From: Bacteroidales bacterium | GTDB lineage: Bacteria > Bacteroidota > Bacteroidia > Bacteroidales > F082 | Direction: 5' to 3' | Assembly: GCA_017439405.1 (NCBI GenBank) | Contig: JAFSJF010000105.1 | Span: 1-52,202, forward strand | DNA: 52,202 nucleotides | In this document: one piece after another, positions 1-52,202 of the stretch | Layout of the letters: the number at the start of each line of letters is the position of its first letter | Position numbering within the stretch: position 1 is the first letter of the stretch | Translations under genes and position numbers: made by a program | The notes under the pieces: model-generated | The model's input: the letters and a program-made list of their open reading frames with translations, nothing else | Databases searched by the model: none | Told to the model about the DNA's origin: nothing

Positions 1-496
1 AATGGGTAAGATCCTTGCTTACAGTGGTATCATGCAGGACAAGGAAGTCAGCTGGATGCCTTCATACGGCCCCGAGATGCGTGGCGGTACGGCCAACGTG
101 ACCGTCATCGTCAGCGACGAGCGCGTGTGCTCCCCCATCCTCAACGCTTTCGACACTGCCGTCATTCTGAATCAGCAGTCACTCGACAAGTTTGAGAGCA
201 AAGTGAAGCCTGGTGGTTACCTCATCTACGACCCCAACGGCATCACCCACAAGCCCACCCGCAAGGACATCCACATCTACAGCATCGAAGGCGCACAGCT
301 CGCCTCCGACATGGGTAACTCGAAGGTGTTCAACATGATCATCCTCGGTGCTTTCCTGAAAGTGCGTCCCATCATCGACAACAAGAACGTCGAAGAGGGT
401 TTACGTCACTCCTTGCCGGAGCGCGCCCATAAGCTCATCCCGCTGAACATGCAGGCCGTCCAGGTCGGTATGGACAACATCAAGGCTGAGAACTAA
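1..496 (+). CDS. 2-oxoacid:ferredoxin oxidoreductase gamma subunit, 5' truncated by window edge
   Basis: Gamma subunit of a multi-subunit 2-oxoacid:ferredoxin oxidoreductase (2-oxoglutarate or branched-chain ketoacid type), a cytoplasmic enzyme that oxidatively decarboxylates a 2-oxoacid to acyl-CoA and reduces ferredoxin. The visible 164 residues carry the family block MPSYGPEMRGGTANVTV near residues 20-36. Known members are about 180 residues and begin with a glycine-rich GFGGQG segment before the Met seen at base 2, so that Met is probably internal and about 15-20 residues lie outside the window. The sequence runs to a normal TAA followed by a strong terminator, so this should be the last gene of its operon. 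Family assignment is firm. The substrate cannot be told from this subunit alone. Confidence 0.88.
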   Translation, partial: MGKILAYSGIMQDKEVSWMPSYGPEMRGGTANVTVIVSDERVCSPILNAFDTAVILNQQSLDKFESKVKPGGYLIYDPNGITHKPTRKDIHIYSIEGAQLASDMGNSKVFNMIILGAFLKVRPIIDNKNVEEGLRHSLPERAHKLIPLNMQAVQVGMDNIKAEN

Positions 497-519
497 GTTT
501 CGGTTTTCCCGAGCAAAGC

Positions 520-549
520 AAAAGCCGCTCCAACTGGGGCGGCTTTTTT
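520..549 (+). terminator. Rho-independent terminator after the oxidoreductase operon
   Basis: The arm AAAGCCGC (521-528) pairs with GCGGCTTT (539-546); inner C-G pairs close a short AACT loop and a T run follows. It begins about 25 bases after the stop codon of the plus-strand gene. Confidence 0.85.
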
Positions 550-626
550 GACGCTTGAAAGACAATGACAATTTGCAAAAATTGAATATTATAAATAATT
601 ATATATCAATTTATTACATTTACAAA

Positions 627-683
627 TGTGCGTAAATCAGCGGAATCGCGTTTTTTTGGGCACATTACGCTGTTTTACGCACA
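627..683. repeat. Long inverted repeat between convergent genes
   Basis: TGTGCGTAAATCAGCG (627-642) is matched on the other strand by CGCTGTTTTACGCACA (668-683), 15 of 16 positions pairing across a 25-base spacer. It lies 16 bases past the stop of the minus-strand DUF4249 gene and could serve as its terminator, but no clean T run follows, so it may instead be a repeat element. Confidence 0.55.
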
Positions 684-699
684 AAACACCTTGGGAAAG

Positions 700-1608
700 C
701 TACTCCCACTCATGATACACCGCTTCCGCCGAAACGACGGACGTGGTGCTGAACCAGCCGATGGCATCGCAGTTGGAGAAAATGTTCGTGATGTTGGCGG
801 GAAAGGCACCCATAATCGGGTTGGATCCGACGGAAAGCTTCTGGTTATAAAGGAAATAGAGATAGTCGCGCGTGATGCTGTGCAGCTTCAGTTTCACCAC
901 GCTTCCCTCGCGCATGTACGACTTGTTCATGATGCCCACCGGCACTTCGATGTTGTCCTCCAACATCTCGGGGCCGTTGAAATAATAACCTGCATATCCA
1001 CGCATCGAAAACAGGTTCATGAGCTGTGATGGCCTGTTCTTGAAGTGGTTCCCGTTGAGGAAAAGCTCCACGTTGTAAACCATGTTCGAATCGGGAAGCG
1101 CTTGGAAATAGGGGCACACGCACACGGCGGCCTGCTCATCGACGAAGGGGATGCCCTCCTCGGTAAGTAATGGTAGAAGTCGCAACGAGTCGATCTGGTC
1201 CACGTTCTTGGGCATATATGAGTCGGCGTAGATGCGGAGCGGAAAATCAAGCAAGGTGTTTTCGGGAACTTGTATCTCGAGGTGATACCAGTGATGCTTG
1301 CGTCCCGCCACGGAATCGCTCAGGTAATGTCCAGGCTTACCGTCCTGTTCATGGAAGTAGATCGTGTCGCCGCCACCTTCCACATACACTATGGCATTGG
1401 GAATCATCTCTATGGAGTCGGTATAAAGCTCCGAAGTATAGCTCAAGACCACTTCGTGTCGCTTCAATTCATTCGTGAAACGGCCTTCAACCACAGGCCT
1501 TCTGCGGCCTTCGGGAGGCGCGATGGTGATGTCCTCAGTGCATGAGCAAAGCCAGAATGCCGCAAGAAACATCCCCAAAAACACTTTCGTATGACGCTTT
1601 GTCCCCAT
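700..1608 (-). CDS. DUF4249 family lipoprotein (second of a tandem pair)
   Basis: Predicted outer-membrane lipoprotein of the DUF4249 family, function unknown, usually encoded beside TonB-dependent receptors in Bacteroidota. The chosen start (ATG at 1608) gives a basic N-terminus, a hydrophobic stretch and a lipobox-like LCSC, then TEDITIAPPEG. A longer frame starts at a GTG at 1653 that overlaps the upstream TGA as GTGA, but its extra 15 residues would spoil the signal peptide. The mature protein is all-beta in character and shares with its neighbour the segments ELKRHEVVLSYT, GHYLSDSVAGRK and a C-terminal VGWFSTTSVVSAE-like block (here IGWFSTTSVVSAE), so the two genes arose by duplication. 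It is the last gene of the receptor operon. Confidence 0.82.
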   Translation of the reverse strand: MGTKRHTKVFLGMFLAAFWLCSCTEDITIAPPEGRRRPVVEGRFTNELKRHEVVLSYTSELYTDSIEMIPNAIVYVEGGGDTIYFHEQDGKPGHYLSDSVAGRKHHWYHLEIQVPENTLLDFPLRIYADSYMPKNVDQIDSLRLLPLLTEEGIPFVDEQAAVCVCPYFQALPDSNMVYNVELFLNGNHFKNRPSQLMNLFSMRGYAGYYFNGPEMLEDNIEVPVGIMNKSYMREGSVVKLKLHSITRDYLYFLYNQKLSVGSNPIMGAFPANITNIFSNCDAIGWFSTTSVVSAEAVYHEWE

Positions 1609-1649
1609 ATCTTCTCTAAGTTTTGATTTACAAATACAAACATTATTCG

Positions 1650-2549
1650 TCACCTGTCGTCGAAAACGGTCTCGGCGGAAACCACTGATGCCGTCAGGAA
1701 CCAGCCTACCGCCCGCTCCTTCGGCCTGACGTTCGACTCCACGTTTGACGGCGCCCCCATCATCGGATTATTGCTGTTCGACATGAGGATGCTGTAGTAG
1801 AAATACATGTATTCAGCGGGAATGCTGTACAAATCGACGCGAATGAGGTCGCCACGCCGCAGTTTGCTCTTGCGGAAATAGTGGATGGGGATTTCCTTAT
1901 TGGCGGCCTGCATCTCAGGCCCGTTCACGTAGAAACCCGCATAGCCGGCCATTGGAATGACCATACGCTGGCTCAAGGTGTCGGTAAGCAGCGTGTCGTT
2001 CTTGAACACCATCGGCATATAGACCACCGACGGGTCGGGCAGGCTTTGGAAATAGGGATAGACCCATTCTATCGTGTCGCCAAAGAAAACCGACGGCACT
2101 GTGTCGTTGTCCCCGTTGAACGGCTTCATCACGAGGCTGTCAACAACTTCCACGTTGTCATTCATATAGCTTTCCGCTATGATGTGTATGATGCCATCCT
2201 CACTGTGTGCGTCGGGCACCTCGGCATGGAGGTGATAGAGCGTGTTTTTCCGCCCGGCGGCCAAAGGGGTGAGATAATGCCCCGGAGCTTCAGCGTCCTC
2301 ATAATAGAATAGGGTGTCAGTCCCGTCGGTGACATACACCCTGGCTCCGCTCACCATGTGTGCGCCTTCCATGGAATAGAAGTCGGTGGTATAGCTAAGG
2401 ATGGCTTCGTGACGCTTCGTCTCATCGGTGAACGAGGCTGCCACGCCAATCAGCGGATTGCCGTCAACTTTGTCGATGACGATATCTTCCGTGCAGGCCA
2501 CAAGGCTTGCCAAGCCAGCGAGAACCAACAATATATGAAAACGTTTCAT
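1650..2549 (-). CDS. DUF4249 family lipoprotein (first of a tandem pair)
   Basis: Predicted surface or periplasmic lipoprotein of 299 residues with a classical signal peptide MKRFHILLVLAGLASLVAC; LVAC is the lipobox and is followed by TEDIVIDKVDG. DUF4249 proteins are of unknown function. Their constant placement after a TonB-dependent receptor suggests a partner role in capture or docking of the receptor ligand, which is inference. It starts 5 bases after the stop of the receptor gene and ends where the second DUF4249 frame begins. The shared blocks TKRHEAILSYTT and VGWFLTASVVSAE tie it to that paralogue. Confidence 0.84.
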   Translation of the reverse strand: MKRFHILLVLAGLASLVACTEDIVIDKVDGNPLIGVAASFTDETKRHEAILSYTTDFYSMEGAHMVSGARVYVTDGTDTLFYYEDAEAPGHYLTPLAAGRKNTLYHLHAEVPDAHSEDGIIHIIAESYMNDNVEVVDSLVMKPFNGDNDTVPSVFFGDTIEWVYPYFQSLPDPSVVYMPMVFKNDTLLTDTLSQRMVIPMAGYAGFYVNGPEMQAANKEIPIHYFRKSKLRRGDLIRVDLYSIPAEYMYFYYSILMSNSNNPMMGAPSNVESNVRPKERAVGWFLTASVVSAETVFDDR

Positions 2550-2554
2550 CGGTA

Positions 2555-4897
2555 TCAGAACTTGAAGTTATAGGAAATGGAAGGCACTGCGGAGAAGAGG
2601 TACATGCTCTTTGTGGCGATGCCTCCGTGTCCGTCTTGCTCAAAGGTGATGGCCCACGTGTTGTGCCTCGCGTAGGCGTTGTAAACGGAGACGTTCAGCT
2701 CTTGTTGCCACTTGGCGCCTTTCAGCTTGCCGAGCTTGCAGGTGAACGAGAGGTCGAGGCGGTGGTAAGCGGGATAGCGGCTCTCGTTGCGCATTCCGTT
2801 GTAAACCGCATAGGTCAACCCATTGATGGTATATTGGCCGTAAGGCAGGGTGACGGGCTGGCCGGTATTGTAAATCCAGTTGGCGGCAAGAGTGATCCGT
2901 GGCGAGACTTCGTAGTTGGCCACGATGACGAAGTTGTGCGGACGGTCGTAAGGCGAGCGGTATTCCAGTCCCCTATTGATTCCCCTGATAGTGCGGAACG
3001 AACGCGAATAGGTGTATGAAATCCAGCCCGTGAACTTGCCCACGTTCTTCCTAATGAGGAACTCTGCGCCATAGGAACGGCCCTTCCCTGAACGCAACTG
3101 ACCGTCAATCTGTAAGTTGCCATACGTGATGGCGTTGTCTTTGAAGTCGATGACATTTTGCATGTTCTTGTAATAGACCTCCACGGAAGTTTCGATGGCA
3201 TCGTTCAGGAAGTTGTGGAAATAGCCGAGGGCAAACTGGTCGCACTTCTGCGGCTTCACGTTGGGGCTTACGGGAAACCACACGTCGAAGGGCAGGCCGC
3301 CCGTGGCCGAAGATGCGATTTGGGCGTATTGCACCGTGCGTGAATACGATGCCTTCACCGAGGAGTGTTCGTCTAACCGATACATGGCGGCCACGCGCGG
3401 TTCGGGATTGAACTGCGTGTTGAACACCTCTCCCCTGCCATAATGGGCGGTGTCGGCAAGCAGATAATACTCGTTGAAAAGGTAAACCGTCTCTGAACCA
3501 ATGTTCTGGAAGCAAGAAAGGCGCAGACCCAAACGCAGCGAGAAGCGCGGCGAAGGGGTATAGTCGTGCGTGAAGTAAAGCCCATGTTCCAATCCCTTGC
3601 GTGTGACAAGTTCCACGTTGTTCAACTGAAGGTATTGCGCCAACGCACCACCACGGTCGTCAAGCTCGCCCTGCCGATAAGACTGGAAACTCGTCGAAAG
3701 ACCGAACCTTGAAACGTTCCTGCCGTTCCACATCATTGAGAAGTCGTAGTTGAGATAGGCGGCATCGGTACCGGCCTTCAGCGTGAAGTCGTAAGGGCTG
3801 AAGTTGACATCGACAGCATAGCGGTAGCGCGACCCTATCAGCGACAGGTTGGAGGTGAGCCTGTCTGAGAACACGTGGTTCCATCGAATCGTGGCGCTGG
3901 AGTTCCCGTAGCCCAACCCCACCATCTTCTGCATCGAAAACTCGTCATGGCCGTGGTACATCGAGACGGAAAGGCGGTTCTTGTCGTCCAGCACTTGCGT
4001 GACCTTGGCGTTGAGGTCATAGAAATAGATACTCGACTTGTTGAGGTTCTCGCCAAGGAAAGGCAGCAAGAGCCCCGCATAGGTGGAACGTCCCGCCAAC
4101 ATGACCGATGTCTTATGCTCAAACAGCGGCGCTTCAAGCATAAGGCGGCTCGTCACCAAGCCAACTCCGCCTTGCCCCGAGAATTTCCTGGGCATTTCGT
4201 CTTTCACCTCCACGTCCAATACCGACGACAGCCTGCCGCCGTAATTGGCAGGAATGTCGCCCTTGTAAAGCGTGGCGCTTTTCACCACGTCATTGTTGAA
4301 CACCGAGAAAAAGCCGAGGAAATGCGAGGCATTGTAGATTGGGGCGCCCTCCAAGAGGATAAGGTTGTTGTCGGTGGAGCCACCGCGCACACTGAAGCCC
4401 GACGAGCCTTCGGAAGCCGCCTGCACGCCCGGAAGCAGTTGTATCGACTTGACGACATCCACCTCACCCATCAACGCAGGCATCTTCTTGATCGTGATCA
4501 TGTCTAGCGACTGCACGCTCATCTGCATCTCCGAGACGTTGCGATCCTTGCGCTCACTGGTGATTTCCACTTCCGAGAGCTTCTCTGACTCGGGATGCAG
4601 CTTCATGTTCAGCGTAACTTGCTTATCTCCAATATTTAGCCTCTTTTCCAATGTGCTATATCCAACGTAAGAGACGCGCAGGACATGTTCGCCCGCAGGC
4701 AGCTCCAATTCGAAATGGCCATTCCCATCGGTCGTGGTGCCCAACTGGAGACGCTCGACATAAAGCGACACGCCCACAAGGGTTTCGCTCGTCTCGGCAT
4801 CCTTCACCGAACCGACAACCCGACCCGTTTGCTGTGCAAGACAACTGATGGCAAATATGATGAAAAAAAACAGAAAGAATAAGGGTTTTCGTTGCAT
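2555..4897 (-). CDS. TonB-dependent receptor with N-terminal carboxypeptidase-like domain
   Basis: Outer-membrane active transporter of about 780 residues. The order is: signal peptide (MQRKPLFFLFFFIIFAISC, cleaved near LAQQ), a carboxypeptidase D regulatory-like beta domain (about residues 23-105, GRVVGSVKDAETSETLVGVSL), a plug domain (about 115-230, with SGFSVRGGSTDNNLILLEGA), then a 22-strand type barrel ending in aromatic YNFKF. The start at 4897 is preferred over a Met 11 codons upstream because it gives a proper signal peptide. It heads a three-gene operon with two DUF4249 lipoproteins and has a well-formed promoter just upstream. The ligand is unknown; no SusD-like gene, glycan-degrading enzyme or anti-sigma gene sits in the operon, so a glycan substrate is not indicated. 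Confidence 0.93.
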   Translation of the reverse strand: MQRKPLFFLFFFIIFAISCLAQQTGRVVGSVKDAETSETLVGVSLYVERLQLGTTTDGNGHFELELPAGEHVLRVSYVGYSTLEKRLNIGDKQVTLNMKLHPESEKLSEVEITSERKDRNVSEMQMSVQSLDMITIKKMPALMGEVDVVKSIQLLPGVQAASEGSSGFSVRGGSTDNNLILLEGAPIYNASHFLGFFSVFNNDVVKSATLYKGDIPANYGGRLSSVLDVEVKDEMPRKFSGQGGVGLVTSRLMLEAPLFEHKTSVMLAGRSTYAGLLLPFLGENLNKSSIYFYDLNAKVTQVLDDKNRLSVSMYHGHDEFSMQKMVGLGYGNSSATIRWNHVFSDRLTSNLSLIGSRYRYAVDVNFSPYDFTLKAGTDAAYLNYDFSMMWNGRNVSRFGLSTSFQSYRQGELDDRGGALAQYLQLNNVELVTRKGLEHGLYFTHDYTPSPRFSLRLGLRLSCFQNIGSETVYLFNEYYLLADTAHYGRGEVFNTQFNPEPRVAAMYRLDEHSSVKASYSRTVQYAQIASSATGGLPFDVWFPVSPNVKPQKCDQFALGYFHNFLNDAIETSVEVYYKNMQNVIDFKDNAITYGNLQIDGQLRSGKGRSYGAEFLIRKNVGKFTGWISYTYSRSFRTIRGINRGLEYRSPYDRPHNFVIVANYEVSPRITLAANWIYNTGQPVTLPYGQYTINGLTYAVYNGMRNESRYPAYHRLDLSFTCKLGKLKGAKWQQELNVSVYNAYARHNTWAITFEQDGHGGIATKSMYLFSAVPSISYNFKF

Positions 4898-4919
4898 CTT
4901 GTTGTTGATAAAAATTGTG

Positions 4920-4949
4920 CAAAGATACAAATATTTATCTAATTGACAA
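4920..4949 (-). promoter_or_regulatory. Promoter of the TonB receptor/DUF4249 operon
   Basis: On the minus strand TATCTTTG (4920-4927) matches the Bacteroides -7 box TAnnTTTG, and TTG (4947-4949) lies exactly 19 bases upstream as a -33 element. This predicts a leader of about 15 bases before the ATG at 4897. Confidence 0.75.
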
Positions 4950-5011
4950 TCAATTTATCACTTAATTTTTCTTGTTTCAAGATTGTCCTAGTTAGTCGTT
5001 TTTTGGACACA

Positions 5012-5040
5012 CAAAAAAGCAAGGCCGCCCACTGGCAGCC
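5012..5040 (-). terminator. Rho-independent terminator after the head-GIN gene
   Basis: Read on the minus strand, GGCTGCC (5040-5034) pairs with GGCGGCC (5029-5023) with one G-T pair and a 4-base loop, followed by TTGCTTTTTTG. It sits about 45 bases past the stop codon at 5086. Confidence 0.7.
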
Positions 5041-5085
5041 CCGCTCCTCACAAGGTATGAAAAAGAGTTTTACTTTCTTTTGGTG

Positions 5086-5916
5086 TCAGTCGCCGAGGCG
5101 GTTCACCTTGCCGCCACCTAATTTGTCGCCTTTCAAGGTGGGATTGCCATAGTAGCTGATGTTGCCCGAGCCGATGATGCTGTAGTCGAGTTGGCCGTTC
5201 ACTCTCGCGGTGATGTCGCCCGAACCCGCAATGTTGGCATCCAGTCTCTCGGTTTCGCAGGCCAAGTCGCAGTCGCCTGAGCCGGCAATGTCAACCTCGG
5301 CATTGGCCACGGTGCCGCTCTCCACTTTCGCGTTGCCCGAGCCGGCGATGTTCAGTTCAAGATGGTCGGAAACAAGGGCGGGCATGAGGATGTCGCCCGA
5401 ACCGGCAATGCTCAATTCCAGATGGGCGATGTTGGCCGTTTCCTTGAAGACGATGTTGCCCGAACCGGCCACAAAGAACGCCATCTTGTTGGCGTTCAGC
5501 GGACTGAGCACGTTGACCATGCCGCTGCCCGCCATGTTGACTTCCTCCATGCTCGGCGCAGTGACATCGATAACGCACTCCGTCGGGCGAAGTTTGAGTT
5601 TCATCTGTTTTTGGGGCTTTCCCAACTGCAGTTCGCCGTCCCGCACCTTGATTTCAAGGTACTCGAAAAGGTTCTCGTCCAAGCGAACGGTGCAAGAATA
5701 AGTGTCGGCGATGGTGACATTCACGTCATAGTTGGTCGTGAAGGGCAGAAACACGGCGAGGTTGTCGAAGGATGTCACGTCGAAGTTGCGCGTCACGATG
5801 TTGCCGTTGCCTTTGATGGTTTCGCCGCCGAAGGATTCGCCATCCACATTGATGGTGCAGGCGTTGAGCGTCATGCTGACGACGGCGGCTGCGATGATTA
5901 AGATTTGTCTTTTCAT
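5086..5916 (-). CDS. Head GIN domain lipoprotein (DUF2807) with AGSG repeats
   Basis: Secreted lipoprotein of 276 residues. The signal peptide is MKRQILIIAAAVVSMTLNAC with lipobox LNAC. Residues of about 30-130 form the entry part of the DUF2807/head-GIN domain; the rest is a repetitive beta structure in which (A/I)GSG followed by D, N or M recurs seven times at roughly 18-22 residue spacing, as expected for a right-handed beta-helix. The family is an adhesin-like or auto-transporter-adhesin-like fold of unknown function, very common in Bacteroidota and often found beside GntR/ABC transporter modules, as here. It lies 118 bases downstream of the GntR gene with its own terminator; no clean -7 box was found in that gap, so co-transcription with the ABC genes is possible. 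Confidence 0.85.
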   Translation of the reverse strand: MKRQILIIAAAVVSMTLNACTINVDGESFGGETIKGNGNIVTRNFDVTSFDNLAVFLPFTTNYDVNVTIADTYSCTVRLDENLFEYLEIKVRDGELQLGKPQKQMKLKLRPTECVIDVTAPSMEEVNMAGSGMVNVLSPLNANKMAFFVAGSGNIVFKETANIAHLELSIAGSGDILMPALVSDHLELNIAGSGNAKVESGTVANAEVDIAGSGDCDLACETERLDANIAGSGDITARVNGQLDYSIIGSGNISYYGNPTLKGDKLGGGKVNRLGD

Positions 5917-5952
5917 TGTGTTTGAGTTTTAAGGTTGGTTTTCCTTTTAACT

Positions 5953-5979
5953 ACGAATTACACGAATTATTCGAATAAT
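5953..5979. repeat. Short word array with a perfect dyad, ACGAATTA type
   Basis: The word CGAATTA recurs at about 9-base intervals and runs into the perfect 14-base palindrome ATTATTCGAATAAT (5966-5979). It lies in the gap between the GntR and head-GIN genes. It could be an operator for the neighbouring regulator or one of the word-array repeats seen elsewhere in this window. Confidence 0.45.
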
Positions 5980-6034
5980 CCTAAAGAATTTCAATGTTCT
6001 TTCTTTGTTGTAATACGGACTTACGCCGAAAAAG

Positions 6035-6385
6035 TTACAGCTCATACGAGTTTTTTATCTCATCCAAGCTGATGCCCAAGAGCTTCATCTTCTTCACCAC
6101 TTCGGGCAACTCCTTGGTAATGAACTCCTCGCGCATCTGCTTGAGCACGATGTCCTTGGCTTCGGGCGCGATGAAATAGCCGATGCCGCGCTTGTTGTAG
6201 ATGATGCCCGCGTTGGTCATGGTCTCGTAGGAGCGCATGATGGTGTTGGGGTTCACGCCGAGTTGTATGCCGTAGTCGCGCACCGAGAGGATACGGTCGT
6301 CGGCCTTCAGTTCGCCGCGCAGGATTTGCTCATAGAGTTGCGAGCAAATCTGCAAGTATATGGGTTTGTGTGCGTTGAATTCCAT
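6035..6385 (-). CDS. GntR family transcriptional regulator, YtrA-like
   Basis: Small cytoplasmic regulator of 116 residues. A GntR winged helix-turn-helix fills residues of about 8-75 (PIYLQICSQLYEQILRGEL, then LSVRDYGIQLGVNPNTIMRSY), with a short C-terminal helical tail and no effector-binding domain, which is the YtrA subfamily plan. YtrA-type regulators normally repress a linked ABC transporter operon, often in response to cell-envelope stress or antibiotics. Here the gene starts 3 bases after the permease stop codon and so is transcribed after the ATPase and permease genes, an autoregulatory arrangement. In most relatives the regulator comes first. The inducing signal is unknown. Confidence 0.87.
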   Translation of the reverse strand: MEFNAHKPIYLQICSQLYEQILRGELKADDRILSVRDYGIQLGVNPNTIMRSYETMTNAGIIYNKRGIGYFIAPEAKDIVLKQMREEFITKELPEVVKKMKLLGISLDEIKNSYEL

Positions 6386-6388
6386 AGC

Positions 6389-7225
6389 TTAGTACTTTTG
6401 CGTCTTGATTTTACGATAGGTGAAGTAGAGCAGCACGGCAGTGACGACGATGCCGAGAATGGTACCCCAAATCAATCCATTATGGGCTATTTGTATCATC
6501 TCACTCTCAGCAACATCCTCAAGGGATTCCAGCCAACGTTCCAGACGACCGTTCGTGAGGAAAGCCAATCCGAAAATCGTGGAAAGCACATAGCTGATGC
6601 CCATGTAGCAGACCAAGGTCTTGCCAGTCTTGTGCTTCTTGAAGAGCATGTTACCGAGCATGAAGATGGCCGCCCATTGGATGATGCCCATGTACAAAGA
6701 AGTGCGCATCACGCCGATGGGGAACACGTCCGTAAAGGCGACGCTCATGTCGCCTGCCTGCACCACGCCTTCGTTGTTATCGATCACGCGAATGAGGTCG
6801 TTGAGGGTGTGAAGTTGTATCGGTTTCTCGAAACCGCCGAAGGGGAAGAGCGACAGCAGCGCATCAACGAGATAGCCGCCAAAAAAGACGACAACGGGTG
6901 TCACGATGGCGCAGTAGATGAACATGCTGACGAACTTCTCCAACGACGAGGCAGGCAGCATGGCGAAACCAACGCCTTCACGCGAAAGGTTGGCGTTGCC
7001 ATAGACCTTTGAAGGCACCATCATCATGGCCAAACCCGTCCAAACGCAGAGCATTCCAAAACGGAACTGCGGGTTGGACGTCGAGCCAAACAGCAGATTG
7101 AAAATCCAGAAGATGGCGTTGAGGCAGCACCACACGATGAGCGAAGTGCCGAAGTTGCGGATGTACATCTTGCCGTCCTTCAGCAAGAGGTTTTTGAAAC
7201 GATTGAAATTGAATGTGTTATTCAT
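6389..7225 (-). CDS. ABC-2 type transporter membrane subunit (probable permease)
   Basis: Integral membrane protein of 278 residues with about six hydrophobic segments (around residues 27-45, 57-72, 100-125, 175-195, 205-225 and 250-270) and no signal peptide. It has no sequence motif that I recognise. The call rests on size, topology and position: the ATP-binding gene lies 151 bases upstream and a YtrA-type regulator 3 bases downstream, the usual trio of ABC-2 exporters. A basic cytoplasmic N-terminus (FNRFKNLLLKDGKMYIRN) is common in these subunits. The substrate is not predictable from sequence. Confidence 0.7.
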   Translation of the reverse strand: MNNTFNFNRFKNLLLKDGKMYIRNFGTSLIVWCCLNAIFWIFNLLFGSTSNPQFRFGMLCVWTGLAMMMVPSKVYGNANLSREGVGFAMLPASSLEKFVSMFIYCAIVTPVVVFFGGYLVDALLSLFPFGGFEKPIQLHTLNDLIRVIDNNEGVVQAGDMSVAFTDVFPIGVMRTSLYMGIIQWAAIFMLGNMLFKKHKTGKTLVCYMGISYVLSTIFGLAFLTNGRLERWLESLEDVAESEMIQIAHNGLIWGTILGIVVTAVLLYFTYRKIKTQKY

Positions 7226-7248
7226 GATTTATTCTCCTATTTTTTTAG

Positions 7249-7379
7249 GACGCGAGACTGTGGGACTATGACTTGAGAACATGACTATGACAACTTGATA
7301 AAAGAAGTAAGACTTTCGTCTTTTCGTAAAAATTGTCATGGTCATAGTCAATGGTCATGGTCTTTTTGATCTCGTGTCA
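7249..7379. repeat. Imperfect long palindrome of the GTCATAGTCATG word type
   Basis: The outer arms GACGCGAGA (7249-7257) and TCTCGTGTC (7371-7379) pair with one mismatch. Inside, CATGACTATGACAA (7280-7293) pairs imperfectly with TTGTCATGGTCATAG (7333-7347), and the words GACTATGAC and GGTCATGGTC recur. It fills the gap between the ABC ATPase and permease genes, and its right arm includes the ATPase stop codon. Confidence 0.55.
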
Positions 7380-8201
7380 ACAGAACATTTGTTTGATGGT
7401 TTCCTTGTTTTTCATGACGGTGTTGAACAGCACCTCGATGCTCACTTTGCTGTCAAGGCCTTCGGTGTTGCGGATGACGTTGACGTAGCCGCCGGGAATC
7501 ATCTCGCTATAGAGGGCGGTGTCGTCTTTCTCCATGCCGTAGTCGAAATAGAGGCGGTCAGTGATGTCGCGGAACGAGGCCTTGAGCAACACCTCGTCGT
7601 GGTCGAGGATGATGATGGGGTCGATGAGGTTTTCCACATCCTTCACCTGGTGGGTGGAGATGATGATGGTGCGGTCGTCGTTGGCGTACTTCGCGATGAC
7701 CTGACGGAACAAGGTCTTCGAGGGGATGTCGAGGCCGTTGGTAGGCTCGTCGAGGAGCAGGTAGTCCGTGTTGAGCGACAAAGCCGTGGCAATCAAGCAC
7801 TTCTTCTGCTGACCAAACGACATTTCGGCGTACTTGCGCGTCGGGTCCACGTCCAATTCCTTACAGAGTTCGAAGAAGAGACTCTCGTCGTAGTTGGGGT
7901 AGAACACGCCCAACTCGCGCACATTATTAATAGGTGTGCCTTCCGGGATAGCGAAGTCTTCCGAAATGAAGAAGATCTTCTGGAGGGTTTCCGGCCAGCG
8001 GTTGAAGGCGGCGATGCCATCCACCTCGCAGGTGCCTGCAGTGGGCTTTTGCAAGCCGCTGATGAGTTTCAGCAGGGAGGTCTTCCCCACTCCGTTTTCG
8101 CCAAGCAGCCCGTAGATGTTGCCCTTCTCGAAGCTGAGGCTGATGCTTTTGAAGACTGGTTGCGCTTTGTAACCGAAGTCTAAGTTGTTGATTGTAACCA
8201 T
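7377..8201 (-). CDS. ABC transporter ATP-binding protein
   Basis: Cytoplasmic ATPase of 274 residues that would drive the membrane subunit encoded downstream. Visible motifs are Walker A GENGVGKTS (about 34-42), a signature loop MSFGQQKK (about 127-134, a variant of LSGGQ usual in the YtrB/ABC-2 group), Walker B LLLDEPTNGLD (about 148-158) and the switch His in STHQ (about 184). The C-terminal 60 residues are outside the nucleotide-binding fold. It is the first gene of an operon with the permease and the GntR regulator and has a close match to a Bacteroides promoter 45 bases upstream. An exporter function is inferred from family; the cargo is unknown. Confidence 0.92.
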   Translation of the reverse strand: MVTINNLDFGYKAQPVFKSISLSFEKGNIYGLLGENGVGKTSLLKLISGLQKPTAGTCEVDGIAAFNRWPETLQKIFFISEDFAIPEGTPINNVRELGVFYPNYDESLFFELCKELDVDPTRKYAEMSFGQQKKCLIATALSLNTDYLLLDEPTNGLDIPSKTLFRQVIAKYANDDRTIIISTHQVKDVENLIDPIIILDHDEVLLKASFRDITDRLYFDYGMEKDDTALYSEMIPGGYVNVIRNTEGLDSKVSIEVLFNTVMKNKETIKQMFC

Positions 8202-8245
8202 GTTGTTGTATTTTTGTTGTAGTGTATTAGTTGATTAGTACGCTG

Positions 8246-8275
8246 CAAAAGTACAACAAATTTCGATACTGTCAA
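8246..8275 (-). promoter_or_regulatory. Promoter of the ABC transporter/GntR operon
   Basis: Minus-strand TACTTTTG (8246-8253) fits TAnnTTTG and TTG (8273-8275) lies 19 bases upstream. The leader of about 40 bases before the ATG at 8201 contains the likely region for GntR binding. Confidence 0.75.
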
Positions 8276-8313
8276 GAAAAAAAAGTGATTTTTTTGAAAA
8301 AAAGTTGAAAAAA

Positions 8314-8444
8314 GTTTCCCCTGCGGGGAATGGAGTTGATTGGATAGGATAAAAGGCGGCGGCAGGTAAAGCCTACGACTCGTAAACGTCATAGGCCGCC
8401 GCATTCTACCTCAAAGACATAACTCCATTCCCTGAAAGGGAAAC
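8314..8444. repeat. 131-bp nested palindrome, copy A
   Basis: Starts GTTTCCCCTGCGGGGAATGG and ends with CTCCATTCCCTGAAAGGGAAAC; these 24-base ends pair with each other, and each end is itself a small hairpin (TTCCCC-TGC-GGGGAA and TTCCC-TGAAA-GGGAA). Inside, GCGGCGGC (8356-8363) pairs with GCCGCCGC (8395-8402), and GCCTACGAC pairs with GTCATAGGC with one mismatch at the tip. With copy B it fills most of the 383-base gene-free stretch 8202-8584. Confidence 0.85.
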
Positions 8445-8451
8445 ACAAATA

Positions 8452-8582
8452 GTTTCCCGCAAAGCGGGAATGGAGAAATATGAGCGTGTATAAAGGCGGC
8501 GGCCTAAAACTATTATGAACTCATAACGTATACCAGCCGCCTTCAACTACAAAAGCAAATCTCCATTCCCCAAAGGGGAAAC
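8452..8582. repeat. 131-bp nested palindrome, copy B
   Basis: Same plan, length and orientation as copy A, 7 bases away. The ends TTCCCGCAAAGCGGGAA and TTCCCCAAAGGGGAA are hairpins, AAGGCGGC (8493-8500) pairs with GCCGCCTT (8536-8543), and the tip is TTATGA-AC-TCATAA (8513-8526). It ends 2 bases before the stop codon of the GIY-YIG gene. Confidence 0.85.
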
Positions 8583-8584
8583 TT

Positions 8585-8944
8585 CTATTGATTTTTCATC
8601 AGTTCATCCATAACCTCTTTTACTCTTTCGCTCCATGGTGTTTTATCACGGACAAAGCCTTTTTCTGTAACCAATTCTTTCCATTCAGGATTCTTATTCT
8701 CTATCAACTGAATCTTTTCTACTCGTTTCATGTGTTTGATAGCATTTTCTCTATCAATTGCCGCTTGATAACTGGTAAATTCCTCATAATAAACACAATA
8801 CTCACAATTGTACCTGTCAGAAAACGACCCTTTGTAGCGATGGGTCTTATGTTCTCCCACTCTGCGGATTAAATCGTTTGTACAACCCGTGTATAAAGTT
8901 GTATGGTACTTGTTTGTCATGATATATGTATATGCAAATCTCAT
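8585..8944 (-). CDS. GIY-YIG nuclease family protein
   Basis: Single-domain GIY-YIG endonuclease-like protein of 119 residues, the short UPF0213-like type. The hallmark appears as YIM (residues 7-9) and LYTG (17-20), followed by CTNDLIRRVGEHK, with the catalytic Arg in that stretch, then YYEEF and a Glu in DRENAIKHMKR that matches the metal-binding Glu of the fold. Nothing is missing, so it should be active, probably nicking or cutting DNA. The stop codon lies 2 bases from palindrome B and the start 32 bases from palindrome C, with a -7 box TATTTTTG in that space. Its biological role in this short family is not established; the palindromes suggest they are its substrate, which is inference. 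Confidence 0.9.
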   Translation of the reverse strand: MRFAYTYIMTNKYHTTLYTGCTNDLIRRVGEHKTHRYKGSFSDRYNCEYCVYYEEFTSYQAAIDRENAIKHMKRVEKIQLIENKNPEWKELVTEKGFVRDKTPWSERVKEVMDELMKNQ

Positions 8945-8960
8945 AACATCTAATTTGCGA

Positions 8961-8968
8961 CAAAAATA
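8961..8968 (-). promoter_or_regulatory. -7 box of the GIY-YIG gene
   Basis: Minus-strand TATTTTTG fits TAnnTTTG, 16 bases upstream of the ATG. A -33 element would fall inside palindrome C, where no TTG is seen. Confidence 0.45.
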
Positions 8969-8976
8969 GTAAAAAA

Positions 8977-9107
8977 GATTCCACTACAGGGAATGGAAGC
9001 GGTTCGATGAGTTAAAATGCGGCGGCTAGTAGAGCTTACGAACCGTTGACGCCACAAGCCGCCGCCTTCTACTACAAAGACAAATTTCCATTCCCCGCAG
9101 GGGAAAC
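8977..9107. repeat. 131-bp nested palindrome, copy C
   Basis: Same plan and orientation as copies A and B. The right end TTCCCCGCAGGGGAA is intact, while the left end is worn (GATTCCACTACAGGGAATGG). ATGCGGCGGC pairs with GCCGCCGC near 9060. It ends 2 bases before the TAG of the radical SAM gene at 9110. Confidence 0.85.
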
Positions 9108-9109
9108 TC

Positions 9110-10162
9110 CTAACATTTTATCTTGTTGTAATGGCACAACAAAATTCCCTCCGAGTCCTTCCGATGCAGATGCATTGCCCCACCGAGGCAGTTCCTAAAC
9201 ACCTTGCAATCTGCGCATTGGCCCGTCTTCATCCAAGCACGGTCGCGGAAAGGTTGGAAACGGTTTTCCCAAACGTCGAGGAAGTCGTTCTGATAGATGT
9301 TGCCTTGCGCAAAGCGGCGGTCGATGTTGGGACAGGCAGAGATGGAGCCGTCAATCAAGATGGAGCCGACGGTGATGCCTGCGCGACAGAAATAGAACCA
9401 GTCGCGCACCTTGCGCTCGTAAGGCCCAACGTAGGCTTCGCAACTGAACTTCGCGTCAATCTTCCCCTCCTTGCGGGTGGCGACGATGAAGTCCAGCAAC
9501 TGGCGAAGCTGTTCGCCATTGAGTTGCAGGTTGGGGTCGTTGGCAGCGCGACCGATAGGCTCAATGCAGAAGAAACGCCACGCCTTCACCTCGTGTTCGA
9601 TGAGCAGCCGCTTCATTTCTTCCAACTCATTGATGTTCTTCGGACTGACGCAGGTCACGATGTCGTAAGTCGGGAGGCGTTTCTCGTTGGCAATCAAGTC
9701 GATGGCGCGAAGGGCCTGGTCGAAACTGCCATGGCGTTTGCGGAAGGCGTCGTGCGTGTCGCGCAGCCCGTCGAGGCTGATGGTGATGCTGCACATGCCC
9801 GCGTCCATCAGCCGTTTGTGCATGGACTCGTCGTAAGCCCAGCCGTTGCTGACGATGCCCCAAGGGAAGCCGTGCTGTCGCAGTTGTCGCCCACAATCGG
9901 GCAAGTCGGGACGCACCAAAGGCTCGCCGCCCGTGATGACCACCAAAACCGAGTTGCGTTTGTATTTGGTTTCCAAAGGTTTAATCGCGTTCAGGAAGTC
10001 CTCGAAAGGCATGTCATTGTAGCGCGACGAGGCCACACAGTCCGAGCCGCAGTGCTGGCAGTTGAGGTTGCAGCGTTGCGTACACTCCCAAAAGAGGTAG
10101 TTCAACTCGTGGAGTTGGGTTTCCTTTTTGCGGAAATAGTTGTGGAAGGATTGCAGCATCAT
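9110..10162 (-). CDS. Radical SAM/SPASM enzyme of the rSAM/lipoprotein system
   Basis: Radical S-adenosylmethionine enzyme of 350 residues. The cluster-binding CNLNCQHC gives Cys 31, 35 and 38; ITGGEPLVRPDL is the GGE motif that binds SAM; the C-terminal third is a SPASM-like domain with scattered Cys (CRAG, ACPN, QCADC, NCLGG, LLCHY) for auxiliary iron-sulfur clusters. From memory this matches the TIGRFAM pair described as rSAM/lipoprotein system (TIGR04133 enzyme, TIGR04134 lipoprotein), found in Bacteroidales. The enzyme overlaps the lipoprotein gene by ATGA, so the two are translationally coupled. The enzyme is presumed to modify the lipoprotein; the chemistry is not known to me. It is the last gene of a run of five tightly spaced genes. 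Confidence 0.9.
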   Translation of the reverse strand: MMLQSFHNYFRKKETQLHELNYLFWECTQRCNLNCQHCGSDCVASSRYNDMPFEDFLNAIKPLETKYKRNSVLVVITGGEPLVRPDLPDCGRQLRQHGFPWGIVSNGWAYDESMHKRLMDAGMCSITISLDGLRDTHDAFRKRHGSFDQALRAIDLIANEKRLPTYDIVTCVSPKNINELEEMKRLLIEHEVKAWRFFCIEPIGRAANDPNLQLNGEQLRQLLDFIVATRKEGKIDAKFSCEAYVGPYERKVRDWFYFCRAGITVGSILIDGSISACPNIDRRFAQGNIYQNDFLDVWENRFQPFRDRAWMKTGQCADCKVFRNCLGGAMHLHRKDSEGILLCHYNKIKC

Positions 10163-10380
10163 TCGGATTGCAAATCCTCATACTCAATACCGTCGGATTG
10201 CAAATCCGACGGAACCTGTTCGTCAGCCGAAACCAAAGTGTCGTTTTCCGCCCTCATTTCCATGTCGTCAGGCATATCGGGCGGCATGTTCGGCGAGCCG
10301 TAGCAGGCCTGCATGATGAACATCACCGTGGTCAGCGCGGAGGCTTTCAAGAACCATCTAAAAATCTTGTATGCTTTCAT
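10159..10380 (-). CDS. Small acidic lipoprotein, presumed partner of the radical SAM enzyme
   Basis: 73-residue lipoprotein precursor. MKAYKIFRWFLKASALTTVM begins a signal peptide ending in lipobox MQAC (Cys 26), then YGSPNMPPDMPDDMEM. The N-terminal pattern of a basic start, WFLKA, ACYG and a Pro- and Asp-rich mature part fits the lipoprotein half of the rSAM/lipoprotein system as I remember it. The mature chain is only about 48 residues and strongly acidic. The last 15 residues (SDLQSDGIEYEDLQSE region) are written by two copies of a DNA repeat, so the C-terminus may have been reshaped by that repeat. The stop overlaps the enzyme start codon. The mature protein is expected on the membrane facing the periplasm or outside. 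Confidence 0.86.
   Translation of the reverse strand: MKAYKIFRWFLKASALTTVMFIMQACYGSPNMPPDMPDDMEMRAENDTLVSADEQVPSDLQSDGIEYEDLQSE
10164..10210. repeat. Direct pair of GGATTGCAAATCC dyads inside a coding 3' end
   Basis: CGGATTGCAAATCC (10164-10177) recurs 30 bases on as the perfect dyad GTCGGATTGCAAATCCGAC (10192-10210, 8-bp arms, 3-base centre). Both copies are in frame in the lipoprotein gene and encode DLQS. Confidence 0.8.
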
Positions 10381-10393
10381 AACACTATGATTT

Positions 10394-11083
10394 TCATTTC
10401 TTTATACTCAACAAAACACCAAGCACGACACCAAGAAAGGCCGCAAACAGCACCTGAAGCGTAGGCGGCAGTAAGAAGGTAATCGTGTGCGCGGGATACC
10501 AAAACAGCGGAATGGTCTTGGCGAAGACAAAGCCATACTGGACATCCCAGTTGATTTTCTTCGACAGCGCCTCCCCCATTTTCAGCGGGCTGCCAAAGAA
10601 GCCTTTCAGCGTTCCGCCTGTCTCGGCAATATGAATATCCGTGATTTTGTGGAAAGTCATAAAGACCGGCGCAAACAGGGTGTTCATCAGCACGCTGACG
10701 CAGAGCGCAACGAAGGCTTTGCCCCAACTCAAGTCGCCGGCAAACCACTCGGCGGCCTTGCCGTCAAAGTGGAAGCCGCCATCAAGCAGCTTCACCGTAC
10801 CCGTCTTGAAGATGGTCATGGCGGAGGCGATAACCACGCCCAATACGCCCCAAACCAGCATCTTAGGCAACAGTCCAAAGCCTTTCTTGAGATACACACC
10901 CTCGCGGATACGCAGGGCCAACATCTCGCCAAAGGTGCCGAGAATGGCGAACTTGAAGAAACTCATCAGCAGGCCGTGGGCCCTGGTGGTCTCGTTGAAC
11001 CAATCCCACGCGCCCGGGATGAAAGCGAAGCCGCACACCACAGCGACCACGACAACTAAAGTCACAAAATCCGACTTTTTCAT
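10394..11083 (-). CDS. Polytopic membrane protein of unknown function
   Basis: 229-residue inner-membrane protein with about six hydrophobic segments and no signal peptide. I do not recognise a motif with confidence. The C-terminal segment FWYPAHTITFLLPP followed by a glycine-rich helix resembles the last part of Mpv17/PMP22-like proteins, but that link is weak. It lies 13 bases upstream of the lipoprotein gene and 9 bases downstream of the CotH-like gene, so it belongs to the same transcription unit and may act in the same pathway. Confidence 0.72.
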   Translation of the reverse strand: MKKSDFVTLVVVVAVVCGFAFIPGAWDWFNETTRAHGLLMSFFKFAILGTFGEMLALRIREGVYLKKGFGLLPKMLVWGVLGVVIASAMTIFKTGTVKLLDGGFHFDGKAAEWFAGDLSWGKAFVALCVSVLMNTLFAPVFMTFHKITDIHIAETGGTLKGFFGSPLKMGEALSKKINWDVQYGFVFAKTIPLFWYPAHTITFLLPPTLQVLFAAFLGVVLGVLLSIKK

Positions 11084-11092
11084 ATAACTTGT

Positions 11093-12679
11093 TTATTTAC
11101 AGTTTATTGACAAAGAATCCGAATAATATGTTTTCATAAAACCACAGAACTCATTTTCAAACACGGAAGCCCGTTCTCGCAAAAAGGCATCCACTTGCCG
11201 CATATCATAGGACCACTGTGTTTCACTTCTTGGAAACCCAAATCGGGTAGATTGGCGCCAAATCTCATCCTTGACAAGGTTGCGGTATTCATCCAAAACA
11301 GGTTTCATTGCCTCATAACTGAAAGCAGTTTCCCTAAGTATCTGGTAACGGCAACACAGAAGCTCCCTGAAAACCTGGTTTCCGAGAAAAAGACGAATCA
11401 TGCGGCCTTCCCGTTCCCTTTCGATTGCATTCTCTAAAGCATTGAAATCCAATTGTGTAAAGCAACCATCGCCGTCATAGAAGATGAAACGGAAAGGTTC
11501 ACCCGTTTCGCTTTGCCACAGCATGACGTTGTTGTGCGGCCAGTCGAGATTGGCGGAAAAAGTCTCGAAAAGCAAATAATCCACGAAGTTGTGAATGTCG
11601 ATTCTCGAAAAAGCGTAGTCCAAATCCTCCTCTTGAATCAGATTGGCACCAGAAGCCCAACGCATGAATCTCCACCAATCCGTCATGTCACCATGCTGTT
11701 CCGAATTCCACCATTTAATAACATTAAGCCTATCAATACCAAGATTATAACCATCGCCAAGATAGTGCTCATCAGGTGATTCCTCAAGAGTGTAAACGCC
11801 CCAATACTCGCCATTGATGAACACCACGGTTTGTCGCACACCGAGGCAATCTATATCAAGGTCGGGGTAGGATCCCACGCGTTGAGCAAGATAGTCTTGT
11901 CCGCCCGTTTGGAGCCAATTGCTGCACTGGAACGGATGCAAAACCAACCGTTTGTAGCCCTTGTCCCACTGTCGGCCGAAAAAGTCGTGCATAAAGCGTT
12001 TGTTGCTGTATTCCCTTCGTGCATAAAGCTTCATGCCCTTCTGTTGATACCATCGCGAAGCCCCGCCGTGGGTGCGCAGTCCGCAAACCTGGTTGATGCC
12101 GCTGTTGTCTGTTTCGTAAAACTCGAAATTCGCTTCCCGTTCCCATTCATAGCCCGTCTTGCAATAGTTGCCAGTCGCCGTCGAATCCTTGAAGTCATAA
12201 TGCACTCCCGGGACGAAAATGCCTGTCTCATAATCGAATAGTGACATCGAATCGGCAACAATGGAAATCAACGGTAGGCCGTGCAGGTCACAGCCCATCG
12301 ACTTAATCAAATAGGTGTTGGTCACCACACCACCCACTCGATTCTCGCTTTCATCGAAAGCCGCCGCCCGAATCACGATGGCTCTGTCAACGTCATAAGG
12401 CTTATAGAATCGCGACGGTATCGTATTAACAATGGTGTAAATATTTGATTTTGAACAAGCTCTATCGTCCAAAAACAAAGAATCCACATAGAGCAATGAG
12501 GTGGAAGAAGGCATCTCGCCGTTGAGGGTGTAACGGATATGAAGCGAATCGGCGCAACACAATGTCAAGCCAAAGCTCTGCTCATAGAATCCACCTTGCG
12601 CCGAAAAAGCGACCCTACCTTCCTGAGCCATCAGGAAAAACGGCCACCAAAGCAATGCTATGAGCAATGATTGCCTCAC
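11093..12679 (-). CDS. CotH-like kinase family protein, secreted
   Basis: 528-residue exported protein. The GTG at 12679 is taken as start because it overlaps the upstream TGA (GTGA) and opens directly into a signal peptide (RQSLLIALLWWPFFLMAQ). Residues of about 20-120 resemble a chitobiase C-terminal-type beta domain (YTLNGEMPSS), and about 145-500 a CotH kinase domain, with LRTHGGASR, NGEYWGVYTLEE, NLDWPHNN and FIFYDGDGCF as family blocks. CotH proteins are atypical protein kinases first known from spore coats; in Bacteroidota the substrates are unknown. The DGD near the C-terminal part fits the metal-binding acidic site. Its position upstream of the rSAM/lipoprotein pair suggests a shared export or modification pathway, which is inference. 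Confidence 0.86.
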   Translation of the reverse strand: MRQSLLIALLWWPFFLMAQEGRVAFSAQGGFYEQSFGLTLCCADSLHIRYTLNGEMPSSTSLLYVDSLFLDDRACSKSNIYTIVNTIPSRFYKPYDVDRAIVIRAAAFDESENRVGGVVTNTYLIKSMGCDLHGLPLISIVADSMSLFDYETGIFVPGVHYDFKDSTATGNYCKTGYEWEREANFEFYETDNSGINQVCGLRTHGGASRWYQQKGMKLYARREYSNKRFMHDFFGRQWDKGYKRLVLHPFQCSNWLQTGGQDYLAQRVGSYPDLDIDCLGVRQTVVFINGEYWGVYTLEESPDEHYLGDGYNLGIDRLNVIKWWNSEQHGDMTDWWRFMRWASGANLIQEEDLDYAFSRIDIHNFVDYLLFETFSANLDWPHNNVMLWQSETGEPFRFIFYDGDGCFTQLDFNALENAIEREREGRMIRLFLGNQVFRELLCCRYQILRETAFSYEAMKPVLDEYRNLVKDEIWRQSTRFGFPRSETQWSYDMRQVDAFLRERASVFENEFCGFMKTYYSDSLSINCK

Positions 12680-12972
12680 ACTATTTTCTTCTTTTTGTCG
12701 GCCTCCTTGTTCTGCCAATAGCGTCCCAAAAGGCACAACAGACACAAACCGCACAGGATGCCGCCAAGCACGAAGCCGGTCTGGTCCTCGCCCTTAGCCA
12801 CATAAAGGTAGATGCCATAGCCGAAGATGGCCAAATCGACGATGACGCTCGTGATGTAGCCGATAGTGCGGCTTGTCTTGTCCGTCTTCTTCAGCAAAGC
12901 GTTGTCAATCAAAAAGGTGACGACGACCAATGCGGCATAGACGAGGTAGTAGGTGGCTTTTTCGGTAATCAT
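12676..12972 (-). CDS. Small membrane protein with three hydrophobic segments
   Basis: 98-residue protein from MITEKATYYL, with hydrophobic helices around residues 8-22, 34-52 and 60-80, then a highly charged tail NKEADKKKK. I do not recognise the family. The start at 12972 is preferred to one 21 codons upstream because the longer form would translate the inverted-repeat region. The stop overlaps the GTG start of the CotH-like gene, so the two are coupled, making this the first gene of the cluster that ends with the radical SAM enzyme. Confidence 0.68.
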   Translation of the reverse strand: MITEKATYYLVYAALVVVTFLIDNALLKKTDKTSRTIGYITSVIVDLAIFGYGIYLYVAKGEDQTGFVLGGILCGLCLLCLLGRYWQNKEADKKKKIV

Positions 12973-12993
12973 CTTTGTCAGTTTGAAGTTTGC

Positions 12994-13052
12994 AGTTTGC
13001 AGTTGTTCAGTTAAGGCAAACACCCAACTGAACAACTGAACAACTGCAAACT
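12994..13052. repeat. Perfect 19-bp inverted repeat of CAACTGAA words
   Basis: AGTTTGCAGTTGTTCAGTT (12994-13012) pairs perfectly with AACTGAACAACTGCAAACT (13034-13052) across 21 bases; the flanks extend the words TTTGCAG and GAACAACT. It lies between the acetate-CoA ligase stop and the small membrane gene and may act as a terminator, but has no T run directly after the stem. Confidence 0.8.
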
Positions 13053-13057
13053 ATTAA

Positions 13058-15130
13058 CTATTTCTCAATACGAATACGTGCATCCACGGCGGTCACATAG
13101 CGCGGATTGCCCAACAGCGGGTTGAGGTCCATCTCGGCGATTTCGGGCGCGGCCTGCACCAAGGCACTAACGCGAGCCACTTGGTCGGCATAAAGGTCGA
13201 GGTTGATGCCCTCCTGGCCACGCACGCCTTGCAGGATCTTGTAGCCCTTAAGCTGTTTGAGCATCTCCTTGGCTTCGTCGGCGGTGATGGGAGCCAACGC
13301 ACTTTGTACGTCCTTCAGCACCTCGATGAAGATGCCACCCAGTCCGAAGAACACCTGATGGCCGAACTTCGGGTCGCGTATGGCACCAATGTAAACATCC
13401 ATGCCGTCGAGCATGGGGTACATCTCCACGGCGTAGGTGTCCTTGATGGCCATGAGGCGGTCGAATTCCTTGTCCACCGTGTCCAAATCTTTGACCCCCA
13501 AGGTCACGCCGCCCACGTCGCTCTTGTGCAGCGGGCCGACGACCTTCATCACCAACGGCACGTCTTTCGAGCAGCCGACTTCTTTGGCGAAGGCCAAGGC
13601 ATCCTCTTTCTTGCTCACTTCCACGCTCTTCTTGCGGCTGATGCCGGCAGCGTCAAGCAACTCGTTATAGTCGGCAATCTCAAGATAGCCCGACTGGCAG
13701 CGGTCGATGGTCTTGCGGATGCGGGTTACGTCAATCTTCGGCAGTTCCACATGTTCCGGTTGAGGTTTCGGCGTATTATAGACCTTGCAAATGGCGTTGC
13801 CAAGCACACACTCCTCTGGGAAGTTGATGTTGCCCTTGGCGATGAAATCCTCAATCTCGTCCTTCACGTTGATGATGGACGGCAGCACGGGGAAGATGGG
13901 CTTCTTGCAGGTGCGCATCTTCTGGTCGAGCAGGTCATAGACCTCCTTGTTGCTGAACAAGCCGGGCGAGCCGAAGATGACGACCGAGAAGTCGATGTCG
14001 GTGTAGTCGTTCTCCACCGCGTCGAGGATATAACCCAACTGTTCGGCGGTGCCGGTGGCGAGGAAATCGATGGGGTTGCCCACCGATGAGCCTGCGAAGA
14101 GCTTCGCGAGCAGTGGTGCGCTGGCGGGATGGTCTTTCAGCGAAGGCACCTCCATGCCGCCGTTCGACAGCACGTCGGTGAGCATCACGGCGGGACCGCC
14201 CGCGTGGGTCACCACGGCGCAACGTTTGCCCTTGATTTCGGGATACATGAACACGCCGCAAACGGTGGTCAGCTCCTGACGGTTGTGGCAACGCACGATG
14301 CCCGCCTTGCGGAACAGCGCATCGACGGCGGCGTCGTTGGTGGCCAAAGCGCCCGTGTGCGAAGAGGCGGCACGCGAACCGGCAGCCGAGCCGCCGCTCT
14401 TGATGGCCGCGATGTGGCAGCCCTTGTTGATGAGGCTGCGGCTGTGTTTGAGCAGGCGTTGCGGGTCTCCGATCTTTTCCATGTAAAGCATGATGACGCG
14501 AGAGGAATTCTCCGGGTCGAAGGTCTCGTCAAGGTGCTCGAGGACATCCTCGATGCCGAGTTGGGCACTATTACCCACAGCCCATACGCTGTTGAACTTC
14601 AAGCCGTTGCTCATGCCGTACTCCTTGATGAACACGGCGGTGGCGCCACTACCCGTGATGAAATCCACGCCCTTGGGGTCAAGCGGCGGGATGGGTGTGT
14701 CGAAGCAGCCTGCATAGTTCACGTTGAGGAAGCCAGTGCAGTTGGGACCGATGAGCGATCCGCCGACGCTGTTGATGGTATCGACAATGTGTTTCTCGAT
14801 GGCGGCACCTTCAGCGTTCTCTTCCGAGAAGCCTGCGCTGATGATGATGAAGCCCTTGCAGCCTTTCTCCTTGGCCAGCACGTCAACGGTTTGGGCGCAG
14901 AACTTGGCGGCGATGCACAGCAGGGCGCAGTCCACCTGGGGCAGATCCTCGACCTTGGCATAGCACTTCACGCCTTGCACCTCGGTCTCTTTGGGATTGA
15001 CGGCGTAAATCTGGCCCTTAAACGGGCTCTCCAAGAGGTTCTTCAGCGACTTGCCGCCGGGCTTGTGAATGTCGGATGAGGCACCGCAGATGACGATGCT
15101 TTGGGGATTCAATAATTCTTTTGCGATCAT
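13058..15130 (-). CDS. Acetate-CoA ligase (ADP-forming), fused alpha and beta parts
   Basis: 690-residue cytoplasmic enzyme that interconverts acyl-CoA, ADP and phosphate with free acid, CoA and ATP, giving substrate-level ATP in fermentation. The N-terminal part (about 1-450) has a CoA-binding Rossmann domain (ICGASSD near residues 14-20) and a ligase domain with the phosphohistidine loop SSHTGALA (His 258). The C-terminal part (about 470-690) is an ATP-grasp domain with VMKVVGPLHKSDVGGV and the ending EMDLNPLL. Many relatives split these parts into two subunits; here they are in one chain. A -7 box lies 33 bases upstream. The oxidoreductase gamma subunit at the window start belongs to the same type of metabolism, but the genes are not linked. 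Confidence 0.92.
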   Translation of the reverse strand: MIAKELLNPQSIVICGASSDIHKPGGKSLKNLLESPFKGQIYAVNPKETEVQGVKCYAKVEDLPQVDCALLCIAAKFCAQTVDVLAKEKGCKGFIIISAGFSEENAEGAAIEKHIVDTINSVGGSLIGPNCTGFLNVNYAGCFDTPIPPLDPKGVDFITGSGATAVFIKEYGMSNGLKFNSVWAVGNSAQLGIEDVLEHLDETFDPENSSRVIMLYMEKIGDPQRLLKHSRSLINKGCHIAAIKSGGSAAGSRAASSHTGALATNDAAVDALFRKAGIVRCHNRQELTTVCGVFMYPEIKGKRCAVVTHAGGPAVMLTDVLSNGGMEVPSLKDHPASAPLLAKLFAGSSVGNPIDFLATGTAEQLGYILDAVENDYTDIDFSVVIFGSPGLFSNKEVYDLLDQKMRTCKKPIFPVLPSIINVKDEIEDFIAKGNINFPEECVLGNAICKVYNTPKPQPEHVELPKIDVTRIRKTIDRCQSGYLEIADYNELLDAAGISRKKSVEVSKKEDALAFAKEVGCSKDVPLVMKVVGPLHKSDVGGVTLGVKDLDTVDKEFDRLMAIKDTYAVEMYPMLDGMDVYIGAIRDPKFGHQVFFGLGGIFIEVLKDVQSALAPITADEAKEMLKQLKGYKILQGVRGQEGINLDLYADQVARVSALVQAAPEIAEMDLNPLLGNPRYVTAVDARIRIEK

Positions 15131-15162
15131 ATTACTAAGGTATTTGTTCGATTATGGTGTTG

Positions 15163-15170
15163 CAAAAATA
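15163..15170 (-). promoter_or_regulatory. -7 box of the acetate-CoA ligase gene
   Basis: Minus-strand TATTTTTG, 33 bases upstream of the ATG. No TTG lies at the usual -33 distance. Confidence 0.5.
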
Positions 15171-15190
15171 GGAAATAAAATGACACGACA

Positions 15191-15688
15191 CTAACGCCTG
15201 AAGAAGTTGCTTTCCACGCAATCGCGCAACAGGCTGTAGTGCGTGCGATTGAAAAGTCCCTGCCGGCAAAGGCTCTCAATCTCGTCTAGGTCCATCCACT
15301 TCACTGACTCCACCTCGTCCTGTTGCAGACGCAACATCTCAATCGGGACGTTGCTTTTCAGGAGATACAAGAAGGTGAACTTGTACTCGTAGCGACGGAT
15401 TTTCACCAGCTCCAATTCGCTCCTGGTGGCCGAGAGTCCGATTTCCTCCTTCATCTCGCGCAACATGGCTCGGGCAAAGTCGGTCTCGCCGCTCTGCACA
15501 TGTCCGGCGGTAGTGGCGTAATAGTTGCCTTTTCGAGCCGCCACTTTCTGAATCAAGAATTGTCCTTCGTCGTTATGGATAATCACGGCCACGATTGGAA
15601 TCATATAACCATAAGGAATATGCTTTCCACGCTCAATGGTCTTCCCCGTGATTTTCAGTTGTTTGTCGTATAAGTCAAGAAGTTCCAT
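15191..15688 (-). CDS. Nudix hydrolase
   Basis: 165-residue cytoplasmic Nudix protein. The Nudix box is complete: GHVQSGETDFARAMLREMKE continuing EIGL (about residues 62-85), with the metal-binding REMKEE core. The N-terminal part before residue 28 (LDLYDKQLKITGKTIERG) resembles the isopentenyl-diphosphate isomerase-like group of Nudix proteins, but substrate prediction in this group is unreliable. It starts 15 bases after the SPFH gene stop and so is probably the third gene of the NfeD-SPFH operon. The acetate-CoA ligase downstream has its own -7 box. Confidence 0.88.
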   Translation of the reverse strand: MELLDLYDKQLKITGKTIERGKHIPYGYMIPIVAVIIHNDEGQFLIQKVAARKGNYYATTAGHVQSGETDFARAMLREMKEEIGLSATRSELELVKIRRYEYKFTFLYLLKSNVPIEMLRLQQDEVESVKWMDLDEIESLCRQGLFNRTHYSLLRDCVESNFFRR

Positions 15689-15703
15689 TCAAGCGATGAA
15701 CGA

Positions 15704-16660
15704 TTACTTTCCAAACATATCCTTGATGCCGCCGAGCGAGCCAAGCAGGTTGCTGGCTTCATAAGGCAGATAAACGGTCTTATTCTCTTGTCCGCCAGCC
15801 ACTTCCTTCAATGTCTCGATGTACTTCACGGCGAGGAGGTAATTGACGGGGTCGGCGCCACGGTCGGAGACGGCCTCGGCGATGTTGCGGATGGCGGCTG
15901 CCTCGGCTTCGGCTTGCAGCACCTTGGCACGGGCTTCACCTTCAGCCCTCAGGATGTTGGCCTGCTTCTCGGCTTCGGCCGCGTTGATTTCGGCCTGTTT
16001 CTCACCTTCTGAATTCAAGATTTGCGCTTGCTTCTCACCTTCGGCCTTCAAGATTTCGGCACGGCGGTTGCGCTCGGCCTGCATCTGGAGTTCCATCGTG
16101 CGACGGATGCTCTCAGGCGGTGTAATATCCTGCAACTCAACGCGATTGACTTTTACGCCCCATTTGTTGGTGGCATCGTCGAGCACGTTGCGGAGCTTCG
16201 AGTTGATGGTGTCGCGAGAGGTCAGGGTCTCATCGAGTTCCATCTCGCCGACCACGTTACGGAGCGTGGTTTGCGTCAGCTTCTCGATGGCGACGGGCAG
16301 GTTCTGGATTTCATAGACGGCCTTCATCGGATCGACAATCTGGAAATAAAGCAAAGCGTTGATTTCGGTCATGACGTTATCCTTGGTTATAACGCTCTGT
16401 TTGTCAAAGTCATACACTTGCTCACGCATGTCGATGCGAGAGGTACGCGTCATGGCGCCACTTTGACGGCGCACGATGGTTTCCTTGGCCTGCTCGATGA
16501 TGGGCAGGATGACGTTGATGCCCGCGTTCAGCGTGCGGTTGTACTTGCCGAGACGCTCGACAATCATGGTTTCCGACTGGGAAACAATCTTGATGCCACG
16601 AAGGATGTAGATTACGACGAGGGCTACTAATACGATTAAAACAATGTTGGTGACATTCAT
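15704..16660 (-). CDS. SPFH/Band 7 (stomatin-like) membrane protein
   Basis: 318-residue protein anchored by an N-terminal membrane helix (residues 4-20), then an SPFH/Band 7 domain (SQSETMIVERLGKYNRTL to about 190) and a long coiled coil rich in Ala, Glu, Lys and Gln (about 195-270, repeats of the KAEGEKQA type). It matches the QmcA/stomatin group, which forms large oligomers in membrane microdomains. Partner NfeD proteins are typically encoded next door, as here, 36 bases upstream. The role is probably membrane organisation or protein quality control, from family knowledge. Confidence 0.93.
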   Translation of the reverse strand: MNVTNIVLIVLVALVVIYILRGIKIVSQSETMIVERLGKYNRTLNAGINVILPIIEQAKETIVRRQSGAMTRTSRIDMREQVYDFDKQSVITKDNVMTEINALLYFQIVDPMKAVYEIQNLPVAIEKLTQTTLRNVVGEMELDETLTSRDTINSKLRNVLDDATNKWGVKVNRVELQDITPPESIRRTMELQMQAERNRRAEILKAEGEKQAQILNSEGEKQAEINAAEAEKQANILRAEGEARAKVLQAEAEAAAIRNIAEAVSDRGADPVNYLLAVKYIETLKEVAGGQENKTVYLPYEASNLLGSLGGIKDMFGK

Positions 16661-16663
16661 GAT

Positions 16664-16695
16664 GTTGAATTGTTGGTTGTTGAATTGTTGAATTG
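16664..16695. repeat. GTTGAATT word array
   Basis: GTTGAATT, GTTGGTT and GTTGAATT recur at 7-9 base steps, filling the whole gap between the NfeD stop and the SPFH start. It forms the untranslated leader of the SPFH gene within the operon. Confidence 0.6.
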
Positions 16696-16696
16696 A

Positions 16697-17149
16697 TTAT
16701 GATGTGGTTTTGTGCATTGTCGGTTTGACGGTCAGGATGATGCTGTCCAGTTTGACGATTTCCACCTGCATGCCTTTCTCGATAACCTCGCCGCTTTCCG
16801 ACACGGCTTTCCAATCGTCGCCATCGATGGCCACGCGACCGGTATGTTGGGCAGCGTCAATGCGTTCGGAAACAATGCCTTTGCGCCCAACAAGCGCGTC
16901 GGCGTTGGTCTTCACGTCCTTCGACTTTTTCTCGAGGAATCGCATCACGACGGGACGCAAGAAGATGAAAGTCAGCAGTGAGACGACGGCGAAAATGACG
17001 ATTTGCCATGTCAGGCCGACACCCAAACCCGCGGCAAGGGCGGCAAAGCCCGCGCCGATGGCGAAACAGATGACCCCGAAACCGGCTGTGGCGATTTCGA
17101 GAATGACCAGAACGATTGCGGCAATGAGCCAAATTTGATACACTTCCAT
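16697..17149 (-). CDS. NfeD-like membrane protein
   Basis: 150-residue protein starting MEVYQIW. Hydrophobic segments around residues 5-22, 25-42 and 48-65 are followed by a C-terminal OB-fold (about 85-145: LVGRKGIVSERI, TGRVAIDGDDWKAVSESG). This is the short NfeD type without the protease domain, the usual partner of SPFH proteins. The start is set at 17149 because the frame continues far upstream with no family similarity and the promoter lies in between. It is the first gene of NfeD-SPFH-Nudix. Confidence 0.9.
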   Translation of the reverse strand: MEVYQIWLIAAIVLVILEIATAGFGVICFAIGAGFAALAAGLGVGLTWQIVIFAVVSLLTFIFLRPVVMRFLEKKSKDVKTNADALVGRKGIVSERIDAAQHTGRVAIDGDDWKAVSESGEVIEKGMQVEIVKLDSIILTVKPTMHKTTS

Positions 17150-17169
17150 AATGTTAGCTTTTGACGTTG

Positions 17170-17201
17170 CAAATATAGACATTTTTTGGGAGAAAGCACA
17201 A
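17170..17201 (-). promoter_or_regulatory. Promoter of the NfeD-SPFH-Nudix operon
   Basis: Minus-strand TATATTTG (17170-17177) with TTG (17199-17201) 21 bases upstream. It overlaps the divergent promoter region of the rhamnosidase gene. Confidence 0.65.
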
Positions 17202-17219
17202 TTCTTTTCCCTATTTTTG
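17186..17219 (+). promoter_or_regulatory. Possible promoter of the alpha-L-rhamnosidase gene
   Basis: TATTTTTG (17212-17219) fits the -7 box; the nearest TTG (17186-17188) is 23 bases upstream, slightly long. The leader would be about 14 bases. Confidence 0.45.
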
Positions 17220-17239
17220 CCCAACAAAACAACTACACC

Positions 17240-19957
17240 ATGAAACGCCACACCATTATCCTTTTGGCCTTGACAATCCTTGCCTCTTGCGACAACAAAT
17301 GGAATGTCAAGATTGCCAATCCTAATGTGGAGCAACAAGTCCATCCACAGGCTCTGGCCACGGCACAGCCGCGCTTCAGTTGGCACTATGAGTCTTCGGA
17401 AAACAATGTCGCGCAACGGAATTACCGTATCCTCGTGGCCTCAACCGAAGAAAACGCCCGAAACAACATCGGCGACCTTTGGGACTCGGGCGTAACCACC
17501 TCAAACCAAATGCTTTACATCCCATACGCAGGCAAACCGCTCCAAAGCCGCGACAAGGCATACTGGAAAGTCATCACCACCGTGACTTCCGACAAGGGCA
17601 AAACGAAACTTGAAAGCGAAGTCAACTCGTTTGAAATCAGTCTGTTGAACCAAGAAGACTGGCAAGCGAAATGGATAGGTCATGAGTTTGAGGATGACGT
17701 TTTGACTGGTCACACCCGATTGGCGGCGCGTTACCTGCGCAAGGCGTTTGCGCTGAAGGGCGATGTCGAGAAGGCGAGACTTTACGTCAGCGGCATGGGT
17801 GTGTATAGTGCCTACCTGAACGGCACCGAAATTGCGCCCGACGAACTGCTGAAGCCCACCCTCTCTTGGTACTCCAAGCGCGTGTATTTCAACACTTTCG
17901 ACGTTACGGAACAGTTGCACAAGGGCAACAACGCCATCGGTGTCATCCTTGAAGGCGGACGATACACCACCATCCGCAACACCCCCAGTCCCAATGGCTG
18001 GGACGGCACCGAGCATGTGTTCGGTTTCGGCACGCCGCGACTGCTTCTGCAACTCGAAGTGACTTACACCGACGGCCAAAAGGAACTGATTGTCAGCGAT
18101 GAAACGTGGAAAATCACCAACCGAGGCCCCATCCGCACAGCCAACGAATGGGACGGCGAGACTTACGACGAAAACTACGACCTCGGCCATTGGAACGAGG
18201 CCAATTACGACGACTCTGCATGGCTCCAAACCGAACCCGTCGAGGCTCCCGAAGGTCAACTCAGCGCCCAGCCCAACCCCAACATCACCGTCATGGAAAA
18301 ATTGAAGCCCGCCGCAATGTTCCAGAAAGGCGAAAAGTGGTATCTCGACATGGGCCAAAACATGGTCGGCTTCATTAATATAAAGGTGTGCGGGCAGCAG
18401 GCGTGCGACACCCTCACCCTGCGTTTCGCCGAACTGCTCACCCCCGACAGCCTGCTCTACACCGCCAACCTGCGCGGCGCGGAATGCACTGATAAATACA
18501 TCGTTGCCAACAACTCTAAACGCTCAACTCAAAACTCTCAACTAAATTGGCATCCGATGTTCGTCTATCACGGCTTCCGCTATGTCGAAATCAGCGGTCT
18601 TCGCGAAAAACCCAATATAGACGACTTCGAGGGCTGGGTGATTTACGACGAAATGCCCGTCACAGGCTCGTTTGAGACCTCGAATGAAATCATCAACGCC
18701 GTTTACAAAAACGCCTTTTGGGGCATTCGCGGCAACTATCGCTCGATGCCCACCGACTGCCCGCAGCGCGACGAGCGCATGGGCTGGACTGGCGACCGCA
18801 CCACGGGCAACTACGGAGAGTCGTATATCTTTGGAAACCAACAACTTTACGCCAAATGGCTCACCGACGGCGACGACAGCCAGTGGGACAACGGCTCGCT
18901 GCCCAACGTCATCCCACCCTATTGGCGCGGCTACACCGACAACATGACTTGGCCCGGCGCCATGCTGACCGTCACCGACATGCTCTACACCCGCTTCGGC
19001 GATGTTGAGCCTATCCGCCAACACTATACGGCTTGGAAGAAATGGCTGCTCCACATGAAAAACGACTTCATGCGAGGCGGCCTCATGCCCCGCGACACCT
19101 ACGGCGACTGGTGCATGCCGCCCGAATCGCTCGAAATGATCCACTCCAACGACCCCAAGCGCATCACCGAATCGACGGTCATCGCCACGCCGTTCTATTG
19201 CCACCTCTGCGGAATAATGGCCAAGTTTGCTGAAATCCTTGGTTTTGAAGAAGATGCAACCTTCTTCAGACAGGAAATCACCACCACAACCGTGGCCTTC
19301 AACGACAAGTATTTCAACCGCGTGACGGGCATCTATGCCAACAACACCGTGACGGCCAACATCTTGCCCTTGTGGTTCGGATTGGTTCCCAAAGGACTGG
19401 AAAACAAGGTTTTGCAAAGCATCGTTGACAAAACCGAAAACGAGTGTGGAGGCCACGTCTCGACAGGTGTCATCGGCATCCAGCAGCTCATGCGCACCCT
19501 GACGGAATACGGTCGCGGCGACCTCGCGCTGAAAATCGCCTCCAACGACACCTACCCAAGTTGGGGCTACATGGTACGCAACGGCGCGACCACCATCTGG
19601 GAACTTTGGAACGGCAACACCGCCGACCCCGCCATGAACTCGGGCAACCACGTCATGCTTCTCGGCGACCTCATCCTTTGGGAATACGAATACCTTGGCG
19701 GCATCCGCGCCCTTGAGCCGGGCTACGGCAAGATACAACTCAAGCCCTATCCCATTGAGGGATTAGACTTTGTGAATTGCTCCTACAATTCCGTCTCAGG
19801 CCGAATCGAAAGCAGCTGGAAACGCGAAGGCAACCGTTTTGAGTGGGACATTGTCATCCCCGCCAACACCACGGCAGAAATACAAATGCCCACCGCCGAA
19901 GGCTATCAAACCATGACCTACGGCAGTGGGCATTATCACTTAAGCTCAACGCTCTAA
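17240..19957 (+). CDS. Alpha-L-rhamnosidase, GH78 lipoprotein
   Basis: 905-residue exported glycoside hydrolase that releases terminal alpha-L-rhamnose. The start at 17240 gives a signal peptide with lipobox LASC (Cys 18), so it is membrane-anchored. N-terminal beta domains (to about 420) include PRFSWHYES and the galactose-binding-like part LYVSGMGVYSAYLNG; the (alpha/alpha)6 barrel carries CPQRDERMGWTGD near residue 506, holding the acidic catalytic region, and TIWELWNG near 786; a C-terminal beta domain follows. Residues near 425-437 (NNSKRSTQNSQLN) are encoded by a simple word array and look like an insertion. It is transcribed alone, convergent with the glycogen phosphorylase gene with only 5 bases between stops. 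The substrate is probably a plant pectin or other rhamnoside. Confidence 0.94.
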   Translation: MKRHTIILLALTILASCDNKWNVKIANPNVEQQVHPQALATAQPRFSWHYESSENNVAQRNYRILVASTEENARNNIGDLWDSGVTTSNQMLYIPYAGKPLQSRDKAYWKVITTVTSDKGKTKLESEVNSFEISLLNQEDWQAKWIGHEFEDDVLTGHTRLAARYLRKAFALKGDVEKARLYVSGMGVYSAYLNGTEIAPDELLKPTLSWYSKRVYFNTFDVTEQLHKGNNAIGVILEGGRYTTIRNTPSPNGWDGTEHVFGFGTPRLLLQLEVTYTDGQKELIVSDETWKITNRGPIRTANEWDGETYDENYDLGHWNEANYDDSAWLQTEPVEAPEGQLSAQPNPNITVMEKLKPAAMFQKGEKWYLDMGQNMVGFINIKVCGQQACDTLTLRFAELLTPDSLLYTANLRGAECTDKYIVANNSKRSTQNSQLNWHPMFVYHGFRYVEISGLREKPNIDDFEGWVIYDEMPVTGSFETSNEIINAVYKNAFWGIRGNYRSMPTDCPQRDERMGWTGDRTTGNYGESYIFGNQQLYAKWLTDGDDSQWDNGSLPNVIPPYWRGYTDNMTWPGAMLTVTDMLYTRFGDVEPIRQHYTAWKKWLLHMKNDFMRGGLMPRDTYGDWCMPPESLEMIHSNDPKRITESTVIATPFYCHLCGIMAKFAEILGFEEDATFFRQEITTTTVAFNDKYFNRVTGIYANNTVTANILPLWFGLVPKGLENKVLQSIVDKTENECGGHVSTGVIGIQQLMRTLTEYGRGDLALKIASNDTYPSWGYMVRNGATTIWELWNGNTADPAMNSGNHVMLLGDLILWEYEYLGGIRALEPGYGKIQLKPYPIEGLDFVNCSYNSVSGRIESSWKREGNRFEWDIVIPANTTAEIQMPTAEGYQTMTYGSGHYHLSSTL
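18512..18544 (+). repeat. AACTCTAAA/CTCAACT word array inside the rhamnosidase gene
   Basis: Words of the type AACTCTAAA, CTCAACTC, AAAACTCTCAACTA follow one another in frame. The stretch is AT-rich compared with its GC-rich surroundings and encodes only Asn, Ser, Thr, Gln, Lys, Arg and Leu. Confidence 0.6.
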
Positions 19958-19962
19958 GTCGC

Positions 19963-22900
19963 TCAAATCCACTTCACCAAGGCAAAGTCTTGGCGGTGGG
20001 GCAGCATGGGGTTGGTGGGATAGACGCGGAAGGTGAAGTTGTAGATGCCGGCGCGCTTGATCGGCACCTTTATGTAGTATTTCACCCAGCCGTCGCCGCT
20101 ATCGACGAGCTTCATGCACTCGACGCCGGTGATTTCGCTTACCACGTCGTTCTCCTTGTTGCCGAACAGCAGCTCCACGCCGATGTCGCCGGCCTCGAGG
20201 TCGGGCGTGAGCAGCGTGACCTCGGCGATGAACAGCTCGCCGAAGGTGAGCGGGCGCACGTCGGTGTCGGGCAGGATGAGCGACTTCACCTCGATCTTGT
20301 CCCAGTTGGCGCGGATACGGTTCTTCCACGAGTTGATCTCAAAGGCCTTTTGGTAGCGGTTGGCCCGCATCCAATGGGTGCGCTTGATGAGCTTGTTGTA
20401 GTAAAGCTCGAAGTAGTCGTCCATCATGCGTTTCATCGTGAAGCGCGGCGCGATTTCGGCGAGGCAACGCTTCATGGCGGCCACCCAGCCCGTGGGCACG
20501 TCGTTCTGGCGGGTGAAGTAGAGCGGGACGATGTCGTTTTCGAGCGTGTTGTAGATCGTTTCGGCGTCCATCTCGTCCTGGTAACGCTGGTCTTGGTAGG
20601 TGCGTTTCTCTTGGATGGCCCAGCCTGCGCCTTCGCGGTAGCCTTCGGCCCACCAGCCGTCGAGGACGGAGAAGTTCAGGACCCCGTTCATCACGGCCTT
20701 TTCGCCGCTTGTGCCGGAGGCTTCGAGCGGGCGCGTGGGCGTGTTGAGCCACACATCGACGCAACTCGTCAGGCGGTTGCCCAACTCCATGTCGTAGTTG
20801 CTGACAAACAGGATCTTGCCGACAAACTCAGGCCTGCGCGAGATGTCCACAATCATCTTGATCAGGTCTTGGCCGGCCTTGTCGTTGGGGTGCGCCTTGC
20901 CAGCGAAGAGGAAGATGACGGGGCGCTTTGGGTCGTTCACCAATTGCGAGAGGCGTTCCAAGTTGCCGAAGAGCAGGTGGGCACGCTTGTAGGTGGCGAA
21001 TCGGCGTGCGAAGCCGACAATCAAAGCGTTCTCGTTCAGGCTGTTGACAGTTTGCAGGATCAGTTTCGGGCTTTCTTGGCGCTGGCGCATGTCCTCCTTG
21101 AGCTTCTCGCCGAGATAGGTGATGAGTTCGTGCTTCAGCTGCTTGCGGATGTTCCAGATTTCGGCGTCGGGCACGTCGTAGATGCGTTCCCAGAGCTTCG
21201 TGTCCGACTGGTGGTCAACGTAATCCGTGCCGAAAGTCTTGTGGTAGAGCGCTTGCCAGCGGCGGTCGGCCCAAGTGGGCAGGTGTACGCCGTTGGTGAC
21301 ACTGCCGATGTGGTTCTCTTCGGCGAAGTAGCCCGGCCACAGGCTCTGGAACATCTCCCGCGACACGCGCCCGTGGATCTTGCTCACGCCGTTCACCTCC
21401 TGGCTGAGGTTGGTGGCGAGGACGCTCATCGAAAACTTCTCGTTGGGGTCGTTGGCGTTGAAACGACCCAAGCCCATGAAACGTTCCCAACTGATGTTCA
21501 TGCGGTTGGCGTAGTGCGGCATGTAGGTACGGATGAGGTGTTCCTCGAAGGCGTCGTGGCCGGCAGGCACGGGCGTGTGGGTGGTGAACAAGGTGGAAGT
21601 TCGGACGAGTTCGAGCGCGACGTCGAAGTCGAGGTTGTGCTTGGTGATATAGACGCGCAGGCGTTCTAGTCCGCTGAAGGCTGCATGACCCTCATTGCAG
21701 TGATACACGGTGGGTTTCAGTCCGATGGCTTCGAGCAGGCGGATGCCACCCACGCCGAGGAACATCTCCTGCTTGATGCGCATCTCGCTGTCGCCGCCGT
21801 AGAGCCGGCTGGTGATGCCACGGTCTTCAGGCGAGTTCTCATCGATGTCGGTGTCGAGCAGATACAGCCCTACCCTACCCACGTTGACGCGCCACGCCTT
21901 GGCATAGACCGAGCGTCCGGGGAAGGCGATGCTGATTTTCACCCAGTCGCCCTTTTCGTCGCGCACCGGCACGAGCGGCAGCTGCGAGAACTTCTGCGGG
22001 ATGTAGTCGGCGCGTTGCTCTCCCGAGACGGTGATTTCCTGGGCGAAGTAGCCGTAACGGTACAACAAGCCGATGCCAACCATGTTGGCGTTGCTGTCGG
22101 AGGCCTGCTTCATGTAGTCGCCGGCGAGGATGCCGAGGCCGCCGGAATAGATCTTCAGGCATTTCATCAGGCCGTACTCCATGCTGAAATAGGCGATAAG
22201 GTCCTTTTGCTGAGTGGGTTGCGCCATGTAAGCCTTGAACTGAGTATGCACCTTGTTCAATTGTTCGATGAACGCCGCGTTCTTTTCCAAGGCCTCGATT
22301 TGCTCCACCGAGAGGCCTGCCATCAGCGCGATGGGGTTCTGCTCCGTGGCCTTCCATGCCGCCGCGTCGATGCTCTCAAACAATTTGATAGCGTCCACGT
22401 TCCAGCACCACCAGATGTTGGTCGCCAGTTCCTGAAGTTTCTGCATTTCAGCGGAATAGACGGGCTTCACGAGGACTTTCTTCCAACTCGGCGCGTCGTT
22501 TTTCTGGTAGCTCACTTCGTGGAGCATGTCGGCGTAAGGGATGGTTTCCATCATGTAGTGCCGCCCGCCCGACTTCTCGAGCGCGACGTCCCAAGCCTGC
22601 TGGTAATGCACGATGAGGTCGCTCCAAAGCAGCTTCTCGGCCACCTTCAGGGCCGACTCCGACACCTTCGCCATGCCCTTTTCGGTCATACCGATGAAAC
22701 GGCGCAAGGCAGCAACCATCTCGTCCAACACCTTATTAATATCGCCCTCCTCGCGCGGCACGATGGTCACGGCCTCGTTGCCTTGGCATTCCTGCATTAC
22801 GAACTTGCCAAAGCCGGAGACGTCGGACGTCAAGGTCGGGATGCCCATCGAGACGCTTTCGAGCGGGGTATAGCCCCATGGCTCGTAATACGACGGGAAC

Positions 22901-24186
22901 ATGGAGAAGTCGAAAGCGGAGAGGAACTCGCTGTAAGTCAGGTTGAAGATGCCGTCGTTGCCATTAAGGTAGGCGGGGACGAACATCACCTTCACCTTGT
23001 CGTTATGGTCGTTTTGCAGACCTGAATTGCGCAAGGTGTTCAATATTGCATCGTGCTCATACTCAAAGATATGGTGCGTAGCAGGGAAGTCGGTATGGCC
23101 CATGATCTCATGGGTGCCGTCGAGGCGGTGCTGCAGGTCTTTCGACGGCCCAGCGATGTTGGCCGGCACCGCGATTACGCCGACGACGGTGCGCGGCAAG
23201 TTCTTGTCCTCGTTGAGGCGGCGCAAGGCTTCAATGTACAGGTCGATGCCTTTGTTCTTGAACTCGTAGCGCCCACTGTTGATGACCATGAGGCAGTTGC
23301 GGTCGATGGTTTCACCGCACAGTGTTTCAGCGATTTGTAGGATTTTTTCGCGGTTGGCTGCCCGTTTTTCGGCGAAGTCAGCCGCGTCTTTGCGCATCAG
23401 TTGCCCAATGCCGTTGATGGTGATGGCATCGGGCTTTCGGTAGAGGAATTGCTGGCATTCCTGCGCCGTGATGTCGCTCACGGTGGTGAAGGCGTCGGCG
23501 TTTTTGGCGGCCTTTTGCTCCATCGACTGCTGCGAAACGATGTTGAACTGCATGGCCATCACCGAGGGCAGGTAGGTCTTGAGGTTCTCGTAGAGCGGCA
23601 TTCCGTTGCCCGAAATGGCGCGTCCGAGGTAGGTGGCGTGGGTGGTGAACACCGTGGCGATGTAGGGGCAATGCTCCTTGAGGTAAAGCACGCCCGAGCC
23701 GGTCATCCACTCGTGGAACTGCGCCACGACGTTGCTGACCTGCTTCAGGTTGTGGCTGACGAAGCTCTCGATCACCTGCCCGGCTGCATAGCCGAAAAGG
23801 ACGGGCTCCACATAGTCCCACTGGCCGCGTATGCTGTCGAGTTCAAACTGTTCCCACAGGTGGCCAAGGATCTCATTCTTAGTTTGATACAGCGGAGTGT
23901 AGTCAACGAGGATGGCGATTGGGCTGCCTTGGATTTTCCAGCGCCCGATACGGAACTTGAGGCCTTGGGCCAGCGCCCGCTCGCGCCATTCGGGGAACAA
24001 GGTGTTGTCTTCGACGAAATAAAGCGTCTCATGCGCTTCCTTGACCACATCGGGACCAACGGTAATGTAGTGGTCGCCAAGCAGTTGGCGTACAGTGTTG
24101 GCCTTCGTGGAAAGCACCGTGTAGATGCCACCCACCATGTTACACACTTCCCAACTGGTTTCAAAGAGGTATTCGGGGGTTTTCAT
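19963..24186 (-). CDS. Fused glycogen synthase (GT3-like) and alpha-glucan phosphorylase (GT35)
   Basis: 1407-residue bifunctional cytoplasmic protein. Residues 1 to about 560 resemble eukaryotic-type (GT3) glycogen synthase, with SWEVCNMVGGIYTVLSTKA at the N-terminus and FPSYYEPWGYTPLESVSMG as the glucosyltransferase site. From about 590 on it is a short-form alpha-glucan phosphorylase, with AYFSMEYGL and the pyridoxal-phosphate site EASGTSGEKAVMNG (Lys near residue 1160), followed by FSVLDGWWAEGY. This combination is known in Bacteroidales and puts synthesis and phosphorolysis in one chain. It is the last gene of the glycogen operon. The 122-base gap upstream holds two 33-bp-spaced dyads that may control it separately. 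A long antisense open frame over it is a GC artefact. Confidence 0.92.
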   Translation of the reverse strand: MKTPEYLFETSWEVCNMVGGIYTVLSTKANTVRQLLGDHYITVGPDVVKEAHETLYFVEDNTLFPEWRERALAQGLKFRIGRWKIQGSPIAILVDYTPLYQTKNEILGHLWEQFELDSIRGQWDYVEPVLFGYAAGQVIESFVSHNLKQVSNVVAQFHEWMTGSGVLYLKEHCPYIATVFTTHATYLGRAISGNGMPLYENLKTYLPSVMAMQFNIVSQQSMEQKAAKNADAFTTVSDITAQECQQFLYRKPDAITINGIGQLMRKDAADFAEKRAANREKILQIAETLCGETIDRNCLMVINSGRYEFKNKGIDLYIEALRRLNEDKNLPRTVVGVIAVPANIAGPSKDLQHRLDGTHEIMGHTDFPATHHIFEYEHDAILNTLRNSGLQNDHNDKVKVMFVPAYLNGNDGIFNLTYSEFLSAFDFSMFPSYYEPWGYTPLESVSMGIPTLTSDVSGFGKFVMQECQGNEAVTIVPREEGDINKVLDEMVAALRRFIGMTEKGMAKVSESALKVAEKLLWSDLIVHYQQAWDVALEKSGGRHYMMETIPYADMLHEVSYQKNDAPSWKKVLVKPVYSAEMQKLQELATNIWWCWNVDAIKLFESIDAAAWKATEQNPIALMAGLSVEQIEALEKNAAFIEQLNKVHTQFKAYMAQPTQQKDLIAYFSMEYGLMKCLKIYSGGLGILAGDYMKQASDSNANMVGIGLLYRYGYFAQEITVSGEQRADYIPQKFSQLPLVPVRDEKGDWVKISIAFPGRSVYAKAWRVNVGRVGLYLLDTDIDENSPEDRGITSRLYGGDSEMRIKQEMFLGVGGIRLLEAIGLKPTVYHCNEGHAAFSGLERLRVYITKHNLDFDVALELVRTSTLFTTHTPVPAGHDAFEEHLIRTYMPHYANRMNISWERFMGLGRFNANDPNEKFSMSVLATNLSQEVNGVSKIHGRVSREMFQSLWPGYFAEENHIGSVTNGVHLPTWADRRWQALYHKTFGTDYVDHQSDTKLWERIYDVPDAEIWNIRKQLKHELITYLGEKLKEDMRQRQESPKLILQTVNSLNENALIVGFARRFATYKRAHLLFGNLERLSQLVNDPKRPVIFLFAGKAHPNDKAGQDLIKMIVDISRRPEFVGKILFVSNYDMELGNRLTSCVDVWLNTPTRPLEASGTSGEKAVMNGVLNFSVLDGWWAEGYREGAGWAIQEKRTYQDQRYQDEMDAETIYNTLENDIVPLYFTRQNDVPTGWVAAMKRCLAEIAPRFTMKRMMDDYFELYYNKLIKRTHWMRANRYQKAFEINSWKNRIRANWDKIEVKSLILPDTDVRPLTFGELFIAEVTLLTPDLEAGDIGVELLFGNKENDVVSEITGVECMKLVDSGDGWVKYYIKVPIKRAGIYNFTFRVYPTNPMLPHRQDFALVKWI

Positions 24187-24243
24187 TCAGGGGTATTTAA
24201 GATTTAATATTTAAAGATTTAAGATTCAATATTTTACACGTTT

Positions 24244-24294
24244 TCACTTTTCAAAAAGTGATTTTTATATCAATTTTCACTTTTCCAAAAGTGA
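24244..24294. promoter_or_regulatory. Two TCACTTTT-AAAAGTGA dyads at 33-bp spacing
   Basis: TCACTTTT-CA-AAAAGTGA (24244-24261) and TCACTTTT-CC-AAAAGTGA (24277-24294) are perfect 8-bp-arm dyads inside a 33-bp direct repeat. They lie 58-108 bases upstream of the synthase/phosphorylase start. An adjoining stretch (24195-24235) is made of AAGATTTAA/AATATTTAA words. An operator pair or a double hairpin are both possible. Confidence 0.65.
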
Positions 24295-24308
24295 TTTTTC
24301 GTATTTAT

Positions 24309-25520
24309 TTAATTTTCAACAACTTCCGAAACCTCTTTTTTCCGTTTCGAGAGCTTCTGCACTCGGTCGGCAAAGTCGGTGAGGACGTTCATGTAGTTGA
24401 TGTAGGCATCGTAGGGCGAGGCGTAATGGTTGAAATACTTGTGCACCACGCCATCGGAGAGCCACTTCGTGCACATGTAGTAGAAATGGTCGGAGGTCTG
24501 GAGGTCGAGCCAGTCCTGCTGCAGTTCCTCGTCCTTGATACGATGCACCTTGGCCGTGAGGTCGTAAAGGGCGCGATAGGCATCGTCCTGCAAGGGGTTG
24601 CCGAGCCAAGCCGTGAGGTCGCGCTCCTCGTCACTCCACGAGAGCACGTTGGGCACGTTGACCGCGCTCACCGGCTGCAAGGTCTTGGCCAACTCCTGCG
24701 GCGTGGCAAACCCGAACTTGCTGCCTTCCAGAACCGCCTTGGGCAGACGCTCCATAAAGTCGAAGATGCCCGTCTCGACCTGCTGGTGCTCGCCAAAGGT
24801 CTCGTAGTCCATAAAGATGTTGACCACCTCTTCCTCTTCCGGCAAAGCGTTGAGCCAGCCGACGAAGTCCTCGGTGCGGAAACCGTCCTGCACGAAGCGG
24901 AAGGCAATCTCGTCGCTGAACTTGAAGTTGCGCAGCAACACCTTCAGCTTCGGATTGATGGCGTTGGCGTACATGTAATTGGGACTCTTCCAGCCCAAGA
25001 TGTGCTTCGCGCCTTCGGTGAGCATGAGGTTGTAGCCCATGTCGGCCACCGTCGCCCCGATTTCGTCGCTGTAAATCAGCTCGGTGTTGCGGAAGGTCTT
25101 CGGCGTGACGCCAAACACTTCCTTCATCTTGCGCTTGTGGGCCAGCACCTGCCGCTTGAACTCGTCGGGGTTGTTGAGCGAGGCGAGGCTGTGGGCATAG
25201 GTCTCCGAAAGCACCTCTACCCTACCCGTGGCCACTAATTTCTGGAAGCTCTCAAGCACCTCGGGTGCATATTGCTCCATCTGCTCGATGACGACGCCCG
25301 AAAACGAGAACGCCACCTTGAACTGGTCGCCTAATTGTTCGATTTGCTGCATCAGCAGCTCGTTCATGGGCAGGTAGCATTTCTCGGCCACTCGCCGCAT
25401 GATCATACGGTTGCTGTAGTCGTCGTAGTAATAGTGTTTCTTCCCAATCTCGAAGAAACGATACGTGCGCAGCCTATAGGGCTGATGCACTTGGAAATAG
25501 AAACAGATTGATTTGCTCAT
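24309..25520 (-). CDS. GH57 glycoside hydrolase (alpha-amylase/glucanotransferase type)
   Basis: 403-residue cytoplasmic enzyme acting on alpha-1,4-glucan. GH57 landmarks are region 1 HQPY (12-15), region 2 VLSETYAHS (103-111), region 3 RNTELIYSDE with Glu 147 in the nucleophile position, and region 4 FMDYETFGEH with Asp 238 as likely acid. The length matches the short GH57 alpha-amylases of Bacteroidota rather than branching enzymes (about 520 residues or more). It lies between the restriction-modification pair and the synthase/phosphorylase gene, in the same orientation as the rest of the glycogen genes, and probably trims or reshapes the stored glycogen. Confidence 0.91.
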   Translation of the reverse strand: MSKSICFYFQVHQPYRLRTYRFFEIGKKHYYYDDYSNRMIMRRVAEKCYLPMNELLMQQIEQLGDQFKVAFSFSGVVIEQMEQYAPEVLESFQKLVATGRVEVLSETYAHSLASLNNPDEFKRQVLAHKRKMKEVFGVTPKTFRNTELIYSDEIGATVADMGYNLMLTEGAKHILGWKSPNYMYANAINPKLKVLLRNFKFSDEIAFRFVQDGFRTEDFVGWLNALPEEEEVVNIFMDYETFGEHQQVETGIFDFMERLPKAVLEGSKFGFATPQELAKTLQPVSAVNVPNVLSWSDEERDLTAWLGNPLQDDAYRALYDLTAKVHRIKDEELQQDWLDLQTSDHFYYMCTKWLSDGVVHKYFNHYASPYDAYINYMNVLTDFADRVQKLSKRKKEVSEVVEN

Positions 25521-25554
25521 ATTTAGTGTTCTTTTGATGATTTCCTCAGTTTGA

Positions 25555-25577
25555 GTTGTCGCAAAATTTGCGACAAC
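25555..25577. promoter_or_regulatory. Perfect 23-base dyad between the methyltransferase and GH57 genes
   Basis: GTTGTCGCAAA (25555-25565) and TTTGCGACAAC (25567-25577) are perfect inverted arms around a single A. It lies 10 bases past the methyltransferase stop codon and 35 bases before the GH57 start. No T run follows, so an operator is as likely as a terminator. Confidence 0.6.
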
Positions 25578-25586
25578 TATATTATC

Positions 25587-26534
25587 TCAAAACAAATCCA
25601 AACATAGAACGGCTTGTTCATTCGATATTTTTTTTGCCGCTAAATCAGCATATTTTTCCATCATCTCTATGCCAATGAAATTCCTTCCTGTCTGAATGGC
25701 TGCCAATGCCGTAGTACCACTACCCAAGAATGGGTCAAGGACAAGGTCGCCTTTGTCTGTATAGAGCCGGATTACACGCTGCGCCAATTCTATCGGGAAC
25801 ATGGCAGGATGCACATCATTGGAACGCACGCTGGCAATCTCCCAAATTTGGCGATAGCCCCAATCGCGCCACTCTTCAGGCAACAGTCTTTCCCTATTCA
25901 CGACATACTCACCGGGCTTCCAAAACACATATAAATCTTCAGTCTCACTAACTGCCTTAAGCGTATTCGTCGTCCACCTGCTATTGGCCCATGCCGGGTC
26001 TTTCTTCCAGATGCGCTTGTCATACAAAAAAAGCCCTGCATCATACGCATACTGCTCCAAGTTACCTCCTACAAGTTTCACATGCGTACCAGCCGCATAC
26101 TTGCCTCCACGAATATTATTGCCATTCAAACGACGGTCAACTGTTTGTTCACTGCAATTCAGCAATGCCGCCAATTGGTCTCGGTTATAATCAGGATGCT
26201 CGCTTTTGGCACGCAAAATCATCTCTCTTGTGACCGCACATTTTCGATTGGCTGGATTCATTCCCATGATACGCGGCATTTTTTCATCCTGAAAAGCCAA
26301 TATGTCGGCAATATTGATGACCATGAAGCCACCTGGCTTAAGGATGTCGAAATGCAATTCTATCACCTCTTTCAGAAGCTGTTGCCACGATTCGTATGTA
26401 TTATCCTTTTCATATTCCTTTCCCAAAAAATAAGGCGGTGACCAAAACGACAATGCGATTGATTCAGGCTCGATTTGCTTCATCAGTTGGCGTGAATCGC
26501 CACAATAAACCGTATTTATATCCAAAATTTTCAT
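25587..26534 (-). CDS. DNA methyltransferase of a BglI-like type II system
   Basis: 315-residue modification enzyme of the beta class. Motif IV is SPPY (residues 32-35), as in N4-cytosine and some N6-adenine enzymes, and comes near the N-terminus; the SAM-binding motif I follows near the C-terminus as DPFLGSGTT with NFIGIEM. The middle holds a segment resembling a helix-turn-helix (RDQLAALLNCSEQTVDRRL), possibly part of target recognition. Its start codon overlaps the stop of the endonuclease gene (ATGA). Since the partner nuclease resembles BglI, the methylated site is predicted to be GCCNNNNNGGC, probably at N4 of cytosine. Base composition is clearly lower in GC than the flanking glycogen genes, pointing to transfer. 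Confidence 0.9.
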   Translation of the reverse strand: MKILDINTVYCGDSRQLMKQIEPESIALSFWSPPYFLGKEYEKDNTYESWQQLLKEVIELHFDILKPGGFMVINIADILAFQDEKMPRIMGMNPANRKCAVTREMILRAKSEHPDYNRDQLAALLNCSEQTVDRRLNGNNIRGGKYAAGTHVKLVGGNLEQYAYDAGLFLYDKRIWKKDPAWANSRWTTNTLKAVSETEDLYVFWKPGEYVVNRERLLPEEWRDWGYRQIWEIASVRSNDVHPAMFPIELAQRVIRLYTDKGDLVLDPFLGSGTTALAAIQTGRNFIGIEMMEKYADLAAKKISNEQAVLCLDLF

Positions 26535-27415
26535 CTCATATCAATTTCTACGACTCTCCAATTGGCTATTTCTTTCAGTAAATCAAAAGACACTCTCGCC
26601 CGAATCTTTCTCAAATCTTTTTTCCTATCATCCTTTCCCGGGAAGAAAAGGCCTTCATGGGTTTGAAGATAATTGGGGTTCTTGGTAAGAAGGATTCCGT
26701 TAGGAATTGAAACAACTTTGATTTGTTCAAGGGGCTGTCCGACAGTCTTTTCTCCTTCTCTAACCATTCCATACACAGGCTTGATGACAAAAGTCACCAA
26801 GGGAGCGACAGTTCCATCACTAAGCACATAAATAGGTGAAAGCGAGCAAAGGAATTCATGAGAAACCATTTTTCCCTTTGCTATTATGGGCTCATTTGAT
26901 AATCCATCCTCTACCTGCAGCCAATCTCCTGTACCCGAAACCTGATAAGGCGACATTACAGCATGTTCATAATTGTCTCGTGGCCCCGCCGACTTTATGT
27001 CAATGAAAACCCAAACAGAATCAGTAATTCCAAGTATCTGCTTTATTCGTTCACTCGAAATCACGCAACGGTCATCGGCACCTGACGGCAATCCCGAATC
27101 CTTAACCCCAAAATTGGCAGCAAAATAACGTGACAATTTATTTCCAAAAACCTGTTCTCCAACCTCAATCCATGGGTACTGGTCACCTACTGGCGAGCGT
27201 CCCCTATCCAATGGAGTATAGTTCTTCCAAAATGAATAGAGGTATGATGCCTCATCGTAGTCACGCCTTATTTCAGGCAATTTCAGGTCTATAAAATGCC
27301 GAATTTCGTTGGCTATAAAGCGCTCAATCTCTATAAGACATTCAGGATGCTCCTCGTAATAGTGGAACGCATCATTGTACAGCTTGAATTGTTTATCTCT
27401 ATACTTATCAAACAT
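26531..27415 (-). CDS. Type II restriction endonuclease, BglI-like
   Basis: 294-residue endonuclease, close to the 299 of BglI. From memory of BglI the following blocks correspond: RRDYDEASYLYSFWKNY, PLDRGRSPVGDQYPWIEVGE, FIDIKSAGPRD, GTGDWLQVEDG, SDGTVAPLVTF and FPGKDDRKK. The catalytic set D...D-x-K appears as the Asp of GADDR plus Asp and Lys of FIDIK. Predicted recognition is GCCNNNNNGGC with cutting in the N5 spacer. The start at 27415 (MFDKYRDKQF) lines up with the BglI N-terminus; an in-frame Met at 27454 would add 13 residues. It is co-transcribed with its methyltransferase and inserted between a glycogen glycosyltransferase gene and the GH57 gene, in the same direction. Confidence 0.9.
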   Translation of the reverse strand: MFDKYRDKQFKLYNDAFHYYEEHPECLIEIERFIANEIRHFIDLKLPEIRRDYDEASYLYSFWKNYTPLDRGRSPVGDQYPWIEVGEQVFGNKLSRYFAANFGVKDSGLPSGADDRCVISSERIKQILGITDSVWVFIDIKSAGPRDNYEHAVMSPYQVSGTGDWLQVEDGLSNEPIIAKGKMVSHEFLCSLSPIYVLSDGTVAPLVTFVIKPVYGMVREGEKTVGQPLEQIKVVSIPNGILLTKNPNYLQTHEGLFFPGKDDRKKDLRKIRARVSFDLLKEIANWRVVEIDMR

Positions 27416-27434
27416 ATTCTCATTATTTAATGTC

Positions 27435-27449
27435 ATCACAATTTGTGAT
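27435..27449. promoter_or_regulatory. Dyad upstream of the restriction endonuclease
   Basis: ATCACA-ATT-TGTGAT, 20 bases upstream of the preferred start codon and just after the preceding gene stop. It could be an operator for restriction control; no separate controller gene is present. Confidence 0.35.
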
Positions 27450-27456
27450 ATCATAG

Positions 27457-28746
27457 TTAGCTTACCACGGATTCATACACCGCCTTGATCTTCTTCGCCG
27501 CCAGTTCCCACTTGAGGCTGTCCACTTCGTCCTTGCCTTCGTCCTTGAAGCAGTCGGCTAAGGGCTTGTAGTGGCACAGAGCGTAGATGGCATCGGCCAG
27601 GCCGTTGATGTCCCAGAAGTCGACCTTCAAGGCGTGCTTCACCACCTCCGAAACGCCCGACTGCTTGCTGATGACCACCGGTACGTTGAGCCGCATGGCC
27701 TCCAACGGCACAATGCCGAACGGCTCGGAGATGGACGGCATGACGAACACGTCGGTCATGGCGAACATCTGGTCGACGGCCTCGCCCTTCAGGAAGCCCG
27801 TGAAGTGGAAATGGCTGCCCATGCCCAACTGCGCCACGCGACGGATCATCTTCTCTAACATGTCGCCCGTGCCCGCCATCACGAAGTGGATGCTCGGGTC
27901 GACCTGATGGATCTTGTAGGCCGCCTCGATGAAGTATTCTGGTCCTTTCTGGTAGGTGATTCTGCCGAGGAAGGTCACCACCTTTGCATCCAAGCCGCTG
28001 CGCTCGTACTCCGACTTGGGCTTGTCGTTAGGCTCGACGGCGTTGTGCACCGTCACCACCTTTTTCGGGTCGATGCCGTATTTCTCGATGACGATATTGC
28101 GCGTCAGGTTGCTCACCGTGATCACGCGGTCGGCGGCTTCCATGCCACGTTTTTCGATGGCGTAAACATCCGTGTTGATGTGCTCGCCCGAGCGGTCGAA
28201 CTCAGTGGCATGCATGTGAACCACAAGCGGCTTACCCGTGGTCTCCTTGGCTGCGATGCCTGCCGAATAGGTCAGCCAGTCGTGGGCGTGGATGACGTCG
28301 AAATCGTATTTCGTGGCCAATGAAGAGCCAATCAAGGCGTAGCGTGCCACCTCCTCCATCAGGTTCATGCCGTATTTGCCCGAAAACTGGTAGTTGCGCG
28401 CAAACACCGACCCGCTACGATTGAAGTTCTCCACCACATGACGTTCAGTTTCAATGACATTCGCAAACTCCTCCGGCCCGACATACGGGATGATGTTGGA
28501 CCCGATTTCCATGTATTGCACACGCTCCCAATAACTGCGGTCGGCCTCATGGTCGATGTCGATGGTCACGTCGCTGGCATTGAGCAGGCGGACGTTCGTT
28601 TCGTCCTCGTCGCCGTAGGCACGAGGCACCACAAACAGCACTTCAACGCCGTTCTTTGCCAAGCCTTTGGTCATGCCGAAACAAGCCGTTCCGAGGCCAC
28701 CCGTGATATGCGGAGGAAACTCCCACCCAAACATCAAGACTCTCAT
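27457..28746 (-). CDS. Glycosyltransferase family 4 protein, glycogen synthase-like
   Basis: 429-residue GT-B enzyme of the glycogen cluster. The N-terminal MRVLMFGWEFPPHITGGLG is the glycine-rich acceptor-site motif shared with bacterial starch/glycogen synthases; HAHDWLTY, then FLGRITYQKGPEYFIEAA and PSISEPFGIVPLEAM (the E-x7-E donor site) complete a GT4 fold. Bacteroidales glycogen loci carry such a gene beside the debranching enzyme and the fused synthase/phosphorylase. Whether it makes the alpha-1,4 chains, primes them or has another donor is open. It overlaps the debranching enzyme stop by ATGA. Confidence 0.9.
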   Translation of the reverse strand: MRVLMFGWEFPPHITGGLGTACFGMTKGLAKNGVEVLFVVPRAYGDEDETNVRLLNASDVTIDIDHEADRSYWERVQYMEIGSNIIPYVGPEEFANVIETERHVVENFNRSGSVFARNYQFSGKYGMNLMEEVARYALIGSSLATKYDFDVIHAHDWLTYSAGIAAKETTGKPLVVHMHATEFDRSGEHINTDVYAIEKRGMEAADRVITVSNLTRNIVIEKYGIDPKKVVTVHNAVEPNDKPKSEYERSGLDAKVVTFLGRITYQKGPEYFIEAAYKIHQVDPSIHFVMAGTGDMLEKMIRRVAQLGMGSHFHFTGFLKGEAVDQMFAMTDVFVMPSISEPFGIVPLEAMRLNVPVVISKQSGVSEVVKHALKVDFWDINGLADAIYALCHYKPLADCFKDEGKDEVDSLKWELAAKKIKAVYESVVS

Positions 28747-30710
28747 TTTGAGCCTCCTTTCTTGTTTAATTCGTCAATCAAATACTTGAGGTAAAGCAAC
28801 GCCCCCACACTCGTAGATTGCGAGATGCAACCACGCGCCTCGAAGGGCGGGTTGCCGTCGTAAATCTCTGACACCGTGCCGATTCCGTTGTCTTTGATAG
28901 CTTCTTCAAAACCATTGTACAGGTCTTCAAGATAGGGCAACGAGGTCTTTCCGAACAGCTTCACCGACAAATCGGCGTAGAAGGCAATCAGCCAGGGGAA
29001 CACCGTGCCGTTATGATAGGCCCTTTCGCGCTCCGAGTGGTTGCCGATGCTGACGCCCTTGTAGTTCTCGTCGTTGGGCGAAAGCGAGCGTATGCCTCTA
29101 ATTGTCAGCAACTCGGAATGGGCAATGTCGAAGGCGCGTTTTTGCATGGTTTCGTCCATCGGCGAATAGGGCAAGGCCGCTGCAAGCATCATATTGGGAC
29201 GCACCTGCGCGTTTTTCTCGTTACTGTTCACATAATCGTAGAAGCTGTTGGTCGACTTATTGTAAAAGGTTTCGGCAAACGCGGCTTGCACCTTGTCGGC
29301 CAAATCTTTCCATTTCTTCAGCGACGCACTCTTCGGGTCGGCTGCCTCCAACAAATCAACTGCATAACGCAAAGCGTTATACCACAGCGCATTGACTTCA
29401 ATAGCCAAGCCTGTTCTCGGTGTCCAAGGTTTGCCTTGGGCAAAGACGTTCATCCAAGTTAAGGCCAAGTCTCGGTTGCCGGCATAGAGCAGGCCGTTGT
29501 CCAAGACGTGCACGTTGAAGTCCGTACCCGCGATGAAGCTCTCCAGGATGGTCGTCATGGGTTTCTTGTATTTCTTCCAGATGTCCTTCTTGTCCTTGCC
29601 GAGCATTTTTTCGTAGAGTTGCAGCACATAGAAGAACCACAGCGGCGAATCCACCGCAGTGAAATACAGGCTCTTCTGGTAGTAGCGGTGCGGGAAGAAG
29701 GGCCCTTGCATCCTCGAAACGAGATAGTCGAGGGCCGCCGTGAAAGTCTTCTCGTCGCCTTGCGCCAAAGTGATGCCCGGCAGGGCTAAGAAAGTGTCGC
29801 GACCGCAGCTGTCGAACCACGGGAAACCGGCCCATAGCTTCGTGCCTTGCACGTCGCGGATGATAAATTGGTCGGCGGCTTTCAGCAGGCAGTCTTCGTA
29901 ACTTGTTTGAGGCAACAGGCGTTTCACCTCGGCCTCGCATTGGCGTTTGATGGCGGCTGGATTCTCTTCCTGCAAGCTGACGGAGAGAACCACCGTGTCG
30001 CCCTGCTTCATCTGAAGTTCGAAGAATCCTGGAACATACTGGTCCTCAATGGCTTCGTAGCCACGCTCTTGTTCGCGCACATAAAACATATTATAGTACC
30101 AATGCGGGATGTGCGTGTATTCCGCCGACTTCGAGAACTGGAGGAACAGCCGCGAATAATCCGTGTAGAGTTGCCACGACGCGCCGTTTTTCACCAATTC
30201 CACCTTGTGGCTGGCGTCGTAGTTCTCGTGCGTCAGCATGTGGACATTGCGGAAGGCCAAGAAAGGCTGCACGCGCAACGTGATCGGCACCGCCGACTCG
30301 CGCAAGGTGTAGCGCACGAAGAGTCGGGCTTCCGTGGAGGAGAAAATCAGTTCCTTGTCCAAGACCACGTTGCCGATGCGGTAGGTCAGCTTCGGCATGG
30401 GGTCGGCGCTGAAGTCGCGGATGTATTTGTGGCCGCGCGGCGCAAAGATGCCGTCGGGGTACATGTGTACGCCAAGGTGAAACTCCTCCTTGTTCTCGAT
30501 GAGGGTCTCGTCGAGGCTCGACAGCAAGACGTGGTTGTTGTTGTCCAACTGCGGTTGCGGCACCACGAGCAGGCCGTGGTATTTTCGGGTGTTGCAGCCA
30601 ATCACGGTGGTGGCGAGGAACGCCCCTTTCGCATTGGAGCGAAGCACCTCGCGCGTGAGCGAAAACTCCAGATTGACCAGTTGCTTTTTGTCCCAAGAGA
30701 TGTAACTCAT
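28743..30710 (-). CDS. Glycogen debranching enzyme (amylo-alpha-1,6-glucosidase family)
   Basis: 655-residue cytoplasmic enzyme. An N-terminal beta-sandwich (to about 260, with GCNTRKYHGLLV) precedes an (alpha/alpha)6 barrel (about 280-640), with AGFPWFDSCGRDTFLALPG as the family block containing the likely acid Asp and a C-terminal EIYDGNPPFEARGCISQ block. It removes alpha-1,6 branch points from glycogen. It is the first gene of the glycogen operon and has a clear promoter 40 bases upstream, divergent from the MmeI-like gene. Confidence 0.92.
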   Translation of the reverse strand: MSYISWDKKQLVNLEFSLTREVLRSNAKGAFLATTVIGCNTRKYHGLLVVPQPQLDNNNHVLLSSLDETLIENKEEFHLGVHMYPDGIFAPRGHKYIRDFSADPMPKLTYRIGNVVLDKELIFSSTEARLFVRYTLRESAVPITLRVQPFLAFRNVHMLTHENYDASHKVELVKNGASWQLYTDYSRLFLQFSKSAEYTHIPHWYYNMFYVREQERGYEAIEDQYVPGFFELQMKQGDTVVLSVSLQEENPAAIKRQCEAEVKRLLPQTSYEDCLLKAADQFIIRDVQGTKLWAGFPWFDSCGRDTFLALPGITLAQGDEKTFTAALDYLVSRMQGPFFPHRYYQKSLYFTAVDSPLWFFYVLQLYEKMLGKDKKDIWKKYKKPMTTILESFIAGTDFNVHVLDNGLLYAGNRDLALTWMNVFAQGKPWTPRTGLAIEVNALWYNALRYAVDLLEAADPKSASLKKWKDLADKVQAAFAETFYNKSTNSFYDYVNSNEKNAQVRPNMMLAAALPYSPMDETMQKRAFDIAHSELLTIRGIRSLSPNDENYKGVSIGNHSERERAYHNGTVFPWLIAFYADLSVKLFGKTSLPYLEDLYNGFEEAIKDNGIGTVSEIYDGNPPFEARGCISQSTSVGALLYLKYLIDELNKKGGSK

Positions 30711-30749
30711 AGTATATTTCGTGTTTGTTTTTCCGTCAAAAAGTGACTA

Positions 30750-30780
30750 CAAAAATAATGTTTTTCCCAATTGCAAGCAA
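30750..30780 (-). promoter_or_regulatory. Promoter of the glycogen operon
   Basis: Minus-strand TATTTTTG (30750-30757) with TTG (30778-30780) 20 bases upstream. The leader of about 35-40 bases includes GTCACTTTTTGAC, a half-match to the dyads found upstream of the synthase/phosphorylase gene. Confidence 0.7.
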
Positions 30781-30788
30781 AAAATGTT

Positions 30789-30796
30789 TAATTTTG
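30789..30796 (+). promoter_or_regulatory. -7 box of the MmeI-like gene
   Basis: TAATTTTG, 23 bases before the ATG. A TTG is present only 15 bases upstream, so the -33 element is poor. It lies close to the divergent glycogen promoter. Confidence 0.4.
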
Positions 30797-30819
30797 CACA
30801 ATAAATCAATCCTTGCAGC

Positions 30820-33792
30820 ATGACCCCGCTCCAACAGCAGAAAGCCGCCCGCCGCTTTGCCCAAGCATGGCAAGAAAAAGGCTACGAGAAAGGCGAGACG
30901 CAACGCTTTTGGCTCGACCTTCTCCACAACGTATTCGGTGTGGACGACCCGACCAAGACGATGCAATTTGAACTTCCCGTCAAGACCATTGCCAAGGAAA
31001 AAGGTGCCGACTTCATCGACGGCTATGTCGTCCCAACCAAGGTGCTGATTGAGCAGAAAAGCTCGCATGTGGACCTTGCCGCCAAAGCCAAGCAAAGCGA
31101 TGGCGCGGAACTCACACCCTACCAACAAGCTCGCCGCTACGCCGAAGGTCTGCCCCTGTCGGAAAAACCGCGATGGATTGTGACCTGCAACTTCCGCGAG
31201 TTTTGGGTCTATGACATGGAGCAGCCCAACGCCGAACCACAGAAAATCCAACTGCAAGACCTTGAAAAAGAGTATTACCGATTGGCCTTCCTCGTCGACC
31301 AACGAAGCGAGAACATCCGCCGCGAAGAGGAAATTTCACTGAAGGCCGGCGACCTCGTTGGGAAGCTCTACGACGCGCTTATCAAGGAATACATCGACCC
31401 CGACGACGACAGCCTACGCTCACTCAATATCCTGTGTGTCAGAATAGTGTTCTGCCTCTATGCCGAAGATGCCGGGCTGTTTGAGACGAAAACGAGCTTC
31501 GAGGACTACATCAAGTCGTTCTCGCTGCACGACTTGCGCGATGGCCTCGCCAAGTTGTTCAAGGCTTTGGACACCCGAACCGAAGACCGCGACAAATACG
31601 ACCTGAAAACCAAGCCGTTCCCCTACGTCAACGGAGGCTTGTTTGCAGAAGAACGGATTGAAATCCCGAACTTCACGAAAGAGATTGTGGATGTCATCGT
31701 AGACCATTGCGCCCCGTTCAACTGGAGCGAAATCAGCCCGACCATTTTTGGGGCCGTGTTCGAGAGCACCCTCAACCCAGAAACGCGGCGCAAGGGTGGG
31801 ATGCACTACACCAGCATCGCTAACATACACAAGGTTATCGACCCATTGTTCATGGACGACCTGAACGCCGAGTTTGAGTCCATCTTAGGCTCACGGACAC
31901 CTTTGTCAGCCAAACGGCAAAACCTGTTAGCCTTCCAGCAAAAGCTCGGCTCGCTCACCTTCCTCGACCCCGCCTGCGGCAGCGGCAACTTCCTCACCGA
32001 GACCTACATCAGCCTGCGCCGCTTGGAAAACAAGGTGATTTCCATACTAAACCAAGGCGAAAAAATCTTGGGCTTCGACGACTTCATCCATGTGAAAATC
32101 AGCCAGTTCTACGGAATCGAAATCAACGACTTCGCCGTCACGGTGGCCAAGACCGCCCTATGGATTGCCGAGAGCCAGATGGTGGCCGAAACCGAAGCCA
32201 TCCTCGGCATGAACCTCGACTTCCTTCCCCTGAAAGACCATGCCAACATCGTGGAAGGCAACGCCTTACGGATGGATTGGAGCACGTTGGAAAACGACCC
32301 AACCGTACCTTACCTATATGCCAAGAAGCTCAACGTGTTTGAGGTCGAGAACCTTCCCGAAGAAGTGCTGAACGCGCCCCACGAGGCACACGAGCCAGCA
32401 GCGGAATACGGCAAGGTTTACGACGAACTGAACGTGATGACAACGAACTTGGAGCGAAAGCCTCTTCCGCCAAGGCAAAAACCCAAGCCCGTCGTCTACG
32501 ACTACATCATGGGCAACCCGCCGTTTGTGGGCTATTCGTTCCAAAGCAAAGAGCAAAAGGGGGACACCTTGAGCATTTACGTTGATTACCACGGAAAACC
32601 TTACAAATCAGCAGGTAAGATTGACTATGTGGCCAACTGGTATTTCAAGGCTGCGCAAATAGCCCAAGACAAACCGACAAAATGCGCTTTTGTTTCCACC
32701 AACTCAATCACTCAAGGCGAGCAAGTAGCGGCAGTATGGAGACCTCTGTTTGAACGTTTCGGAATCCACATCGATTTCGCATACAGAACGTTCAGGTGGG
32801 ATAGCGAATCGGAACAAAAAGCCCATGTGCATTGCATTATCATTGGATTTTCGTCCTCCAAGTCCCCATCAGGAACCAAACGGATCTTCTTCGACGGGAA
32901 ACAAGCATCTGTAGCGCAAAACATTTGCCCCTATCTTATTGATTCAGAAAATGTTTGGATTGAAAATCGGAGCAAGCCGCTGTGTAATGTCCCCATGATG
33001 ACCACAGGAAATCGACCTGCCGATGGCGGCCACCTTATCATCGAGGCCAACGACTACGAAGCTTTTCTCAAAAAAGAGCCAAAGGCTTCAAGGTTCATCA
33101 GAAAACTTGTTGGCTCTGAAGAATTTATCAACAACTTGCAACGTTGGTGCCTATGGTTGGTTGGCGCCAGTCCAGCCGAAATACGAGGCATGGCAGAAGT
33201 GGTCAAACGAGTCCAAATGTGCAGGAAAGACAGGTTGAACGGTGCAGCAGACCGACAGAAGCTCGCCGATACGCCTCATTTGTTCCGCGAGATAAGGAAT
33301 CCCGAAGAATATGTAATCGTTCCAGCCACATCTTCGGAAAACAGGAGATATGTCCCAATGGGTTTCTTGGACTACAATACCATTCCCACCAATTCAGTCC
33401 TAATCATTCCTGAAGCCGGACTGTTTGAGTTTGGAATTCTCATCAGCAAAGTTCACATGGCGTGGTTGAGGATTGTTGGCGGACGCATGAAAAGTGACTA
33501 TCGTTACAGCAAAGACATCGTTTACAACAACTTCCCATGGTGCGATGCCAACGGTGAGCAAAAAACGAAAATCGAGAAGACGGCTCAGGCGATATTGGAC
33601 GCAAGGGAAAAATACCCCGACTCGTCGCTTGCCGACCTCTATGACGAAACCACCATGCCCATCGAGCTGCGCCGCGCCCACCAAGAAAACGACAAGGCCG
33701 TGATGGCCGCCTACGGCTTCGCAACCAAAATGGGCGAAAGCGAAATCGTGGCGGAACTGTTCAAGATGTACGAAAAACTCACAAAAAAATAA
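30820..33792 (+). CDS. Type IIL (MmeI-like) restriction-methylation enzyme
   Basis: 990-residue single-chain enzyme combining nuclease and adenine methyltransferase. The N-terminal nuclease site is Asp 67, Glu 78 and Lys 80 (IEQKSS), the D-x(9-10)-ExK pattern of MmeI. A helical connector follows, then the gamma-class methyltransferase with motif I LDPACGSGNF near residue 382 and motif IV MGNPPFVGY near 563 (NPPF means N6-adenine). The last 350 residues are the target-recognition region and C-terminal helices. Such enzymes cut about 20 bases from the site and protect with one methylated strand. The target cannot be read by eye. It ends 3 bases before the peptidase gene, so that gene may depend on its transcription. 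Confidence 0.88.
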   Translation: MTPLQQQKAARRFAQAWQEKGYEKGETQRFWLDLLHNVFGVDDPTKTMQFELPVKTIAKEKGADFIDGYVVPTKVLIEQKSSHVDLAAKAKQSDGAELTPYQQARRYAEGLPLSEKPRWIVTCNFREFWVYDMEQPNAEPQKIQLQDLEKEYYRLAFLVDQRSENIRREEEISLKAGDLVGKLYDALIKEYIDPDDDSLRSLNILCVRIVFCLYAEDAGLFETKTSFEDYIKSFSLHDLRDGLAKLFKALDTRTEDRDKYDLKTKPFPYVNGGLFAEERIEIPNFTKEIVDVIVDHCAPFNWSEISPTIFGAVFESTLNPETRRKGGMHYTSIANIHKVIDPLFMDDLNAEFESILGSRTPLSAKRQNLLAFQQKLGSLTFLDPACGSGNFLTETYISLRRLENKVISILNQGEKILGFDDFIHVKISQFYGIEINDFAVTVAKTALWIAESQMVAETEAILGMNLDFLPLKDHANIVEGNALRMDWSTLENDPTVPYLYAKKLNVFEVENLPEEVLNAPHEAHEPAAEYGKVYDELNVMTTNLERKPLPPRQKPKPVVYDYIMGNPPFVGYSFQSKEQKGDTLSIYVDYHGKPYKSAGKIDYVANWYFKAAQIAQDKPTKCAFVSTNSITQGEQVAAVWRPLFERFGIHIDFAYRTFRWDSESEQKAHVHCIIIGFSSSKSPSGTKRIFFDGKQASVAQNICPYLIDSENVWIENRSKPLCNVPMMTTGNRPADGGHLIIEANDYEAFLKKEPKASRFIRKLVGSEEFINNLQRWCLWLVGASPAEIRGMAEVVKRVQMCRKDRLNGAADRQKLADTPHLFREIRNPEEYVIVPATSSENRRYVPMGFLDYNTIPTNSVLIIPEAGLFEFGILISKVHMAWLRIVGGRMKSDYRYSKDIVYNNFPWCDANGEQKTKIEKTAQAILDAREKYPDSSLADLYDETTMPIELRRAHQENDKAVMAAYGFATKMGESEIVAELFKMYEKLTKK

Positions 33793-33795
33793 ACC

Positions 33796-35976
33796 ATGGC
33801 TAAAAAACTCATCAACATGATCGCACTAAGCGTAATCACATTAGCCTCGTGCAACACAAACAACGAACCTAAGACCGAGGCCGAACCTAAAAACCCTTTC
33901 CTCACGGAATACACCACTCCCTTCCAAGTGCCGCCGTTCGACCAAATCAAGAACGAGCATTATCTTCCTGCTTTTGAGGCGGGTATCAAGGAGCAACAGG
34001 CTGAAATCGAGACCATTGCAAACAGTACCGAAACCCCGACTTTCGAGAATACCATTTTGCCTTTCGACAAGTCGGGACAAACCCTCGACCGCGTCAGCAA
34101 CGTGTTCTTCAACCTCAACGAGTGCCTCACCAACGACGAGATGAACGCCATTGCCGAGCAGGTGCTGCCCATGCTCTCGAAGCACGGCGACGCCATCATG
34201 ATGAACCCGAAACTTTTCGAGCGCATCGACTATGTGTATCAACACCGCAACGAAATGGGTTTGGACGACCAGCAAATCCGTGTGGTGGAGAAATACCATC
34301 AAGATTTCGTGCGCAACGGTGCCGCCCTGCCAGCCGACAAGCAAGGCGAACTGAGCCAAATCAACGAACAACTCTCGACCTTGAGCCTGCAATTTGGCAA
34401 CAACTTACTGAAGGAGAACGCCAATTACAAGCTTGTCATCGAGAACGAAGCCGACCTTGCCGGATTGCCGCAGACCAGCATCGATGCCGCCGCCGAGCAA
34501 GCCAAGGCCGATGGCATGGAAGGCAAGTGGGTGTTCACGCTCTCGAAGCCCAGCCTTATTCCTTTCTTGCAATTCGCCGACAACTACAAGTTGCGCAAGG
34601 AAATGTACGATGCCTATTACAATCGCGGCGACAACAACAACGAGTACGACAACAAGGCTCTTATCAAGCAAATGCTGGAATTGAGACTAAAGAAGGCACA
34701 ACTCTTTGGCTACGAAAACTTTGCCGATTATGTCCTTGCCGTCAATATGGCTCAAGACTCCAAGACGGTGGACAAGTTCCTCATTGACATCTTCAAGCCT
34801 GCACAAGAATTAGCCAAAAAGGAACTGGCCGAGATGCAGGAAATCCGTTACAAAGAGTATATGTCACGCACCTTTGAAAAAGAAGAAATTGTTAAACCCA
34901 AAGACAGAGTCAGTAAAATCTATGGTTCTGACTGGTGGTATTACGCCGAAAAACTCCGCAAGGCCAAATACGCCTTCGACGAAAACCAAATCAAGCCTTA
35001 CCTCACCGTCGATAACGTGCGCAACGGTATGTTTATGGCTGCCAATAAGTTGTACGGTGTCACCTTCACACAAAACACCAACTTGCCCGTCTATTACCCT
35101 GGCGTGGAAACCTACGAAGTGAAGGAAGCCAACGGCGATTTCCTCGGCATCCTCTATTTAGACTACTATCCGCGCGAGTCGAAGAGCGGCGGCGCATGGT
35201 GCACCAGTTTCCGCGAGAGCGGCCACGACATCAACGGCAAGAAGATCTATCCCGTCGTCTCGCTCGTGATGAACTTCACCCCTGCTTCGGGCGACACCCC
35301 TGCCCTGCTCACTTGGGACGAGACCGAGACCATGTGGCACGAGTTTGGCCACTCGTTGCACGCTTTCTTCAGCGACGGCCTCTACTCGCGCACCTGTGGC
35401 AATGTGCCTCACGACTACGTTGAGATGCCTTCACAAATCATGGAAAACTGGGTGGCCGAGCCTGAAGTCATCCGCATGTACGCCAAGCATTACAAAACCG
35501 GCGAGCCTATGCCCGACAGTCTCATCGCCAAAATCGAGAACAGCGCTTTGTTCAACCAAGGCTTCATGACCACCGAACTCATCGCAGCCTCCATCCTCGA
35601 CATGAAGTTCCACGAAATCACCTCCATTAAAGAGATTCAGGCTATGGACGTCGACGCTTTCGAGAAGCAGCAGATGGACGCCATCGGCCTGATGCGCGAA
35701 ATCCTTCCGCGCTACCGCAGCACCAATTTCAGCCACATCTTCAACGGCGGCTACAGCGCGGGCTATTATGCCTACACCTGGGCCGAAGTGCTCGACAAAG
35801 ACGCTTTCAACTATTTCAAGAGTTCGGGCGACCTCTTCAATCCCGAACTGGCCGCCTCGTTCCGCAAGAACTGCCTGCAAGAATGCGGCAACGATGAAGG
35901 AATGGTGCAATACCGCAAATTCCGCGGCCAAGACCCTGACTACGAGCCCTACCTGAAGGCCCGCGGACTGAAATAA
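33796..35976 (+). CDS. dcp: M3 family metallopeptidase, peptidyl-dipeptidase Dcp-like lipoprotein
   Basis: 726-residue zinc peptidase that removes C-terminal dipeptides. The signal peptide ends with lipobox LASC (Cys 19), so it is anchored in the periplasm or outer membrane, unlike the cytoplasmic E. coli enzyme. The zinc site is MWHEFGHSLHAF with HEFGH around residues 514-518, and the third ligand lies in the following VEMPSQIMENW. The C-terminal FNGGYSAGYYAYTWAEVLD is the substrate-binding block of M3 enzymes. It starts 3 bases after the MmeI-like gene and is followed by a strong terminator. Confidence 0.93.
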   Translation: MAKKLINMIALSVITLASCNTNNEPKTEAEPKNPFLTEYTTPFQVPPFDQIKNEHYLPAFEAGIKEQQAEIETIANSTETPTFENTILPFDKSGQTLDRVSNVFFNLNECLTNDEMNAIAEQVLPMLSKHGDAIMMNPKLFERIDYVYQHRNEMGLDDQQIRVVEKYHQDFVRNGAALPADKQGELSQINEQLSTLSLQFGNNLLKENANYKLVIENEADLAGLPQTSIDAAAEQAKADGMEGKWVFTLSKPSLIPFLQFADNYKLRKEMYDAYYNRGDNNNEYDNKALIKQMLELRLKKAQLFGYENFADYVLAVNMAQDSKTVDKFLIDIFKPAQELAKKELAEMQEIRYKEYMSRTFEKEEIVKPKDRVSKIYGSDWWYYAEKLRKAKYAFDENQIKPYLTVDNVRNGMFMAANKLYGVTFTQNTNLPVYYPGVETYEVKEANGDFLGILYLDYYPRESKSGGAWCTSFRESGHDINGKKIYPVVSLVMNFTPASGDTPALLTWDETETMWHEFGHSLHAFFSDGLYSRTCGNVPHDYVEMPSQIMENWVAEPEVIRMYAKHYKTGEPMPDSLIAKIENSALFNQGFMTTELIAASILDMKFHEITSIKEIQAMDVDAFEKQQMDAIGLMREILPRYRSTNFSHIFNGGYSAGYYAYTWAEVLDKDAFNYFKSSGDLFNPELAASFRKNCLQECGNDEGMVQYRKFRGQDPDYEPYLKARGLK

Positions 35977-35985
35977 CTGAATTAT

Positions 35986-36015
35986 TTAGGGCTGCCATAA
36001 ATATGACAGCCCTAA
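35986..36015 (+). terminator. Terminator-like hairpin after the M3 peptidase
   Basis: TTAGGGCTG (35986-35994) pairs with CAGCCCTAA (36007-36015) around a 12-base AT-rich loop. The 3' arm ends one base before an ATG at 36017, which is why the later ATG at 36032 is preferred for the next gene. Confidence 0.7.
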
Positions 36016-36031
36016 AATGAATTTACGCAAA

Positions 36032-38329
36032 ATGAAAAGAATCGGTTTATTTTTCCTCTTGATGGCGGTTTCCGTCATTTCCCAAGCCCAAAACCAAAAA
36101 GTCAGTCTCCAAGCCCCGAGGCCGAAAGTCGGTGTGGTGCTTTGTGGCGGCGGTGCCAAAGGCGCGACCCACATCGGCGTGCTGAAATACATGGAAGAGA
36201 TGGGCATTCCGGTCGATTATGTGGCAGGCACCAGCATGGGCTCCATCATCGGCGGTCTATACGCCGCTGGCTACTCACCAGAAGAGATGAACAGACTCAT
36301 CTCCAACATTGACTGGAGTTCCTACATCGGCAACAAGATCGACCGCACCTACATGTCGGAAGAAGTCAGATATCGCAACAGCACCTCTATGGCCATTATT
36401 CCTTTCGGCCTGTCCAACCTTTTCGACAAAAACCCAAAATCGTCGCTCATCGACCAGCTTCCCAGTGCATACGTCAACAACAGCTCGTTGGTGAACTTAT
36501 TCAACAACCTTTGCATTGGTTATCAAGAAGATATGGACTTCAACGATATGCCTATCCCCTTCGCCTGCGTTGCCACCGACTTGGTCACGGGACAGGAAGT
36601 CGACCTACAAAGTGGCGTTTTGCCTACCGCCATGCGCGCCAGTATGGCCATACCTGGCGTTTTCGCCCCTGTGGAAATGAATGGAACCATGCTTGTCGAC
36701 GGCGGTTTGGTAAACAATTTCCCGGCCGACTTGGTCCGCAAGATGGGTGCCGACATCATCATCGGCGTCGAAATCACCCAAAAAGACACCATCACACCCG
36801 AAGAACTGAAATCGCTGCCCCAACTCTTGTCGCGATTAGTCACAAACGCCACCAACACCAAACGTGAGCAAAACCGCGAGTTGTGCAACATACACATCGT
36901 GCCCGACATTAGCGGCTACGGCACCCTCAGCTTCACGCCCGATGCCATCGACACACTCGTAGTGAGAGGCTACAAGATGGCTAGCCGATACCACGACCAG
37001 TTCCAAGCCATCAAAGAAGCCCTTGAAAAAGCCAATTCCGGCCCAATCAAGAAAGAACTTCACGCTCCCAAGGCGAAAAACTTAGCCAACGACTCCGTTA
37101 TCATCAGTTCCATCGAAATCAACGGCGTCACCGACCAACAAAGCGAATGGCTAATCCGCAAAGGTCAAATCAATCTTGGAAACAAATACGTGGAGAGCGA
37201 CATCGAACGCGCCGTCAACATCTACCGTGGCACCGGTTGCTTCGACGAAATCACTTTCAACGTGAAAGAAAGCGACTCCTTGCACGTCAACGACCTCGGA
37301 CAACTTTCCGATGCATATAGCCTGACCATCAACATGAAGCCCGCCTATCCGCACGTTTTGGGCATCGGGTTGCGCTACGACACCGAAGAAGGTGCAGGCC
37401 TGCTAATCAATATCGGCCTGAACGAGAAGAAGTTTGGCGGCTCGAAGCTGAACCTTTCAGGCAAACTCAGCTTCAACCCGAAACTCAACGTCACCTACAC
37501 CTACTCTCGCTCGTCGTTAGCCAACTTCAACGTGGCTTACGACTACCGTAGCGAGAGCTTTTCCTATCTCTTGTCCGAAGGAGACGGCAAAGCCCACTTG
37601 AGTTACTACCAGCACAAAATCAGTGCCTACATTTCGCAATTCCACTTGCTCAACTTCAGTGCCATGGCAGGCGCCTCCTTTGTTGACACGAGATTTGACA
37701 AGATTTCCCTCCAAGACAGCGTCTTCCTCGATTCGTTGGTTTTCGGGAAAAACCGAATGATCACACCGTTCCTCAACGTCAAATATGACAATCTGGACAA
37801 CGCCTATTTTGCCACAAAAGGCATTTTCGCCAGCCTGTCAAGCAAGATCTTCCTTGAACAAGGAGCGGACAACTCCCCGCTTCCGTTCGACATCAGCTTT
37901 GCCTTCAAGTCGTACCTCACGCCTGGCAAAGGAAGAATCACGTTCATCCCACAGTTTTACGGACGTCTCGTATTCAATCAAGGCTTCGCTTTCAACACAT
38001 GGAACCAAATCGGAGGCGAAATCGAAGGCCGCCATTTCGATCAGCAAATGCCTTTCATCGGTTTCAGCCAATTGCGTAACACAGAACCCTTCTGTTCCAT
38101 CATTCGCTTAGACATTCGCTATAACTTCTTCGGAAAACACTATCTCACAGCGATGTACAATGCCTTGTTTAATTACGCGCCCACCCCCGTAAAACAATTG
38201 GACATCGACCATGGCGCAGGCTTGAGATATTCTTACAACAGCCTGCTCGGTCCCATCTCGCTGACGGGACAATGGTCGACCATCACCCGTTCATTCGGCG
38301 CCTATTTCTCCATCGGCTACACTTTCTGA
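36032..38329 (+). CDS. Patatin-like phospholipase with C-terminal outer-membrane barrel
   Basis: 765-residue exported protein of the PlpD-like (type Vd) plan. The signal peptide is MKRIGLFFLLMAVSVISQAQ. The patatin domain (about 30-300) has the oxyanion loop CGGGAKGA, the nucleophile elbow GTSMGS and the catalytic Asp in DGGLVNN. A POTRA-like segment (about 345-425, SIEINGVTDQQSEWLIRKG) and a 16-strand-type Omp85 barrel ending in YFSIGYTF follow. It is expected to be an outer-membrane lipase that is exposed or released. The start at 36032 is chosen over 36017 because the latter lies on the terminator stem and adds MNLRK. It is monocistronic, with a terminator 17 bases after the stop. Confidence 0.92.
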   Translation: MKRIGLFFLLMAVSVISQAQNQKVSLQAPRPKVGVVLCGGGAKGATHIGVLKYMEEMGIPVDYVAGTSMGSIIGGLYAAGYSPEEMNRLISNIDWSSYIGNKIDRTYMSEEVRYRNSTSMAIIPFGLSNLFDKNPKSSLIDQLPSAYVNNSSLVNLFNNLCIGYQEDMDFNDMPIPFACVATDLVTGQEVDLQSGVLPTAMRASMAIPGVFAPVEMNGTMLVDGGLVNNFPADLVRKMGADIIIGVEITQKDTITPEELKSLPQLLSRLVTNATNTKREQNRELCNIHIVPDISGYGTLSFTPDAIDTLVVRGYKMASRYHDQFQAIKEALEKANSGPIKKELHAPKAKNLANDSVIISSIEINGVTDQQSEWLIRKGQINLGNKYVESDIERAVNIYRGTGCFDEITFNVKESDSLHVNDLGQLSDAYSLTINMKPAYPHVLGIGLRYDTEEGAGLLINIGLNEKKFGGSKLNLSGKLSFNPKLNVTYTYSRSSLANFNVAYDYRSESFSYLLSEGDGKAHLSYYQHKISAYISQFHLLNFSAMAGASFVDTRFDKISLQDSVFLDSLVFGKNRMITPFLNVKYDNLDNAYFATKGIFASLSSKIFLEQGADNSPLPFDISFAFKSYLTPGKGRITFIPQFYGRLVFNQGFAFNTWNQIGGEIEGRHFDQQMPFIGFSQLRNTEPFCSIIRLDIRYNFFGKHYLTAMYNALFNYAPTPVKQLDIDHGAGLRYSYNSLLGPISLTGQWSTITRSFGAYFSIGYTF

Positions 38330-38345
38330 ACCGACCCCACAAACG

Positions 38346-38383
38346 AAGCAATCCCGACGAGAACACTCTCGCCGGGATTGCTT
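38346..38383. terminator. Bidirectional terminator between convergent genes
   Basis: AAGCAATCCCG (38346-38356) pairs with CGGGATTGCTT (38373-38383), and CGAGA/TCTCG extend the stem near the loop. It lies between the patatin gene and the polysaccharide locus, 24 bases past the last stop of the latter. Confidence 0.85.
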
Positions 38384-38406
38384 TAGCAGAAGCGAACCAC
38401 CGACCG

Positions 38407-39135
38407 TCAACGGAAAAGACTCTTGTTGTTTTCCAACAGTTCAGCAACCCGATCCATGTCCTTGCCGCTTAGCCTGATGGCATTCAAATGGCGCATGAAA
38501 TTGTCCAAGTTGTGCATGTCGGTTCCTATGTAGTCGTAAAAGCCCTCTTCCAGAAGAAAATGCGCCTTGGCCAAGGCCAGCTTGCCATAAGCGCCTGCCA
38601 ATGACAGCCAATTCAGCTGGAACTTGTAGCGCTTGTCCTTCCAACGGGTATAGTTCTCGCGACTGGCGTATTCGTAGCGTTCGGGATGCGCGATGACAGG
38701 CTGGAAACCTTCCAACATGATTTCATAGACCATCTCAGTAGCCTGAGGCTCATACATCATGTAGGAAGTCTCGCACAAAACGTGCCTGTCGTTATCCAAA
38801 GCCAAGAAACCCTGCCTGAAGTGTTCCACGAAACGGGCATCGAGCATGTATTCGGCGGCGAGGCGCAATTCCATGCCGCTCACCTTGGCAGCCTCAGCCT
38901 TAAAAGCCTCGAATCTCGCTTCGATGCTTTCGCGGTCGTTTCCGGCATACTCTTTCATGAAATGCGGCGTAAGGATCATTTTCTCGAAGCCGAGATCCTC
39001 CATCGCCTTCAACGCCTGCAACGACTTTTCCGATGACGGAAAGCCATCGTCAACACCAGGCAACACGTGGCAGTGAACGTCGCAGGCACCTTGGAAGAAA
39101 TCTTCCGGCAAACGATGTGTCAAAAAACCGAACAT
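38407..39135 (-). CDS. CpsB/YwqE-type tyrosine-protein phosphatase (PHP fold)
   Basis: 242-residue cytoplasmic phosphatase of the PHP superfamily that would dephosphorylate the tyrosine-rich tail of the adjacent kinase and so regulate polysaccharide export. Metal-site motifs are DVHCHVLPGVDDG (residues 19-31), the His in ILTPHF (about 56), IAHPERY (about 160) and GTDMHN near 210. It lies 10 bases after the kinase gene and is the last gene of the locus. Confidence 0.92.
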   Translation of the reverse strand: MFGFLTHRLPEDFFQGACDVHCHVLPGVDDGFPSSEKSLQALKAMEDLGFEKMILTPHFMKEYAGNDRESIEARFEAFKAEAAKVSGMELRLAAEYMLDARFVEHFRQGFLALDNDRHVLCETSYMMYEPQATEMVYEIMLEGFQPVIAHPERYEYASRENYTRWKDKRYKFQLNWLSLAGAYGKLALAKAHFLLEEGFYDYIGTDMHNLDNFMRHLNAIRLSGKDMDRVAELLENNKSLFR

Positions 39136-39145
39136 GGGTCAATAC

Positions 39146-41677
39146 TTATTCCTTGCCGTCATCTTCCAGCAATTCGTTGTTCTTCTTCCTGCCCGAATGC
39201 TTGTGATGGTGATGATGCTTTCGGAACAGCCTGAAGCGTTTTTCCTTCTTTTCCTCCTCTTCATTGCCATAGCCGTAGCCATAACCGTAGCCGTAGCCAT
39301 AACCATAGCCGTAGCCATAGCCGTAGCCATAGCCATAGCCGTAATACCCATAGCCATAGCCACGTCTCTTCTTGTTGACCGAATTCAGCACGACGCAAAG
39401 ATTCGGGAAAGTGCCATCCTTGTAGAACTTATCCACATCGAAAAGCAAACGTTTGTCGGTCTTTCCGGCACGAAGCACCAAGATGGTCGTGTCCGCCACA
39501 CGCTTCACGATGTCGGCATCGGCCACCATGCCCAGGGGGACGTTGTCCAGGAATATGTACTCATACCGCTTGCGCAATTCCCCGACCAAGGTTTCCAGGC
39601 GCTTGCTCATCAACAGCTCGGCGGGGTTGGGAGGGGTGGGTCCCGAGAAGATGACATCCAAACCGGACACCGTGCCGTCGGGCTGGATGATGTCATCGAC
39701 GCTGTCCGTCTTGCCCGAGAGGTAATTGGCGACTCCGGCTCTTGTGCTCACGTCATAAACCTTGAAGAGCGTGCCTTTACGGATATCCAAGTCAACAATC
39801 ACGACTTTTCGGGAAGCGAGGGCGAAACTCGTCGCCAAATTGGTCGAGACGAAAGTCTTTCCGGAAGACACCATGAAAGAGGTGAACATGACGACATGTC
39901 CCTCCTCCTTCTTCTCCTTCATGTACTCCAAGTTCGACCTGATGAGGCGGAAAGACTCGGAAAGCGAGTCACGTCCGTTTTCGCGCACGATGATGGCATG
40001 GGTCTTGACATTGGGTTGAAAAGGAATGTCGCCGAGGAAAGGCACCGTAGTGGCCTTCTGCACGTCCATTCTGTCGTGGATGGTGGTGTCAAGCAGCTTG
40101 CGCAGGAGCATGAAGGCCACGGGGATGGCCAGTCCGATAAGGATACCCCTCGTGGTCGATTTCCGCTCGTTGGGTGCTATCGGGGAGAAATTGGGATAGG
40201 CATAGTCAATCACCTTGGCCGAAGCTTCGATCTGGGGCTTCGAAATCAGCAGTTCCTCGCGCTTGCTCAGCAGCTGCAGATACAACTTCTCCTTGATGCC
40301 CTGCATCAGTTGCACCGAGTCCAGCTCGAGCTGCACCACCGGCACGTTCCTGATTTGGGAGTTGGCCACGTTTTTCTCGCGATTGGCCACGGCAATGCGC
40401 TCCTGAAGCGGAATCAAGTTGTTGTTCAGCAAGGTGACGATGGCCGCGCGGAGGCTCGACATGCTTTCCAGCAGGTTTTGCGACACAGGATTGTTCATTG
40501 TCCCGTCGGCTCTGTATTTCTCCAGCTGCAACAAGTTGTCGTTGTATTGCTTTATGGCAGCCTCGGCATCCTCGGAAAGACTGACCACGCCTAACGGGAT
40601 CAGTTGGTCGTGGTTGTCGTTCACGAAATTGACCAAATAGCGAATCATGCCCGCTTGGGCGTTCAGCTGCTTCTCCTCCTCGGTAAGCGAGAGGCTGGTT
40701 GACATGTAGCTTTGGCCATAGCTGCTCATGTCGATGATGTTGTGGGTTTGCTTGAAATTGACCGACACCCTTTGGTAGTCCTGGATATCGCTCATCAGGA
40801 ATTCGATGCGCTCGTTGATGAATTTCTCCGTATAGTCGAGGACACGCTTCTGGTCTTCGATGGACTCCATATTATAGACCTCCATCAGGGTATTCAGCAC
40901 ATCGGCGGCACGCATGGGGGATGTGTCGCTCAGCGAGAGTCGCAACACGGAGTTCTTCTCGTCCGCCCTTTCGACGACGATGCGGCTTCGATAGGAATTG
41001 GCCACCGACAGGAGTGGGAGGTGACTGACGGTGATCGAGCCTCCCCTGAAGCCATCATAGCGCCATGTGGGGGCGATTGTCACCCGTCCGAATGGCATCG
41101 TCACCGTGTCGTTCAGCTTCACTTTCATCGAAGGCAGGTCCTGGCCCAAGCCGTCAACCAACACTTGGCTTTCGTCCACTATTTCCACCGTAAACGAAGC
41201 CGAACCCTGCTCGTCCAAATCGACGAACGTCACCTCAATCGGAGCCTCCTTATACAAGTCCGTGTTGCGCTTGACCACCTTGGTCGTGTAAGAATACATC
41301 ACGTTCAGCTTCAGGCGGCGGACCATGTTTTCCATGTTGCCTTGCGACTTCAGCACCATCATCTCGTTGCTGATGGTGCTGACGATGGGGCCTTGCCCAA
41401 TGATCGAATTGAGCGTGGTGGAACTGCGCATGGTCTCGGAACCGCTGCTGACGCCTGTCTTGATGAGCAACGTGGACTGGCTGGCATAGATCCTTTCCTT
41501 GCCACGCACGTTGTAATAGGAAATCACGCCGCCAATGGCCATGAAAAGGAGAAACCAGTGCAGGTTGCGCAGCACGATGAAAACCAAGTCCTTAAACTTG
41601 AAGCCACTGTTGGAGTCCTCATCCGTGAAAGCGGAAGGATCTTTGGAGGTCGTATTGATGTTGTTGACTGTTGCCAT
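39146..41677 (-). CDS. Polysaccharide co-polymerase/bacterial tyrosine kinase (Wzc-like)
   Basis: 843-residue inner-membrane protein. The Wzz domain begins near residue 30, with membrane helices about 35-55 and 515-535, and a coiled-coil periplasmic part in between. The kinase domain (about 575-770) has a P-loop MVSSGKTFVSTN, Walker A' VVIVDLDIRKG and Walker B YIFLDNVPLG. The P-loop has VSS where relatives usually show a Gly-containing G-x-GKT, an oddity. The C-terminal tail is remarkable: residues 773-804 alternate Tyr and Gly with 16 Tyr, followed by an acidic stretch, five consecutive His and a Lys-rich end. Tyr tails are the autophosphorylation sites of these kinases. Its gene sits between the export lipoprotein and the phosphatase. 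Confidence 0.94.
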   Translation of the reverse strand: MATVNNINTTSKDPSAFTDEDSNSGFKFKDLVFIVLRNLHWFLLFMAIGGVISYYNVRGKERIYASQSTLLIKTGVSSGSETMRSSTTLNSIIGQGPIVSTISNEMMVLKSQGNMENMVRRLKLNVMYSYTTKVVKRNTDLYKEAPIEVTFVDLDEQGSASFTVEIVDESQVLVDGLGQDLPSMKVKLNDTVTMPFGRVTIAPTWRYDGFRGGSITVSHLPLLSVANSYRSRIVVERADEKNSVLRLSLSDTSPMRAADVLNTLMEVYNMESIEDQKRVLDYTEKFINERIEFLMSDIQDYQRVSVNFKQTHNIIDMSSYGQSYMSTSLSLTEEEKQLNAQAGMIRYLVNFVNDNHDQLIPLGVVSLSEDAEAAIKQYNDNLLQLEKYRADGTMNNPVSQNLLESMSSLRAAIVTLLNNNLIPLQERIAVANREKNVANSQIRNVPVVQLELDSVQLMQGIKEKLYLQLLSKREELLISKPQIEASAKVIDYAYPNFSPIAPNERKSTTRGILIGLAIPVAFMLLRKLLDTTIHDRMDVQKATTVPFLGDIPFQPNVKTHAIIVRENGRDSLSESFRLIRSNLEYMKEKKEEGHVVMFTSFMVSSGKTFVSTNLATSFALASRKVVIVDLDIRKGTLFKVYDVSTRAGVANYLSGKTDSVDDIIQPDGTVSGLDVIFSGPTPPNPAELLMSKRLETLVGELRKRYEYIFLDNVPLGMVADADIVKRVADTTILVLRAGKTDKRLLFDVDKFYKDGTFPNLCVVLNSVNKKRRGYGYGYYGYGYGYGYGYGYGYGYGYGYGYGYGNEEEEKKEKRFRLFRKHHHHHKHSGRKKNNELLEDDGKE
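39266..39361 (-). repeat. In-frame Tyr-Gly microsatellite in the kinase gene
   Basis: 96 bases of alternating TAT or TAC and GGC or GGT codons encode 16 Tyr and 16 Gly. The 6- and 12-base units make slippage in steps of Tyr-Gly likely, without frame loss. Confidence 0.92.
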
Positions 41678-41709
41678 TATTCTCGTCTTGATTCAGTTGT
41701 GGATTGCCA

Positions 41710-42507
41710 TTATTTTGGATTTGCCAACGTCCTGATGGTGAAATACACCGTTGCCAAGGAAGCCAACGAAGTCAGGGAAGAGACCAGCAACGTCCATCCG
41801 GAGAGGTTCTCCCTCAGGAAGGCATAGTTCGTCTCTTCGGTAAATATGATGTCGTTCTGCTGCAACAGGAAGAACTCGTCATTGAACACCGAAGTGGAAC
41901 GCGGGTCGAGATAATGCACCACACGCTTGCCGTCAACCTCGCGCATCACGCCGATGCGGTCGCGGCGGGTATAGAAATCCAAACCGCCCGCCATGGCGAG
42001 TGCCTCAAGGAAGGTGCAACGCTCGTTGGTGATGTTGAGCACCTTGCCACCCGAGCTGCTCAGGAAGAACACCTTGAAGTTCATGAAACGAGCCACCACA
42101 AGCGGATCCTTGACGTAGCCGTTGCGCTGGATATGCGCCGCAATGGTGTCTTGCAGCTGGAGGCGAGTCAGTCCGCCCACATGAAGCTCGCCCAAAACGG
42201 GAAACTGGATGTTGCCGTTGACATCGACGAGATAGCCCAAGCCTTGGTTGGTGGCGCCTGCCTGGCTCAGGTTTCCACCCATGGGATTGAAGGGCTTGAT
42301 GAGCTCGTCATCCTTTCCCGTGTTGCTCATCACATAGATTCTTAGTTCATCGAAGGGGCTGATGGTAGCCTCCAGCGACTCGTTGAGGGGCATGCCATCG
42401 ACAGGCATGTCCTGCAAATAGCGGACTTTCTTTGAAGTAACGCACGAACTCGCCATCACAGCCAAGGCGGCCAAGGCAAAAAAAACAAATAACTTACTCT
42501 TTTTCAC
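41710..42507 (-). CDS. Polysaccharide export lipoprotein (Wza-like)
   Basis: 265-residue outer-membrane export protein. The signal peptide carries lipobox MASSC-like ASSC (Cys 22). A polysaccharide-export (PES) domain spans about residues 45-130 (PFDELRIYV, LVDVNGNIQFPVLGELHVGG), followed by one SLBB domain (VFFLSSSGGKVLNI, FLEALAMAGGL) and a C-terminal hydrophobic stretch (WTLLVSSLTSLASLATVYF) that could cross the outer membrane as in Wza. It is 32 bases upstream of the kinase gene. Confidence 0.92.
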   Translation of the reverse strand: MKKSKLFVFFALAALAVMASSCVTSKKVRYLQDMPVDGMPLNESLEATISPFDELRIYVMSNTGKDDELIKPFNPMGGNLSQAGATNQGLGYLVDVNGNIQFPVLGELHVGGLTRLQLQDTIAAHIQRNGYVKDPLVVARFMNFKVFFLSSSGGKVLNITNERCTFLEALAMAGGLDFYTRRDRIGVMREVDGKRVVHYLDPRSTSVFNDEFFLLQQNDIIFTEETNYAFLRENLSGWTLLVSSLTSLASLATVYFTIRTLANPK

Positions 42508-42542
42508 CGATGTAATATCTATTTCTTGGTTTTAAAAACGTG

Positions 42543-42550
42543 CAAAAATA
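42543..42550 (-). promoter_or_regulatory. -7 box upstream of the export lipoprotein gene
   Basis: Minus-strand TATTTTTG, 36 bases before the ATG. No TTG at the normal distance. It would give export, kinase and phosphatase genes their own promoter. Confidence 0.5.
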
Positions 42551-42591
42551 CGAATATTTTAGGAAAAAAGGATGAGAATGCCTCTAATATC

Positions 42592-43401
42592 TCAAGGATT
42601 TTTCCATACTCTGCCTACCATCAGCCGTTTCACCATGTTTTTGGCCGATTGTGAGAAGCGTTCCCCTATCCATTGGCCCCAACTGTCTGTCCAGCGTTGG
42701 GGGTGCGTGGTCATCATAAGTTGCTCGGGGAAACAGCCGCGTCCGACTGCTCGAATGACATCGTCGGTGCGATGGTAAACCCATCCTTGCCTGACCCATC
42801 CATCCTGATAGACCGGCACTTTGTCGCGCAGGCTCACGTTGAAACCGTCCCAACGCCGCCCCGTGTCGGTCAGGTAAAAGACCTTTGAAAAATCCACATC
42901 GAAATATGGTTCGCCGACAATTCCAAAATCATGATAATCATACTGTTTCCACAAGTCGCGGCCATCGAACCGGCTACGCGGTGCACCGTGCATGCAAATG
43001 GTCTTCACGGGATAGAACTGCCTAAAGTAGGCCAATTGCTTTTCGAAATGGGCGATGGCCTTCCGCATATCGCCACCGCAAATCGCCATGTCCTCGTAAT
43101 GGTAGCCGATTTCATGACCCAATTCGGCAATGGCCTTGATGATTTCCGGCTTGTTGCTTTGCGGCACAACACGAAAGTAATATGAGGCCCGGATGCCCAA
43201 TGAATGCTCGATTTGCGCCGTGGCCAATGAATTCTCGGCTTTCAGGTCAACATCGTGGCGAAGGATAACGAATCTCGCGTCCACAAGACTGTCCTTAGCT
43301 GCACAATACTCCTCAAAAGCCACAAATTGGTATTGCTTTTCTTTCAGTTCATGAAGCAATTCCGAATATTTGTGAAGTGTAAAGTCCTTACTTTTATACA
43401 T
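42592..43401 (-). CDS. Polysaccharide deacetylase-like protein
   Basis: 269-residue protein with a NodB-like fold. The metal site begins with LRHDVDLKAENS (about residues 48-59), followed by GHEIGYHYEDM (about 94-104) with the His pair and CMHGAPRSRFD (about 136). The C-terminal MMTTHPQRW supplies another conserved His. No signal peptide is seen, so it probably acts in the cytoplasm on lipid-linked or soluble sugar substrates. Family members of this short type are found in many O-antigen and capsule clusters. The gene begins within the remains of another deacetylase gene. Confidence 0.82.
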   Translation of the reverse strand: MYKSKDFTLHKYSELLHELKEKQYQFVAFEEYCAAKDSLVDARFVILRHDVDLKAENSLATAQIEHSLGIRASYYFRVVPQSNKPEIIKAIAELGHEIGYHYEDMAICGGDMRKAIAHFEKQLAYFRQFYPVKTICMHGAPRSRFDGRDLWKQYDYHDFGIVGEPYFDVDFSKVFYLTDTGRRWDGFNVSLRDKVPVYQDGWVRQGWVYHRTDDVIRAVGRGCFPEQLMMTTHPQRWTDSWGQWIGERFSQSAKNMVKRLMVGRVWKNP

Positions 43402-43490
43402 ACTTGCCCGTTTTGTCGCGCAGTTTGTGATTCAGAATCGACGTGGTCTCGACGTCGTTGGTGACGAGGCAAATCTTTTTCTTTTGGCAT
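43394..43490 (-). pseudogene. 5' remnant of a polysaccharide deacetylase gene with a frame slip
   Basis: An ATG at 43490 overlaps the stop codon of the DUF354 gene as TAATG. It is followed by an A-rich run and, one frame off, KKICLVTNDVETTSILNHKL then RDKTGK, the typical N-terminus of a cytoplasmic polysaccharide deacetylase (TNDVE holds the metal-site Asp). Adding one A in the AAAAGAAAAAG run restores MPKEKKICLVTNDVE. The reading frame ends after about 30 codons where the next deacetylase-like gene starts. Confidence 0.6.
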
Positions 43491-44572
43491 TATTTGAACC
43501 TCCACTGGTAGTCAGGATTTTCTTTCATGGTCTCTCGACTCTCGGGATAGTTTTCAATGAACCAGGTGAGGAACGGGGCATAGTCGATTTTCTCGGAGAG
43601 CATCTTTTGGCGACGCGACTGCCATTCTTTCTTCAAACCCTTCATTGAAATCAATTCCTGAATCTTATCAAAAAAAGATTCTGCCTCATTTGGCAAAAAT
43701 GAATAACACAAGCCATACCTTTGTTCAAGTTCATTTGGCACCGACAGTCTCCCAGCAAAACTATTACATTTTATGGCTGGTGTGCCTAAAACAGCCGCCT
43801 CCGAAGTCATGGTCTGGCTATCGCCCACAAGCATTGTCGCATAATACATCAACGAGTGCGCCTTTTCAGGCGAGACTTTAAGTTGGTAGGGTTTGAACTC
43901 ATCGTCAATGTTGCGTTCGGTAGTGATAAACACTCTGCCTTTGGAGCTAAGATACTGCACTAACCGGCGTTTATTTTCGATGGTAAGGCCCACCACTCCC
44001 ACATCGTGATGCGCCTTGAAAGCGTTGAACCTCAAGATGAAATAGGGGTCACCTTCATTTACCCCTGCATCATGCAACACCGTTGGATCGGGCTGAAACT
44101 CATTGGGATGCAGATATGCCAATTCATGATACGAATGATAGAATATGGCATTCTTGGATTCCCGATGCGTTCCCACGGGACTTAAAATTGTATCCGCAAA
44201 AGGATGACCATACTTGGAAAAAATCGGCTCCACCTCGTCGTCATCATCATCGGGGAGGATGCTTTTCATAGGACTCAATTTGCTGATATGGGCCACCGTT
44301 ATTCCATGTACTCCAACATTAATATGTTTGCTCCATGCCATCCACCACAACCGAGCATCATACCGAAATTGGTCAAAAGCCTTCATCAACAACGAGTCAT
44401 GCTTGCTCCCAAAACTAACATAGGGAATGCCATAAATTTCCAACAAGCGGAATACTGATGGGATATTCTTGGTAGTCACATAAACCACATGGCCGTCTTT
44501 GACCAAATTATGATATACATTCCTGAACAAATGCACATGAGCAGGATGTCCAATATCAAATAATATGTTCAT
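43490..44572 (-). CDS. DUF354 family protein (GT-B fold, glycosyltransferase-like)
   Basis: 360-residue cytoplasmic protein. The N-terminus FDIGHPAHVHLFRNVYHNL is the DUF354 signature, and GDSQTMTSEAAVLGTPAI (about 250-267) is the nucleotide-sugar side of a GT-B fold as in UDP-GlcNAc 2-epimerases and glycosyltransferases. DUF354 proteins are widespread in polysaccharide clusters; the exact reaction is not known to me. Its start overlaps the preceding FemAB-like gene (ATGA). Lower GC than the housekeeping genes marks the whole block as variable. Confidence 0.86.
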   Translation of the reverse strand: MNILFDIGHPAHVHLFRNVYHNLVKDGHVVYVTTKNIPSVFRLLEIYGIPYVSFGSKHDSLLMKAFDQFRYDARLWWMAWSKHINVGVHGITVAHISKLSPMKSILPDDDDDEVEPIFSKYGHPFADTILSPVGTHRESKNAIFYHSYHELAYLHPNEFQPDPTVLHDAGVNEGDPYFILRFNAFKAHHDVGVVGLTIENKRRLVQYLSSKGRVFITTERNIDDEFKPYQLKVSPEKAHSLMYYATMLVGDSQTMTSEAAVLGTPAIKCNSFAGRLSVPNELEQRYGLCYSFLPNEAESFFDKIQELISMKGLKKEWQSRRQKMLSEKIDYAPFLTWFIENYPESRETMKENPDYQWRFK

Positions 44573-45564
44573 CTCTTTATCAGTATTTTTGCACCAATTT
44601 CTCCTATCTTATACATTAATGGTCGATGATAATACAAGTATCTCCCATAATCAAACATTTGACAGCCATATTTCAGTTTGTAGTCTCTAACCCCATACGG
44701 CTTGCCAGGCTCTCCTCCTCCTCCAAAATCAAAACTCTTGTACCCTTTATCGTGCGCCCAACAAATAACATTCCACATGAGGAAATCATTGGGACGCAGT
44801 TTGAAATGGTTTTCGTCACTTCCAGCGAACCACGCATACACCAAATCCTTATAACACAACCTAATTTGACCAGCGATTATTTTGCCCTCATAAAAGGCCG
44901 CAAAAAATTCAATGTATTCCCCCAACGCCTCTCTAGCATTCAAAAACAAGTCAAAATCCGCCATTGGAACTCTTTTACGTTTATAAGTACGTTTTATCAC
45001 ATCCACAATTCCGTCGATTGATTCTTTGTCTACTACTTCCTTGTATTCCAGTCCATTTTTTTCAGCGTGTTTTACATTTCTTTGGCGTTCTTTATGCATT
45101 CCTCCCCATAAAACCTGCTGGTCTTTCGACACATCTAATATCAAATTCAAATGCCCCTTGCGAATAAAACCTTCATCATTCAACACGGATGCTAATGAAT
45201 CCATGGAATAGATAGGACGTATCTCTGAATAAATAGTACTGATTGGCAAAACTTTCCGATAATGCCGAAGCAAAACCTTCAAAACATCTGCATCATCATT
45301 CTGCACCAAAGGGCCACCAATGATAACGCTGCGAACCGTAAACATCTTTGCAATGCCATTCCCGTTCCACATCAGCAGTGCCAATAACACCCCTCTAATC
45401 TCTCCATCCGTCACTGCAGCTATTGCAATCGGCTGATTATGCGTTGTTCTCCAATATACTTCACACATCTCATATGTCTGGAACACCGTCCCCTGAGGAT
45501 GCTGTTTGACAAAAGCATCCCATTTCACTTTTTCTATATCTTTAATATTTTTAACAGCTTCCAT
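44569..45564 (-). CDS. FemAB/GNAT-like acyl- or aminoacyltransferase
   Basis: 331-residue cytoplasmic protein with duplicated GNAT-like folds. The block FDFGGGGEPGKPYGVRDYKL near residues 282-301 is typical of the FemAB-like group (lipid II glycyltransferase-like) that occurs in exopolysaccharide clusters, where it is thought to add an amino acid or acyl group to a sugar. The N-terminal half (VFQTYEMCEVYWRTTHNQP) fits the same family. Its start lies 225 bases from the ATPase stop, with a carrier-protein remnant in between. Confidence 0.84.
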   Translation of the reverse strand: MEAVKNIKDIEKVKWDAFVKQHPQGTVFQTYEMCEVYWRTTHNQPIAIAAVTDGEIRGVLLALLMWNGNGIAKMFTVRSVIIGGPLVQNDDADVLKVLLRHYRKVLPISTIYSEIRPIYSMDSLASVLNDEGFIRKGHLNLILDVSKDQQVLWGGMHKERQRNVKHAEKNGLEYKEVVDKESIDGIVDVIKRTYKRKRVPMADFDLFLNAREALGEYIEFFAAFYEGKIIAGQIRLCYKDLVYAWFAGSDENHFKLRPNDFLMWNVICWAHDKGYKSFDFGGGGEPGKPYGVRDYKLKYGCQMFDYGRYLYYHRPLMYKIGEIGAKILIKR

Positions 45565-45675
45565 AACACTTCAAAAATTTAAAGACCCAAGTGGCAAAAC
45601 TGGAATCTTGGCATTTCTTCCTTCATTCTAAATGACTTATTTGATTGCTTAATCCAATTCCATTTTATCAATGAC

Positions 45676-45768
45676 CAAGTTGCGGAATCGGGTCTACGCC
45701 TGCAACTAACTTGCGTCAGTTTCGTCGAACTGACCAGCAAAATTGTTGATAAAGTCTTGAATATCCAT
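45676..45768 (-). pseudogene. 5' remnant of an acyl carrier protein gene
   Basis: An ATG at 45768 opens MDIQDFINNFAGQFDETDAS, then TAG, three codons, TAG, and in the same frame TRFRNL. This matches the start of Bacteroidales acyl carrier proteins linked to polysaccharide clusters (N-terminal IQ-F---FA-QFD-TDAS, then -TEFR-L- before the Ser block). The phosphopantetheine Ser region is absent. It lies in the 225-base gap between the FemAB-like gene and the ATPase; I see nothing else coding in that gap. Confidence 0.5.
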
Positions 45769-45789
45769 AAATAATATTGTTAATCTGTT

Positions 45790-47106
45790 TTACACTTCAC
45801 GCAACAAGAATGCCATATATAGTGGCAGTGTCAACACGTTTCCGTTGCGCCCCACATTGTAGTCGCCCAACTTTATGGCTTGCTCAATATGGTATTTTTC
45901 GGGATGATTCATCACGGTTTTCAGGCTTTTGGCATTGCCACTTACGGCTTTCACCTCAACTGGAGTGCACTTGCCCTTGTAACGGATAAGGAAATCAAGT
46001 TCGAGTCCCGAATCCTTGCGGAAATAATAGAGCTTCCGTCCCATTTTCCCGAAAATGTCGGCCATAAGGTTTTCAAAAATGGCTCCTTTGTAGCCCAGCA
46101 AATTGCCTTGCAGTATGTCGAACTGGGTGCCGTGCTCAAGCATGCTCACAAACAGCCCTGTATCAGCCATATAAACCTTGAACACATCATCTATTGCATT
46201 GCCATCCAAAGGCAATTCCGTAATAGAAAGGTTGTGGCAACGCCGTATAATACCTGCATCTTCTATCCACTGCAAAACGCCTTGGAAAGACGAAGACGTA
46301 CCTTTTTTCTGAACCAAGGAATACTGGAACTTTTTGTTCTCCTTGCTCAGTTGCTTTGGTATGGACAAGAAACTGTCGCGAATCATCGATTTCATATCGC
46401 GGGGAGCATATTTCACAATATCGTCCTCATATGATCGGACAATATCCTGCTGCATTTCCCTCACCACATCCATCATCTTATTGTCATTCACAAAAGTGTC
46501 AACCACTGCGGGCATTCCGCCCACTATAGTATATTGCAGCAACAATTGACGCATACGCTGATGGATAGCCAGCATCACCGATGTTTCTTTCTGACGACAG
46601 TCATCGACATAAGACAATACTTCATCAGAAATGCCGTTTGCCCACAAAAACTCCTCGAAATCAAGTGGATACATATCAACTATCGTCTCATACCCAACCG
46701 GGATGGAACGAACCTTGTCTCCATAGCCGGCCACACCCAACAACGACCCCGTGCAAATGACATCGTAGCGACCGTCCAACTTGAAAAACTTCAACGAAGC
46801 CCTTGCATTGGGACAATCCTGTATCTCATCAAAAACCAAGCAGGTATGCCCACCTTCAAAATGTATATTCAAGGCAGCAGAAATGGCCATAGTCAGATCA
46901 TCTACTGCCAAAGAGCCGGCAAAAAAAGCCGCATATTCTGGATGCTCGAAAAAATTCAAATAGACTACATGACGGTAATTACTACGAGCAAAATCAAGCA
47001 CCGAAAAGGTCTTGCCACATTGCCTGCAGCCTTTTACTACCAATGGATTTTTTCTTGGATTTTTCTTCCAAGCATCCAAATAACTGTTTATCTTTCTTTT
47101 AAGCAT
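45790..47106 (-). CDS. AAA ATPase with C-terminal DUF4143 domain
   Basis: 438-residue cytoplasmic ATPase of the archaeal ATPase-like (AAA_14) type. Walker A is GCRQCGKTFS (about 26-35; most relatives have GARQVGKT), Walker B LVFDEIQD (about 88-95), sensor CTGSLLGV. The DUF4143 domain (about 215-430) contains DSGLELDFLIRYKGKCTPVEVKA, which resembles a PD-(D/E)xK nuclease core (Asp, then Glu-x-Lys). The family is very abundant in Bacteroidota with no settled role; a link to mobile DNA or toxin-like activity is speculation. It interrupts the polysaccharide genes and has its own upstream region of 33-bp repeats. Confidence 0.9.
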   Translation of the reverse strand: MLKRKINSYLDAWKKNPRKNPLVVKGCRQCGKTFSVLDFARSNYRHVVYLNFFEHPEYAAFFAGSLAVDDLTMAISAALNIHFEGGHTCLVFDEIQDCPNARASLKFFKLDGRYDVICTGSLLGVAGYGDKVRSIPVGYETIVDMYPLDFEEFLWANGISDEVLSYVDDCRQKETSVMLAIHQRMRQLLLQYTIVGGMPAVVDTFVNDNKMMDVVREMQQDIVRSYEDDIVKYAPRDMKSMIRDSFLSIPKQLSKENKKFQYSLVQKKGTSSSFQGVLQWIEDAGIIRRCHNLSITELPLDGNAIDDVFKVYMADTGLFVSMLEHGTQFDILQGNLLGYKGAIFENLMADIFGKMGRKLYYFRKDSGLELDFLIRYKGKCTPVEVKAVSGNAKSLKTVMNHPEKYHIEQAIKLGDYNVGRNGNVLTLPLYMAFLLREV

Positions 47107-47114
47107 TGAAATCT

Positions 47115-47210
47115 GACTTTTTCAAACGACTTTTTTGGAAAAACACAGACTTTTTTAAACGACTTTTCGTGCAAAAGTACGACTTTTTCAGACGACTTTT
47201 GGAAAATCAC
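47115..47210 (-). promoter_or_regulatory. 33-bp tandem repeats with embedded -7 box upstream of the ATPase
   Basis: On the plus strand GACTTTT occurs at 47115, 47128, 47148, 47161, 47181 and 47194, spacing 13, 20, 13, 20, 13, so two complete 33-bp units and a shortened third. On the minus strand each unit reads AAAAGTCGTnTGAAAAAGTC. The -7 box TACTTTTG (minus strand, 47172-47179) lies within the middle unit, about 66 bases from the ATG. This looks like an operator array. Confidence 0.65.
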
Positions 47211-48136
47211 GACACTTTTTTGTAAATCTCCATCAACTTCCCCGCCACCTGCCGGTTATCCAGCATGTCGGCGATGATTTTCTCCCTGCCTTTGGTCTTG
47301 CCTTCAAATTGCAAGGCTTTCTGGAGCAAACCGGCCAACTCTTGCGGATTGTGAGTATTGGCGACATAACAGCCATCAACACCTTCAATACGCTCCTTCA
47401 CGTCGCCCACATCCACGCTCACTATTGGGCACCCACAGGCCATAGCCTCCTTAATCACTTGAGGCGAGCCTTCGGTGAATGAAGTCATCAGGAAAACGTC
47501 GGCGGCACACATGAGCGAAGTGACTTCTTCGCGGGTATAGCCCTTCAACTCAAGCAATTCCACATTGTCGTCCTGCAAAAGTGCCACAGCTTCCTTGGCC
47601 AACGGCGCGTTTTTCACCGCGTTGTCGAAAGCTCCGGCGAAAAGGATGTATTTCTTGTTGTCGTCCAACTGCATTTCTTGCCGTGCTGCACGCTTTTCGG
47701 CCAACTGCAAGTCCGTCAAATCCATGCCACAGGGAAGAAGTGTGTATTTCCTTTTCGGTTTGGCTATTTCCAGCGTCCTATTCGAAACGAAGATGTTCCA
47801 AGCCGAAAGCCGCATGGCCATTTTGGAAAAGCGCAGCACCTCTGGGTCGTTGATGTCGGAGCCATGGTAGGTGGTCACGACGGGCACCTTGCGCTGCAGG
47901 TTGGCCAGCAAGCCGCACAATCCGAAGTGCGCATGGATGACATCGGGCTTGTACTGTTTTATCCTGTCTTTCAACGGCTTGAATTGCTTCAAATACCCTT
48001 TCACGCCCTTGCCATAGACGCGAAACAACTGATAGTCCACCCCAAGATCCCACAAGGCATCCGCCTGATCGCCCACGAAGGGAGCGATGCGGTCAACGTA
48101 ACCTTCCTTGTATTTGCACACCACGAGCACCTTCAT
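47207..48136 (-). CDS. Glycosyltransferase family 4 protein
   Basis: 309-residue cytoplasmic or membrane-associated GT-B enzyme. The start is the ATG at 48136 (MKVLVVCKYKEGYVDRIAPF); an open frame upstream only overlaps the preceding gene. It shows HAHFGLCGLL, TTYHGSDIND, KYILFAGAFDNAVKNAPLA and the donor-site block TSFTEGSPQVIKEAMACGCP with E-x7-E. The donor and acceptor sugars are unknown. The start overlaps the stop of the upstream membrane protein gene (TGATG). Confidence 0.9.
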   Translation of the reverse strand: MKVLVVCKYKEGYVDRIAPFVGDQADALWDLGVDYQLFRVYGKGVKGYLKQFKPLKDRIKQYKPDVIHAHFGLCGLLANLQRKVPVVTTYHGSDINDPEVLRFSKMAMRLSAWNIFVSNRTLEIAKPKRKYTLLPCGMDLTDLQLAEKRAARQEMQLDDNKKYILFAGAFDNAVKNAPLAKEAVALLQDDNVELLELKGYTREEVTSLMCAADVFLMTSFTEGSPQVIKEAMACGCPIVSVDVGDVKERIEGVDGCYVANTHNPQELAGLLQKALQFEGKTKGREKIIADMLDNRQVAGKLMEIYKKVS

Positions 48137-49539
48137 CACGCCAGCCCCCTTCCTGCCAACTTGAACCATGCCCAACCCACATTGGCGAGACACACTACGA
48201 CAAGCCAAATGACGAACCATCGCTTGTGCTTGTCTTGCACCTGCGACAGTCCGTATGCCGCAAACATCAGTTCCAAGGCCAGTGCGGGAAAGTGGAAACG
48301 CTCGGAATGCGCGAAGTTGCTGAACGCTATGACCACCAAATAGCCCCCCATCAGAGCCAAGGGCAGCACATGTTTGCGCCATTCGCCGCTCACTATCAAA
48401 AGGACCAATGCGAAAAGCGTCAGCCCGGATGTCACGTTCTTGATGAAATTGGCCCCGTGCATCATCATCTGGTTCTCCTGTCCCTCCACATAGACCATGG
48501 AGGAAAACGGGATGGTGAATATAGCCGGAGCCGCCACCACTCCAGAAATCCGGTTGGCAAACACGTTCCCATGTTCTCTCGTCGATCTTGCCTCGTATCC
48601 TATGGACTGGTTATCAAGCCTTTGCTCCCAAAGTGACTGCGTCTCCTGAACAATCTCCACCCCGACAGTCGAAAACAGCCATACGGTAAAGAACAAGCCA
48701 AGAGCGATTTTCTTCCAGGTCTGGAACTGCCTTGCCGAAGCAAACACCATGGCTATCATCAGCGAGAAGGCCATCACCAGGGCCAAAGGCGTCCTCATGG
48801 TAAACGCAGCCAGAATGCACAAAACAGGCAGCAAGACGTCCCAAAGCTTGATCTTGGGGGAACGGATCATTTTATCGGCACGCTCGACGAAAAGAAGTAC
48901 CAAGAAATTCATGTCGGTTTCCTTGAGGGTGATGCCGCAATAATACCACATGTTGGGCATCAACATATAGAAAACCGCCGCGATTCTTGCCGTCGTCTCT
49001 CCGAAATTGCGTTTGGCGAGATTGTAAACCAGCACGCAAGAAGTGGCATCAAGGGCGCACTTCACCAAACGGGCAGGCAAGACGTGCGTTCCCAGCAGGA
49101 GATACTCAAGCCCAAGCCACCAACAATAACCCGAATCCGACAATCCGACCGTCTCCTTGACTGCAGACCGCATTGCAAGGAAGCCGTGTTCCCGCCAAAT
49201 TGTTCCCATGTAATGATAAAAGGACTCGTCTCCCGAATGGAACATGAACGGAGCGCCTGTCATCTCGATATAGTAGAAATAAATGAAAACGACATAGGTC
49301 GCCCGAATGGCCAAAGCCGTATAAAACAACCGCTTGGCAAAGACGCGGGGAGGGAGCCTTTGCCATTCCACCGTGTTTTTGTGGGCAAAGGCAAAAAACG
49401 AGCACACCGCCACCATGCCGAAAAGCATGAACTGGAACGGCAACGGGCGGCTGAAGAAGACGACGCTTGTTACCAGCAAAGTAACGAAATAACACGCAAT
49501 CGCCCTTGTCGAGAAATATTTTGGGAAATAGGTCAGCAT
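48136..49539 (-). CDS. Polytopic membrane protein, GT-C-like glycosyltransferase or polymerase
   Basis: 467-residue inner-membrane protein with about ten hydrophobic segments. Between the second and third pairs is an acidic loop HSGDESFYHYMGTIW, as in GT39/GT83-type GT-C glycosyltransferases where the acidic pair is catalytic. A later loop of about 60 residues (QETQSLWEQRLDNQSIGYE) is periplasmic by topology. An O-antigen polymerase (Wzy) is the alternative; no other polymerase candidate lies in this window, which makes that role attractive. Its neighbours are GT4 and GT32 genes. Confidence 0.72.
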   Translation of the reverse strand: MLTYFPKYFSTRAIACYFVTLLVTSVVFFSRPLPFQFMLFGMVAVCSFFAFAHKNTVEWQRLPPRVFAKRLFYTALAIRATYVVFIYFYYIEMTGAPFMFHSGDESFYHYMGTIWREHGFLAMRSAVKETVGLSDSGYCWWLGLEYLLLGTHVLPARLVKCALDATSCVLVYNLAKRNFGETTARIAAVFYMLMPNMWYYCGITLKETDMNFLVLLFVERADKMIRSPKIKLWDVLLPVLCILAAFTMRTPLALVMAFSLMIAMVFASARQFQTWKKIALGLFFTVWLFSTVGVEIVQETQSLWEQRLDNQSIGYEARSTREHGNVFANRISGVVAAPAIFTIPFSSMVYVEGQENQMMMHGANFIKNVTSGLTLFALVLLIVSGEWRKHVLPLALMGGYLVVIAFSNFAHSERFHFPALALELMFAAYGLSQVQDKHKRWFVIWLVVVCLANVGWAWFKLAGRGLA

Positions 49540-49555
49540 GATCGGGTCTCAAGTA

Positions 49556-50275
49556 TCACCCCAACAATTTACGTTTCAATTTGATTAGTCGAGTCATGTT
49601 CCGCCGCCCGACAAGATTCCCGACCATGGCTTTCCACCCTATTCCCTTTTCGCTCCATGAGCTCAAGAAATGATGGTCACAATAAGTATTTTCTGTCATG
49701 TGAATCTCTCCAGTTGTTTGCCTTGGACAGAAATAATCCGTGGGAAAAACATGCAAATCCTTATATACATGGTACTTGCCATCTTGGACAAAACCATTAT
49801 CGCGCATTATCTTCGAGATACGGGCTGTATTTGTCGTCACATCCAACGTTCCATCTTCCTTGATGAAATGGGAACCATTATACGAACCCAACTGTTCTTT
49901 CACCCACTCCCCACCTGCTTCACTGGCCATCAAGCCCGTCACAGGCGGCTGGGTTTTGCTCCCTTCGTATCCCGTAAAAGCCGTTAGATGCAATAAATCA
50001 TCCAAAGGTTTCAAAATCTCCACATCAGTATCCATATAAACCCCGCCTACTGTATAAAGTGCCCAAAGGCGCACATAATCAGTCACAAACGCAAACTTTC
50101 TCGACTCATAGGCCTCTTTCACATAAGATACTGATTGCACATCGAAATTGTCCTCATTCCACAATTTGTATTCCCAATCTGGCATATACTTGTGCCAGCT
50201 CGCAATACAATCTTTAGCTAATTGGGGCATTTCGCCCCGACCAAACCAACAGTAATGGATAATCTTCGGTATCAT
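49556..50275 (-). CDS. Glycosyltransferase family 32 protein (OCH1/capsular type)
   Basis: 239-residue cytoplasmic glycosyltransferase starting MIPKIIHYCWFGRGEMPQLA; the ATG overlaps the upstream TGA (ATGA) and this N-terminus is the GT32 hallmark (IPKIIHYCWFG). FVTDYVRLWALYTVGGVYMD precedes the donor-binding DTD of YMDTDVE. An in-frame ATG 11 codons upstream would extend into the epimerase gene and is rejected. A degraded second copy of its first 20 codons lies upstream of the epimerase. Confidence 0.92.
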   Translation of the reverse strand: MIPKIIHYCWFGRGEMPQLAKDCIASWHKYMPDWEYKLWNEDNFDVQSVSYVKEAYESRKFAFVTDYVRLWALYTVGGVYMDTDVEILKPLDDLLHLTAFTGYEGSKTQPPVTGLMASEAGGEWVKEQLGSYNGSHFIKEDGTLDVTTNTARISKIMRDNGFVQDGKYHVYKDLHVFPTDYFCPRQTTGEIHMTENTYCDHHFLSSWSEKGIGWKAMVGNLVGRRNMTRLIKLKRKLLG

Positions 50276-51420
50276 AACTTCATAATGTGTTGCACAATTC
50301 TCATACACGCCTTACCGTCCCCATAAGGATTAATTGCCTTGCTCATTTTCTCGTAAAGAATTCTGTCGTCCAACAAGGATGTCAAGCCTTGCTCAATTCT
50401 TAGTCTGTCGGCACCTACAAGCATCACCGTTCCAGCCTCGACTGCCTCCGGCCTCTCCGTCGTATCACGCATCACCAAGACAGGCTTACCAAGACCAGGT
50501 GCCTCTTCCTGAACGCCGCCACTATCCGTAAGCACCAGATATGATTTTTCCATCAGGAATACAAACTGAAGATATTGTAAAGGTTCAATCAGGAACACAT
50601 TTGGTTTTTCGTTGCCAATAATCTCCGACACCGGCTTCCGAACATGGGGATTCAAATGCATGGGATACACAAAGTCGACCATCGGATACTTTTCGGCTAA
50701 TTCACTGACGGCCTGGCAAATGTTCAGAAAGCCGTCACCAAAGTTTTCCCTACGATGCCCCGTGATCAGCACCATTCTTCGGCCCTCAATCAAACGGCTA
50801 ATATCATATCCAATTACCCGTAGTTCTTGGCTTACTTCATCTCTCAATTGCGAATCCGTCTCCAACTTGTTCACAACCCAATGAAGCGCGTCGATTACCG
50901 TATTTCCCGTAACCAGAATCGAACTCTCCGCCACGTTTTCCTTCAGCAAGTTGTTTTTGGAGCACAATGTGGGGGCATAATTGTAAGTCGCTATTCGTCC
51001 CGTAATGCAGCGATTCATTTCTTCAGGCCAAGGGCTATAGATGTTCCCGGTACGCAAGCCAGCCTCCACATGAGCAACAGGAATCTGCTGATAGAATGCA
51101 GCCAAAGCAGCAGCCATGGACGTCGTCGTATCACCATGGACTAAAACGACATCTGGTTTCGCCTCTCTGAGCACATTCCTCATTCCCATTAGAACCTTGC
51201 TTGTCACATCATACAGATCTTGGTTTGGCATCATGATATCCAAATCATAATCGGGCACGATTTGAAACAAATCAAGCACTTGATCCAACATCTCACGATG
51301 CTGGCCTGTCACACAAACAATGGTCTCAAATTGAGCAGGATATCTTTTGAATTCATGAACCAGAGGAGCCATTTTAATGGCTTCGGGACGTGTGCCAAAA
51401 ACTAGCAATATCTTTTTCAT
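50272..51420 (-). CDS. wecB: UDP-N-acetylglucosamine 2-epimerase (non-hydrolysing)
   Basis: 382-residue cytoplasmic enzyme converting UDP-GlcNAc to UDP-ManNAc, a precursor for capsule or O-antigen. Signature blocks are FGTRPEAIKMAPL at the N-terminus, VHGDTTTSMAA, HVEAGLRTGN, ITGHRRENFG and TDSGGVQEEAPGLGKPVLVMRDTTERPE split across residues of about 285-315. Full length for the family. The product would feed the glycosyltransferases encoded downstream. No UDP-ManNAc dehydrogenase is present in the window. Confidence 0.94.
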   Translation of the reverse strand: MKKILLVFGTRPEAIKMAPLVHEFKRYPAQFETIVCVTGQHREMLDQVLDLFQIVPDYDLDIMMPNQDLYDVTSKVLMGMRNVLREAKPDVVLVHGDTTTSMAAALAAFYQQIPVAHVEAGLRTGNIYSPWPEEMNRCITGRIATYNYAPTLCSKNNLLKENVAESSILVTGNTVIDALHWVVNKLETDSQLRDEVSQELRVIGYDISRLIEGRRMVLITGHRRENFGDGFLNICQAVSELAEKYPMVDFVYPMHLNPHVRKPVSEIIGNEKPNVFLIEPLQYLQFVFLMEKSYLVLTDSGGVQEEAPGLGKPVLVMRDTTERPEAVEAGTVMLVGADRLRIEQGLTSLLDDRILYEKMSKAINPYGDGKACMRIVQHIMKL

Positions 51421-51465
51421 GCTTTTTTGTGGAATCTTATCCTATCAGTGACATCAAAAACCAAG

Positions 51466-51546
51466 TCATCCTGCAATGCATTTTTATGCCACTTGAGGCA
51501 TCTCGCCGAGGCCAAACCAACAGTAATGAATTATCTTAGGAATCAT
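51466..51546 (-). pseudogene. 5' remnant of a second GT32 gene
   Basis: ATG at 51546 opens MIPKIIHYCWFGLGEMPQVA, then TAA, then KCIAG and TGA. This is nearly identical to the first 20 residues of the intact GT32 protein (RGEMPQLAKDCIAS) encoded 1.2 kb downstream. Only about 25 codons remain, ending near the epimerase start. Stretch 51547-51588 shows nothing else. Confidence 0.85.
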
Positions 51547-51588
51547 CAGACTACTTCGTTTCGTTCAAAAACATACCCAGAAACGCAA

Positions 51589-52202
51589 TCAAAGCAAATT
51601 AGCCAGATTGCCCGTGAAAAACTTTTCAAGCGGCATAGCCTCGCCACCCACCACCAAAGAATAATTCGGGTGATACATGTCACGAAAAGTACCTAAACCT
51701 GTATTGTTCTGCCGCCGCCCGCTCTTCACCTCAATGGCTACCAAATGCTCGCCACGGGCAATCACGAAATCCACTTCCTCGTTGCTCTCTCTCCAGTAAT
51801 ACAACTGATATTCTAACTCGTCGGCCTTGTCCAAAAGATAGCACCCCACAGCCGACTCAACCCAGCGTCCCCACAAGGTGGGATGTGTGTAGGCCTTCTC
51901 ATAAGTCATACCGTCAGTCATCACAGTGAGCAGGGCGTTGTTGAACACCTGCAACTTAGGTATGGAACGGTATTTACGCGACTTGTCGACGGCGTATTTC
52001 TGCAATCCAATGAGCATCTTGCTCTCGCCCAACACCTCAAGGTAGTTGACCAAAGTGGTGGCGTTGCCTGCATCCTGTAGCTGACCAAGCATTTTGTTAT
52101 AGGACAATAGCTCTGCAGAATATGCGCAACCAAGCCGGAACAACTGGTGCATCAGTGCTGGCTTGTAGATATAAGTAGTTTGCAGCACGTCTTTTTCGAT
52201 GG
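51589..52202 (-). CDS. AAA ATPase/DUF4143 protein, C-terminal part (5' end outside window)
   Basis: At least 204 residues of the DUF4143 domain of an AAA_14-type ATPase. The frame stays open to the window edge (IEKDV precedes LQTTYIYKPALMHQLFRLG), so the Walker motifs lie outside. SYNKMLGQLQDAGNATTLVNYL is the DUF4143 helical block; EEVDFVIARGEHLVAIEVKS is the PD-(D/E)xK-like core. Distinct in sequence from the other DUF4143 ATPase at 45790. It is on the same strand as the polysaccharide genes and precedes them. The apparent GTG start at 52188 is internal. Confidence 0.87.
   Translation of the reverse strand, partial: IEKDVLQTTYIYKPALMHQLFRLGCAYSAELLSYNKMLGQLQDAGNATTLVNYLEVLGESKMLIGLQKYAVDKSRKYRSIPKLQVFNNALLTVMTDGMTYEKAYTHPTLWGRWVESAVGCYLLDKADELEYQLYYWRESNEEVDFVIARGEHLVAIEVKSGRRQNNTGLGTFRDMYHPNYSLVVGGEAMPLEKFFTGNLANLL

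Follow-up and report, generated by a model that had tools for sequence, protein, structure and literature searches.

The closest described counterparts of the locus analyzed here are the REP sequences and REPINs with their RAYT (TnpA_REP) nucleases, in which a nuclease gene lies between tagged hairpins, solo inverted pairs of hairpins occur elsewhere, and hairpin families are specific to nuclease paralogues. The RAYTs are Y1 HUH enzymes (PF01797), and their hairpins carry the tag GTAG. Free-standing GIY-YIG homing endonucleases (the Seg family and group I intron endonucleases) home into alleles or introns, and mitochondrial double-hairpin elements are small mobile hairpin pairs for which we know of no dedicated GIY-YIG partner. 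Yet another class, the CGTC-tagged REPs, was surveyed by Di Nocera et al. in 2013 (PMC3733652). In the passages of that survey cited here, these hairpins are described as having the tag CGTC, TGTC or CCTC, a stem of 8–9 bp starting with AT, a short loop and a CCA-like tail; they occur in five phyla, predominantly as inverted dimers, include Neisseria dRS3 and Rickettsia RPE-4 and RPE-6, and "apparently lack a dedicated transposase", their few associations with other transposase genes being fortuitous.

The stretch of 52,202 nucleotides of a Bacteroidales genome analyzed here (hereafter, the window) includes a GIY-YIG nuclease gene bordered by three hairpin elements (Table 1). The gene is complete and single-domain, as the earlier note on this DNA had stated: the sole Pfam match of the encoded protein is GIY-YIG (PF01541, E = 5e-11), and Y7, Y18, G20, R28, E66 and N85 are invariant in an alignment of 13 relatives. 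The protein has the GIY-YIG domain with the conserved Tyr, Arg and Glu, as do GIY-YIG homing endonucleases; these are presumably the catalytic residues. By sequence, the nearest solved structure is that of the UPF0213 protein BH0048 (1zg2; E = 0.003), from a family that presumably includes E. coli YhbQ. PADLOC gave no match for the window protein, and a role as a defense-system component was rejected on this ground; for one of two relatives, there was one weak homing-endonuclease match. The flanking radical-SAM and ABC-transporter ATPase genes are presumed to be such from their sequences. The promoter-like stretch between the 5′ element and the gene, a putative promoter, has similar words at the same place in close relatives, as judged by eye.

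Table 1 Features of the GIY-YIG locus in the window
Feature	Position	Strand	Details and basis
ABC-transporter ATPase gene, insertion-site flank, outside the system	7377..8201	-	synteny
REPIN-like element 1, second of the two elements 3′ of the gene	8313..8443	-	covariance model, 97.1 bits (91.7 on the + strand)
REPIN-like middle element, 3′ of the GIY-YIG gene and within a few nt of its stop codon	8451..8581	-	covariance model, 65.6 bits (49.4 on the + strand)
GIY-YIG nuclease ORF	8585..8944	-	119 aa, single domain
Promoter-like stretch TTTTTTACTATTTTTGTCGC, between the 5′ element and the ORF	8957..8976	-	by eye
REPIN-like element 3, 5′ side of the gene, near the radical-SAM stop codon	8976..9106	-	covariance model, 93.7 bits (87.8 on the + strand)
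Radical-SAM gene, other insertion-site flank, outside the system	9110..10162	-	synteny

The earlier note described three elements of exactly 131 bp in the same orientation, two on one side of the gene and one on the other. All of this stands: in a covariance model (R1, built from 30 elements), each element is 131 nt long and scores higher on the strand of the gene, so that equal length and common orientation hold, and two elements lie 3′ and one 5′ of the gene. The match to the model is in itself expected because all three are among its training elements. Folded as DNA, the segments 8314-8444, 8454-8582 and 8979-9107 reach z-scores of -6.4, -5.4 and -3.8, respectively, each surpassing 200 of 200 shuffles. 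In the common plan, a short GGA/TCC stem, itself enclosing a GC-rich inner stem, links the two terminal hairpins, which are of the TTCCC..GGGAA type; all three elements (3/3) are inverted pairs of hairpins with the tag CTCC or TTCC, a short stem starting with ATTCC or TTTCC and the tail CT or CTC. Covariation support for the exact helices is weak, the observed values being reached by 29 to 140 of 500 shuffles (alignment A1), because terminal stems of unequal length end up misaligned and the GC-rich inner stem is nearly invariant. The right-hand words that the earlier note considered common to all three elements are indeed shared by elements 1 and 3, which are 74% identical over 154 nt, but the middle element, the most diverged of the three, lacks two of them and has TTCAAC and CAAAAGCA instead. 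Repeatedly, an element starts at or within a few nucleotides of a stop codon (8582-8587 and 9107-9110 in the window, as well as L009-L012, L017 and L371), and the first hairpin of some elements includes the last bases of the adjoining stop codon; the elements possibly have a target preference just downstream of genes.

As in REP/RAYT, the enzyme gene is flanked by its own hairpin family with solo copies elsewhere, and the analogy drawn in the earlier note is apt, the unit being the inverted pair of tagged hairpins. Nevertheless, the enzyme belongs to the GIY-YIG rather than to the HUH fold, and the tags are CTCC or TTCC in the window and CGTC or TGTC in relatives rather than GTAG; given that both enzyme and tag differ, the window system does not belong to REP/RAYT despite probably working similarly, and the chemistry must differ between the two. 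The hairpins around many relatives of the window gene are like CGTC-tagged REPs in tag, AT-starting stem, CCA tail and arrangement as inverted dimers; several relatives fit the 8–9 bp AT-starting stem with a CCA-like tail, and others have a 5-bp stem and a long loop. Unlike the CGTC-tagged REPs in the cited parts of the 2013 survey, where no transposase gene was found, these hairpins flank GIY-YIG genes, and those of the window also differ in the CTCC/TTCC tag and the GC-rich middle stem. Among the matches listed in a search of open-licence PMC articles, no paper linked GIY-YIG proteins to REPs. The earlier note, which knew of no established mobile family of this kind, did not mention the resemblance of such hairpins to the named CGTC-tagged REPs. 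The passages checked in PMC9465073, PMC12306157 and PMC10928387 contain no such link, and the papers matching sequence words of the elements were unrelated by title. With respect to an insertion sequence or MITE, a transposase and a recognized target-site duplication are absent. With free-standing GIY-YIG homing endonucleases, the window gene shares the fold and, probably, the character of a selfish nuclease gene; unlike them, genes of its type lie between palindromes at many unrelated sites, and gene-free palindromes exist.

A scan of genome contigs yielded 37 GIY-YIG loci. In all 12 homologues with 72–81% identity (L009-L019, L032), elements are present on both sides of the gene, in tandem arrays at L010 and L012. 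At 57–67% identity (L020-L031, L033), 10 of 13 loci have an element detected by a simple pattern, which in one of these (L031) lies only ~1.3 kb upstream of the gene; at the three loci where the pattern finds none (L020, L022, L024), downstream hairpins of the same plan with a different middle part are seen by eye (L022 was viewed in part). Window-type elements are absent, by the simple pattern, from L034-L042, L044 and L045, and L043, a partial match of 53 residues, has one weak pattern match. The close-clade protein is under strong purifying selection, with median pN of 0.11 and pS of 0.80 (12 genes, 66 pairs) and a median dN/dS of 0.064 (maximum 0.45; 24 unsaturated pairs).

In the window's own genome, the covariance model finds seven element positions, the three in the window and four elsewhere. 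The latter (two on contig C148 and one each on C147 and C131) are gene-free copies of the kind that the earlier note proposed to look for, there being no GIY-YIG gene detected on those contigs; the only other GIY-YIG match of this genome lies on a different contig, inside a 621-aa frame that is probably UvrC. R1 elements are present in 21 of 60 genomes searched, all 21 within the 36 genomes of the same genus, and in none of the 24 searched genomes outside it. Eight genomes have 42 to at least 57 matches, both strands counted. Apart from G000, the genomes G003, G019 (two copies), G028 and G030 yielded the close-clade gene, at 73–80% identity to the window protein, and R1 elements occur at 6 of 6 close-clade loci, scoring 49–110 bits beside the GIY-YIG genes, compared to 0 of 19 other GIY-YIG loci in the same search. 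Four genomes with 50 to at least 57 element matches, G002, G016, G021 and G027, have no close-clade gene that we could find, which speaks against a simple story; G021 is 98% complete and the other three, 58–77%. Gene loss, assembly gaps or another driver are possibilities.

More distant GIY-YIG genes of the genus lie between hairpins that follow the same plan but differ in sequence, such as CGTC-ATTTCGACC..GGAGAAAT-CTCC. Not all have them: for 11 of the 34 GIY-YIG genes analyzed in the genus, the detector reports no hairpin, although two of these (L092, L093) do show hairpins by eye. Small GIY-YIG genes are present in 171 of 296 Bacteroidota genomes, in up to 14 copies. We sampled 80 loci, one per genome, among the best-scoring matches listed, so that the sample leans to genes near the profile. 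The locus chosen was as a rule the first in the list to lack an internal stop; in G183, it was the second of two equal matches, and in G333, a later match, the first being at a contig end. The sample excludes the window's own genome, genomes with listed matches that were interrupted by stops or located at contig ends, and the eligible genomes G273 and G349; two sampled regions are clipped at the contig end. Strict detection of 7-bp stems missed most units, and we therefore used a 5-bp tagged detector (pattern GTC-ATNNN..N'N'N'AT-C). In this best-scoring sample, 66 of the 80 loci have a tagged hairpin within 300 nt of the gene, and 52 have one on both sides, for a total of 222 tagged units (4.63 per kb), compared to 0.18 per kb in the mostly coding sequence more than 1 kb from GIY-YIG genes and 1.3 units per set of 80 mononucleotide-shuffled flanks. 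Of the 14 loci without a detected hairpin, 8 fall in the first half of the sample and 6 in the second, so that the rate does not drop with score inside the sample. The units mostly carry CGTC or TGTC tags, with the detector itself demanding GTC; units found without this demand are likewise mostly TGTC or CGTC. In the 52 two-sided loci, the nearest units are oriented FR in 21, FF in 12, RF in 11 and RR in 8, so that the predicted tags-outward arrangement (21/52) is the commonest one without being the rule.

The control gene UPF0102/YraN, of similar size (40 of 114 matches, chosen by us, mostly in genomes that also carry GIY-YIG genes), has a tagged hairpin on any side in 1 of 40 cases and on both sides in none (0.04 per kb). 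A flanking inverted-repeat score of at least 30 is reached at 34 of the 80 GIY-YIG loci, 1 of 58 further ORFs from these regions and 0 of 40 YraN genes; when the two flanks come from separate GIY-YIG loci, 62 of 791 pairs attain this score because genomes share hairpin types. The earlier note had expected palindromes to recur elsewhere and beside homologues of the gene; both expectations agree with the 21 of 60 genomes and the much wider spread of the same plan with other sequences, and with the 12 of 12 close loci (both sides) and 66 of 80 Bacteroidota loci (at least one side).

In a plasmid collection, with 34 matching records, some of them chromosome-sized, 12 of the 17 loci analyzed, mainly from Proteobacteria, have flanking inverted repeats scoring at least 30 (two Shinella loci, L115 and L118, are one site); the genera include Shinella, Sinorhizobium, Azospirillum, Sphingobium, Neisseria and Planktothrix. 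Beside the Shinella and Sinorhizobium genes is CGTC-ATCCTCGGGCTTGACCCGAGGAT-CCA, with a near-identical inverted copy on the opposite side, and the Neisseria locus has dRS3-like repeats. The score stays below 30 at L117, L122, L123, L128 and L130; such hairpins are present on both sides, in direct orientation, at L117 and on one side at L123. On Planktothrix agardhii plasmid p1 (L114), the hairpin-flanked GIY-YIG gene has a type IIL restriction-modification gene on one side and DISARM drmA on the other.

The hairpins match the nuclease that they flank. The comparison comprised 166 distinct genes from 100 genomes, of which 33 genomes are multi-copy. The inverted match between the 5′ and 3′ flanks of one gene has a median of 30 and reaches at least 30 in 54 of 98 cases; when the two flanks belong to separate paralogues of one genome, the median is 21 and this score is reached in 56 of 228 cases (Wilcoxon p = 3e-8; 28 of 33 genome means positive, p = 6e-6). 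On a FastTree phylogeny of 199 distinct proteins (identical ones collapsed), 157 of them labelled by hairpin stem type, the type changes 57 times versus 102.3 ± 2.8 with shuffled labels (lowest of 200, 94), and with one gene per genome, 29 times versus 44.5 ± 1.7; host phylogeny may add part of this signal. In G028, three paralogues have CTCC-ATTCCC, GGTC/CGTC-ATTGCGAGG..CCAG and TGTC-ATTCCAGC..CTAT hairpins, respectively, and the fourth GIY-YIG gene has none; G029 and G030 each have two hairpin families.

The hairpin-gene-hairpin unit looks mobile. In G034, the assembly of which is given as 76% complete, a pair of 431-bp units shares 97.2% identity and has unrelated flanks, the homology starting 3 nt before the CGTC tag and stopping at the GACG tag, and the only ORF inside the unit is the GIY-YIG gene. 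At the second G034 site, L370 and L369 have 39 and 55 bp between the same genes, with no hairpin, and a 70–77% identical gene with hairpins is found in L371, L376 and L372 (contig end). The unit of Azospirillum lipoferum separates sufB from sufC; these two genes are direct neighbors in all five relatives examined (A. oryzae, A. ramasamyi, sp. B510, A. argentinense and A. thermophilum). At the window site, the ABC gene is next in 21 of 25 orthologous radical-SAM loci, the window included. Among these 21, the window has the GIY-YIG gene and three elements, a single solo element adjoins the stop codon in L224 and L229, and the remaining 18 have neither the GIY-YIG gene nor a window-type element, three of them (L214, L217, L228) showing a different hairpin pair by eye. 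Sites without the unit, which the earlier note had suggested looking for in relatives, are thus found at the window, G034 and Azospirillum loci. No target-site duplication was recognized by eye at the G034 or Azospirillum units.

The same intergenic site as in L369-L372 holds another gene in L373, L377 and L380, which has CTCGCAGATCACGCAGATT-type repeats on its flanks and is enclosed by remnants of CGTCATTTCGACC hairpin ends. This gene matches PDDEXK_3 of Pfam (E = 8e-42 for L380, gene L380:2234-2611, + strand) and is, we presume, of the GxxExxY type; L381 has similar repeats and lacks the gene. The PDDEXK_3 gene and the CTCGCAGATCACGCAGATT-type repeats are possibly a third REP-like nuclease-repeat pair.

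We consider it reasonably probable, at roughly two chances in three, that gene and palindromes are one selfish REP/RAYT-like system in which a GIY-YIG nuclease replaces the HUH transposase. The genomic comparison demonstrates the association, its specificity to locus and clade, dispersed near-identical tag-ended units, unit-free sites and purifying selection, and strongly suggests, at the level of sequence, that the nuclease mobilizes the hairpins. The nuclease would recognize the tagged hairpin, with a CGTC, TGTC or, in the window clade, CTCC/TTCC tag, a usually AT-starting stem and a CCA or CTC tail, and would cut at or beside it; we infer that a repair or strand-transfer step follows, in which the unit and the gene-free pairs would be copied elsewhere during repair or replication. 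The hairpin-gene-hairpin unit would in this manner be a dispersing autonomous element of small size (431 bp in the best example), with gene-free hairpin pairs (REPINs, the 131-bp elements) as non-autonomous passengers. Counted against this reading are the element-rich genomes without a detected gene, the hairpin-free GIY-YIG genes, the mixed orientation, the lack of a recognized target-site duplication and the non-canonical CTCC/TTCC tag of the window clade.

The main rival, which we regard as unlikely, is homing: the hairpins would spread by other means and serve the nuclease as recognition site and homology arms, such that the gene, copied into a resident REP or REPIN by recombination, would be a parasite of REPs rather than their mobilizer. 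The solo elements of L224 and L229, located where the window has the gene and its elements, are in line with this scenario, as are the element-rich genomes without a detected close-clade gene and the weak, sub-cut-off profile similarity of relatives to group I intron endonucleases and, in one case, to SegE. The hairpin-free sequences of L370 and L369 at the second G034 site, however, give no evidence of a resident REP there, and the tracking of the nuclease by the hairpin family within one genome is expected if the nuclease drives the spread, although homing into a matching REP predicts the same.

Chance gathering of small nuclease genes at repeats that are ordinary insertion hot spots or safe havens is improbable. 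REPs are mostly intergenic (PMC3733652) and have been described as insertion-sequence targets (PMC1525189), but this explanation is already disfavored, and we reject it given the YraN control (1/40), the other ORFs of the same regions (1/58), the cross-paralogue test within genomes and the near-identical tag-ended units.

It is still harder to credit that a RAYT/IS200 (HUH) transposase moves the 131-bp elements, with the GIY-YIG gene riding along. RAYT/IS200 genes (PF01797) are present in 10 of 11 genomes of the genus tested, with 3–8 copies in seven element-rich genomes, 2 in G003 and 0–1 in G000, G011 and G034. Yet none of the 20 PF01797 loci examined (of 41 listed) has a strong element match, the three weak ones scoring 13–20 bits (E = 0.0008–0.05), and 13 of the 20 have their own, different inverted repeats (score of at least 30), for which reasons this already disfavored driver was rejected; these repeats serve as a positive control for the method and indicate that the two systems are separate. 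At these loci (L346-L365), several unrelated inverted repeats, of the TCCCGTAGGGAT, GAGCCCCGAAGGGGC and GTGTGGGG types, are seen. Finally, there is very little chance that the hairpins serve the host as RNA terminators or regulate a nuclease gene of the host: several elements abut stop codons and would form strong hairpins, but elements come and go at orthologous sites, occur on contigs without the gene, and are found on both sides of the gene and in arrays.

With the preferred reading of a GIY-YIG nuclease that mobilizes its own hairpins, we propose tentatively, at somewhat less than even odds, a broader generalization: hairpin-GIY-YIG-hairpin units would be a new class of autonomous transposable elements of ~0.43 kb, the nuclease acting as a transposase on hairpin ends and also generating the CGTC-tagged REP/REPIN populations (dRS3-like and possibly rickettsial) in several phyla. 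If so, these units would be the non-HUH counterpart of the RAYTs. The GIY-YIG nuclease is a candidate enzyme for a repeat class reported without one, and the transposase question for CGTC-tagged REPs becomes testable with a protein of ~100 aa and short oligonucleotides. REPs would then have a second, unrelated enzyme fold, which would suggest that hairpin REPs arose more than once, with different nucleases.
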